Origin: Clostridia bacterium
Lineage (GTDB): Bacteria > Bacillota > Clostridia > Oscillospirales > Acutalibacteraceae
Assembly (NCBI GenBank): GCA_017471765.1
Contig: JAFURT010000010.1
Location: 1-41,069, forward strand
Direction of reading: 5' to 3'
Length of the DNA stretch: 41,069 nt
Shown here piece by piece: positions 1 through 41,069 of this stretch; the first letter of the stretch is position 1, and every line of letters starts with the position of its first letter. Under the pieces are notes generated by a model. That model saw only the letters and a list, made by a program, of their open reading frames with translations. It did not search any database and was not told the DNA's origin. A program made the position numbers and the translations under genes.

Positions 1-144
1 GCGGTAGGTATGGAACCAAGATGGATGCCGATAGAATCAATTCGCACTATTTTTTCAAAACATGCAGATTACACTGAATCCGATGAAATGCGACGTGGAA
101 TATATTTGCGTGAATATTTGGCCTTAAATAAAATACTCCGCTAA
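1..144 (+). CDS. 3' end of an unrecognised gene, cut by the window start
   Basis: An open frame enters at base 1 and ends at TAA 142-144, giving the last 47 residues of a protein (ends LREYLALNKILR). The fragment is AT-richer than the core genes beyond base 550. No tyrosine-recombinase catalytic tail (HxxR...Y) is visible, so I do not call it an integrase, although its position next to att-like repeats makes a mobile-element gene likely. It is followed by a strong hairpin at 181-215. The function is not recognised. Confidence 0.45.
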   Translation, partial: AVGMEPRWMPIESIRTIFSKHADYTESDEMRRGIYLREYLALNKILR

Positions 145-180
145 ATATCACTAATCAAAAAATATTGAACATATAAAGAA

Positions 181-215
181 AAAGGACTATGACATTTCTT
201 TTGTCATAGCCCTTT
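181..215. terminator. Hairpin terminator after the partial gene
   Basis: A 14-bp stem (181-194 with 202-215, one G-U pair) has a 7-base loop. It lies 37 bases after the stop of the partial gene. The T-run is better on the minus side, so it may work in both directions. Confidence 0.6.
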
Positions 216-222
216 AAAATAA

Positions 223-243
223 TTTGCACCAAGTTTGCACCAA
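223..243. repeat. Tandem 10-bp direct repeat, possible integrase arm sites
   Basis: TTTGCACCAA occurs at 223-232 and again at 234-243, one helical turn apart. It lies between the partial gene and the displaced rpsI 3' end. Paired short direct repeats beside an attachment core are typical of arm-type binding sites of tyrosine recombinases. This role is inferred from position only. Confidence 0.4.
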
Positions 244-264
244 AGCAAAAAACAAGGCAAAAGT

Positions 265-298
265 AAAACCCCGAAACCAAAGATGGTTTCGGGGTTTT
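265..298. terminator. Bidirectional rho-independent terminator
   Basis: A perfect 14-bp stem (265-278 with 285-298) with a 6-base loop has an A-run on one side and a T-run on the other, so it can stop transcription from either direction. It sits just beyond the displaced rpsI 3' end. Confidence 0.7.
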
Positions 299-321
299 TG
301 AATACTCTGTAAGATAAGTGA

Positions 322-354
322 TTATCTCTTTGAGAACTGGGGAGCACGACGGGC
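322..354 (-). repeat. Displaced second copy of the rpsI 3' end (att-like)
   Basis: Read on the minus strand, this segment encodes [10 protein letters not shown] followed by stop, the same tail as the intact rpsI at 550-582. The first 23 bases of the two copies (332-354 and 560-582) are identical. The last codons differ only at three bases, all silent or in the stop-codon wobble. A second, synonymous copy of a gene's 3' end is the footprint left by elements that integrate into that 3' end and restore the gene. The interval 355-549 holds the rpsI terminator and an imperfect inverted repeat (411-447), and no gene I can support. Confidence 0.6.
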
Positions 355-490
355 AACGCCTGCGAGCGCCGCCGGTGGCGGATACAGCGAGCAGGGGTTG
401 GCGTAGCGGTCGAAATTCTGTGAGCGATAGCGAGGGACAGAATTTCGGGCACCGCAAGAGGGGGCTGGGAAGGGCGCCCATACAAGGAAA

Positions 491-520
491 AAAGCACACA
501 GCCGGGTGGCTGTGTGCTTT
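491..520 (-). terminator. rpsI terminator
   Basis: A perfect 13-bp stem (491-503 with 508-520) lies 30 bases past the rpsI stop on the minus strand and is followed by a T-run in that direction. Confidence 0.75.
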
Positions 521-549
521 TTGAGTATAAGTTCGGTAGTTCGTACAGC

Positions 550-954
550 TTAACGCTTCGAGAACTGGGGAGCACGACGGGCGCCCTTCAGACCGTACTT
601 CTTACGCTCCTTCATACGAGGATCGCGGGTCAGGAAGCCAGCCTTCTTCAGCGCAGAGCGCAGGCCCTCGCTGTCATACTGCAGCAGAGCACGAGCCACA
701 CCGTGACGGATAGCGCCGGCCTGGCCGGACACACCGCCGCCGGCAACGCGGCACTCGATGTCGAACTTCTCGGTCAGCTCGGTCAGAGCCAGGGGCTGAC
801 GGACAATCAGCTTCAGGGTCTCCAGACCGAAGTAGTCGTCGATGTCACGACCGTTGATAGTCACCTTGCCGGTGCCCTGGTACAGGCGCACACGGGCGAC
901 AGAGGATTTCCGGCGGCCGGTGCCATAGAAAAAGGGTCTAGAATTGTAATCCAT
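550..954 (-). CDS. rpsI: 30S ribosomal protein S9
   Basis: Small-subunit ribosomal protein S9, whose basic C-terminal tail reaches the decoding region of the 30S subunit. The 134-residue product has the S9 signature near the start ([16 protein letters not shown]) and ends with the invariant SKR tail. The ATG at 954 is chosen over 960 because AAGGAGG (964-970) is 9 bases from 954 but only 3 from 960. It is the second gene of the rplM-rpsI operon, 19 bases after rplM. Its last 23 coding bases are duplicated at 332-354, which marks it as an integration target. Confidence 0.97.
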
Positions 955-973
955 GTTCATTAGCCTCCTTCAA

Positions 974-1399
974 TCACAGTTCAATCACTTCGGGCTTCTG
1001 GGATGCGTGGGGATGCTCAGCACCGGCAAAGCAGTGCAGGCGGGTCTCCGCATTCCGGCCGTTGTGGTTGTTGGGGATCATGCCGCCCACGGCCAGCTCC
1101 ATCGCCTTGGTGGGGCGCTGAGCCATCAGGGTGGCGTAGTTGGTGCTCTTCATGTTGCCGATCCAGCCGGTGTGACGGTTCCACTTCTTCTGCACCAGCT
1201 TGTTACCGGTGAGCACAGCCTGAGCGCAGTTGATGATGATAACGTTATCACCGCAGTCGACATGGGGGGTGTAGGTGGGTTTGTGCTTGCCACGCAGCAG
1301 AACAGCCGCCTTGGCAGCTACACGACCCAGGGGTTTGCCGGCAGCGTCGATGACATACCACTTACGCTCGACCTGACCGGGCTTTGCCATAAAAGTCAT
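974..1399 (-). CDS. rplM: 50S ribosomal protein L13
   Basis: Large-subunit ribosomal protein L13, an early assembly protein. The 141-residue product carries the usual core motifs (WYVIDAAGKPLGRVA near residue 15, GDNVIIINC near 50, and the GMIPNN segment). Start 1399 is supported by AGGAGG about 8 bases upstream; an in-frame ATG three codons later is the alternative. It is the first gene of the universal rplM-rpsI pair and is preceded by a consensus promoter and a structured leader, which suggests autogenous control by L13. Confidence 0.97.
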   Translation of the reverse strand: MTFMAKPGQVERKWYVIDAAGKPLGRVAAKAAVLLRGKHKPTYTPHVDCGDNVIIINCAQAVLTGNKLVQKKWNRHTGWIGNMKSTNYATLMAQRPTKAMELAVGGMIPNNHNGRNAETRLHCFAGAEHPHASQKPEVIEL

Positions 1400-1482
1400 A
1401 GTAGTTTCCTCCTATATTCATGTGGGCCCCCGCAAACAGGGCCATCTTCGGGGCGTGTTGGGTCCGCCTTTCTTCCGAACGT
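1400..1482 (-). ncRNA. Candidate L13-type ribosomal leader
   Basis: About 80 transcribed bases precede rplM on the minus strand. TTCGG near the 5' end can pair with CCGAA about 25 bases later, and flanking GGGC can pair with GCCC, giving an interrupted stem over a closed loop. Firmicutes commonly carry an L13 leader at this place. I infer the class from position and this pairing, not from a covariance model. Confidence 0.45.
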
Positions 1483-1487
1483 GCCCT

Positions 1488-1516
1488 ATCATACCACAGG
1501 AATTCCACAGTGTCAA
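1488..1516 (-). promoter_or_regulatory. Consensus sigma-A promoter of rplM-rpsI
   Basis: On the minus strand a perfect -35 TTGACA (1511-1516) and -10 TATGAT (1488-1493) are separated by exactly 17 bases. The start point would be near 1482, giving a leader of about 80 bases before rplM. Confidence 0.85.
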
Positions 1517-1624
1517 CCCCAAAAATCCCGATTTTTTAATTTACAGCCGCCATTCTCTCGTTTTCTCTCGTTTTTACGCCGTTTTGCTCTATTTCTCGTT
1601 TTTCATTTCGTTTTTTGCAAAAAG

Positions 1625-1650
1625 AAAGCCCTGTACCAAAACAGGGCTTT
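1625..1650 (-). terminator. Terminator of the 282-residue membrane-protein gene
   Basis: A perfect 10-bp stem (1625-1634 with 1641-1650) lies just beyond the stop of the minus-strand gene ending at 1655. The following minus-strand sequence is T-rich. Confidence 0.75.
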
Positions 1651-1654
1651 TCGG

Positions 1655-2503
1655 TTATTCATTTACCGGAATAGAGACATATTCGCCAATCATCGGCTGT
1701 AGCACCATTTCCCAGTCGTATTCCGGCACCAGTAGCTCATACGCCTCGCCGTTGTGGGTTACCTCCAGCGCATATACCGCACGCAGAGTGAAAATGTCGC
1801 TGTCCTCATCGTATTTTATCTTATAAGGTTTGTAAGTAGGCGATTTGGGGGTCTCGTCCTTCCACCACAGAAACACCTTCACTTTGCCCTCCCGGCGGCG
1901 GACAGTGATAGCCGACAGGGGAATAGCAAATTTCTCGCTGTTGTTGGCTAGCAGAAGCTCGCCGTCCTCCACCCAGGCGTACATGGAGAGATTAACGTAA
2001 TCCTGATCCTTATCGACCGGTTTTTTCTGCCCGTTTCTAACCTTATATATATAGGACAGTACATCCAGATCAGCGGTTTCGGCAGGGATCCCCAACAAAA
2101 ACTGGGAGGTATCGGCGGCATTTTCGACGTCCGTTTTCATCGCTTTGAATTCGTCACTTTCGATGACGCTCTTGCGTCGGCGGCGATCCGCCCAGAACAG
2201 CACTCCCATCATCACCAAACAGCCAAGACCAACAGCCGGTAGGATATAATCAATCTGCTCCAGCTTCTGCTCGCCCAGTATGTCGAAAAAGTGCTCTATC
2301 AGCCCCAGACCAACGCCGGCCAGCACCACCTCGCCTATTAACATCGGCCAGCTAATCAGTTTCTTTACCGAACTGGTCAACTGCTCTGTCTGCGCGTTCA
2401 GCCGTTGTTCGTGATACGCCGGCACGCTGGCTCGCAAAAAAACCTGCCCATCTGCCGGAGCGTCCTCGTTCTCCGTCACATTGTACCCGAATATGTTCCG
2501 CAT
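1655..2503 (-). CDS. Membrane protein of unknown function
   Basis: The family is not recognised. The 282-residue product has a soluble N-terminal part of about 50 residues, two hydrophobic segments (about 52-70 and 86-105) separated by a short acidic loop, then an arginine-rich stretch (ADRRRRK) that should lie in the cytosol by the positive-inside rule. The C-terminal 160 residues are charged, predicted soluble and beta-rich (FAIPLSAITVRRREGKVKV), resembling a PH-like membrane-associated fold; that resemblance is only an impression. The start at 2503 has GAGGGA about 5 bases upstream. It stands alone, with its own terminator, divergent from the citrate operon. Confidence 0.75.
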   Translation of the reverse strand: MRNIFGYNVTENEDAPADGQVFLRASVPAYHEQRLNAQTEQLTSSVKKLISWPMLIGEVVLAGVGLGLIEHFFDILGEQKLEQIDYILPAVGLGCLVMMGVLFWADRRRRKSVIESDEFKAMKTDVENAADTSQFLLGIPAETADLDVLSYIYKVRNGQKKPVDKDQDYVNLSMYAWVEDGELLLANNSEKFAIPLSAITVRRREGKVKVFLWWKDETPKSPTYKPYKIKYDEDSDIFTLRAVYALEVTHNGEAYELLVPEYDWEMVLQPMIGEYVSIPVNE

Positions 2504-2620
2504 AATCTTCCCTCTTTGTCTGCTTCGTTAAACAAAGTATACCATGCACCCTTCACTTTGTCAAGAAACCGTGCTGCGGTGGGAAAGCCTGACTTTCTCG
2601 CATTTTTCGCCTAATCCCTC

Positions 2621-2649
2621 TTGACAGCGCACATGTGTATGAGTATAAT
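2621..2649 (+). promoter_or_regulatory. Perfect consensus promoter of the citrate/2-oxoglutarate operon
   Basis: TTGACA (2621-2626), a 17-base spacer and TATAAT (2644-2649) match the sigma-A consensus exactly. Such a strong promoter normally needs a repressor, and a perfect palindrome overlaps its start point. Confidence 0.9.
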
Positions 2650-2658
2650 TGTATACAA
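2649..2658. promoter_or_regulatory. Palindromic operator, probable GntR/FCD site
   Basis: TTGTATACAA is a perfect 10-bp palindrome that overlaps the end of the -10 box and the start point. A second related half-site (ATATAC) follows at about 2660. Short palindromes of this size and AT-rich outer half are typical of GntR-family sites. The FCD-type regulator encoded at 4097-4735 in the same operon is the natural candidate to bind it. That link is inferred. Confidence 0.6.
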
Positions 2659-2696
2659 ATATACGACTATACGTTTTTGTGAAAGGAGTGGTCGCT

Positions 2697-4073
2697 ATGC
2701 TGGAATTATCCAATAAGACGAATTTGCTGGAGCAGAAGTCCTATAAGTACGCTTTGCAGGATGTAGCCGAGCCGGAGCTGTACCGGGAGGTTTACAGCTA
2801 CGATACCGTGCCGAAGGTGCCCTTTAACCATCGCCGGGTGCCTATGGGCATGCCGGAGGAAATCTGGATCACCGACACCTCCCTGCGTGACGGACAGCAG
2901 TCGGTAGAGCCCTACACCGTGGACCAGGTGGTGCGGCTGTACCAGCTGATGAACAAGCTGGGCGGCCCCTTTGGCATCATCCGGCAGACCGAGATGTTTG
3001 TGTATAGCCAAAAGGATCGGGAGGCACTGGAGAAGTGTCAGGCGCTGGGGCTGAAATTTCCCGAGATCACCACCTGGATTCGTGCCAACCGGGCGGATTT
3101 CAAGCTGGTGAAGGATTTGGGCATCCGGGAGACCGGTATTCTGGTCAGTTGTTCCGACTACCATATCTTCAAAAAGCTGAAGATGACCCGAAAGCAGGCT
3201 ATGGAGCAGTATTTAGCCGCCGTGGCCGATGCCTTTGAGGCAGGGGTCATGCCCCGTTGTCACCTGGAGGATATCACCCGGGCGGATTTCTACGGCTTTG
3301 TGGTACCCTTTGTCAATGCCTTGATGGAGATGAGCCGGGATGCGGGCATCCCGGTACGCATCCGGGCCTGTGACACTATGGGCTATGGCGTGCCCTATTC
3401 CGAGGTGGCTCTGCCCCGCAGTGTGCCGGGCATCATCTACGGCTTACAGCATTATGCGGACGTGCCCAGCGAGATGCTGGAGTGGCACGGCCACAACGAT
3501 TTCTACAAAGGCGTGGCCAATGCCTCCGCCGCATGGCTGTACGGCGCCTCTGCCGTCAACTGCTCCCTGCTGGGCATCGGCGAGCGCACCGGTAACGTGC
3601 CGTTGGAGGCTATGGTGATGGAATACGCCTCTCTGCGAGGCTCGTTGGACGGCATGGACACCACCGTCATCACCGAGATTGCCGAATTCTTCAAGAAGGA
3701 TATCGGCTACAAGATTCCTCCCATGACCCCCTTTGTGGGCCGTAATTTCAATGTCACCCGGGCGGGCATCCATGCCGATGGTCTGCTGAAGGATGAGGAG
3801 ATCTACAACATCTTCGACACGAAAAAGATCCTTGGCCGTCCGGCATCGGTGCTGATCAGCAAGACCTCCGGTCTGGCCGGCATCGCCTACTGGATCAACG
3901 AAAACTACGGTCTCACCGGCGACCGGCAGGTAGACAAGCGCAGTCCTCTGGTGGTGGCCATGAAGGAATGGGTGGACAAGGAATACGAGGACGGTCGACA
4001 GACCAACCTGACCAACGAGGAATTGGAAGAAAAAATCGAGGAGCTTTCCGGCGGACAATTAACCCGTACGTAA
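2697..4073 (+). CDS. Re-type citrate synthase (HMGL-like family)
   Basis: Predicted to condense acetyl-CoA with oxaloacetate to citrate with Re stereochemistry, as in Clostridium kluyveri, whose enzyme belongs to the isopropylmalate/homocitrate synthase superfamily. The 458-residue product has the superfamily motifs: TDTSLRDGQQ (59-68), the ACDTMG motif (about 224-229), metal-ligand HGHND (264-268) and GIGERTGN (293-300). By motif alone it could be an isopropylmalate or homocitrate synthase. The assignment rests on the following aconitase and isocitrate dehydrogenase genes. There is no LeuA regulatory domain. Start 2697 follows AAAGGAG by 8-9 bases; the longer frame from 2649 begins inside the promoter. 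Confidence 0.8.
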   Translation: MLELSNKTNLLEQKSYKYALQDVAEPELYREVYSYDTVPKVPFNHRRVPMGMPEEIWITDTSLRDGQQSVEPYTVDQVVRLYQLMNKLGGPFGIIRQTEMFVYSQKDREALEKCQALGLKFPEITTWIRANRADFKLVKDLGIRETGILVSCSDYHIFKKLKMTRKQAMEQYLAAVADAFEAGVMPRCHLEDITRADFYGFVVPFVNALMEMSRDAGIPVRIRACDTMGYGVPYSEVALPRSVPGIIYGLQHYADVPSEMLEWHGHNDFYKGVANASAAWLYGASAVNCSLLGIGERTGNVPLEAMVMEYASLRGSLDGMDTTVITEIAEFFKKDIGYKIPPMTPFVGRNFNVTRAGIHADGLLKDEEIYNIFDTKKILGRPASVLISKTSGLAGIAYWINENYGLTGDRQVDKRSPLVVAMKEWVDKEYEDGRQTNLTNEELEEKIEELSGGQLTRT

Positions 4074-4096
4074 AGCCTGTGAGGAGTGAATAAGGA

Positions 4097-4735
4097 ATGG
4101 CAGAGCATAAGAGCGTATCGCTGGCCGATTGCGTGTTCGAACGGCTGGAGAACGATATCCTGGGCGGCAAATACGCCTATGGCGAGGTGCTCACCGAGGC
4201 CCGGCTATCCGAGGAGCTGGGGGTCAGCCGTACCCCCATTCGTGAGGCCATCCGCCGGCTGGAGCAGGAGAATATTCTGCGGGATTGCGGCAAGGGCATG
4301 GTGGTACAGGGCATCACCCGGGAGGATGTGGCGGATATTCTGGATATCCGTCTGCATATCGAGGGGGAGGCTGTCCGCCGGGCGGCGCAGAACATGACCC
4401 CGGAGCAGAAGCAGGCGCTGATGGAAGCGGTAGAGCTACAGGAATTCTACGTGTCCAAGCAGGATGCTGACCATATCCAGACGCAGGATCACCACTTCCA
4501 TGAGGGGATTTATGCCGGTTGCGGCAGCATCACCCTGCAGAGCGTGCTGGTGCCGTTGCACCGCAAGGCGCAGAAATTCCGCCGGGCATCGGTGGAGCAG
4601 CCCGGCCGGGCTCTCCGGTCGGTTCAGGAGCACCGGGCGATTGCCCAGGCGATCCTGGATGGGGACGGCGACACCGCCGCCAAACTGATGGTAGACCATA
4701 TCCGGCAGGCTCGGCAGAGCATGCTGGGAGAATAA
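4097..4735 (+). CDS. GntR-family regulator with FCD domain
   Basis: Transcription factor of 212 residues. A winged helix-turn-helix covers about 9-73 (recognition region LSEELGVSRTPIREAIRRL). An all-helical FCD ligand domain covers about 78-205. The FCD metal ligands are visible as D131, H135, H179 and H201; this class usually binds a carboxylate through the metal, which fits a citrate-pathway effector. It lies 23 bases after the citrate synthase gene and 17 before aconitase, so it is co-transcribed and likely feeds back on the operon through the palindrome at 2649-2658. GAGGAG stands 10 bases before the ATG. The effector and the sign of regulation cannot be read from sequence. Confidence 0.9.
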   Translation: MAEHKSVSLADCVFERLENDILGGKYAYGEVLTEARLSEELGVSRTPIREAIRRLEQENILRDCGKGMVVQGITREDVADILDIRLHIEGEAVRRAAQNMTPEQKQALMEAVELQEFYVSKQDADHIQTQDHHFHEGIYAGCGSITLQSVLVPLHRKAQKFRRASVEQPGRALRSVQEHRAIAQAILDGDGDTAAKLMVDHIRQARQSMLGE

Positions 4736-4752
4736 GATAAGGAGTATAGAAT

Positions 4753-6684
4753 ATGGGATTGACAATTGCACAAAAGATTATCCGTGACCACCTGGTCAGC
4801 GGCGAGATGGTGCCCGGCACCGAGATTGCCCTGCGTATCGACCAGACGCTGACCCAGGACGCCACCGGTACGATGGCCTATCTGGAGTTTGAGACCATGG
4901 GCATTCCCCGGGTACGCACCGAGCGGAGCGTGGCCTACATTGACCATAACACCCTGCAGTCCGGCTTCGAGAACGCCGACGACCACCGGTATATCCAGTC
5001 GGTGTGTAAGAAGCACGGTGTCTACTTCTCCCGTCCCGGCAACGGTATCTGCCACCAGGTGCATCTGGAGCGCTTCGGCAAGCCGGGCAAGACCCTTATC
5101 GGCTCCGACAGCCACACCCCCACCGGCGGTGGCATTGGCATGCTGGCCATGGGTGCCGGCGGCCTGGATGTGGCGGTGGCCATGGGCGGCGGTGCGTATT
5201 ACATCACCATGCCCAAGATGTATAAGGTAGAGCTGACCGGCAAACTGCGTCCCTTTGTTACCGCTAAGGACGTGAGCCTGGAGATTCTGCGCCAGCTGTC
5301 TGTCAAGGGTGGCGTGGGTGCCATCATCGAGTGGGGCGGCGAGGGTGTCGCCACCCTGTCGGTGCCGGAGCGTGCCACCATCACCAACATGGGCACCGAG
5401 CTGGGCGCCACCACCTCCATCTTCCCCTCCGATGAGACCACCCGTGCCTTCCTGAAAGCGGAAGGCCGTGAAGAGGACTATATTCCGCTGGCCAGCGACC
5501 CGGATGCGGAGTATGACAAGATTCTGCACATTGACCTGTCTACGCTGGAGCCGCTGATTGCCTGCCCCCACAGCCCCGATAACGTGGTGCCGGTATCCTC
5601 CCTCAAGGGTACCAAGGTAGACCAGGTGTGCATCGGCTCCTGCACCAACTCCTCGCTGCAGGATATGCTGAAGGTGGCGGCTTTGCTGAAAGGCCGCACC
5701 ATCCTGCCCTCGGTGAGCCTGTCTATTTCCCCCGGTTCTAAGCAGGTGCTGACCATGCTGGCGGAGTGCGGCGCACTGACCGACATCCTCGCCTCCGGCG
5801 CCCGTGTGCTGGAATGCGCTTGCGGCCCCTGTATCGGCATGGGCTTCAGCCCCAATTCCGGCGGTATCAGCCTGCGCACCTTCAACCGCAACTTCGAGGG
5901 CCGTAGCGGCACCGCCGACGGTCAGGTGTATCTGTGCAGCCCCGAGACCGCCGTGGCCGCCGCTATCACCGGCGAGATTACCGACCCGCTTCTGCTGGGC
6001 GAGATGCCGGAGATTGTCTTCCCCGAGGCTTTCCGCATCGATGACAGCGCCGTGCTGGCCCCGGCTGACGAGGCTGAGGCCGCCAGCGTGGAGGTGCTCC
6101 GTGGCCCCAATATTAAGGAGTTCCCCCAGAGCCATCCCCAGGAGGATACTCTGTCTGCACCGCTGGTGCTGAAGGTAGGGGACAACATCACCACCGATCA
6201 TATCATGCCGGCGGGCGCCAAGATTCTGCCCTACCGTTCCAACATTCCGCACCTGTCCCAGTTCTGCTTCGGCGTCTGCGACAAGACCTTCCCGGAACGC
6301 GCCAAGGCCGCCGGGCAGTCCATCGTGGTGGGCGGCAGCAACTACGGCCAGGGCTCTTCCCGTGAGCATGCGGCGCTGGTGCCGCTGTATCTGGGCGTGC
6401 GTGCGGTGATTGCCAAGTCCTTTGCCCGCATCCATGCCGCCAACCTCATCAACGCCGGCATCATGCCGCTGACTTTCCAGAACCCCGACGATTATGACAA
6501 GCTGAGCCAGGATGATGAGCTGGTGCTTACCGATGTATACGCTGGTATGGACAGCGGCTCCATTACCCTGACCGACAAGACCACCGGGGTCACTATTGCC
6601 CTGTGTGCCGATTTCACCGACCGGCAGAAAGCCATCCTGAAGGCTGGCGGCCTGCTTGCGTATACCAAACAGATGGGAGAATAA
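4753..6684 (+). CDS. acn: Aconitate hydratase
   Basis: Interconverts citrate and isocitrate with a 4Fe-4S cluster. The 643-residue product is the shorter aconitase type that joins the LeuC-like and LeuD-like parts. The cluster ligands are visible as C297 (in CIGSCTNSS) and C357 and C360 (in CACGPC). The N-terminal half shows GSDSHTPTGGGIGMLAMG, and the swivel domain has GGSNYGQGSSREHAA. It is the middle enzyme of the three-step route from oxaloacetate to 2-oxoglutarate. AAGGAG is 8 bases before the ATG, and its stop is 4 bases before the next gene. Confidence 0.95.
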   Translation: MGLTIAQKIIRDHLVSGEMVPGTEIALRIDQTLTQDATGTMAYLEFETMGIPRVRTERSVAYIDHNTLQSGFENADDHRYIQSVCKKHGVYFSRPGNGICHQVHLERFGKPGKTLIGSDSHTPTGGGIGMLAMGAGGLDVAVAMGGGAYYITMPKMYKVELTGKLRPFVTAKDVSLEILRQLSVKGGVGAIIEWGGEGVATLSVPERATITNMGTELGATTSIFPSDETTRAFLKAEGREEDYIPLASDPDAEYDKILHIDLSTLEPLIACPHSPDNVVPVSSLKGTKVDQVCIGSCTNSSLQDMLKVAALLKGRTILPSVSLSISPGSKQVLTMLAECGALTDILASGARVLECACGPCIGMGFSPNSGGISLRTFNRNFEGRSGTADGQVYLCSPETAVAAAITGEITDPLLLGEMPEIVFPEAFRIDDSAVLAPADEAEAASVEVLRGPNIKEFPQSHPQEDTLSAPLVLKVGDNITTDHIMPAGAKILPYRSNIPHLSQFCFGVCDKTFPERAKAAGQSIVVGGSNYGQGSSREHAALVPLYLGVRAVIAKSFARIHAANLINAGIMPLTFQNPDDYDKLSQDDELVLTDVYAGMDSGSITLTDKTTGVTIALCADFTDRQKAILKAGGLLAYTKQMGE

Positions 6685-6688
6685 AATT

Positions 6689-7828
6689 ATGCAGAAATAC
6701 ATTGATAACGCCGTAGAGCAATTCCGCACCCTCATCACCGAGCAGCTGGCTCGTCAAAACCGGATGGAGGCAGGCGAGGAAGTCAAGGATTTTGCCAACA
6801 TGGAGCATCTGGTCATCGGTATTTGCGGCGGTGACGGCATCGGCCCCATCATCACCCACGCCGGTGAGGATGTGCTCCGCTTCCTGCTGGCTGACGATGT
6901 GGCCGCCGGCCGTGTGGAGTTCCGGGAAATCGACGGGCTGACCATCGAGCGCCGCACCGAGGTGGGCAAAGCCATCCCCGACGACACCCTGGCCGCACTG
7001 AAAGAGTGCGACGTCATCCTGAAGGGCCCCACCACTACCCCCCACGGCGGCAACCTGGAGAGCGCCAACGTGGCCATGCGCCGTGAGCTGGACCTGTACG
7101 CCAATGTGCGTCCCACCTGCGTGCCGGAATTGGGCATCGACTGGGTGTTCTACCGTGAGAACAGCGAGGGCGAGTATGTCCTCGGTAGCCGTGGCGTGGA
7201 GATCCCCGGCAAGCTGGCCATGGACTTTAAGGTGACCACCGACGCCGGCACCCGCCGTATCGCCCGGGCCGCTTTCGAGTACGCCAAGAACAACGGTAAG
7301 GACAACGTGGCCATCGTCACCAAGGCCAACATTATGAAGAAGACCGACGGCAACTTCAGCCGCATCTGTCATGAGGTGGCCGCCGATTACCCCGGCATCA
7401 CCGCCGAGGACTGGTACATTGACATCATGACCGCTAACCTGGTCAATGAAGCCCGCCGCAGCCAGTTCCAGGTGTTTGTTCTGCCCAACCTGTACGGCGA
7501 TATCATCACCGACGAGGCCGCCCAGATTCAGGGCGGTGTGGGCACGGCCGGCTCCGCTAACGTGGGTGACCGCTACGCCATGTTTGAGGCCATCCACGGC
7601 TCCGCCCCCCGTATGATCGAGATGGGCCGTGGCGACTACGCCAACCCCGCTTCCGTGCTGAAGGCCTGCGCCATGCTGCTGCGCCATATCGCTAAGGTAG
7701 AGGAGGCGGAGAAGCTGGAGAAGGCTCTCGCCATCTGCAATGATAAGATGAATATGACCGGTCGTCCCGGCGGCAACACCTGCAAGGAGTTTGCCGAGGC
7801 GGTCATGGCTGAGGTGGAGAAGCTGTGA
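6689..7828 (+). CDS. icd: Isocitrate dehydrogenase (isocitrate/isopropylmalate family)
   Basis: Oxidative decarboxylation of isocitrate to 2-oxoglutarate. The 379-residue product has the beta-decarboxylating dehydrogenase motifs: CGGDGIGP near the N-terminus, RRELDLYANVRP (isocitrate-type rather than the RELTGG type of LeuB), DIITDEAAQIQGG with metal-binding Asp residues, and AIHGSAP. The size fits the NAD-type enzymes of anaerobes; cofactor choice is not certain. An in-frame TTG at 6656 lies inside aconitase. ATG 6689 follows GGGAGA by 9 bases and is preferred. The stop overlaps the deoC start by one base. Confidence 0.88.
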   Translation: MQKYIDNAVEQFRTLITEQLARQNRMEAGEEVKDFANMEHLVIGICGGDGIGPIITHAGEDVLRFLLADDVAAGRVEFREIDGLTIERRTEVGKAIPDDTLAALKECDVILKGPTTTPHGGNLESANVAMRRELDLYANVRPTCVPELGIDWVFYRENSEGEYVLGSRGVEIPGKLAMDFKVTTDAGTRRIARAAFEYAKNNGKDNVAIVTKANIMKKTDGNFSRICHEVAADYPGITAEDWYIDIMTANLVNEARRSQFQVFVLPNLYGDIITDEAAQIQGGVGTAGSANVGDRYAMFEAIHGSAPRMIEMGRGDYANPASVLKACAMLLRHIAKVEEAEKLEKALAICNDKMNMTGRPGGNTCKEFAEAVMAEVEKL

Positions 7829-8478
7829 TGGAACTGCGGGAGATATTGCCCTATGTGGATCACACAGAACTAAACCCCGCCGCCACCTGGGAGGCTATCC
7901 GTACCCTGTGCGACGATGCGGTCACCTATGGTACCGCCACGGTGTGTATTCCCCCATGCTATGTGCGCCGGGCGGCCAATTATCTTGGCGACCGGCTCCC
8001 GGTGTGCACCGTCATCGGTTTCCCCCACGGCAACAGCCCCACCGCCGCCAAGGCGTATGAGGCGGCCCAGGTGGTGGCCGCCGGTGCCGCCGAGGTGGAT
8101 ATGGTGGTGAATATCGGCTGGGTCAAGGACGGGCTCTTTGATGCGGTCACCGACGAAATTCGCATCGTCAAGCAGGCGGTGGGCAAGGCTGTTCTGAAGG
8201 TCATCATCGAGGCTTGCCTGCTCACCGAGGAGGAAAAGATTGCCCTGTGCCGGTGTGTCACCGAGGCTGGGGCAGACTTCATCAAGACCTCCACCGGGTT
8301 TTCCACCGGGGGGGCCACGGTGGAGGACATCCGGCTGTTTGCCGTCCATGTGGGCAAAAACGTGAAAATCAAAGCCGCCGGCGGCATCCGCACCCCGGAG
8401 GCGGCTACCGCTATGCTGGAGGCCGGTGCCCACCGCATCGGTGCCAGCGCCCTGGTGAAGCTGGCGAAAGAACAGTAA
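7828..8478 (+). CDS. deoC: Deoxyribose-phosphate aldolase
   Basis: Class I aldolase that cleaves 2-deoxyribose 5-phosphate to glyceraldehyde 3-phosphate and acetaldehyde. The 216-residue product has the Schiff-base lysine K124 (LKVIIE), the assisting K153 (FIKTSTGF) and D91. ATG 7828 overlaps the stop of the dehydrogenase gene (TGATG), so it is translationally coupled, although it has no clear metabolic link to citrate. The C-terminus here is AKEQ. A second copy of the 3' end at 9768-9810 would read AKVGK and is followed by its own terminator, so the present last codons may have been replaced by an insertion. Confidence 0.95.
   Translation: MELREILPYVDHTELNPAATWEAIRTLCDDAVTYGTATVCIPPCYVRRAANYLGDRLPVCTVIGFPHGNSPTAAKAYEAAQVVAAGAAEVDMVVNIGWVKDGLFDAVTDEIRIVKQAVGKAVLKVIIEACLLTEEEKIALCRCVTEAGADFIKTSTGFSTGGATVEDIRLFAVHVGKNVKIKAAGGIRTPEAATAMLEAGAHRIGASALVKLAKEQ
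8428..8470. repeat. 43-bp direct repeat in the deoC 3' end, copy 1
   Basis: It matches 9768-9810 at 42 of 43 bases (only 8451/9791 differs). This copy lies inside the intact deoC. Together the two copies flank the 1.3-kb accessory island. Confidence 0.9.
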
Positions 8479-8489
8479 ATAAAAGAACA

Positions 8490-8527
8490 AAACAGCCGAC
8501 CGCTTTGTTAAATGCGGTTGGCTGTTT
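8490..8527. terminator. Bidirectional terminator between deoC and the HTH gene
   Basis: A 14-bp stem (8490-8503 with 8514-8527, one G-U pair) is followed by T-rich sequence on the plus strand. It serves deoC and the converging HTH gene that ends at 8534. Confidence 0.75.
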
Positions 8528-8533
8528 ACTTTT

Positions 8534-8749
8534 TTATTTTTGCATCTGGGGATTGTTCGTTCGATCAAGGAGAAAATCCACACTTACGCCGTAATAGTTT
8601 GCTAATTTAATTAAGACCTCAGCCGTTAAGGATATAACGCCTGTTTCATACTGGGAATAGGTATTTTGCGACACATTTAATATTCGAGCAATATCTTTTT
8701 GCTTGATATCTCGATCCTCTCTAATACCTCGCAGGTTTTTGAATTGCAT
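8534..8749 (-). CDS. Small Cro/C1-type HTH regulator
   Basis: A 71-residue stand-alone XRE-family DNA-binding protein. The helix-turn-helix covers about 5-60 (QKDIARILNVSQNTYSQYE is the HTH core), and the C-terminus has the usual FLLDRT ending. GGAGG is 8 bases before ATG 8749; ATG 8755 is only 2 bases from it, and longer in-frame starts run through the promoter region. It is divergent from the 36-residue ORF and the C39-like gene, with two palindromes in the shared upstream region, and is probably their repressor. AT-richer than its neighbours, as expected of acquired DNA. Confidence 0.85.
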   Translation of the reverse strand: MQFKNLRGIREDRDIKQKDIARILNVSQNTYSQYETGVISLTAEVLIKLANYYGVSVDFLLDRTNNPQMQK

Positions 8750-8776
8750 AATCATCGCCTCCACGAACATTATGCA

Positions 8777-8823
8777 ATATCTGCAATAAAGATATTGACT
8801 TTTATCTGTAATACAGATATAAT
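8777..8823. promoter_or_regulatory. Promoter with two operator palindromes in the HTH/C39 intergenic region
   Basis: On the plus strand TTGACT (8795-8800), a 17-base spacer and TATAAT (8818-8823) form a near-consensus promoter. A perfect 15-bp palindrome ATCTGTAATACAGAT (8804-8818) fills the spacer. A related imperfect one with ATATCT/AGATAT arms (8777-8795) lies 25 bp upstream, overlapping the -35 box. These look like two phased binding sites for the adjacent HTH protein. Confidence 0.75.
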
Positions 8824-8876
8824 AAACGCAAGATGACCGCAAAATCACATTGCTAAAAACGCAAGGAGTTAGTACG

Positions 8877-8987
8877 ATGAAAAAATACCTATCTTTTTTT
8901 GCTGTAACACAAATCGTTCGTATAGAAGCAAGGCTACATTATTGGACAAAGGTACCAGACACCGTTAACGAAAAGGAGATAGGATGA
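8877..8987 (+). CDS. 36-residue ORF of unknown function
   Basis: A short frame with a good AAGGAG 8 bases before its ATG. It begins 54 bases after the operator-controlled -10 box and ends in a 4-base ATGA overlap with the next gene, so it is either a real small protein or a leader peptide for translational coupling. The product starts MKKYLSFFAVTQIV, mildly hydrophobic, then becomes charged. It has no Gly-Gly motif or cysteines that would mark a known peptide class. The function is not recognised. Confidence 0.5.
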   Translation: MKKYLSFFAVTQIVRIEARLHYWTKVPDTVNEKEIG

Positions 8988-9727
8988 GGACGGTACGGAC
9001 GGTGTGTGGGCTGCTGGCGTTGGCGGTTGCGTTTGCTTTAGGGGTGTTGGCAGGAAGGGGGTCGGTGACGGCGACGGATGCGCCAACGGATACGCCCGCC
9101 CTCTCCGCTGAAACAGGCTCTCCACAGGACGCCGTTCTACTGGCCGTGCCGCCGCTGGGGCAGCACCCCGATTATCCCACCGGTTGTGAGGTGGTGTGTG
9201 CCGCTATGGCACTGCAATTTGCTGGGAAGGGGGCGACGGTAGACGAGCTGATCGACAGCCATCTGCCCACCTCTCGCGACTGGTATTGGTATGGAGGGCG
9301 ATTTTACGGTCCCGACCCTAACGAGGTGTTTTGTGGCGACCCTCGTAGCGAGCAAAGCTACGGATGCGTTGCTCCGCTTATTGAGAAAATGCTTCTTTCC
9401 TATCTTGGTGACAACCGTCAAGTGATAAATGCCACAGGGCTATCCCTGTCCACCCTATGCACCCGTTATATCGATATCGGCGTGCCGGTGTTGGTGTGGG
9501 CGACCGTCGGTATGAACCCCCTAACGGACGGGCGGAGTTGGATTCTGCCGGACGGCAGCGATTTCACTTGGCCGACGGGGGAGCACTGTTTGTTACTGAT
9601 AGGCTACGACGGGGAAAACTATTATTTCAACGACCCCACCGACGGAAAGCGGGTTGCCTATGTTCGCATAACAGCAGAACAACGTTACGAAGAAATGGGA
9701 CGGCAGGCATTAGCCGTAATGTCCTAA
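8984..9727 (+). CDS. Exported C39-like cysteine peptidase family protein
   Basis: A 247-residue protein with an N-terminal signal or anchor segment (about 7-25), a Thr/Ala-rich linker, and a papain-like C39-type domain (about 50-240). The catalytic set is visible as C68 (in YPTGCEVVCAAM), H201 (in GEHCLLLIGYD) and D217 (in YFNDP), as in the YvpB/Peptidase_C39_2 group, whose substrates are mostly unknown. It acts outside the membrane. Translation is coupled to the 36-residue ORF. It lies inside the repeat-bounded island after deoC and is probably controlled by the divergent HTH protein. No ABC transporter is present, so it is not a bacteriocin-exporter domain. Confidence 0.8.
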   Translation: MRTVRTVCGLLALAVAFALGVLAGRGSVTATDAPTDTPALSAETGSPQDAVLLAVPPLGQHPDYPTGCEVVCAAMALQFAGKGATVDELIDSHLPTSRDWYWYGGRFYGPDPNEVFCGDPRSEQSYGCVAPLIEKMLLSYLGDNRQVINATGLSLSTLCTRYIDIGVPVLVWATVGMNPLTDGRSWILPDGSDFTWPTGEHCLLLIGYDGENYYFNDPTDGKRVAYVRITAEQRYEEMGRQALAVMS

Positions 9728-9751
9728 AAAGCGTTCGCTAAAAAGCGTTCG
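9725..9751. repeat. Short tandem repeat after the C39-like gene
   Basis: TAAAAAGCGTTCG occurs at 9725-9737 and again at 9739-9751, and the first copy includes the stop codon of the C39-like gene. The role is unknown; it marks the right edge of the accessory island. Confidence 0.6.
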
Positions 9752-9767
9752 GGGCAATAAAGGTGTC

Positions 9768-9810
9768 GCCCACCGCATCGGTGCCAGCGCTCTGGTGAAG
9801 CTGGCGAAAG
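9768..9810. repeat. deoC: 43-bp direct repeat of the deoC 3' end, copy 2 (displaced tail)
   Basis: It is 42/43 identical to 8428-8470. In the deoC frame it reads AHRIGASALVKLAK and continues VGK to a TAA at about 9819, then a strong terminator. This looks like the original end of deoC, separated from the gene by the island. Confidence 0.8.
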
Positions 9811-9824
9811 TCGGGAAATAACCC

Positions 9825-9855
9825 AAAAGCGCCTGACGGTCTGTCAGGCGCTTTT
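9825..9855 (+). terminator. Terminator, probably the original end of the citrate-deoC operon
   Basis: A perfect 13-bp stem (9825-9837 with 9843-9855) is followed by TT. It lies a few bases after the displaced deoC tail. Confidence 0.75.
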
Positions 9856-9878
9856 TTACCGAAAAAAGCGAAATCTCC

Positions 9879-9907
9879 TTGAAAAATTCCGGCAAAAGGG
9901 GTATACT
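9879..9907 (+). promoter_or_regulatory. Promoter of the amidohydrolase gene
   Basis: TTGAAA (9879-9884), a 17-base spacer and TATACT (9902-9907), about 30 bases before the start codon. Confidence 0.75.
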
Positions 9908-9939
9908 AAAGCAAATTATCCAAAAAAGAGGCGACACGT

Positions 9940-10731
9940 ATGCTCATTGATTTTCATACCCACTGTTTTCCGGAAAGCATCGCTCAAAAGGCGGTGGATA
10001 AGCTGGCCTTTGCATCGGGAGGCCTGCTCCCCCACACCGACGGCACCGTGGCCGGTCTGCGCCGTGCTATGGCGGAGGGCGGGGTCACCACCTCGGTAGT
10101 GATGAACATCGCCACTAACGCCCACCAGCAACAGAAGGTGAACGATTTTGCCGCCTCTATTCACAACGGGGAGGACATCGTGTGCTTCGGTTCGGTGTAT
10201 CCCGGCAGCGAGGACGCCTTTGAGGAGCTGGAGCGCATCAAGGCGTTAGGGTTGCCTGGTGTCAAGCTACACCCCGACTATCAGGGCTTCCGGGTGGATG
10301 ATGAGCAGTGGAAGCCGCTGTATAAGAAGATTTCCTCTCTCGGCCTCATCACCTTATTTCATGCCGGGCTGGATTACGGCTTCCCGCCTCCCTACGGTGC
10401 TATGCCGGAGGCGATGGCCACCGCCTATCGCTGGCTTGACAGCCCGGTGATCGCCGCCCACTGGGGCGGTGTCAACTGCCACGAGGGGGTGCTGCAGCAC
10501 CTGTGCGGCACGGATATTTATCTGGACACCTCCTTCGGCTATTCCATGTTACCGAAGTATTACGCCGCCAAAATTCTGGAAAAGCATGGCACCCAACGGA
10601 TGCTGTTCGGCACCGATACCCCCTGGCATACCGCCGGGATGGAGCTTCGCCTGCTGAATACCCTTGACCTCAGCGATACAGACCGGGAGCGCATCCTCTT
10701 CCGTAACGCACAGGCCCTGTTGGGGAAATAA
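9940..10731 (+). CDS. Amidohydrolase-family metal-dependent hydrolase
   Basis: A 263-residue TIM-barrel hydrolase of the Amidohydrolase_2 (PF04909) group. Metal and active-site motifs appear in order: HTH at 6-8 near the N-terminus (LIDFHTHCF), GVKLHPDYQGF, LFHAGLD, AAHWGG and GTDTPWH near the C-terminus, whose Asp is the usual catalytic residue. Members are decarboxylases or lactone hydrolases; the substrate cannot be inferred here. It is monocistronic, with its own promoter and a terminator at 10742-10767. AGAGG lies about 9 bases before ATG 9940. Confidence 0.85.
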   Translation: MLIDFHTHCFPESIAQKAVDKLAFASGGLLPHTDGTVAGLRRAMAEGGVTTSVVMNIATNAHQQQKVNDFAASIHNGEDIVCFGSVYPGSEDAFEELERIKALGLPGVKLHPDYQGFRVDDEQWKPLYKKISSLGLITLFHAGLDYGFPPPYGAMPEAMATAYRWLDSPVIAAHWGGVNCHEGVLQHLCGTDIYLDTSFGYSMLPKYYAAKILEKHGTQRMLFGTDTPWHTAGMELRLLNTLDLSDTDRERILFRNAQALLGK

Positions 10732-10741
10732 CGATAAAAAG

Positions 10742-10767
10742 CGCTGTGACAAGCTACTGTCACAGCG
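10742..10767 (+). terminator. Terminator of the amidohydrolase gene
   Basis: A 10-bp perfect stem (10742-10751 with 10758-10767) lies 10 bases after the stop, with a short T-run. Confidence 0.7.
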
Positions 10768-10782
10768 TTTGTTGTAAGCGAA

Positions 10783-10904
10783 AACCACGCGATAGTCGCG
10801 TGGTTGGAAAGAGCTTTAGCGATGCAAAGAATCCTCCAATTGTGTTAGAAAAGTAGTGACCTGCCAGTCACGAACAAAAAACAAAATTGGAGGATTAATC
10901 AATG
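10783..10904 (+). mobile_element. IS200/IS605-like left end without its transposase
   Basis: A terminal hairpin (10783-10792 with 10796-10805, 10 bp) is followed by an AGCTTTAGCGA-type segment. An 11-bp stem then locks the ribosome binding site (10831-10841 with 10885-10895, burying GGAGG), with an inner hairpin (10856-10860 with 10867-10871, GTGAC/GTCAC). The same order occurs at 40808-40938 before a real IS200-type transposase, including AGCTTTTAGCGA and the nested hairpin with a TGCC(A/G) loop. The sequences differ outside these points, so the elements are related but not copies. Confidence 0.6.
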
Positions 10905-11154
10905 AAAAAAGGAATCATCGACACACTTCAAAAGCGATAGGTACAAAGAAGCTAAAAATGCTTATCTAACTGACCTTGCGCAAACAATAAAAGGCGAATT
11001 CCCGACAGAAGTAAATATCGAGCAAGAGGCATTGATTATGTATATGACTCGAGATACGTTTTACGCATTTACCGAGGGGAGCATTTCAGAATGGATATTC
11101 GAATTCGCATCTAAGAATGGAAATACAGACGTTCTTTATGCGGAAGCCGAATAA
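10902..11154 (+). pseudogene. Frameshifted unknown ORF behind the IS200-like leader
   Basis: From ATG 10902 the frame closes after 12 codons (MKKGIIDTLQKR, TAG). The +1 frame is open from 10906 to TAA 11152-11154 and reads like a real protein (acidic, soluble, ends DVLYAEAE). One indel near 10925 would join them into about 83 residues. It does not resemble a transposase, and the family is not recognised. A shorter intact product from an internal ATG (about 11039) is possible. The remaining bases to 11363 hold a terminator-like hairpin and no gene I can support. Confidence 0.4.
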
Positions 11155-11204
11155 GACATGTTTTTTCGAATGATATCTAAATCGGTGCAACTTGCCAAAT
11201 AGGA

Positions 11205-11235
11205 AAGCCTAGCTATTCGCTGAATAGCTAGGCTT
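11205..11235 (+). terminator. Strong hairpin after the frameshifted ORF
   Basis: A perfect 14-bp stem with a 3-base loop (11205-11218 with 11222-11235) is followed by TATTCT. It is either a terminator or, given the IS200-like left end upstream, the subterminal hairpin of the right end of the same element. Confidence 0.6.
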
Positions 11236-11363
11236 ATTCTCTTGTTTTGAGTATTTGTGCTAAGACGGCAGAAGACCGATTTAGTCGATGTATTCCTGTT
11301 TATTTGGGCGGTACGGAATGGGATGGAAATTTATTCTTTGCAGATAAATCCTTTGCAGGACTA

Positions 11364-12044
11364 TCAGGTGTCTTCTCGCTGCACCCTTGCCTCTACCCGA
11401 TAAATCGGTAAGCCCTGGTCGATGAATTTCTGCTCGTATTCCGTGACGATGTTGCCCTCGATGCCGTCGGCGTGGAGGTCGAGGGACACTGCGGTCAAGG
11501 TGTAGCCGGTCTGGGAGAAGCTCTCCAGAGAATACTGGAAAAACACCCGTCCGTCGGTCTTTTGAATGACCGTGGCTTCCGGGGCGAGTAAGCCCTTATA
11601 CATCGTGAGGAAGTGGGGGTGGGTCAGCCGGTGGGTGGCCTGCCGCTTTTTGGGGAAGGGGGTGGAGAAATTGAGATACAGCCGCCGGATACAGCCGGCC
11701 GGGATAAACCGGGGCAGATACTCCGCATCTCCCCACAGGAAGCGGATGTTGGTAAGCCCCTGCGCCTCTGCAGCCTCGCAGGCGGTAACCAGCACATTGG
11801 CGTATTTCTCCACCGCCAGGAAGTTGACCTCCGGGTGCCGGGCGGCTAATTGGCAGATAAAGCCGCCCTTGCCGCAACCGATTTCCAGTTCCACCGGGTT
11901 ATCGTTGCCAAACAGAGTGGCCAAATCCAGGTGGTGGGATTCCCCCTCTTTGTCAAAACGGACGTCCTCCACCCGCATATCGATAAACCGGGCGGTACAG
12001 TCCGCCAAACGCTCATCCAGGTGTTTTTTGCGCCGCATACGCAT
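11364..12044 (-). CDS. trmB: tRNA (guanine-N7-)-methyltransferase
   Basis: SAM-dependent enzyme that makes m7G46 in tRNA variable loops. The 226-residue product has the SAM motif VELEIGCGKGGF, the acidic EKY motif after the second strand, and a C-terminal TDGRVFFQYS segment matching the usual TD motif. The segment that is normally NFSDPWPKKRH reads NFSTPFPKKRQ, so the conserved Asp and Trp are changed. ATG 12044 is chosen because AAGGAG is 9 bases upstream; the longer frame to 12086 lacks a site. It follows the DUF4364 gene with a gap of about 100 bases and may share its transcript. Confidence 0.92.
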   Translation of the reverse strand: MRMRRKKHLDERLADCTARFIDMRVEDVRFDKEGESHHLDLATLFGNDNPVELEIGCGKGGFICQLAARHPEVNFLAVEKYANVLVTACEAAEAQGLTNIRFLWGDAEYLPRFIPAGCIRRLYLNFSTPFPKKRQATHRLTHPHFLTMYKGLLAPEATVIQKTDGRVFFQYSLESFSQTGYTLTAVSLDLHADGIEGNIVTEYEQKFIDQGLPIYRVEARVQREDT

Positions 12045-12146
12045 GATTTTTCGCTCCTTTTGGGGCTTTTTTCGCCCCTTTTGCAAATTATGCTGGTAAT
12101 TTGTGCAGATATGTGGTATGATAGAATAAATATGGAACGGTGTGGG

Positions 12147-12737
12147 TCAGTTCAGCTTGATGATTAGCTGTGTGCCGGCCCGTCGCATACCGGCATCCCC
12201 CGACAGCACCGCTAAATTACTGCGGTACAGCAGAGAGGGGTCCTCCAGGAAGCGTTCCTGTATCTGCTCGGCCTGCCGACGGTCGAACACCCGTAGGGAT
12301 ACGCTGAGCAGGTCGATGCCCTGGTCCTGGACGGTGCAGGTGACCTTGTAGCCACCCTCCTCCAGTTTTTCGATGTCCACCTTGTTATCCTTTTTTATCT
12401 GGCGGCGGCGCAGTAATAACAGGGCGGCTTTCACCGACCGTTCCCGAAGAGTAAAGGGGATACGCAGAGACAGGGACTCCCCGATCTGCCCGCCGGTGAC
12501 GGTGGTGGCAAGCAGTCTGTCCTCGCTCTCGACCAGGTGTTGCAGGCGCAACAGTTCCTCTATCGCCTCTTCGGTATCAAAGTAGTTCGCCATCCCCTCA
12601 GCGGTGATGATGTCGGTGACCTCATCCCGGCCGATGGGCTGTCCTACGGTATGCAACATATAGCACAGGAGGATCTTAATCTCCTGGGAGGTGGTGAGCC
12701 CGCCCGGCTCCACCCCGGCGGTAAATACGTCTGCCAT
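12147..12737 (-). CDS. DUF4364-family protein
   Basis: A 196-residue protein of the DUF4364 family found across Clostridia. The N-terminal part has a predicted winged-helix region (about 14-80, EIKILLCYMLHTVGQPIGRD), and the C-terminal half is alpha/beta with a conserved-looking RRRQIKKD segment. The function is unknown; a DNA- or RNA-binding role is plausible from the N-terminal fold. AAGGAG is about 8 bases before ATG 12737. A TATAAT-like -10 on the minus strand (12796-12801) with a weak -35 probably drives it. Confidence 0.75.
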   Translation of the reverse strand: MADVFTAGVEPGGLTTSQEIKILLCYMLHTVGQPIGRDEVTDIITAEGMANYFDTEEAIEELLRLQHLVESEDRLLATTVTGGQIGESLSLRIPFTLRERSVKAALLLLRRRQIKKDNKVDIEKLEEGGYKVTCTVQDQGIDLLSVSLRVFDRRQAEQIQERFLEDPSLLYRSNLAVLSGDAGMRRAGTQLIIKLN

Positions 12738-12795
12738 GGTGACGCTCCTTTTGTGTTTCTTCTGCTGTTTGTGTCCGAAACAGCGCAACAGCCAC

Positions 12796-12801
12796 ATTAT
12801 A
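12796..12801 (-). promoter_or_regulatory. Probable -10 box for the DUF4364 gene
   Basis: TATAAT on the minus strand, about 60 bases before the start codon. The -35 region is poor, so this is a modest call. Confidence 0.4.
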
Positions 12802-12883
12802 CACTATTTTTGCAGAAAAGAAAAGAGCGCAGTGGGATTTTTTCAAAAAATCTTGTCTGTCCCTTTGCAAGGAGGTTCCTTTT

Positions 12884-13384
12884 ATGAGAAAGTTATCGGT
12901 TTTTTTGCTTATTTTCGTTCTTGGTGTCACCCTGGCCGGTTGTGGCGGTGCGCCGCAGGAGGCCAGTGAGCCGGATTACAGCGCGCTCATTGTGCCGCCG
13001 GTAGACCTGACCATCACCGATTGTATCAGCGAGCAGGAGCTGTCCACCGTTTTGGGGTACACCATGACCCTGCTTGGTGTGGGGGAGGAGGGCTCCCAGG
13101 CGGTGTACCAGACAGAGGACGGTACCTGCATAGTGACGGTGCATATGCTCAACCAGACCCGGGCCGGGTTTGACGCCATGGTGAACGCCTCCGCGGTGCC
13201 GATGGTGCTGCAGGAGGGCTTGGGGGAAAGCGCCTACTGGTACGGCGATACCGCCCAGCTGATGCTGTACAGCGGCGGCTATGCCGTGGATGTATCGGTG
13301 GTGTGCGTGGACATCTCCGAACCGAACAGCTATGTCCTGCAGATTGCGGAGAGTATCCTGTCCCGTCTGCCTCAGGATGGATAA
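12884..13384 (+). CDS. Small lipoprotein of unknown function
   Basis: A 166-residue lipoprotein with an n-region MRK, a hydrophobic stretch and the lipobox LAGC (Cys at 19), so it should be anchored on the outer face of the membrane. The rest is a compact soluble domain of about 140 residues without motifs I recognise. AAGGAGG is 8 bases before the ATG. It is followed closely by alr (gap 47), probably in one transcript, and the envelope theme of the following genes fits a surface protein. Confidence 0.8.
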   Translation: MRKLSVFLLIFVLGVTLAGCGGAPQEASEPDYSALIVPPVDLTITDCISEQELSTVLGYTMTLLGVGEEGSQAVYQTEDGTCIVTVHMLNQTRAGFDAMVNASAVPMVLQEGLGESAYWYGDTAQLMLYSGGYAVDVSVVCVDISEPNSYVLQIAESILSRLPQDG

Positions 13385-13431
13385 GTAGACTTTGTATGAA
13401 TGAGAATGACATTCCAGGAGGTGATGGCGGT

Positions 13432-14628
13432 ATGCAGGATGCCTTATCCTTTGTCCGGGAACGCACCTGGGCACAGGTGGATTTGGACGCTGTCCGCAGG
13501 AATTTTGATGTTATCCGCCGCACACTGCGTCCGGGGGCCAGGCTGTGCTGTGTGGTCAAGGCCAATGCCTATGGCCACGGGGCTTGCAAGTTGGCTCCCC
13601 TGTATCAGCAGTGGGGGGCGGATTGGTTTGCGGTGTCCAACGTGCAGGAGGCCATGCAGCTCAGGCGGTGCGGAATTACCCGTCCGGTGCTGATTTTGGG
13701 ATATACTGCCCCGGAGTGTGCGCCGTTGTTGGCGCAGCACCGGCTGTCCCAGTGCGTGTATTCCACCGAGTACGCTACCCAGCTGTCGGCTTTTGCCGTC
13801 GAGGCGGGGGTGACGGTGAACATTCATATTAAGCTGGATACCGGCATGGGGCGCATCGGGTTTGTATGTACTGACCTGTCTGCTGTTCCTGCTGTGGCCG
13901 GGGAGGTTTGCCGGGTCTGCTGCCTGCCGGGATTGCACCCGGAGGGGGTATTCACCCATTTCCCGTCGGCGGATGAGGGAGAGGCCGGAGAGGCCTATTC
14001 CCGTCAGCAGTATACCTGCTTTACCGCCGTGATTGAGACGGCCCGGGAACAGGGGATTACCTTTGCCCTGCGGCACTGCGCCAACAGCGCCGCCCTGTCG
14101 GATTACCCGGACTGGCAACTGGATATGGTGCGGGCCGGCATTGTGCTGTACGGACTTCAGCCCTCATGCGAACTGCGTTGCCGGTTGGCATTGCAACCGG
14201 CTATGTCGCTTCACTCGGTGGTATCCCATGTGAAGGAGATCTCTGCCGGGACGGCGGTGAGTTACGGCCGCACCTTTGTGGCCGACCGTCCCATGCGAGT
14301 GGCCACGGTGCCTATCGGTTATGCGGACGGCTTCTGGCGACACAACGGCAGTGCCGGGGTAGCGCTGGCGGTCAACGGCCACCCGGCCTCCATTGTCGGC
14401 CGGGTGTGTATGGACCAGCTGATGGTGGATGTGACCGCCCTCCCGCCAGTGTCTATCGGTGACCCGGTGGTGGTGTTCGGCCCCGCACCGGCTCTTACCG
14501 CCCAGCAGTTGGCGGAGAAAAACGGCACCATCCCCTACGAGATCGTGTGTGCAGTGGGGGAGCGTGTCCCCAGGCTGTATTTACAGGATGGCCAGGTCGT
14601 GGATGTGTTGGATAAGGTCATGGAGTAG
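13432..14628 (+). CDS. alr: Alanine racemase
   Basis: PLP enzyme that makes D-alanine for peptidoglycan and teichoic-acid alanylation. The 398-residue product carries the PLP lysine K43 (VVKANAYGHG) and the catalytic Tyr 278 (SYGRTF), with the family motif IGYADGF after it. ATG 13432 has AGGAGG 10 bases upstream; longer in-frame starts overlap the lipoprotein gene and lack a site. It begins the run of wall-precursor genes alr, ugd, gpsA and tagD. Confidence 0.96.
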   Translation: MQDALSFVRERTWAQVDLDAVRRNFDVIRRTLRPGARLCCVVKANAYGHGACKLAPLYQQWGADWFAVSNVQEAMQLRRCGITRPVLILGYTAPECAPLLAQHRLSQCVYSTEYATQLSAFAVEAGVTVNIHIKLDTGMGRIGFVCTDLSAVPAVAGEVCRVCCLPGLHPEGVFTHFPSADEGEAGEAYSRQQYTCFTAVIETAREQGITFALRHCANSAALSDYPDWQLDMVRAGIVLYGLQPSCELRCRLALQPAMSLHSVVSHVKEISAGTAVSYGRTFVADRPMRVATVPIGYADGFWRHNGSAGVALAVNGHPASIVGRVCMDQLMVDVTALPPVSIGDPVVVFGPAPALTAQQLAEKNGTIPYEIVCAVGERVPRLYLQDGQVVDVLDKVME

Positions 14629-14668
14629 CCATGACATTTAAAGGAGAAGAAAATAAGGAGAGACGGTT

Positions 14669-15907
14669 ATGAAAATTGCTGTTGCGGGCACCGGATATGT
14701 AGGGCTTTCCATTGCCGTGCTTCTGGCGCAGAAGCACGAGGTCACGGCGGTAGACATCCTGCCGGAAAAGGTGGAGATGATTAACAGCCGCCAGTCCCCT
14801 ATCCAGGATGACTATATCGAGAAATACCTGGCCGAAAAAGACCTGCATCTGACGGCCACGCTGGACGGCAAAGCGGCCTATCGGGAGGCGGAGTTTGTGG
14901 TTATCGCCGCCCCCACCAATTATGACAGCGCCAAGAATTATTTTGACACCTCTGCGGTGGAGGCAGTCATCCGGCTGGTGATGGACTGTAACCCCGAGGC
15001 GATTATGGTCATCAAATCCACCATTCCGGTGGGGTACACCCAGGCTATCCGGGAGAAAACAGGCAGTAAGAACATCCTGTTCAGCCCGGAGTTTTTGCGG
15101 GAGTCCAAGGCGCTGTACGACAACCTCTATCCCTCCCGTATCATTGTGGGCACCGACCTTGCCGATGAGCGTCTCACGGCGGCGGCCCACACCTTCGCCC
15201 GGCTGTTGCAGGAGGGTGCCCTTAAAGAAGACGTAGACACGCTGTTTATGGGCTTTACCGAGGCAGAGGCGGTCAAGCTGTTTGCCAACACCTATCTGGC
15301 TCTGCGTGTGTCCTTTTTTAACGAGCTGGATACATACGCCGAGATGAAGGGGCTGGATACCCGGCAAATTATCGAGGGTGTCTGCCTTGACCCCCGTATC
15401 GGTGACCATTATAATAACCCCAGCTGTGGCTACGGCGGCTACTGCCTGCCCAAGGATACCAAGCAGCTGCTGGCCAACTATGCCGATGTACCGCAGAATA
15501 TGATGACCGCCATCGTGCAGAGCAACCGTACCCGCAAGGATTTCATTGCGGAGCAGTTACTGCGGATGGCTGGCTATTACGACGATTTCAACCAGGGAGA
15601 TTATGCCCCCGGAGAGGAAAAACAGTGTGTCATCGGCGTATTCCGCCTGACCATGAAGAGCAACAGCGATAATTTCCGGCAGAGCTCCATCCAAGGCGTG
15701 ATGAAGCGAATCAAGGCCAAGGGTGCCACCGTTATTATCTACGAGCCTACTTTGGAGGACGGCAGTGGATTTTTCGGGAGCAAGGTGGTCAACGACCTGG
15801 ATGCGTTTAAGCGACAGAGTCAGGCTATCATCGCCAACCGGTACGATTCCTGTCTGGATGATGTGCGAGAAAAGGTGTATACCCGGGATATTTTCCGCCG
15901 GGATTGA
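14669..15907 (+). CDS. ugd: UDP-glucose/nucleotide-sugar 6-dehydrogenase
   Basis: Oxidises UDP-glucose to UDP-glucuronate with two NAD+, for capsule or teichuronic-type polymers. The 412-residue product has a Rossmann start ([10 protein letters not shown]), the Lys/Glu active-site segments ([10 protein letters not shown] and SPEFLRE), and the catalytic Cys 259 in [14 protein letters not shown]. The close fit to UDP-glucose dehydrogenases favours that substrate, but related UDP-sugar acids cannot be excluded. GGAGAG lies just before ATG 14669, 40 bases after alr. Confidence 0.9.
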
Positions 15908-15970
15908 TTGCCGGTTTGCGGGATATACTAGATGTGTTCGAGCTATGTGGAGAATGGAGAGAGAATAGCG

Positions 15971-16984
15971 ATGACGCATACCATTGGTATTTTAGGTGCC
16001 GGTACCTGGGGCGTGGCTTTGGCCCGGATGCTGGCTAATTCAGGCCATGCTGTTACGGTGTGGTCGGCGCTGGCGTGGGAGGTGGATACCCTCGACGCCG
16101 AACGCAAGCACCCCAACCTGCCGGGCATGCGTATCCCCAAGGCGGTCCGGTTTACAAAAGACCTGGCCGAAGTCTGCCGGGATAAAGAGCTGTTGGTCTT
16201 TGCCGTGCCCTCGCCCTATGTGCGGCAGACGGCGGCTAAGGTAAGACCGTATATTCCGGACGGACAGATTGTTGTGGATGTGGCCAAGGGTATTGAGGCG
16301 GACAGCCTGTATACCATGACGGAGGTTATCCGGGATGAACTGCAGAAGGACGGAGCTCACGGACAGGTGAAGCTGGTGGCGCTGTCCGGCCCCACCCATG
16401 CGGAGGAAGTGGCCCGGGACCTGCCCACCACCATTGTGTCTGCCTGTACGGATATGGTTGTGGCGCAGACGGTGCAGAAGGTGTTTATGAACACCTGCAT
16501 GCGGGTATACACCAACACGGATGTGACCGGAGTGGAGCTGTGCGGTGCGGTGAAGAACATCCTGGCACTGGCGGCCGGTATCTCTGTGGGACTTGGCTAT
16601 GGGGATAATGCCCGGGCGGCCATCATCACCCGGGGATTGGCCGAGCTGACCCGGCTGGGTATGGCGATGGGCTGTGTGGAGCAGACCTTCTTCGGGTTGG
16701 CCGGTGTTGGCGATTTGATCGTGACCGCCACCAGCAGTCACAGTCGGAACAACCGCTGTGGGCAGCTGATCGGAGGGGGGCTGTCCCCCTCGGAGGCGGT
16801 GGACGCTGTCGGTATGGTGGTGGAGGGCATCCATGCTCTGCCGGCGGCGCTGAAGCTGGCGGACCGCTATGGGGTGGAGATGCCCATCGTCATGGCGGTA
16901 GACAAGGTTATCCGGCAGGAGCTGTCCCCCGGCGAGGCGGTAGAACAGCTGATGAGCCGGGATAAAAAGAATGAACTGTCTTAA
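15971..16984 (+). CDS. gpsA: Glycerol-3-phosphate dehydrogenase [NAD(P)+]
   Basis: Reduces dihydroxyacetone phosphate to sn-glycerol 3-phosphate for phospholipids and wall polymers. The 337-residue product starts with the nucleotide motif GILGAGTWGVALA and has the catalytic lysine K195 in CGAVKN, with GLAELTRLG and the usual DLIVTATS segment following. ATG 15971 is preferred over an upstream in-frame start because GGAGAG lies 8-14 bases before it. Adjacent tagD uses its product. Confidence 0.95.
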   Translation: MTHTIGILGAGTWGVALARMLANSGHAVTVWSALAWEVDTLDAERKHPNLPGMRIPKAVRFTKDLAEVCRDKELLVFAVPSPYVRQTAAKVRPYIPDGQIVVDVAKGIEADSLYTMTEVIRDELQKDGAHGQVKLVALSGPTHAEEVARDLPTTIVSACTDMVVAQTVQKVFMNTCMRVYTNTDVTGVELCGAVKNILALAAGISVGLGYGDNARAAIITRGLAELTRLGMAMGCVEQTFFGLAGVGDLIVTATSSHSRNNRCGQLIGGGLSPSEAVDAVGMVVEGIHALPAALKLADRYGVEMPIVMAVDKVIRQELSPGEAVEQLMSRDKKNELS

Positions 16985-17023
16985 TTTTTTCGGAACGGTG
17001 ACGCGAGATAAAGGGAGATTGGC

Positions 17024-17440
17024 ATGAAGCGTGTAATCACCTATGGGACGTTTGACCTGCTTCACTACGGACACATCAACCTGTTGCGGCGAGCCAAGGC
17101 TTTGGGCGACTATCTGATAGCCGTGGCGTCCTCCGACGAGTTCAACTGGAGCGAAAAAGGGAAGAAGTGTTACTTCCCTTACGAACAGCGTAAAATCCTG
17201 CTGGAGTCCATCCGGTATGTTGACCTGGTCATTCCGGAGAACAGCTGGGAGCAGAAGCGAACCGATATTCACGATTACCACATCGACACCTTTGTGATGG
17301 GGGATGACTGGAGGGGCAAGTTTGATTTTCTTAAGGAAGAGGGGGTCGAGGTGGTGTACCTGCCCCGCACGCCGGACATCAGCACCACGGCCATCAAAAA
17401 AAGATTGGGACAGCAAATGAGGGGAACGGATTATGTTTGA
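17024..17440 (+). CDS. tagD: Glycerol-3-phosphate cytidylyltransferase
   Basis: Forms CDP-glycerol from CTP and glycerol 3-phosphate. The 138-residue product has the nucleotidyltransferase motifs HYGH (14-17) and RTPDISTT (in place of the usual RTEGISTT), the second differing at two positions. With gpsA directly upstream it supplies activated glycerol phosphate for poly(glycerol phosphate) teichoic acid or a related surface polymer; no polymerase is in this window. Its last 8 bases overlap nadE. Confidence 0.93.
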   Translation: MKRVITYGTFDLLHYGHINLLRRAKALGDYLIAVASSDEFNWSEKGKKCYFPYEQRKILLESIRYVDLVIPENSWEQKRTDIHDYHIDTFVMGDDWRGKFDFLKEEGVEVVYLPRTPDISTTAIKKRLGQQMRGTDYV

Positions 17441-18164
17441 TGCAAAACGAGTAAAAGACGATTGTGTGGCGTGGATTCGCCGCTTTTTTGAGGAAAATGG
17501 CCCGGGCTGTAATGCCGTCGTAGGCATCTCCGGGGGTAAGGACAGCTCCATCGTGGCGGCCTTGTGCGTGGAGGCGCTGGGCGCTGACCGGGTCATCGGT
17601 GTGCTGATGCCTTGCGGTGTGCAGGCGGATATCGACTGCGCCGTACAGTTGGTGGAGCACCTGGGCATCCGTCACTATGTGGTGAACATCCAGGCGGCTG
17701 TGGAGGGGATAAAAGGTGCTTTCCCTGCCGAACTGCCCCTATCGGAGCAGACGGTGGTCAACCTGCCCCCTCGTATCCGGATGGCGACGCTGTACGCTGT
17801 GTCCCAGAGTTGTAACGGCCGGGTGGCCAACACCTGCAACCTATCGGAGGATTGGGTGGGCTATTCTACCCGTTATGGCGATGCCGCCGGAGATTTCAGT
17901 CCCCTCAGCCGGCTGACGGTGGCAGAGGCCAAGCAAATCGGCCACCTGCTGGGGTTGCCGTACGAATTGGTAGAAAAGGTGCCCATCGACGGCTTGTGTG
18001 GCAAGACGGACGAGGACAACCTGGGCTTTACTTATGCGGAGCTTGACCGATACATCCGCACCGGGGAGATAGAGGATGAGGGCAAAAAAGCCCGCATCGA
18101 CCGTCTCCATCGTATCAATCAGTTCAAGTTGGAGTTAATGCCGGTATTTGAGCCGGAGCTGTAA
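17433..18164 (+). CDS. nadE: NAD synthetase (ammonia-dependent type)
   Basis: Amidates nicotinate adenine dinucleotide to NAD+. The 243-residue product has the N-type ATP pyrophosphatase loop SGGKDSS (33-39), the NLSEDWVGY segment and the C-terminal substrate-binding KTDEDNLGFTY. There is no glutaminase domain, so it should use free ammonia. It overlaps tagD by 8 bases and ends the transcription unit at the hairpin 18167-18195. The pairing with wall genes is probably only operon packing. Confidence 0.94.
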   Translation: MFDAKRVKDDCVAWIRRFFEENGPGCNAVVGISGGKDSSIVAALCVEALGADRVIGVLMPCGVQADIDCAVQLVEHLGIRHYVVNIQAAVEGIKGAFPAELPLSEQTVVNLPPRIRMATLYAVSQSCNGRVANTCNLSEDWVGYSTRYGDAAGDFSPLSRLTVAEAKQIGHLLGLPYELVEKVPIDGLCGKTDEDNLGFTYAELDRYIRTGEIEDEGKKARIDRLHRINQFKLELMPVFEPEL

Positions 18165-18166
18165 CG

Positions 18167-18195
18167 AAGAAGCCGCCCCAAAGGGCGGCTTCTTT
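18167..18195 (+). terminator. Terminator of the alr-nadE run
   Basis: The stem AAGAAGCCGCC pairs with GGCGGCTTCTT, followed by T residues, just past the nadE stop. Confidence 0.8.
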
Positions 18196-18240
18196 GCCGC
18201 TATGTGGAAATATTAGGCAGGAAAACATCTCTGCCAGCGG

Positions 18241-18269
18241 TTGCTATTTATGACGTAGTGTGTTATAAT
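18241..18269 (+). promoter_or_regulatory. Promoter of the surface amidase gene
   Basis: TTGCTA (18241-18246), a 17-base spacer and TATAAT (18264-18269), followed 29 bases later by the start codon with GGAGGG upstream. Confidence 0.8.
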
Positions 18270-18297
18270 GTAGGGCATTAAGAAGGAGGGGGAGCCC

Positions 18298-20511
18298 ATG
18301 AAACAGAAAAAATGGCTTGTTTTGGCTGCGGTTGTGGCCGTGCTTGCGGCGCTGGCGGTGGTGTTTTTCTGCCTGCACCTGCCTACCTCGCCGGGAGAAG
18401 CCCCCATGTCCTCCCGTCCGGTGGCGGCTACGACGGCCACCACGACCACCGCTACACAGACGCCGACAACCTCCGCTACCCAGGCTGTCACCACCACCAC
18501 GACCAAGCGTGAACTGCGCCTGGACATCACCTCCCACCGGGCTGGACATACCAGCACAGATGAGCCGACCACGGTGTTTAAGGGCACCTCTGACCCGGCC
18601 CATCCCCTGACCGTCAACGGGGAGACGGTGCAACGGACGGCTGATGGGGCCTTCGCTCTGGAATACTCCCTCACGCCGGGGGATAACACCTTCCGTTTCA
18701 CCCATAAGGGGGAAACGGTCACCTATACCGTCCGATACAACTATGTGGTGATACGTTCCCACTCACCGTCAAATAGCCGCCGGCTGAAAAGCGGCTCGGT
18801 GCTCAGCGTGGTGGTCACCGCCCGGTCGGGCAGTACGGTCAAGGCGACCTTTAACGGCAAGACTGTCACCCTGCAGGAGGACACCAGCAAGCGGGTAGAT
18901 GGCGGCGATGGCACGGTGTTTGCCGATTTCACCGGCAGTTTCACCCTGCCGGGGGATAACACCAAGGACCTCAATCTGGGCAAGGTGAAGTTCACCGCCA
19001 CCCATAACGGGTACAAAAACACCGCCCAGTCCGGCACGATTACCTGTGAGAAGGTACAGCTTCCCACCATTGCGGAGATTGTCACCTTCTCTGCCGAAAC
19101 CTTTAATGGGAATACCGCTGACGACGATTCCCGCCCCACCAATAACTACCTGCCGGAGGGGACGGTGGATTATGTGGTGGGCCGCACCTACTACGGAGAG
19201 AAGGAATATCTCAAACTGCGATGTGGCCGCCGGGTGTATGTCAGCAAGAAGGATGATATCGGCAATACAAAGGTGACGGTGGCCAAGGAGTATGCCGGCA
19301 AGCTCCCCTCCACCAACCAGCTGTCAGTGGCGAAGGTGGAGGTCACACAGAGGGCGACAACGCTGACGCTGAATACGGCGTGGAAGGCGCCATTCCTGCT
19401 GGATCTGCTCCCCCAGACCTATACCGACCCGGGACGGCAGGATTACACCGTCAGCCAGGTGACCTGTGAGTATGTGGAGATTACATTCTGCTACGCCGAC
19501 GCTTTTTCCGGTAGTATCGATTTTGTGGATAACCACCCTCTGTTTACCAGGGCGACGGTGACAAAAGGGAAGGACACCTGCACGCTGCGGCTGTATCTGC
19601 GGCGGAGAGGTGGCTTCTATGGCTGGGATGCCTCCTATAACAAGGACGGTCAGTTGGTGTTCTGGTTCCTGCATCCGGTGCAGGTGAGCGAGGCGAACAA
19701 CGCCTACGGAGCCGACCTTACCGGCGTGACGGTGATGCTGGATGTGGGACACGGCGGCAAGAGCCCCGGTGCGGCAGGCCTGGACAGCCAGCATCCGGAG
19801 AGCGAGCGCAATCTGTATCTGGCCGGGCTGATCCGGGAGGAGCTGGAGAGCATGGGCGCCACGGTGGTGCTCAACCGCACGGGGGATACCACCATCTATA
19901 ACGATGACCGCTGTCAGCAGCTCAAAGCGCTCAAACCCGACCTGTGTATCGCCATCCATCACGATTCCAATGCTTCCTCCCGCCCCAATGGGTTTGGGTC
20001 GTTCCATTCCACACTATTCTCCCGGGAGGCGGCCCGGTACATTTATGAGGCCACCATGGCCACCGGCATATACAATAGCCAAGCACCCGGCAACCGCAAC
20101 CGGTTTGAGTGGCATTACTATTTCGTTGCCCGTATGACGGATTGCCCGGTGGTGCTGACCGAGAATGGCTTTATGTCCAGCCAACGGGATCACCCCGGCA
20201 TCATCAGCCCGGCGGTCAACCGGCAGAAGGCGAAAGCCATCGCCGCCGGTGTGGCCCGGTATTTTCTGTCCATCCGTCAGCCGGACCTGCCGCCACTGGT
20301 GACGACTACGACAACCACGTCCCATAAGGAGACGACCACCGCCACGGAGGTGGAAACCACCATTACCGCCGACAGTGCCACCGCCACTACAGGTAGCACA
20401 ACGGCGGTGGATGTGCCGACTACCGCTACCACGGTTTTGACGGCGGCTCCGACGGAGACGGCTACCACGAGGGAGACGGAGCTGACATCCTCTGCCGGTG
20501 ATACACCATAG
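18298..20511 (+). CDS. Surface N-acetylmuramoyl-L-alanine amidase (Amidase_3)
   Basis: Zinc amidase that cuts the amide between MurNAc and the peptide stem. The 737-residue product has an N-terminal membrane segment (about 6-27), a Thr-rich linker (about 42-70), some 390 residues of beta-rich region that I cannot assign, and the Amidase_3 domain (about 478-660). A long Thr/Ser/Ala-rich tail without a sorting signal follows. The zinc and catalytic residues H485 (DVGHGG), E503, H554 (AIHHDS) and E622 (TENGF) are all present. It is monocistronic with a good promoter, and its terminator is shared with valS. Confidence 0.9.
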   Translation: MKQKKWLVLAAVVAVLAALAVVFFCLHLPTSPGEAPMSSRPVAATTATTTTATQTPTTSATQAVTTTTTKRELRLDITSHRAGHTSTDEPTTVFKGTSDPAHPLTVNGETVQRTADGAFALEYSLTPGDNTFRFTHKGETVTYTVRYNYVVIRSHSPSNSRRLKSGSVLSVVVTARSGSTVKATFNGKTVTLQEDTSKRVDGGDGTVFADFTGSFTLPGDNTKDLNLGKVKFTATHNGYKNTAQSGTITCEKVQLPTIAEIVTFSAETFNGNTADDDSRPTNNYLPEGTVDYVVGRTYYGEKEYLKLRCGRRVYVSKKDDIGNTKVTVAKEYAGKLPSTNQLSVAKVEVTQRATTLTLNTAWKAPFLLDLLPQTYTDPGRQDYTVSQVTCEYVEITFCYADAFSGSIDFVDNHPLFTRATVTKGKDTCTLRLYLRRRGGFYGWDASYNKDGQLVFWFLHPVQVSEANNAYGADLTGVTVMLDVGHGGKSPGAAGLDSQHPESERNLYLAGLIREELESMGATVVLNRTGDTTIYNDDRCQQLKALKPDLCIAIHHDSNASSRPNGFGSFHSTLFSREAARYIYEATMATGIYNSQAPGNRNRFEWHYYFVARMTDCPVVLTENGFMSSQRDHPGIISPAVNRQKAKAIAAGVARYFLSIRQPDLPPLVTTTTTTSHKETTTATEVETTITADSATATTGSTTAVDVPTTATTVLTAAPTETATTRETELTSSAGDTP

Positions 20512-20545
20512 AAAAAGCCGCTGACCGGCAGGTCAGCGGCTTTTT
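20512..20545. terminator. Bidirectional terminator between the amidase and valS genes
   Basis: A perfect 15-bp stem (20512-20526 with 20531-20545) has an A-run and a T-run on opposite sides, at the convergence of the two genes. Confidence 0.85.
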
Positions 20546-20559
20546 TATGCCTATTCAGT

Positions 20560-23271
20560 TTATTTCAGGGCGGCCATAGACTGCTCCAGCAGGGTCAGCT
20601 TCTCCTGCAGCTGGGCCGCCTGTTCCCGGGCACCGTTAACCACGGCCTCGGGGGCCTTGTCGGTGAAGGCCTTATTGTTCAGACGGGCCAGCACGCCGTC
20701 CAACTGCTTCTGCACGCCTGCGTGCTCCTTTTCCAGACGGGCCAACTCAGCGGCCTTATCCACCAGGGCATCCATGGGAATCTTGATGGTGGCGGCGGCG
20801 GTGACAATGCTCACGGCGCCCGGCACCTCAAAGTTATCCCCGATGTGCACCTCAGCGGCAGACGCCAACCGCTGCAGGAAGGGTACACCGGCGGTGAAGG
20901 TGTCGCCAAAGGTGGTCTCGATGAACAGATCCGCCTTCTTGGAGGGGGGCACGTTCATCTCGGCACGGCGATTGCGGATACCACGGATGGCCTCCATGAT
21001 GCGCTCCATCTCCTTCTCCTCGGTGGGGAAGGACAGGGCGGCGTCGTACACCGGCCAGGGGGTAACCATCAGGCTGTCACCCTCGTGGGGCAGAGCCTGC
21101 CAGATTTCCTCAGTGATGAAGGGCATAAAGGGATGGAGCAGGTGCAGCATACCGTTCATCACGTACAGCAGGACACGACGGGCGCTGTCAGCGCCATCCC
21201 CCTGCAGACGGGACTTGCACAGTTCGATATACCAGTCGCAGTAGGTGTCCCAGATGAACTCATACAGCTTATTCACCGCGATACCCAGCTCAAACTTCTC
21301 CAGGTTGTCGGTGACCGCCTGTACAAGCTCATTGTACCGGGACAGCACCCACTTGTCCTCCAGCGTCAGGTCGGCCGGCAGGGTCAGGGCGACCTCGTGG
21401 CCTTCCAGGTTCATCCGCAGGAAACGGGCGGCATTCCACAGCTTGTTGGCGAAGTTCCGGGAGGCCTCCACCTTATCGGTCATATAGCGCATATCGTTGC
21501 CGGGGCTGTTGCCGGTGGCCAGCATAAAGCGCAGAGCGTCGGCACCGTACTTGTCGATCTCCTCCAGGGGATCCACGCCGTTGCCCAGGGACTTGGACAT
21601 CTTGCGGCCCTGGCTGTCACGCACCAGGCCGTGGATGAGCACCGTCTTGAAGGGGCTCTTGCCGGTGTAGGCCAGGCCGGAGAAGATCATCCGGCTGACC
21701 CAGAAGCCGATAATATCGTAGCCGGTGACCAGCGTGTCGGTGGGATAGAAGTAGTCCAGCTCCTCGGTGTGCTCCGGCCAGCCCAGGGTAGAGAAGGGCC
21801 ACAGGGCGGAGGAAAACCAGGTATCCAGCGTGTCGCTGTCCTGTGTCAGGTGGGTGCTACCGCACTTGGGACAGACAGCCGGGGCTTCTTTGGCCACCAC
21901 CGTCTCGCCACAGTCGTCGCAGTACCAGGCCGGGATGCGGTGTCCCCACCACAGCTGACGGGAAATACACCAGTCACGGGTGGCACGCATCCAGTTGAGA
22001 TAGTTCTTGGTGAAGCGCTCGGGAACGAAGGTGATCTCACCCTTCTCTACCGCCTCGATAGCCGGGCCGGCGAGGGGCTCCATCTTGACGAACCACTGCT
22101 TGGACACCATCGGCTCGATGGTCTGGTGACAGCGGTAGCAGGTGCCCACATCGTGCTTCAGATCTTCGGTTTCTTTCAGATAGCCGCCGGCCTCCAGGTC
22201 GGCGAGGATGGCCTTGCGGGCCTCCATGGTGGTCATACCGGCATACTTGCCGCAGTCCAGCACGGCCGGCTCGTCGGCGGCCGCCTTACCGGAGGCGATG
22301 TACTCGTCAGCGGCGGCCTTGTCGGCGGCACCGGTCATGTGGCCGTCGTAGGTGAACACCCGTACCATGGGCAGGTCGTGACGGCGACCCACCTCAAAGT
22401 CGTTGGGGTCGTGGGCGGGGGTGATTTTCACCACGCCGGTACCCTTGGTCATGTCGGCGTGCTCGTCGCAGACGATGGGGATTTCCTTATCCAGCAGGGG
22501 GAGAATTACATGACAGCCGTGGAGGTGCTTGTAGCGCTCATCCTCGGCGTTGATGGCCACGGCGGTATCACCAAGCATAGTCTCCGGACGGGTGGTGGCC
22601 AGCTCCAGCTGTTCACCGGTCTCCTTGACGGTGTACAGCAGGTGCCAGAAGTGGCCGTCCTTCTCCTCGTATTCCACCTCGGCATCGGAGATGGAGGTGT
22701 TACAGGTGGGACACCAGTTGACCATCCGGTTGCCACGGTAGATGAGTCCCTGCTCATACAGGCGGATGAAGACCTCCTTCACCGCCGCGGAGCAACCCTC
22801 GTCCATGGTGAAGCGCTCCCGCTCCCAATCACAACTGGAGCCGATGGTCTTCAGCTGGCTGACGATGCGGCTGCCGTACTTCTCTTTCCATGCCCATGCA
22901 CGCTCCAGGAAGCCGTCACGACCCAGCATTTCCTTGGTCAGCCCTTCCTCACGCATGGCCTCGACCACCTTCGCCTCGGTGGCGATGGAAGCGTGGTCGG
23001 TACCGGGCATCCACAGGGCCTCATAGCCCTGCATCCGCCGCCAGCGGATGAGGATATCCTGCAGGGTGTTGTCCAGGGCGTGGCCCATGTGCAACTGGCC
23101 GGTGATGTTGGGGGGCGGCATCATGATGGTGTAGGGCTTCTTTTCCTCACCCTTGTCGTTTTTGGCGTGGGCGGTGGCATGGAAATAGCCCCCATCCAGC
23201 CAAAACTGATAAATGCGCTTTTCTACCTCGCGAGGGTCATACACCTTTGCGAGATCTTTACTTTCTGCCAT
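20560..23271 (-). CDS. valS: Valine--tRNA ligase
   Basis: Class I aminoacyl-tRNA synthetase charging tRNA-Val and editing Thr. The 903-residue product has HMGH (61-64) and KMSKS (about 556), a CP1 editing insertion between them, a WCPTC zinc-binding-like segment, and a C-terminal coiled coil that closes with LEQSMAALK, as usual for ValRS. It lies 32 bases after metG on the same strand, so they are probably co-transcribed. A poor site (AAAGGA, about 12 bases away) precedes the ATG. Confidence 0.97.
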   Translation of the reverse strand: MAESKDLAKVYDPREVEKRIYQFWLDGGYFHATAHAKNDKGEEKKPYTIMMPPPNITGQLHMGHALDNTLQDILIRWRRMQGYEALWMPGTDHASIATEAKVVEAMREEGLTKEMLGRDGFLERAWAWKEKYGSRIVSQLKTIGSSCDWERERFTMDEGCSAAVKEVFIRLYEQGLIYRGNRMVNWCPTCNTSISDAEVEYEEKDGHFWHLLYTVKETGEQLELATTRPETMLGDTAVAINAEDERYKHLHGCHVILPLLDKEIPIVCDEHADMTKGTGVVKITPAHDPNDFEVGRRHDLPMVRVFTYDGHMTGAADKAAADEYIASGKAAADEPAVLDCGKYAGMTTMEARKAILADLEAGGYLKETEDLKHDVGTCYRCHQTIEPMVSKQWFVKMEPLAGPAIEAVEKGEITFVPERFTKNYLNWMRATRDWCISRQLWWGHRIPAWYCDDCGETVVAKEAPAVCPKCGSTHLTQDSDTLDTWFSSALWPFSTLGWPEHTEELDYFYPTDTLVTGYDIIGFWVSRMIFSGLAYTGKSPFKTVLIHGLVRDSQGRKMSKSLGNGVDPLEEIDKYGADALRFMLATGNSPGNDMRYMTDKVEASRNFANKLWNAARFLRMNLEGHEVALTLPADLTLEDKWVLSRYNELVQAVTDNLEKFELGIAVNKLYEFIWDTYCDWYIELCKSRLQGDGADSARRVLLYVMNGMLHLLHPFMPFITEEIWQALPHEGDSLMVTPWPVYDAALSFPTEEKEMERIMEAIRGIRNRRAEMNVPPSKKADLFIETTFGDTFTAGVPFLQRLASAAEVHIGDNFEVPGAVSIVTAAATIKIPMDALVDKAAELARLEKEHAGVQKQLDGVLARLNNKAFTDKAPEAVVNGAREQAAQLQEKLTLLEQSMAALK

Positions 23272-23303
23272 AGTGTTATTCGTTCCTTTCGCAGGTTATT
23301 TAC

Positions 23304-25262
23304 TTAGTGGATGGCGCTACCGGGGGTCATCCCGTCTACAAACAGCACCTTGACATTCTCTTCGCCCTCGGCGGTGTGGTCGGTGGCGGCCAGAATCATG
23401 CCCTGGCTCTCTACGCCGCACAGGGTGGCCGGCTTCAGGTTGGCCACCAGTACCACACGGCGACCGATCAGCTGGTCGGGGGTGTACCATTTGGCAATGC
23501 CGGAGGCCACGGTGCGGGGCGTGCCCGTACCGTCGTTGAGGGTGAGCTTCAGTAGCTTTTTCGCCTTCTTGATGGGCTCGCAGGCGGTAATCTCCGCTAC
23601 ACGCAGGTCTACCTTGAAGAACTCGTCAATGGTAATCTCCGGCAGGAAGACAATGCCTTCCTTTTCCTCCTCTGCCTCTGCGGCGGCGGCCTTCGCCTCC
23701 AGCTCGGCGGCAATTTCCGCCAGCACCTTTTCGGTGTCCAGACGGGCGAAGAGGGGGGTGGGAGTGCCCACGGCGTAGCTGTCCGCCGCACCGAACTTAG
23801 CGGTGTCCATGGCGGTGAGGGTGTCGGCTACCTGCAGTTGGGCGTGGATGGCCGGGCCGGTGGAGGGCATGAAGGGGGTCAGCAGGATGCCCAGTACCCG
23901 GATGCAATCCAGCAGGTTGTACAGCACCGCTTCTAACTGAGCCTTGTTGGCCTCGTCCTTGGCCAGCGCCCAGGGGGCGGTCTCGTCGATATACTTGTTG
24001 CACCGCTTGGCCAGATTCATCACCGTTTCGGCGGCGTCGGCGTTGTGCCAGGTGTCCATCTGGACGGTGTACTTCTCCACCGTGGCGGTACAGGTGTCGA
24101 TAAGCTCCTGTCCCAGCGCATCCTGCGTGGCGGGCTTGTGCACCCTGCCGCCGAAATACTTGTTGGTCATGGCGATGGACCGGTTGACCAGGTTGCCCAG
24201 CGTGTTGGCCAGGTCTGCATTGTAGCGGTTGATGACGTTCTCATAGGTGATGGTGCCGTCCTGCGCAAAGGGGATCTCAGTGAGCAGGTAGTACCGCACC
24301 GCATCCACACCGAAGCGCTGTGCCAGCTCGTCCGCATAGATGACGTTGCCCTTGGACTTGCTCATCTTATCCTCGCCGGACAGCAGCCAGGGATGGCCCA
24401 GTACCTGCTTGGGGAGCGGCTCACCCAGCGCCATCAGGATGATGGGCCAGTAGATGGTGTGGAACCGCACAATGTCCTTGCCGATGACGTGCAGGTCAGC
24501 GGGCCAGAACTTTTTGTACATCTCGCTGGGGTTGTCCGGATCGTACCCACAGCCGGTGATGTAGTTGGTCAGGGCGTCCAGCCACACATACACCACATGC
24601 TTGTCGTCAAAGTCCACCGGGATACCCCAGGTGAAGGAAGAGCGGGATACACACAGGTCGTTGAGTCCGGGCTTGAGGAAGTTGTTGATCATCTCGTTGC
24701 GGCGGGACTCGGGGGCAAAGAACTGCGGATTTTCGTTATAGTACTCCAGCAGCTTGTCCTGGTACTTACTCAGCTTGAGGAAATAGGCCTCCTCCTTGGC
24801 GTCTACGCAGTCCCGGCCGCAGTCAGGGCACTTGCCGTCCACCAGCTGGCTGGGGGTGAAGAAGCTCTCGCAGGGGACGCAGTATTTGCCCTCGTAAGCG
24901 CCCTTGTAGATGTCCCCCTGGTCGTACAGCTTGCGGAAAATCTTCTGGATGACCGCTACGTGGTCGGGGTCGGTGGTGCGGATGAAGCGGTCATAGGTGA
25001 CGTTCATCGCATCCCACACCTCTTTGATACCGGCGGCGGCCCGGTCAACGAAAGCCTGGGGGGTGATGCCCTCCTCGTTGGCATACTGTTCAATCTTCAA
25101 GCCGTGCTCGTCAGAGCCGGTGAGAAACCGCACATCAAAGCCCATCATCCGCTTGTAGCGAGCAATCATATCGGCCAAAACAATGTCATAGGTATTGCCG
25201 ATATGGGGCTTGCGGCTGGCATAGGCGATGGCGGTGGTGATATAAAACTTTGGTTTTTCCAT
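23304..25262 (-). CDS. metG: Methionine--tRNA ligase
   Basis: Class I synthetase charging initiator and elongator tRNA-Met. The 652-residue product has HIGN (20-23), a zinc knuckle with CVPC and CPDCGRDC, and KMSKS (about 299). A C-terminal OB-fold tRNA-binding domain follows (about 550-652, with FFKVDLRVAEI). The two-domain form fits clostridial enzymes that dimerise through the C-terminal part. AAGGAGG is about 10 bases before the ATG. It is first in the metG-valS unit. Confidence 0.97.
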   Translation of the reverse strand: MEKPKFYITTAIAYASRKPHIGNTYDIVLADMIARYKRMMGFDVRFLTGSDEHGLKIEQYANEEGITPQAFVDRAAAGIKEVWDAMNVTYDRFIRTTDPDHVAVIQKIFRKLYDQGDIYKGAYEGKYCVPCESFFTPSQLVDGKCPDCGRDCVDAKEEAYFLKLSKYQDKLLEYYNENPQFFAPESRRNEMINNFLKPGLNDLCVSRSSFTWGIPVDFDDKHVVYVWLDALTNYITGCGYDPDNPSEMYKKFWPADLHVIGKDIVRFHTIYWPIILMALGEPLPKQVLGHPWLLSGEDKMSKSKGNVIYADELAQRFGVDAVRYYLLTEIPFAQDGTITYENVINRYNADLANTLGNLVNRSIAMTNKYFGGRVHKPATQDALGQELIDTCTATVEKYTVQMDTWHNADAAETVMNLAKRCNKYIDETAPWALAKDEANKAQLEAVLYNLLDCIRVLGILLTPFMPSTGPAIHAQLQVADTLTAMDTAKFGAADSYAVGTPTPLFARLDTEKVLAEIAAELEAKAAAAEAEEEKEGIVFLPEITIDEFFKVDLRVAEITACEPIKKAKKLLKLTLNDGTGTPRTVASGIAKWYTPDQLIGRRVVLVANLKPATLCGVESQGMILAATDHTAEGEENVKVLFVDGMTPGSAIH

Positions 25263-25297
25263 GGGATAAATTCCTCCTTTTCGGATTACAATTCTTT

Positions 25298-25325
25298 ATT
25301 TTAACATAATTAAGAAAAAATACAA
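25298..25325 (-). promoter_or_regulatory. Probable promoter of metG-valS
   Basis: On the minus strand TTGTAT (25320-25325), a 16-base spacer and TAAAAT (25298-25303). There is no room for a T-box before metG. Confidence 0.6.
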
Positions 25326-25384
25326 TATTTTTCCGGGATTTTTTTGCTTCTTTGCGGGAAAATTTTTCTCCGCACATAAAATGC

Positions 25385-25413
25385 TTGATTATGAGGCAAA
25401 AAAGTGCTATAAT
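25385..25413 (+). promoter_or_regulatory. Promoter of the solute-binding lipoprotein gene
   Basis: TTGATT (25385-25390), a 17-base spacer and TATAAT (25408-25413). It places the start point near 25420, so upstream in-frame ATGs in the longer reading frame are not translated. Confidence 0.8.
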
Positions 25414-25471
25414 AACTACGCTTATGCTGTATAAGTATGTCTGTAAACACTTTTTTGGAGGAGGAACGGCT

Positions 25472-26968
25472 GTGAAATGGGGTTGTGTTGTGCTGGCGCT
25501 TTGCCTGTTGCTGACCCTGACCGGCTGTCAGACCGAGCCGGCTGAATCCGACCCGGCCTCCCGCCCGGATACACCGACCGCCGACACCAATGAAGCGTTG
25601 CAGAATTTTTCCTTGGCCTATAGCCATGAGGATACGCTGAACCCTTATGCGGCCAAGACAGAGGTCAATCTGAATCTGACGGGGCTGTTGTATGACAGCC
25701 TGGCGGTGTCGGACAGGGCGTTTGCCCACCGGCTGTCCCTCGCCTCGGTGGTGGATACCCCGGATGCCACCCATCTGGTGGCCACACTGCGGGAGGGGGC
25801 GGTGTTCTCCGACGGCTCTGCCGTGACGGCCGCCGATGTGGTTACCTCCTTTAAGCGGGCAAAGGCGTCGGCCAATTACGCCCCCCTGCTGGAAAACATG
25901 ACCGCCGCTACGGCCAACGAGAAGGCCCGACAGATTAGCTTCACGCTGGCTTCGCCGGATGTGAATGCCCTTGGCTGTCTGACCTTCCCGGTGATAAAAG
26001 CCTCCACCCTGACGGAGGAGGCGGGAAAAGCCCCGGTGGGCGGCGGTGTTTACCGCTATGAGCTCACCGATACCGGTGCCCGGCTGGTGGCCAATTCTCA
26101 CAGCGGCAGTAAGCCTCATTATGCGGTGGTAGGGTTGCGGCATCTGCCGGATTCCAGCACGCTGTATTATGCGCTGTCCTCCGGCGATATCGCCTATTAT
26201 TTCGACGACCTGGACAGAGGCGAGCTTCCGCAGGTAGCCGGAGCCAACACCCCGGTGGAGATGAATGCTCTGCTGTTCCTTGGGGTCAACAGCACCCGGG
26301 GTAAACTACAGGATGCCACCGTGCGGCAGGCCCTCTCTGCCCTGCTGGACCGCCCGGCCATCGTGAATACGGTGTATGCCGGACGAGGCGTGGCCTCGGT
26401 GCAGCCTTTTCACCCCCATTGGCAACCTATGGCCCAGCTATCTCAGCCCTCGGTGGCTCGTGATTTGGACGCCGCTGTCAAGCTGCTGGAGCAGGCGGGC
26501 TGTACCGCCGGCACCGGTGGCAAACGGCTGGCGCTGGAGCTCATCTACTGTGTTGATAAGGCCGACCGGGGTGGGGTAGCGGAGCTCATCCGCACCCAGC
26601 TGGAAGGCGCCGGTGTGACGGCAACGGCTGTGCCGCTGGACAAAAAGACCTATCTTGAACGTCTGCGAAAGGGCGAATATGACCTGTATATCGGCGAAAT
26701 CCGTCTGACACAGGACATGAGTCTGCGGCCATTGCTGGCCGGTGGCAAGGCTTCCTACGGCGTCCAGCGCTGGGGAGCGTCTGCCAATGCCTACGCCGCC
26801 TATCTGCGGGGCGAGACAACACTGGAAGGCTTCTTACAGCAGTTTGGGGCAGATATGCCCTATATTCCCCTTTGCTGGCGTAGCGGCTTTGCCGCCTATG
26901 ACCGCCGGCTGACCGCGGTTACCCCTGTCGGCTACGACCCTTATTATGGTCTGGCTGACTGGCAATAA
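25472..26968 (+). CDS. Solute-binding lipoprotein (SBP_bac_5 type)
   Basis: The extracellular binding protein of a peptide/nickel-type ABC importer. The 498-residue product has a lipobox LTGC (Cys about 19) after a short signal, then the family 5 fold: a start reading NFSLAYSHEDTLNPYAA, the segment PDATHLVATLREGAVFSDG, and VNSTRGKLQDATVRQALS. The GTG at 25472 is chosen from GGAGGAGG upstream and the promoter at 25385-25413. No permease or ATPase gene lies nearby, so the partner is elsewhere or the protein has a sensing role. The ligand is unknown. Confidence 0.85.
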   Translation: MKWGCVVLALCLLLTLTGCQTEPAESDPASRPDTPTADTNEALQNFSLAYSHEDTLNPYAAKTEVNLNLTGLLYDSLAVSDRAFAHRLSLASVVDTPDATHLVATLREGAVFSDGSAVTAADVVTSFKRAKASANYAPLLENMTAATANEKARQISFTLASPDVNALGCLTFPVIKASTLTEEAGKAPVGGGVYRYELTDTGARLVANSHSGSKPHYAVVGLRHLPDSSTLYYALSSGDIAYYFDDLDRGELPQVAGANTPVEMNALLFLGVNSTRGKLQDATVRQALSALLDRPAIVNTVYAGRGVASVQPFHPHWQPMAQLSQPSVARDLDAAVKLLEQAGCTAGTGGKRLALELIYCVDKADRGGVAELIRTQLEGAGVTATAVPLDKKTYLERLRKGEYDLYIGEIRLTQDMSLRPLLAGGKASYGVQRWGASANAYAAYLRGETTLEGFLQQFGADMPYIPLCWRSGFAAYDRRLTAVTPVGYDPYYGLADWQ

Positions 26969-27026
26969 AGATGATTACCTCGCTGTCTGCTGACAGCAAG
27001 CGATATAACGAAAGGTGTGTGTGACT

Positions 27027-27380
27027 ATGATTCGTTTTGACAACCGATACGGTACGGTGGAGATCTCTCAGGAGTATTTCCGGTATTTGGTGGGGAATGC
27101 TGTGTCTTCCTGCTACGGTGTGGCGGGGATGGTGCGCAACGGCCCCCGGCAGGGACTGCGTGCGGTGTTGTCCCGTCGCACCTTTGCGGACGATGGTGTC
27201 CGTGTACGGGGGGACGGCGACCGGCTGATTGTGGATATCCATATCGAAGTGATCTACGGCATGAACATTGCCGCTATTGCCAAGAGCATCGTCAACAAGG
27301 TGCGCTATACCGTAGAGGAGGCCACCGGCCTTTCGGTGAAAAAGGTGAATGTGTTTGTAGACGGGATGAAGCCCGAATAA
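27027..27380 (+). CDS. Asp23/Gls24-family protein (YloU type)
   Basis: A 117-residue Asp23-family protein, a small family linked to the inner face of the membrane and to envelope stress. The typical pattern is visible (YLVGNAVSSCYGVAGMV, VDIHIEVIYGMNIAAIA, and a final VFVDGMK). ATG 27027 follows an imperfect AAAGG site. The partnership with the next gene (yloU-yloV order in Bacillus) supports the call. Confidence 0.9.
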   Translation: MIRFDNRYGTVEISQEYFRYLVGNAVSSCYGVAGMVRNGPRQGLRAVLSRRTFADDGVRVRGDGDRLIVDIHIEVIYGMNIAAIAKSIVNKVRYTVEEATGLSVKKVNVFVDGMKPE

Positions 27381-27440
27381 AACGCCGTCCGGCGAAGTAA
27401 ATGGGCGGTGTTGTTCCGCCGTGCAAAGGAGTGCTTGAAT

Positions 27441-29117
27441 TTGATACAAGGAGCTATGCTGCGTGATGCGATGATTTCCGCATCCAACGCATTGTCCAAT
27501 GCCAAACAAGAGGTTGACGCCCTGAACGTGTTCCCGGTGCCGGATGGCGATACCGGTACGAATATGTCCATGACCATCGGCAATGCGGCCAGAGAATTGG
27601 CCCGCATGAATGCCCCCACTGCCACCGAGGTGGCAGATGTGGCTTCGGCGGCTCTGCTCCGTGGCGCCCGGGGCAATTCCGGTGTTATCCTGTCTCTGTT
27701 GTTCCGGGGCTTTTCCAAGGGCCTGAAGGGCAAGGAGGAGGCGGACGGTGCCGACCTGGCGCAGGCGCTTACCCTGGGCGTGGAGGCCGCCTACAAGGCG
27801 GTGATGAAGCCCACCGAGGGCACCATCCTGACGGTGGCCCGTGAGGCCGCCGCTGTGGGCAAGACGGTTGCGGAAAAGGATGCCGACCCCATCGCCGTGT
27901 GGGAGGCTATCTGCACCGAGGCCGCCGCTTCGCTGGAGCGTACTCCCGACCTGCTCCCTCAGCTGAAAAAGGCTGGCGTGGTGGATGCCGGCGGCAAGGG
28001 TCTGCTCATCGTGATGGAGGCCATGCTGGATGTTTTCAAGGGTGGCGAGATCGTTGCCGGCAACAACCCGGTGGCTGCCGCTACTCCGGTGAAGAAGTCC
28101 AATAACGCCGTGGGCAACTTTGACCAGGATATTGAGTTTGCGTATTGTACCGAGTTCATCGTGGGCCGTGACCCCAAGTGCACCCTTGACCCGCTGGCAC
28201 TGCGTGCCTATCTGGAGAGCATCGGTGACTGCGTGGTGGTGGTGGATGACGATGAAATTATCAAGGTGCACGTCCACACCAACCATCCCGGCAAGGCCAT
28301 GGAAGAGGCGCTGAAATACGGTCAGTTTGAAACCGTTAAGGTGGAGAATATGCGCATCCAGCACGAGAACGCCGGCTGGGTAGAGGAAGAAGATGCCACA
28401 GCCGCCCAGCCGGTGCTGGAGCGTGTGGAGCCGGAGAATGACTACGGCTTCGTAGCGGTAGCCGCCGGTGTGGGTCTGCAGTCCCTGTTCCACGACGACC
28501 TGGCCTGTGACCAGGTGGTATCCGGCGGACAGACCATGAACCCCTCTACCGACGATATTCTCACCGCCATTCAGGCCACACCGGCCAAGACGGTGTTTGT
28601 GCTACCGAACAATAAGAACATCATCCTTGCCGCTGAGCAAGCGGCACCGCTGGCCGACCGCCAGGTGTGCGTCCTGCCCACCCGGACAATTCCTCAGGGC
28701 ATTGCGGCCATGCTGGCCTTCAACCCCGAGGCAGACAGCGAGGAGAACATGGTCGAGATGCAGAAGGCGGCGGACAATGTGTCCACCGGCTCGGTGACCT
28801 TTGCCGCCCGCGATAGTGATTTCGAGGGGCACAAGATTCACGAAGGTGAAATCCTGGCGCTGGATAACGGCAAGCTTTCTTTTGTAGAAACGGAGGTAGG
28901 CCGGGCAGTACCCAAACTGGCTAAGACGCTGGTCAACGGCCGCCTTGCCACCGGTAAGGATGTGAATTTCATCACCGTCATCTATGGCGAGGATGTGACC
29001 GAGGAAGAGGCCGAGCAGGTCTGCGACGGCATCCGGGCCAAGGTGGGGGACGATGTGGACGTGTCCGCTATTCCCGGCGGCCAGCCCGTGTACTATTATT
29101 TCCTGTCTGTGGAATAA
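27441..29117 (+). CDS. fakA: Fatty-acid kinase subunit A (YloV/DAK2 family)
   Basis: The DAK2-domain kinase that phosphorylates fatty acids carried by a FakB protein, feeding phospholipid synthesis. The 558-residue product has the DhaL-like ATP-binding start (NVFPVPDGDTGTNM, with GDTGTN at 36-41), GARGNSGVILS, and the YloV-type C-terminal half (GLQSLFHDDLACDQVVSGG). The TTG at 27441 is preferred: AAAGGAG lies 9 bases upstream and the N-terminus LIQGAMLRDAM matches the usual start; ATG 27456 is the alternative. No FakB gene is present here. A terminator follows at 29202-29235. Confidence 0.9.
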   Translation: MIQGAMLRDAMISASNALSNAKQEVDALNVFPVPDGDTGTNMSMTIGNAARELARMNAPTATEVADVASAALLRGARGNSGVILSLLFRGFSKGLKGKEEADGADLAQALTLGVEAAYKAVMKPTEGTILTVAREAAAVGKTVAEKDADPIAVWEAICTEAAASLERTPDLLPQLKKAGVVDAGGKGLLIVMEAMLDVFKGGEIVAGNNPVAAATPVKKSNNAVGNFDQDIEFAYCTEFIVGRDPKCTLDPLALRAYLESIGDCVVVVDDDEIIKVHVHTNHPGKAMEEALKYGQFETVKVENMRIQHENAGWVEEEDATAAQPVLERVEPENDYGFVAVAAGVGLQSLFHDDLACDQVVSGGQTMNPSTDDILTAIQATPAKTVFVLPNNKNIILAAEQAAPLADRQVCVLPTRTIPQGIAAMLAFNPEADSEENMVEMQKAADNVSTGSVTFAARDSDFEGHKIHEGEILALDNGKLSFVETEVGRAVPKLAKTLVNGRLATGKDVNFITVIYGEDVTEEEAEQVCDGIRAKVGDDVDVSAIPGGQPVYYYFLSVE

Positions 29118-29201
29118 TGCACTGCACGGCGTCCCCGAGAATGGGCAAAATATCCATTCTCTGAGGCTTGTAAGGTCTGCGGGCATCCTCTCACAAAGCG
29201 A

Positions 29202-29235
29202 AAAAACAGCGGGGCTTGGTTGCTCCGCTGTTTTT
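29202..29235 (+). terminator. Terminator of the yloU-fakA pair
   Basis: An 11-bp stem (29202-29212 with 29225-29235) ends in a T-run, about 85 bases after the fakA stop. Confidence 0.8.
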
Positions 29236-29250
29236 GGTAAATTTATATGC

Positions 29251-29307
29251 GAAACAACCCCTCAGGCAGACTGGCGCCTGCCAGCTCCCCTTGCACAGGG
29301 GAGCCTT
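29251..29307. repeat. Left inverted repeat of the DUF559-ASCH cassette
   Basis: The block starts ACAACCCCTC, contains the hairpin CTGGC/GCCAG (29271-29284) and then the perfect hairpin GCTCCCC-TTGCACA-GGGGAGC (29284-29304). The right-hand block at 30070-30116, reversed, starts ACAACCCTCC and has CCCTCCC-TTGCACA-GGGAGGG. The outer ACAACCC, the two-hairpin order and the TTGCACA loop are kept while the stems covary, so selection seems to act on structure. Confidence 0.8.
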
Positions 29308-29321
29308 ATGGAGGCTTGCCT

Positions 29322-30068
29322 ATGCAACGAAAGCATAACAAACAACTAACTCCGATAGCCAAACGGTTGCGAAAAACAATGACAAAAGAAGAACGACATC
29401 TGTGGTATGATTATCTGCAACGGTATCCGGTTCGGTTTTATCGCCAGAAGGTTTTGGGAAACTATATTGCTGATTTTTATTGTGCTTGTGCAAAGCTGGT
29501 GTTGGAGTTAGACGGTTCTCAACATTTCAAAGAGGAAGGTTTGTGGAGGGATGCACAACGGACACGGTACTTAGAGGAATATGACCTGCTTGTTGTTCGC
29601 ATCCCCAACAACGAGGTGAACAGAAATTTCAGAGAGGTGTGTATGTATGTGGATTTGTTGGTGAGGCAAAGAACCCAAGGAACGGTTGCTCCACTTGGTC
29701 GGCAGATTGTTGAGCATAATATGCGCTTGAATCCTTCCCCGTTTGAAAAAATAAACAGTGGGCAAAAGACAATCGAACTTCGTTTGTTTGATGAAAAACG
29801 TCAGCAAGTTCAAGCTGGCGATAAGATTGTTTTTACCAATTCTGCTACCGGAGAAACGCTTAAGGTCACAGTTGTGAAATTGCATCGGTTCGATACCTTT
29901 GATGAATTATATAAGGCTCTGCCTTTAACACGGTGTGGATACACAGATGAAAATGTTGATAAAGCAACACCTGCTGATATGGAACAGTATTATTCTGTCG
30001 AAGAACAGAAAAAGTATGGTGTTGTAGGCATTGAATTTGAAATAACAGATAAAGCGGAGCACCCCTAA
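29322..30068 (+). CDS. DUF559 endonuclease-like domain fused to an ASCH domain
   Basis: A 248-residue fusion. Residues 10-115 form a DUF559 domain of the Vsr-like endonuclease fold, with IADFYC (D51), LELDGSQH (E62, D64, H68) and a Glu near 24. Residues 131-243 form an ASCH (PUA-like, RNA-binding type) domain with the signature SGQKTIELRL. They are joined by a short linker (116-130). ATG 29322 has GGAGG 7 bases upstream; the extension to 29247 runs through the left repeat. The gene fills the space between two inverted palindromic repeats, in which it sits tightly. The endonuclease activity is inferred; DUF559 proteins are mostly uncharacterised. Confidence 0.8.
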   Translation: MQRKHNKQLTPIAKRLRKTMTKEERHLWYDYLQRYPVRFYRQKVLGNYIADFYCACAKLVLELDGSQHFKEEGLWRDAQRTRYLEEYDLLVVRIPNNEVNRNFREVCMYVDLLVRQRTQGTVAPLGRQIVEHNMRLNPSPFEKINSGQKTIELRLFDEKRQQVQAGDKIVFTNSATGETLKVTVVKLHRFDTFDELYKALPLTRCGYTDENVDKATPADMEQYYSVEEQKKYGVVGIEFEITDKAEHP

Positions 30069-30069
30069 A

Positions 30070-30116
30070 AGCCCTCCCTGTGCAAGGGAGGGTGGCGGCC
30101 GTAGGCCGTCGGGAGG
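30070..30116. repeat. Right inverted repeat of the DUF559-ASCH cassette
   Basis: Starting 2 bases after the stop codon, it has the hairpin CCCTCCC-TGTGCAA-GGGAGGG (30072-30092), the second hairpin CGGCC-GTA-GGCCG (30096-30108) and the outer GAGGGTTGT. It is the inverted partner of 29251-29307. Confidence 0.8.
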
Positions 30117-30174
30117 GTTGTTCAAAGAATCAAGAGAGTTAAGAGAAAAGGCTCGTTGGGAAGAAGGAAATGGC

Positions 30175-30942
30175 ATGAATATCCTGTGTATTGGTGATGT
30201 GGTGGGGGCTGTGGGTTGTCGCCATCTGGAACAGACCCTGCCCCGGGTCAAGCGGGAGTTGGCGGTGGATGTGTGCATCGTCAACGGAGAAAACTCTGCC
30301 GACGGCAACGGCATCACGCCGGTTTCGGCCGGCCATATTTTCGATGCCGGTGCGGATGTCATCACCGGTGGCAATCACACCTTTCGGCGTCGGGAATTCT
30401 ACGACCTGCTGGAGGAGAACGAATATCTGCTCCGCCCGGCCAACCTGCCGGCCGGTACACCCGGCCGGGGATGGACCACCATTGACCGTGGCCGCTACCA
30501 GGTAACGGTGATCAACCTTCAGGGAACCGTGTACATGGAAGCACTTACATGCCCCTTTGAAGCGTTGGATGAGGCGCTGGAGCAGGCAGGCAACCCGAGG
30601 TTCTGTGTCGTGGATGTACACGCTGAGGCCACGGCGGAAAAAAAGGCGCTGGGCTTCTACGCCGATGGACGTATTTCGGCCCTGTTTGGCACCCACACCC
30701 ACGTGGCTACGGCAGACGAGCAGATTTTACCCCACGGTACCGGCTTTATTACGGATGTGGGTATGACCGGCCCTGTGTTGTCGTGCCTGGGCATCCGGCC
30801 GGAGCTGTCCATTGAAAAAATGAAGAGCAAACTGCCGGTACGGTTTGCCATAGCCGATGGCCCCTGTGCTATGGATGGGGTGCTGTTCACATTGGATGAT
30901 AAAACCGGCCGCACGGTAGCGGTGAAGCGTATTCGTATGTAA
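30175..30942 (+). CDS. ymdB: YmdB-type metallophosphoesterase (2',3'-cyclic nucleotide phosphodiesterase family)
   Basis: A 255-residue dinuclear-metal phosphoesterase of the TIGR00282/YmdB family. The Bacillus member hydrolyses 2',3'-cAMP and affects biofilm and motility choices. Motifs in order: IGDVVG (Asp 8), VNGENSADG, GGNHTF, DVHAEATAEK and GTHTHVATAD, all at their usual places. ATG 30175 has AAGGA about 6 bases upstream; the longer frame starts within the repeat region. In other Firmicutes the gene often follows rny, but not here, where it follows the DUF559 cassette. Confidence 0.92.
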   Translation: MNILCIGDVVGAVGCRHLEQTLPRVKRELAVDVCIVNGENSADGNGITPVSAGHIFDAGADVITGGNHTFRRREFYDLLEENEYLLRPANLPAGTPGRGWTTIDRGRYQVTVINLQGTVYMEALTCPFEALDEALEQAGNPRFCVVDVHAEATAEKKALGFYADGRISALFGTHTHVATADEQILPHGTGFITDVGMTGPVLSCLGIRPELSIEKMKSKLPVRFAIADGPCAMDGVLFTLDDKTGRTVAVKRIRM

Positions 30943-30961
30943 AGGATAAGGAGTGAAAGGT

Positions 30962-31651
30962 ATGCGTTACGATATTACGAACATTCCGGTTTCCGAGGTG
31001 TTTGAGGAGGGGGACGGCTGTCCCATCTGCCGCCTGCGCAACAAGCTGGAGCAGCGTGCTGTGGAGTACATCACCGGTGCGGCCATGATGGAGCCGGATA
31101 TCCGTATTGAGACCAACAAAAAAGGCTTCTGCCTGACCCATTATCGGCAGATGCTGAAACAGCGCAACCGCCTGAGCGTGGCGCTGATGATGGAAACCCG
31201 GCTGGATGAACTGGAGAAGCAGGTGTTCAGTGGCCTGCCCCTTCTGGGCAAAAGCGCCCAGAAGCAGGCGAAGGACGCCGGTCATCGCACCGAGACCTGC
31301 TTTGTCTGCGACCAGATGAACGAAGCACTGACGAAGATGCTGGCTACCGTCTGCCGTACATACGAGCAACAGCGGGATTTCCGGGAACTGTTCGAGAAGC
31401 AGGATTGCATCTGCCTGCCCCATTTTGCGGATTTGGTGGAAGCTTCTCAGACGGCGATGAGCAAAAAAAATCAGCCGGATTTCGCTAAGGCAGCCTCTAA
31501 GCTGGCCCACAACTACCTCACTGAATTGCGGGAGGATGTGCGCCATTTCTGCAAGATGTATGACCACAGCAACGCCGGTAACAACGACTGGGGCAATTCC
31601 AAGGATTCCATCGAACGGGCCATTTGGTTCCTGACCACCCGGGAGCCGTAA
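30962..31651 (+). CDS. DUF6062-family Cys-rich protein
   Basis: A 229-residue protein of a clostridial family without known role. It shows two similar Cys/His modules: CPIC (20-23) with CLTH (57-60), then CFVC with CLPH about 95-130 residues later. They look like two metal-binding (zinc or redox) sites built by an internal duplication. The C-terminal 60 residues are helical. ATG 30962 follows AAGGAG by 8 bases; it lies 19 bases after the ymdB stop, probably co-transcribed, and ends at the hairpin 31707-31738. Confidence 0.8.
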   Translation: MRYDITNIPVSEVFEEGDGCPICRLRNKLEQRAVEYITGAAMMEPDIRIETNKKGFCLTHYRQMLKQRNRLSVALMMETRLDELEKQVFSGLPLLGKSAQKQAKDAGHRTETCFVCDQMNEALTKMLATVCRTYEQQRDFRELFEKQDCICLPHFADLVEASQTAMSKKNQPDFAKAASKLAHNYLTELREDVRHFCKMYDHSNAGNNDWGNSKDSIERAIWFLTTREP

Positions 31652-31706
31652 AATAGTAGGCTGTAAATTTATAGAAGAATACCCCACCTGAGAAACGTAA
31701 AAATCG

Positions 31707-31738
31707 AAGCCGCAGAGAGAATCCGCTCTCTGCGGCTT
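31707..31738 (+). terminator. Terminator after the DUF6062 gene
   Basis: A perfect 13-bp stem (31707-31719 with 31726-31738) followed by TTTTTG. Confidence 0.8.
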
Positions 31739-31788
31739 TTTGTGAAAAACGAATAAAATTTATCGAAAAACATTATGCTTTCTGCGTA

Positions 31789-31817
31789 TTGTTTTTGCCT
31801 GCCGGTTTTGTTACAAT
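31789..31817 (+). promoter_or_regulatory. Promoter of the 162-residue membrane-anchored protein
   Basis: TTGTTT (31789-31794), a 17-base spacer and TACAAT (31812-31817), 26 bases before the start codon. Confidence 0.7.
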
Positions 31818-31843
31818 AAAACCATCATGAGGGAGGCGAGGGT

Positions 31844-32332
31844 ATGAAGCGTTGGGTGAAGGTGAGTCTTTGGACGGCGGGGGTGCTGGCGTTTTGCTTT
31901 GTGGTCAGTCTGCCGATGCTATTTTGGTATTCCCTGTTCCATGCGGAGGTGTATACCTATGACCGCTTGACTGCCGGGCAACGAGCGGCACTGGAGGAGC
32001 TGATTGGCTTCACCTTTCCGGAGGATATGACCGACATCACCTGCGTATTTGCCCACCATTGGGATGGCCCTGTGTTGGAGATCGAGGCACCCTATTCCCA
32101 CGACGCCTTTGCGCTATATGCCGGACTTGTGCCGGTGGACTTGGACAGCCAGGCGGTGGTGGATTATGACCACTTTGGCAGTTTCACGCCAATGGGGGCG
32201 AAGGTAGAGGCTTCCTTTGAGACACAGTCCCAACTGAACAGAGAGGAAACCTCCGGTGACTATGGGGAATACATTTATTTCTACACCTGGAGCGAGGAAC
32301 TGGACTACGCTACTTTCCTGAAAGCAAAATAA
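31844..32332 (+). CDS. Membrane-anchored protein of unknown function
   Basis: A 162-residue protein with one N-terminal hydrophobic segment (about 7-29, preceded by Lys/Arg) and a soluble outward domain rich in acidic and aromatic residues. There is no lipobox. It resembles nothing I can name. GGGAGG stands about 10 bases before the ATG. It is monocistronic: its own promoter precedes it and a terminator follows at 32341-32371. Confidence 0.7.
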   Translation: MKRWVKVSLWTAGVLAFCFVVSLPMLFWYSLFHAEVYTYDRLTAGQRAALEELIGFTFPEDMTDITCVFAHHWDGPVLEIEAPYSHDAFALYAGLVPVDLDSQAVVDYDHFGSFTPMGAKVEASFETQSQLNREETSGDYGEYIYFYTWSEELDYATFLKAK

Positions 32333-32340
32333 GCCAAACC

Positions 32341-32371
32341 AAAGGGCATCTTCCGGAAGAAGATGCCCTTT
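32341..32371. terminator. Bidirectional terminator between convergent genes
   Basis: A perfect 12-bp stem (32341-32352 with 32360-32371) between the 162-residue protein gene and the HTH gene that ends at 32375 on the minus strand. Confidence 0.75.
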
Positions 32372-32374
32372 CGC

Positions 32375-32590
32375 TTATTCCTTTTCGTCCGGGATATATT
32401 CCAGAATATCCCCCGGCTGGCAGTCCAGCGCCTTGCAGATGGCGTCCAGTGTGGTAAAACGAACCGCCCTGGCCCGGTTGTTCTTGAGGATGGACAGGTT
32501 GGCGAGGGTGATGCCCACCTTATCGGATAATTCGGTCAGACCGATCTTCCGTTTCGCCATCATTACATCCAGATTGATCATAATGCCCAT
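32375..32590 (-). CDS. YozG-like HTH regulator
   Basis: A 71-residue Cro/C1-type DNA-binding protein close to the YozG group (core AKRKIGLTELSDKVGITLAN, then RFTTLDAICKALDCQPGDIL, the group's signature). The ATG at 32590 follows AGGAGG by about 12 bases; the in-frame ATG at 32581 is also possible. It lies 17 bases after the DUF2975 gene, the usual order for this pair, and probably binds the palindrome in the pair's promoter. Confidence 0.9.
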   Translation of the reverse strand: MGIMINLDVMMAKRKIGLTELSDKVGITLANLSILKNNRARAVRFTTLDAICKALDCQPGDILEYIPDEKE

Positions 32591-32607
32591 AGGCGTCCCT
32601 CACCTCC

Positions 32608-33069
32608 TTAAATCGTCATGTCATTTTCTTCTTTGTACTGGTTGGCCTGGCTGAATATCTCCGCCAGCACCAAAAGCAGACAGCCGCCCAGGATAAACAC
32701 CACGAACAGAAACGCCATAAAGAACTTGGACATCCAGAACATGGTGGCACCGTAGAACAGAGCCAGCACCAGCACCTCCACAGCGGCTACCCGCAGGCGA
32801 TGTACCGTGTTGGCAGTAAACACCTTACCTACATTGACATTGTGGATCATCCCCCGGCACTGCCACAGGATCAGCTCCGCCATGATACCGGAGTAGGTGA
32901 GGATGACCAGGTATTTGATATACAGCCCCTGGGGGTCATCAGGTGTGCGTTCGGTGATCCAGGTGATGCTCCAGGGCAGGGTCAACAGCAGGCCGATGAC
33001 CACGATCATCAGCAGGATAAGCCCACCCTCGATCCAGCGGCTCAGGCTGCCTTTTCCGATTAGCTTCAT
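32608..33069 (-). CDS. DUF2975-family membrane protein
   Basis: A 153-residue integral membrane protein with four hydrophobic segments (about 13-33, 52-70, 92-112, 116-140). The central NVNVGKVFTANTVHRLR segment is the DUF2975 mark. The function is unknown. It is followed by the small HTH gene, as in the yoaS-yozG pair of Bacillus, where the membrane protein is thought to be co-regulated with its partner. The promoter is a perfect consensus overlapped by a palindrome (33124-33152). Confidence 0.85.
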   Translation of the reverse strand: MKLIGKGSLSRWIEGGLILLMIVVIGLLLTLPWSITWITERTPDDPQGLYIKYLVILTYSGIMAELILWQCRGMIHNVNVGKVFTANTVHRLRVAAVEVLVLALFYGATMFWMSKFFMAFLFVVFILGGCLLLVLAEIFSQANQYKEENDMTI

Positions 33070-33123
33070 GGTAATGTCTCCTTCACAACGGTGATGGGCG
33101 GTGTACCGCCGAATACCAGTAAT

Positions 33124-33152
33124 ATTATATCGGTTTTCGATATTCTTGTCAA
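33124..33152 (-). promoter_or_regulatory. Perfect promoter and operator of the DUF2975-HTH pair
   Basis: On the minus strand TTGACA (33147-33152), a 17-base spacer and TATAAT (33124-33129). The spacer holds the inverted repeat ATATCG-N5-CGATAT (33127-33143), a good site for the HTH protein of the same operon to repress itself. Confidence 0.85.
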
Positions 33153-33259
33153 TAGGGCTATGGGGCTATTTTCCGGTCATTTCCCCGGCTTTTGCCGGAA
33201 ATATAGAGGAAAATCCTACAGCCAGGCATAAATTCACGGAAAATTTACCCTTTGGGCGG

Positions 33260-33288
33260 TTGTAACTTGCTGTAAAGTATGCTATACT
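33260..33288 (+). promoter_or_regulatory. Promoter of secA
   Basis: TTGTAA (33260-33265), a 17-base spacer and TATACT (33283-33288), 65 bases before the start codon. Confidence 0.7.
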
Positions 33289-33353
33289 ATTAAAATACTG
33301 GGTGATTTTCGGGTTTTATCCCTGTGATGATATAAGTGAAAGGTTGCGATCCC

Positions 33354-36089
33354 ATGTCTTTACTGAAAGCACTGTTTGGCGATTACAGCACGAAAGAAAT
33401 TAAAAAGGTGCGCCCCATCTGTGACAAGGTGTTGGCGCTGGAGCCCACCTATGCCGCCATGGACGAGGCACAGCTCCGGGCGCAGACGGACAAGCTCCGT
33501 GACCGCCTCTCTTTGGGCGAGAGCCTGGACGATATTCTGCCGGATGCCTTTGCGGTATGCCGGGAGGCCTCCTGGCGCGTTCTGGGAATGAAGCATTTTC
33601 CGGTGCAGGTTATCGGCGGCATCATCCTGCATCAGGGGCGTATTGCCGAGATGCGTACCGGTGAGGGTAAGACCCTGGTGGCCACCCTGCCGGCCTACCT
33701 CAACGCCTTGGCCGGCAACGGCGTGCACATCGTTACGGTCAATGACTATCTGGCTCGCCGTGACAGTGAGTGGATGGGCAAGGTGTACCGCTATCTGGGG
33801 CTGACGGTGGGGCTTATCTGCCACGATCTGACTAAGGAGCAGCGGCGGGCCGCCTATGCCGCCGATATTACCTACGGCACGAATAACGAGCTGGGCTTTG
33901 ACTACTTGCGTGATAACATGGTGGTGCGCCAGCAGGACAAGGTACAGCGTGGCCATGCGTTCGCCATCGTGGACGAGGTGGACTCCATCCTGATTGACGA
34001 AGCCCGTACGCCGCTGATTATCTCCGGCCAGGGGGATAAGTCCACCGAGCTGTATGAGGTGGCGGATAAATTCGCCCGGGGGCTGAAGGCCCATCGCATC
34101 AAGGAGATGGACACCAAAGAGGAGCAGGACGCCATTGATGGGGACTACATCGTGGATGAGAAGGCCCGCACGGCCACCCTGACCCAGTCCGGTGTGGCTA
34201 AGGCGGAGGCTCATTTCCACGTGGAGAACCTGATGGAATCCGACAACGTCACCCTGCTGCACCACATCAACCAGGCCATCAAGGCCCGGGGCGTTATGCA
34301 GCGGGACGTGGACTATGTGGTGAAGGATGGGCAGGTGCTCATCGTGGACGAGTTTACCGGCCGTATCATGTTTGGACGTCGGTATAATGAGGGCCTGCAC
34401 CAGGCCATCGAGGCCAAGGAAGGGGTCAAGGTGGAGCGGGAAAGCAAGACCCTGGCCACCATCACGTTCCAGAATTTCTTCCGTATGTACCGCAAGCTGT
34501 CCGGCATGACCGGTACTGCCATGACGGAGGAGGCGGAGTTTACCCAGATCTACCACCTGGATGTGGTGGAGATTCCTACCAACAAGCCGGTTATCCGTGA
34601 CGATAAGCCGGATGTGATCTACAAGAGCGAGGCGGCCAAATTCCGGGCCATTATTGAGCAGATCAAGGAGTGCCATGCCCGGCAGCAGCCGGTGCTGGTG
34701 GGCACCATCTCCATCGAGAAGTCCGAACTACTCTCCTCCATGCTGAAAAAGACCGGCATCCCCCATGAGGTGCTTAATGCCAAGTACCACGAAAAGGAAG
34801 CGGAGATCGTCGCCCAGGCCGGTAAGCTGGGGGCGGTGACAATCGCCACCAACATGGCCGGCCGTGGTACCGATATTATGTTGGGCGGTAATGCGGAGTT
34901 CCTGGCCAAGGCGGAGATGCGCCGTATGGGCGTGCCGGAGGAGCTGATTGCCGAGTCCACCGCCTACGGCGAAACGGATGACGAGGAAATTCTTGCCGCC
35001 CGGGAGCAGTTCAAGGCGCTGAATGAGAAATACAAGGAGCTTATCCGTCCGGAGGCGGAGCAGGTACGTGCGGCTGGCGGTCTGTTTATTCTGGGCACCG
35101 AGCGCCATGAGTCCCGGCGTATCGACAACCAGCTCCGTGGCCGTGCCGGCCGTCAGGGCGACCCGGGTGCGACCCGGTTCTACCTGTCGCTGGAGGATGA
35201 CCTGATGCGTCTGTTCGGCGGCGCCCGGGTAGACAGCATGATGGAACTGCTTCGCATCGACGAGAATATGCCCATCGACGCCAAGATGCTCAGCGGCCTC
35301 ATCGAGAACGCCCAGAGCCGGGTGGAGGAGCGCAACTTCGGCATCCGCCGTGACGTGCTGAAATACGACGATGTGATGAACAAACAGCGGGAGACCATCT
35401 ACGGCCAGCGCGACACCGTGCTGGCGGACGGCAACGTCCATGACAGCGTGGTGAAGATGGTGGAGCAGTCCATTGCCGCTAACGTGGCCCAGTATGCGTC
35501 GGATGATAACGACCACCTGAACTGGAACCTGGACGGCCTGCGTAGCTATTACCTGGGCTGGCTGGCCACCGAGGAGGATTTCCGGTATACGCCCCAGCAG
35601 CAGGAGGATATGGAGCGGGAGGAACTCACCGAGCTGCTTACCGAGCGTGCTATGAAGGTATATGCCGCCAAGGAGGAGCAGTACGGCAGTGAGCTGATGC
35701 GGGAGATCGAGCGTGTGATGCTGTTACAGACGGTGGACCGCTACTGGATGGATCATATCGACAGTATGGACGAACTGCGTCGGGGCATCCACCTGCGCTC
35801 CATCGGCCAGCACGACCCGGTGGTGATGTACCGCAACGAAGGCTTCGAGATGTTCGAGCAGATGGTGGCCGCCATCCGGGAGGATACCGCCCGGGCGGTG
35901 CTGACGGTGCAGCTGCGCGCCCAGCAGGAGCCGGAGCGCAAGCAGGTAGCGAAAATCACCGGCACCTCCGGTGGCGACGGCAGTGATAAGAAACAGCCGG
36001 TGCGGAAAACCGCCTCTCAGAAGGTGGGCCGTAACGACCAGTGCCCCTGCGGCAGTGGTAAGAAGTATAAGCAGTGCTGTGGACGGTAA
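33354..36089 (+). CDS. secA: Preprotein translocase ATPase SecA
   Basis: The motor that drives unfolded preproteins through SecYEG. The 911-residue product has the Walker A region MRTGEGKT (100-107), the IVDEVDS box, the preprotein cross-linking and helical domains, and a C-terminal zinc motif [13 protein letters not shown] (SEC-C). Full length and intact. ATG 33354 follows AAAGG and starts [12 protein letters not shown], a typical SecA beginning; 33336 is an in-frame alternative without a site. It is a single gene with a terminator at 36102-36132. Confidence 0.97.
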
Positions 36090-36101
36090 AAGCATAAACC
36101 C

Positions 36102-36132
36102 GCCGCCCCTACCCGATGAGGGTAGGGGCGGC
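36102..36132. terminator. Terminator of secA
   Basis: A perfect 13-bp GC-rich stem (36102-36114 with 36120-36132) followed by CCTTTTCT, between secA and the converging DUF4230 gene. Confidence 0.8.
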
Positions 36133-36149
36133 CTTTTCTACGGTGGAGA

Positions 36150-36722
36150 TTAATTGGTGTCTTTCCACACAATGTCGTACTCTGTTCCGGCGGCTTGACC
36201 CAGTTGACGGATGTAGTTTTCGATAATGCTTTTGGCTCTGTTTTGCGCCTGGGCAAGCAAGGCTGTGTTGCCGGAAACAGCTTCTTCCATTTTGGCTTGC
36301 GCCTTTTGGATGGCCTCCTGCTGTTCTTCTGTGGTGATTTTGTTCTTGAACAGGAAGCCATCGGCCGACATGACATAAGAGTCCTCCGTCAGCGTGTCAT
36401 CCACAATGCCTACCTCCAGCACTTTGGCGGCTGGAATGGTCACGGTCACGGTGTTGCCGGAGAGTTTCATAGAAACCTCTTGCATATCAACGCCTAAATC
36501 TGCGTACCCCTCGTACTCAATCCACATTTCCCGCTTCTTCTGGAAAATAGTATCTTTTTCTTTTGTTTCCTTGGCAACGTTATTGTAGTACGAACGGATG
36601 GTAGCCAGCTCACAAATAGCACGGATTTCGGTTTCGGTGGGGACGGCGGAGTTGTCTTTGCAGGAGCAGGCCAGTGTAGCGATGCACGCCACCACCAGTA
36701 AGATAGTTAGCAAACGTTTCAC
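36150..36722 (-). CDS. DUF4230 lipoprotein
   Basis: A 190-residue protein with a signal peptide ending in ACSC (Cys about 19-21), so probably a lipoprotein. A DUF4230 domain (about 30-190) has the pattern ELATIRSYYNNV and a central segment reading NTVTVTIPAAKVLEVGI. The function is unknown. It is the second of two DUF4230 genes, separated by 12 bases, both exported and anchored. Confidence 0.8.
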   Translation of the reverse strand: MKRLLTILLVVACIATLACSCKDNSAVPTETEIRAICELATIRSYYNNVAKETKEKDTIFQKKREMWIEYEGYADLGVDMQEVSMKLSGNTVTVTIPAAKVLEVGIVDDTLTEDSYVMSADGFLFKNKITTEEQQEAIQKAQAKMEEAVSGNTALLAQAQNRAKSIIENYIRQLGQAAGTEYDIVWKDTN

Positions 36723-36734
36723 AGTAACCCCTCC

Positions 36735-37349
36735 TTATTCTTCAACATACTGGATTTCAATGGTGTAACCGTCTTTTTCCAGTTTTTGCGCCAGGGGTGT
36801 CATCAACGCTGTGAGAGTATCGATGGCACTGGTTCGGGCGGTGGCAAACAGTGCCTCGCTACTTTTGGCTTTTTCTTCCAAATCTGCCTGACAGGTGGCA
36901 CGGGCTTTCGCATAAAAATCTTCGGTGTTATACCGTTCTTTTACAAATATGTAATCCAGCTCGTTGTCAACGTTGACAGAGGAGATGGTGATTTCCGGCA
37001 GGTGAACGATAATGGTTTTGTTTTTCTGTGTCACGTTTAAGGCGCTGAAATCAAAGCCGGCTTTGACGGTACCCTCATAAGCCACGTGACAAAGTTCTTT
37101 TCCTTTTTCATCGGCGATGACGGCGATGGAGTTGTAGGTAAACTCCGCAGTAGACAGTTTTTCTTGCTCGACGATGCGTTTCAGGGCTGTTTCGGTTTCG
37201 ATGGTGATATCCCCCGAGCCGCTAAACACGACGCACAGCAGAATAGCCAGAACAATAACGCCTGCCCCGCAGAGAAGAGGCATGAGCTTAGGCTTTGGGG
37301 GCTGGTTGGTAGTCGTAGAAGTTTTTGCGTCTGTGGTTTCTGTTACCAT
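36735..37349 (-). CDS. DUF4230 membrane protein
   Basis: A 204-residue DUF4230 paralogue with a Thr/Pro-rich cytosolic start, one transmembrane segment (about 27-45) and an outward DUF4230 domain. The ATG at 37349 has AAGGAGG 8-9 bases upstream. The longer frame (to 37415) would run through the T-run and stem of a terminator. First of two linked genes behind a structured leader with its own terminator (37372-37541). Confidence 0.8.
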   Translation of the reverse strand: MVTETTDAKTSTTTNQPPKPKLMPLLCGAGVIVLAILLCVVFSGSGDITIETETALKRIVEQEKLSTAEFTYNSIAVIADEKGKELCHVAYEGTVKAGFDFSALNVTQKNKTIIVHLPEITISSVNVDNELDYIFVKERYNTEDFYAKARATCQADLEEKAKSSEALFATARTSAIDTLTALMTPLAQKLEKDGYTIEIQYVEE

Positions 37350-37371
37350 TGTCTTTTCCTCCTTGAAAAAT

Positions 37372-37403
37372 AAAAAAGTGTGTGCAACCGAGGTTACACA
37401 CAC
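37372..37403 (-). terminator. Intrinsic terminator inside the leader of the DUF4230 genes
   Basis: On the minus strand a 12-bp stem (37392-37403 with 37378-37389, one U-G pair) is followed at once by six T residues (37377-37372) and more Ts. It lies only about 7 bases before the AAGGAGG of the downstream gene and about 150 bases after the promoter, with no gene between, so it acts either as an attenuator or as the end of a small RNA. Confidence 0.75.
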
Positions 37404-37428
37404 CGAAAAACGCATAACTCCCGATTGC

Positions 37429-37541
37429 TACCACACAAATCTTCTGGCATATCCCAAGGAATGCACAAATGGAGAATGCATTTTTGCCGAAACAAAAACA
37501 GCATTCCCTTGTTATATGCCAATATGCAGATTTGTGTGGTA
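37429..37541 (-). ncRNA. Long imperfect hairpin in the DUF4230 leader
   Basis: Three separated pairing blocks form one 113-base hairpin: 13 bp (37429-37441 with 37529-37541), 8 bp (37445-37452 with 37514-37521) and 10 bp with one bulge (37455-37464 with 37501-37511). The loop is 36 bases. It starts within a few bases of the predicted transcription start, so it should form at the 5' end of the RNA. No family is recognised. Confidence 0.6.
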
Positions 37542-37546
37542 ACTAA

Positions 37547-37575
37547 AGTATACCACGCTGGGGAGCGTTTTACAA
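37547..37575 (-). promoter_or_regulatory. Promoter of the leader RNA and DUF4230 genes
   Basis: On the minus strand TTGTAA (37570-37575), a 17-base spacer and TATACT (37547-37552). The start point falls near 37540, at the outer edge of the long hairpin. Confidence 0.75.
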
Positions 37576-37592
37576 GTCCTAAAATTTTCACG

Positions 37593-37622
37593 CAAAAAGG
37601 CAACTGGCTGGCTGCCTTTTTG
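37593..37622. terminator. Bidirectional hairpin upstream of the thrS leader
   Basis: A 10-bp stem (37593-37602 with 37613-37622) ending in T-runs on both strands. The stretch from 37623 to 37767 holds no gene I can support. Confidence 0.55.
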
Positions 37623-37767
37623 CTGTATAACCTATGGATGTTTACTCGAAAAAGATGCCGAAATCTGCAAAGTTGTATCGGGCGTCCCAGAAGGGGGGGT
37701 CACGGAGGAACTACAGGCGACGGCAGTGATAGTAACAGCCGATATTCTTCTTTTTCGCTCCGCCCAC

Positions 37768-37796
37768 TTGACATTTCTGTTGTCCCGTGCTAAACT
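37768..37796 (+). promoter_or_regulatory. Promoter of the thrS leader
   Basis: TTGACA (37768-37773), a 17-base spacer and TAAACT (37791-37796). Confidence 0.75.
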
Positions 37797-37799
37797 AGA

Positions 37800-38024
37800 C
37801 GAAAGCGTTGATGGGGACGGCTTTTGCGGACTTTTCCAGAGAGTGTGCGGTTGCTGCGAGCACACAGAGCGAGCAAAGAAGGCCCACCACCCCGGAGCGT
37901 GCGCCGAAACAAGGCGTGCCGGTTGACCCCGTTACCCGTCGCCAAAGCGCCGTCACCGACGGCGGAAATTGGGTGGAACCACGTAGCTTTAGCTTCGTCC
38001 CTTTGCGGACGGAGCTTTTTTATT
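37800..38024 (+). ncRNA. T-box riboswitch leader of thrS
   Basis: A leader of about 225 bases ends in the T-box sequence GGGTGGAACCACG (37971-37983). This is followed by a terminator hairpin (37991-38000 with 38007-38016) and a T-run. The 5' part has the AGAGAG motif (about 37839) of T-box stem I. Binding of uncharged tRNA-Thr would favour the antiterminator. An ACC triplet near 37886-37888 is a possible Thr specifier, but I cannot draw the specifier loop with confidence. Confidence 0.88.
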
Positions 38025-38049
38025 TTTTTGGTAAAAGGAGCGATTTTCT

Positions 38050-39990
38050 ATGCTAAACATTACTTTACCCGGCGGCGACGTCCGTCAGGTGGCCGAGGGC
38101 ACCACGGTGGACGCCCTGTGCCGTGAGATTTCTATGGGCCTGTACCGCAACGCCTGTGCGGCGCTGGTAGACGGCAAGGTGGCTGACCTGCGCACCGAGC
38201 TTAACGCTGACTGCGAGGTGGCCATCCTCACCTTTGATGATCTGGATGGCCGTAAAGCCTACTGGCACACCGTCTCCCACGTGATGGCGCAGGCGGTCAA
38301 GCGTCTGTACCCCTCCGTCAAGCTGACTATCGGCCCCTCTATCGACGAGGGCTTCTATTACGATTTTGATTCCGACATCTCCATCACCCCCGAGGTGCTC
38401 GCCGAGATCGAGGGCGAGATGAAGAAGATCATCAAGGAAGGCCTGGAGATCACCCGCTTCACCCTGCCCCGTGCCGAGGCGCTGGAGCGGATGAAGGACG
38501 AGCCCTACAAGGTAGAGCTGATCAACGCTCTGCCGGAGGATGCTCTCATCTCCTTCTACACCCAGGGCGAGTTTACCGACCTGTGCGCCGGCCCCCACCT
38601 GACCGATACCGGCCGCCTGAAGGCGGTCAAGCTGCTGTCCGCCACCGGTGCCTACTGGCGTGGCGACTCCAACAACAAGATGCTCACCCGCATCTACGGT
38701 ATCGCCTTCCCCAAGGCCAGCCAGCTGGACGAGCACCTGCTCCGTCTGGAGGAGGCCAAGAAGCGTGACCACAACAAGCTGGGCCGTGAGATGGAGTTCT
38801 TCACCACCGTGGAGTCCATCGGCCAGGGTTTGCCCATCCTGCTGCCCAAGGGCGCCCGTGTCATCCAGCTTCTGCAGCGCTGGATCGAGGACGAGGAGCA
38901 GAAGCGTGGCTACCTGTTGACCAAGACCCCCCTGATGGCCAAGCGTGACCTGTACAAGATCTCCGGCCACTGGGATCACTACCGTGACGGTATGTTCATC
39001 ATGGGCGACCCCGACGACGAGGAGAAGGAGTGCTTCGCTCTGCGTCCCATGACCTGTCCCTTCCAGTATCAGGTGTATCTGAACCGGGCCCGTTCCTACC
39101 GTGACCTGCCCATGCGTCTGGGCGAGACGTCCACCCTGTTCCGCAACGAGGAGTCCGGCGAGATGCACGGCCTCATCCGTGTGCGCCAGTTCACCATCTC
39201 CGAGGGGCATCTGGTGCTCCGTCCCGACCAGCTGGAGGAGGAGTTCCGTGGCTGTCTGGAGCTGGCGAAGTACTGCCTGGATACGGTGGGTATGCTGGAG
39301 GATTGCACCTTCCGCTTCTCCCAGTGGGATCCCGCCAACCCCAAGAACAAGTACGAGGGCACTGCTGAACAGTGGAACGAGGCCCAGGAGGTTATGGGCA
39401 AGATTCTGGATAACCTGGGTGTGAACTACACCGTGGGTATCGACGAGGCCGCCTTCTACGGCCCCAAGCTGGACATCCAGTACAAGAATGTGTTCGGCAA
39501 AGAGGATACCATCGTCACCATCCAGATCGATATGCTGTTGGCGGAGAAGTTTGGTATGGAGTACACCGACTCCGACGGGCAGAAAGCCCGCCCCTACATC
39601 ATCCACCGCACCTCGCTGGGCTGCTACGAGCGCACGCTGGCCTACCTCATTGAGAAGTACGCCGGTGCTCTGCCGCTGTGGATGATGCCCACCCAGGTGA
39701 TGGTACTGCCGGTCACCGACCGTGCCCACGAGTACGCTCATGGCCTGGTGGAGAAGCTGAATGTCGCCGGCATCCGGGTGGAGGGCGACTTCCGCTCCGA
39801 GAAGCTGGGTTACAAGATCCGTGAGGCACAGCTGAACAAGATTCCCTACATGCTGGTGGTGGGCGACCGGGATATGGAGAACGGTACCGTGTCTGTCCGC
39901 ACCCGGTCCGGTGAGGATCTGGGCGCGATGACCGCCGATGAGTTTATTGCCAAGTGTCTGCTGGAGATTGCCACCAAGGCGAAGAACTGA
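38050..39990 (+). CDS. thrS: Threonine--tRNA ligase
   Basis: Class II synthetase charging tRNA-Thr. The 646-residue product has an N-terminal TGS domain (1-60), the editing domain with HTVSHVMAQA near 77, and a catalytic core with MTCPFQYQVY (zinc Cys), FRNEESGEMHGLIRVRQF (motif 2) and the anticodon domain from about 540. GGAG lies just before ATG 38050. Expression should respond to threonine supply through the T-box leader. Confidence 0.97.
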   Translation: MLNITLPGGDVRQVAEGTTVDALCREISMGLYRNACAALVDGKVADLRTELNADCEVAILTFDDLDGRKAYWHTVSHVMAQAVKRLYPSVKLTIGPSIDEGFYYDFDSDISITPEVLAEIEGEMKKIIKEGLEITRFTLPRAEALERMKDEPYKVELINALPEDALISFYTQGEFTDLCAGPHLTDTGRLKAVKLLSATGAYWRGDSNNKMLTRIYGIAFPKASQLDEHLLRLEEAKKRDHNKLGREMEFFTTVESIGQGLPILLPKGARVIQLLQRWIEDEEQKRGYLLTKTPLMAKRDLYKISGHWDHYRDGMFIMGDPDDEEKECFALRPMTCPFQYQVYLNRARSYRDLPMRLGETSTLFRNEESGEMHGLIRVRQFTISEGHLVLRPDQLEEEFRGCLELAKYCLDTVGMLEDCTFRFSQWDPANPKNKYEGTAEQWNEAQEVMGKILDNLGVNYTVGIDEAAFYGPKLDIQYKNVFGKEDTIVTIQIDMLLAEKFGMEYTDSDGQKARPYIIHRTSLGCYERTLAYLIEKYAGALPLWMMPTQVMVLPVTDRAHEYAHGLVEKLNVAGIRVEGDFRSEKLGYKIREAQLNKIPYMLVVGDRDMENGTVSVRTRSGEDLGAMTADEFIAKCLLEIATKAKN

Positions 39991-40005
39991 TAGGAGCGTG
40001 CTTGT

Positions 40006-40737
40006 ATGCGTATCGTATTTTTCGGTACCAGCCATGGTGTGCCGGAGCCGAACCGCCGCTGTTCCTCTACGCTGATTGAGATTGGCGAGCGCCGCTATTT
40101 TGTGGATATGGGCACCCAGTCCATTGAACAGCTGATTTCCCGGCGGATACCGGTGGAGTCGGTAAAGGGCGTTTTTATCACCCATATGCACGGTGACCAC
40201 GCCAACGGTCTGGTGTCCTTCCTCGACCTCTGCTCCTGGTATTTTCGCACCGCCGACCCGGTGGTGTGTCTGCCGGAGCCGGTGGAGATGGCAAGGGATA
40301 CCATCGCCGCATGGATCAAGTGCAATCATGCGGAAATGCGCCCCTTCCGGTTTCTGCCGGTGAAGGAGGGTGTGGTGTACGAGGATGAGGCCATCCGTGT
40401 GACAGCCTATCCTACCCGGCATCTGGAGGGCTCCCATGCCTTTCTCATCGAGGCGGAGGGCAAGCGGGTGCTGTTTACCGGCGACCTGGGCGGCCCCTCT
40501 ATTGATTTCCCGGTGCAGGTGCTGGACCAGCCGCTGGAGCTGGCGGTGTGTGAGTGCGCCCACTTCCAGGGGATGACCTATGTGCCGGTGCTGGAGGGGA
40601 AAACCACCCTCAAGCAGATGTGCTTTAATCACTATACCACGAACGCTACCTTGGTTCCTCCCACGGAGGAGATATCCAAGGCACTGGGGGATATCCCGGT
40701 GTTCTGCGCTACCGATGGCATGGAGATTGTGCTGTAA
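40006..40737 (+). CDS. RNase Z-like metallo-beta-lactamase-fold hydrolase
   Basis: A 243-residue metallo-beta-lactamase-fold protein with THMHGDH (H60, H62, D64, H65), an FTGDLGG metal Asp segment near 165 and the final His motif near the C-terminus. Similar to ribonuclease Z and related phosphodiesterases in its first residues (FFGTSHGVPEPNRRCSS), but shorter than RNase Z and without a recognisable tRNA-clamp arm, so the substrate is unclear. It is 15 bases after thrS and probably co-transcribed. Terminator at 40748-40786. Confidence 0.82.
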   Translation: MRIVFFGTSHGVPEPNRRCSSTLIEIGERRYFVDMGTQSIEQLISRRIPVESVKGVFITHMHGDHANGLVSFLDLCSWYFRTADPVVCLPEPVEMARDTIAAWIKCNHAEMRPFRFLPVKEGVVYEDEAIRVTAYPTRHLEGSHAFLIEAEGKRVLFTGDLGGPSIDFPVQVLDQPLELAVCECAHFQGMTYVPVLEGKTTLKQMCFNHYTTNATLVPPTEEISKALGDIPVFCATDGMEIVL

Positions 40738-40747
40738 ATGTGTAAAA

Positions 40748-40786
40748 AAACCGCCTCATTCCGGAGTTTTCGGAATGAGGCGGTTT
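40748..40786 (+). terminator. Terminator of thrS and the hydrolase gene
   Basis: A perfect 16-bp stem (40748-40763 with 40771-40786) just after the stop. Confidence 0.8.
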
Positions 40787-40807
40787 GTATTGGTTGTACC
40801 AAAGACA

Positions 40808-40938
40808 ACCCCCGGTTTTACCGGGGGTAAAAGAATAGCTTTTAGCGAGGAGTAAAGTAGACAAAAAAGAAACACCCTGTTAAAGTAGAAGTGGTTTGCC
40901 GACCACACAACTAAAATAACAGGGAGGTTTTTAACGTG
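40808..40938 (+). mobile_element. Left end and leader of an IS200/IS605 element
   Basis: A terminal hairpin ACCCCCGG-N5-CCGGGGGT (40808-40828) is followed by a leader with the stem CCCTGTTA/TAACAGGG (40875-40882 with 40917-40924), which reaches the AGGGAGG ribosome binding site. It contains the inner hairpin GTGGT/ACCAC (40891-40895 with 40902-40906). Sequestration of the ribosome site by such a leader is known for IS200. The element continues beyond the window. Confidence 0.85.
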
Positions 40939-41069
40939 AAAGAAAAAGACATAAGTAGTTTAAACCACACAACCTGGAGATGTCAATACCACATCGTATT
41001 TGCACCAAAATATCGCCGAATGAGTATATACGGAGAAATCAAGGTGGACATAGGGAAGATACTACGGCA
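40936..41069 (+). CDS. tnpA: IS200-type transposase, 5' part only
   Basis: The first 44 residues of an HUH-family single-strand transposase. The start is GTG 40936, with AGGGAGG about 8 bases upstream inside the sequestering stem. The segment LNHTTWRCQYHIVFAPKYRR is the typical IS200 N-terminus. The HUH pair and the catalytic tyrosine would lie past the window end. Confidence 0.92.
   Translation, partial: MKEKDISSLNHTTWRCQYHIVFAPKYRRMSIYGEIKVDIGKILR

Follow-up and report, generated by a model that had tools for sequence, protein, structure and literature searches.

Is a nuclease gene that lies packed between two inverted double hairpins the centre of a mobile system, comparable to the transposases that accompany REP palindromes? 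This question is raised by a DUF559-ASCH fusion gene of a Clostridia bacterium (Acutalibacteraceae; assembly GCA_017471765.1, 1.92 Mb, 78.6% complete). The stretch of DNA analysed, called the window in the following, comprises 41,069 nt (contig JAFURT010000010.1, positions 1-41,069, forward strand). As read directly in the sequence, the gene is enclosed by inverted double-hairpin blocks at 29253-29304 and 30071-30121. The left block lies on the - strand, on which it reads GGCTCCCC..GAGGGGTTGTT, and consists of an outer end AACAACCC (29253-29260), a variable hairpin with the arms GGCAG/CTGCC (29265-29282) and the perfect hairpin GCTCCCC-TTGCACA-GGGGAGC (29284-29304). The right block (+ strand) is inverted relative to the left one and runs from the perfect hairpin CCCTCCC-TGTGCAA-GGGAGGG (30072-30092) through a variable hairpin to the outer end GGGTTGTT (30114-30121). 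The perfect hairpins (hp1) have the 7-nt loop TTGCACA/TGTGCAA in common, the second hairpins (hp2) differ in sequence, and a repeat search of the window pairs the two block regions as inverted arms with 73% complementarity.

A double-hairpin caller, devised after these blocks had been seen, made 4 calls in the window (the two blocks and two weak ones); 8 Markov shuffles gave none or one in 41 kb. The two weak calls, at 20991-21033 and 40809-40850, are probably due to chance. The pattern ACAACCC-N20..45-CCTTGCACAGG matches 4 times in the 1.92-Mb genome, two of the matches being the window blocks, and its reversed control does not match at all. The inverted blocks that a first, sequence-only reading had described around the gene are therefore present beyond chance by both comparisons.

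The gene (29322..30068, + strand) encodes 248 aa plus stop. Its start was set by alignment with relatives, and a longer ORF from 29247 was set aside on the same homology. The start codon ATG at 29322 lies 17 nt past the left block and the stop codon TAA (30066-30068) 2 nt ahead of the right block, in agreement with the tight packing noted before. A GGAGG at 29310..29314 (+), 7 nt 5' of the start codon, may by its position act as Shine-Dalgarno sequence. Pfam matches of the protein are DUF559 (PF04480, E=2.8e-25) and ASCH (E=9e-10), with a further sub-threshold match to DUF3850; they are the sole DUF559 and the sole ASCH match of this genome. The DUF559 part (29322..29681, +) is a Vsr-like PD-(D/E)XK nuclease for which endonuclease activity is predicted from the family match and the intact catalytic motif DF..ELDG. 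A solved relative of this part is 3hrl, an 'Endonuclease-Like Protein' (E=4.5e-11). After the DUF559 part come a remnant similar to the C-terminal end of RlmD and the ASCH domain (29682..30065, +). The GC content, at 43% in the DUF559 part and 40% in the ASCH part, is lower than in the two neighbour genes (60% and 57%), as would be the case for acquired DNA. These neighbours encode a FakA/DAK2-like protein, whose gene is followed by a terminator-like hairpin with a T-run (29202..29235, +), and YmdB.

The absence of a transposase of known families, as stated by the earlier reading, was confirmed for the five proteins scanned at and around the locus, which contain no integrase domain either. Hairpin ends around one small gene could bring to mind an integron-like gene cassette or a known insertion sequence; given the missing enzymes and the orientation of the blocks, which are inverted and not direct as attC sites are, this identity is hardly credible. 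Several other identities were tried and rejected. Rfam gave 0 matches up to E=1, which discards a known RNA family. The best PADLOC matches to known defence genes (E=0.0026 for the window; DpdF, E=6e-7, for the relative L107) are both partial. A mainly phage-borne occurrence was discarded as well: six peptide patterns of the window protein, reaching close relatives only, had 0 matches in viral_contigs, and 3 of 50,697 phage records match, two of them being unverified gut contigs.

Inverted blocks around DUF559 genes of relatives

Whether DUF559 genes elsewhere are flanked in the same way had been proposed as a check. Loci were taken from the best 80 of 346 relatives in genome_contigs, ranked by protein similarity, 76 of which contain DUF559; to these were added 11 copies of the genus, 62 found in 150 genomes of the family, and 18 records of plasmids and phages. 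No DUF559 copy was obtained at 16 of the 184 loci. The upstream flank was locally aligned with the reverse complement of the downstream flank, with a score of at least 28 as cut-off. Of the DUF559 copies, 53 of 80 attained this score (1 of 81 was left out as it has no flank), as did 6 of 230 control ORFs from these loci. When the flanks were aligned without reversal, 24 of the 80 copies came to 28 or more.

A structural block caller based on hp1, hp2 and a GAGG tail was applied to 172 copies, of which 4 duplicate segments and 3 short ones were left out. Among the 165 distinct testable copies, 75 have blocks on both sides, as opposed to 2 of 301 control ORFs. DUF559 genes elsewhere thus have such flanks much more often than control genes. 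The 75 copies divide into 62 with the usual order, 6 with the reverse order (window included) and 7 with both blocks on the same strand. One-sided blocks only were called in 57 copies and no block in 33. A block on at least one side is found in 132 of the 165 copies and in 98 of the 301 control ORFs; 96 of the latter have it on one side only, partly because neighbour genes share a block. Since the caller was written after sight of part of the 80 loci, of the genus loci and of the plasmid and phage flanks, the family loci alone were unseen; there the usual order occurs in 23 of 60 testable copies and both-sided blocks in 0 of 44 control ORFs.

In the usual plan, a block is followed by the start codon, the gene and an inverted block, with hp1 outermost and the variable hairpin towards the gene. 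The left block ends at a median of 7 nt from the start codon (0-15 nt in 67 of 88), so that its GGAGGG could serve as ribosome site. The stop codon is located within or just past the right block in 40 of 73 cases. The motif DF..E.DG is present in 165 of 168 DUF559 proteins, and the GC content is lower than that of the neighbourhood in 155 of 161 copies. The second hairpin was also tested independently of the caller, by seeking a stem of at least 5 in the 36 nt that follow exact hp1 matches with distinct tails. For four hp1 classes it is present in 38/44, 26/27, 37/43 and 29/51 distinct tails, compared with 6-10% in shuffles and with 14/57, 6/29, 11/43 and 17/53 on the other side of hp1. Each class has 14 to 26 different hp2 arm sequences. 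The claim that the structure is kept while the stems vary is thereby borne out.

These results bear on the explanation by which the nuclease is a VSP-type repair enzyme that chances to lie in repeat-rich intergenic DNA and the blocks are hairpins of an ordinary kind, serving transcription or mRNA processing. The available part of a study on Caulobacter proposes a Vsr-like repair role for the DUF559 protein VsrA (PMC12907096), hp1 is followed by T's on its outward side in some relatives, and the control ORFs with a block on at least one side would fit this explanation too. It is nevertheless quite improbable in our view, because both-sided blocks are so rare in control genes of the same loci and because the hairpins are specific to nuclease clades, as described below. 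No terminator was called at the window blocks, by a scan weak enough to miss also the obvious terminator-like hairpin after fakA; it is therefore mainly the both-sides comparison that disfavours plain terminators. The frequent packing of DUF559 genes in gut bacteria points to a so far undescribed class of repeat elements that spread themselves.

Hairpin classes, gene-less copies and empty sites

A FastTree tree was calculated for 168 DUF559 proteins, of which 81 could be labelled with one of four nameable hp1 classes; the others were left out, 37 of them with a hairpin of no named class and 50 with no block called within 60-70 nt. The hp1 class changes 4 times on the tree, compared with 35-46 times in 200 shuffles, and for 80 of the 81 proteins it agrees with that of the nearest protein from a different genome. 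Copies within one genome or locus form 7 pairs of the same class and 5 of different classes. Nuclease clades and hairpin classes are accordingly paired, which would also be expected, in the absence of recognition, from inheritance of gene and blocks together as one unit.

Exact hp1 patterns of the four classes were found in 32, 21, 16 and 17 of the 150 family genomes and the reversed controls in none. Hairpin and DUF559 occur together in 31 genomes, the hairpin only in 20, DUF559 only in 9 and neither in 90 (Fisher 3e-11, for genomes that are not independent of each other). The number of hairpin copies per genome, including those flanking the gene, has a median of 5 with DUF559 (n=40) and of 0 without it (n=110). 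Eight of 48 genomes were counted as DUF559-negative, as their match either fell into the ASCH part or yielded no DUF559 (G030, G033, G064, G091, G092, G118, G147 and G157). Of the 110 genomes without DUF559, 20 hold the hairpin and 4 have at least 5 copies, two of these being 59% and 69% complete. In all four classes, copy numbers are higher in genomes with the cognate class than in the remaining DUF559 genomes (p = 1.2e-5, 1.8e-6, 0.011, with two cognate genomes only, and 1.6e-4). Non-cognate genomes that are rich in CTYGAG-class copies are G145 (37), G011 (30) and G141 (19).

Neighbouring hp1 copies within 200 nt, a spacing that leaves no room for a gene, were judged for orientation by eye among the listed places, with self-complementary CTCGAG matches excluded. 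They stand 41 times in the gene-like '+ then -' order, 6 times as '- then +' and 10 times on the same strand. As the gene-less pairs are mostly in the gene-like order, the dimers look like the element minus its gene. Three of them (L118, L119, L120) have a 9-nt spacer at the centre; L120 belongs to the window genome, in which it is the one gene-less pair beside further copies. Gene-less hairpin copies, which the earlier reading had proposed to count for the TTGCACA loop, are hence found in the family singly and as dimers, and they follow the presence and the class of the nuclease.

A different explanation of the dimers is that the DUF559 gene is a homing-type parasite which inserts at their centre, the dimers themselves being spread by other means. 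Vsr-like homing endonucleases are known. The gene occupies the position of the spacer, gene-bearing and gene-less dimers have the same outward plan, and the HEase model of PADLOC matches the relative L107 weakly (E=0.013). A homing parasite predicts, however, that the repeats are common without the gene, and in genomes lacking DUF559 copies are rare. We consider this explanation unlikely and prefer an element whose repeats depend on the nuclease.

Empty sites had been proposed as a further check and were found. By coordinates, the junction between fakA and ymdB is gene-free in 9 of 9 other same-genus genomes searched, with the matches 45-378 nt apart. The intergenic sequence was read for G001, G004, G007 and G008, and each of the four contains a terminator-like hairpin. 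Eleven DUF559 copies are present at other loci in 5 of these 9 genomes. In another genus, an element of G106 (L211, 2613-3105) is absent in G170, where the same two genes are separated by the remaining 69 nt, and one of the G106 repeats begins directly after a terminator T-run common to G170. Occupied and empty sites, a feature of transposable elements, thus both exist for DUF559 elements. No target duplication or exact junction pair was resolved at the compared sites because the flanks and junctions are too diverged.

Two very similar DUF559 elements (L110 and L111, on contig C26 of G006) are located about 2.3 kb apart and have an extra upstream hairpin segment in common; the pair looks like a recent duplication or movement. 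In Pectinatus brassicae (L065), two tandem DUF559 copies 0.6 kb apart are equally similar to the query.

Departures of the window copy from the usual plan

The window blocks are the reverse of the usual arrangement, with hp1 adjoining the gene. Besides the window, 3 copies have this order by the strict call (L047, L181 and the gut phage contig L164) and 5 by a broader count; in L034/L142 it was called on the left side. By eye, L047 also has inner blocks in the usual order. The second departure is the ASCH domain. No second intact DUF559-ASCH fusion was found in the 80 loci or the 150 family genomes. G091 has a match to residues 74-240 that is interrupted by two stops, and a renewed search there found no DUF559. 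The earlier view that the ASCH fusion is part of the system did not hold, as the fusion is absent from every other copy examined; ASCH thus stands outside the plan of the system.

With the ASCH parts of L006, L007, L008 and L010 the window ASCH part shares 71-75% identity, and with ASCH matches found in 3 of the 9 genomes of its own genus 51-55%. In L006 and L010 the ASCH part is fused to RlmD, and the residues before the window ASCH (RTQGTVAPLGRQI) align with RTAHVETVALLSRKI, the end of the RlmD part of L006. Judged from these alignments, the window gene looks like the product of a capture of the 3' end of an rlmD-ASCH gene, with loss of the usual right block. Because of the rlmD-ASCH-like fusion and the reversed blocks, the window element may by now be immobile or domesticated. 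A C-terminal fusion of the 23S rRNA methyltransferase RlmD to ASCH occurs in some Oscillospiraceae/Clostridiales (L006:1696-3441, L010:3-926).

For the window alone, the reversal of the blocks and their unlikeness in stem and type would also fit two single repeats that were inserted independently around a DUF559-ASCH gene which had lost its own blocks, the more so as single and paired repeats occur elsewhere in the same genome. This origin is possible, though less likely than not: pairs of the two block types of the window are, by eye, frequent in relatives, and the copies with reverse order named above carry the same arrangement. On balance, we hold it likely that the window locus is a derived representative of a REP-like mobile class, widespread and apparently undescribed, in which a DUF559 nuclease gene lies between inverted double hairpins. 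Such an element would have entered the fakA-ymdB intergenic region directly downstream of the terminator-like hairpin of fakA.

Comparison with REP systems and occurrence beyond Clostridia

REP-like palindromes are common bacterial repeats. The elements described here resemble REP/REPIN-RAYT systems in that their palindromes are short and extragenic, occur as inverted dimers and also without the gene, and border a nuclease gene to which they belong in kind. They differ in the enzyme, which is a DUF559 protein (PD-(D/E)XK, Vsr-like) and not an HUH Y1 transposase (IS200/IS605-like). Moreover, the blocks are double hairpins, start and stop codons often abut them or lie within them, and the window blocks, with the ends AACAACCC / GGGTTGTT, have no GTAG foot. 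The comparison with REP-associated transposases, as drawn from the window alone, is apt in the sense of 'works like' on account of the flanking excess, the empty sites and the gene-less copies that track the nuclease. It stands for the DUF559 family, while the arrangement in the window is untypical of it. The family probably represents a new REP-like system in which a PD-(D/E)XK nuclease takes the role of RAYT.

As to the mechanism, the DUF559 nuclease would recognise its own hairpins, probably in extruded or single-stranded form, and would cut at them. Repair or copying could then spread the block dimer to intergenic sites, with or without the gene. RAYT is thought to spread REPs in a similar manner. 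If true, the spread of hairpins by their own PD-(D/E)XK nuclease would mean that the same result for the genome can be reached by a different chemistry, and DUF559 would gain a suggested function. In the literature searched, from which most subscription papers and all bioRxiv preprints were excluded, no link between DUF559 and palindromic repeats was found.

RAYT is linked to one REP group. In the available part of their study, Di Nocera et al. (2013, PMC3733652) describe CGTC-tagged REPs, palindromes with a CGTC foot and a CCA tail but without known enzyme, and report that another group has no dedicated enzyme. By eye, the variable hairpin of many relatives' blocks can be read as CGTC-stem-loop-GCCA on the other strand, which makes an identity of the blocks with CGTC-REPs a lead; the window blocks show no clear CGTC foot, and the available text of that paper does not mention Firmicutes, Clostridi, Vsr or DUF559. 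YcjD, the DUF559 protein of E. coli K-12, detects Vsr in profile comparison and belongs to the same superfamily according to the accessible part of PMC1189080, and VsrA of Caulobacter is a Vsr-like DUF559 protein (PMC12907096); the accessible parts of both sources do not describe flanking palindromes.

Outside Bacillota, both-sided blocks were called in 3 of 16 records (Sphingobium L160, Sphingomonas L161, Novosphingobium L162) and one-sided blocks in another 3 of the 16, two phage contigs being left out. GC-rich hairpins were seen near the gene in more of the non-Bacillota records, by eye and without control. In E. coli, ycjD of L167 extends with its last codons into a repeat (2319-2358). This repeat, which we take to be Box C, is present in 5349 of 5426 genomes, where it occupies a median of 16 places per genome. 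The sphingomonad and E. coli cases come from few records without controls and are regarded as leads. Following them, DUF559/YcjD proteins could be the dedicated enzymes of pan-bacterial palindromic repeats, which would form a second REP system that does not depend on RAYT, with the window copy as a chimera that acquired ASCH. This wider reading, which we find quite possible and put forward tentatively, would take in the double hairpins of gut Clostridia, the similar blocks of sphingomonads and of further Alphaproteobacteria, and the Box C-like repeat at the ycjD end and, if true, would answer who mobilises transposase-less REPs. As DUF559 is present in E. coli K-12 as ycjD, the question is testable in a laboratory strain.

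Some of the genes outside Bacillota are located inside apparent operons. On plasmids of Sphingomonas parapaucimobilis, DUF559 genes lie between two NAD(P) transhydrogenase genes and between sufB and sufC (L161, L169), and in Deinococcus psychrotolerans (L172) between paaD and paaZ. The plasmid-labelled records NZ_CP141089.1, NZ_OL790696.1 and NZ_CP119142.1 have 2.2-4.9 Mb and are chromosome-like in size. A 106-bp deletion at the ycjD end of one E. coli strain was considered as excision of the repeat and rejected, as it lies between direct repeats. In the E. coli record L278, the 3' end of ycjD is in or beside a Box C-like repeat. The sapF-fabI interval of E. coli contains either ycjD or the eefRABCD efflux operon (L277), as described in the available part of PMC12817139.
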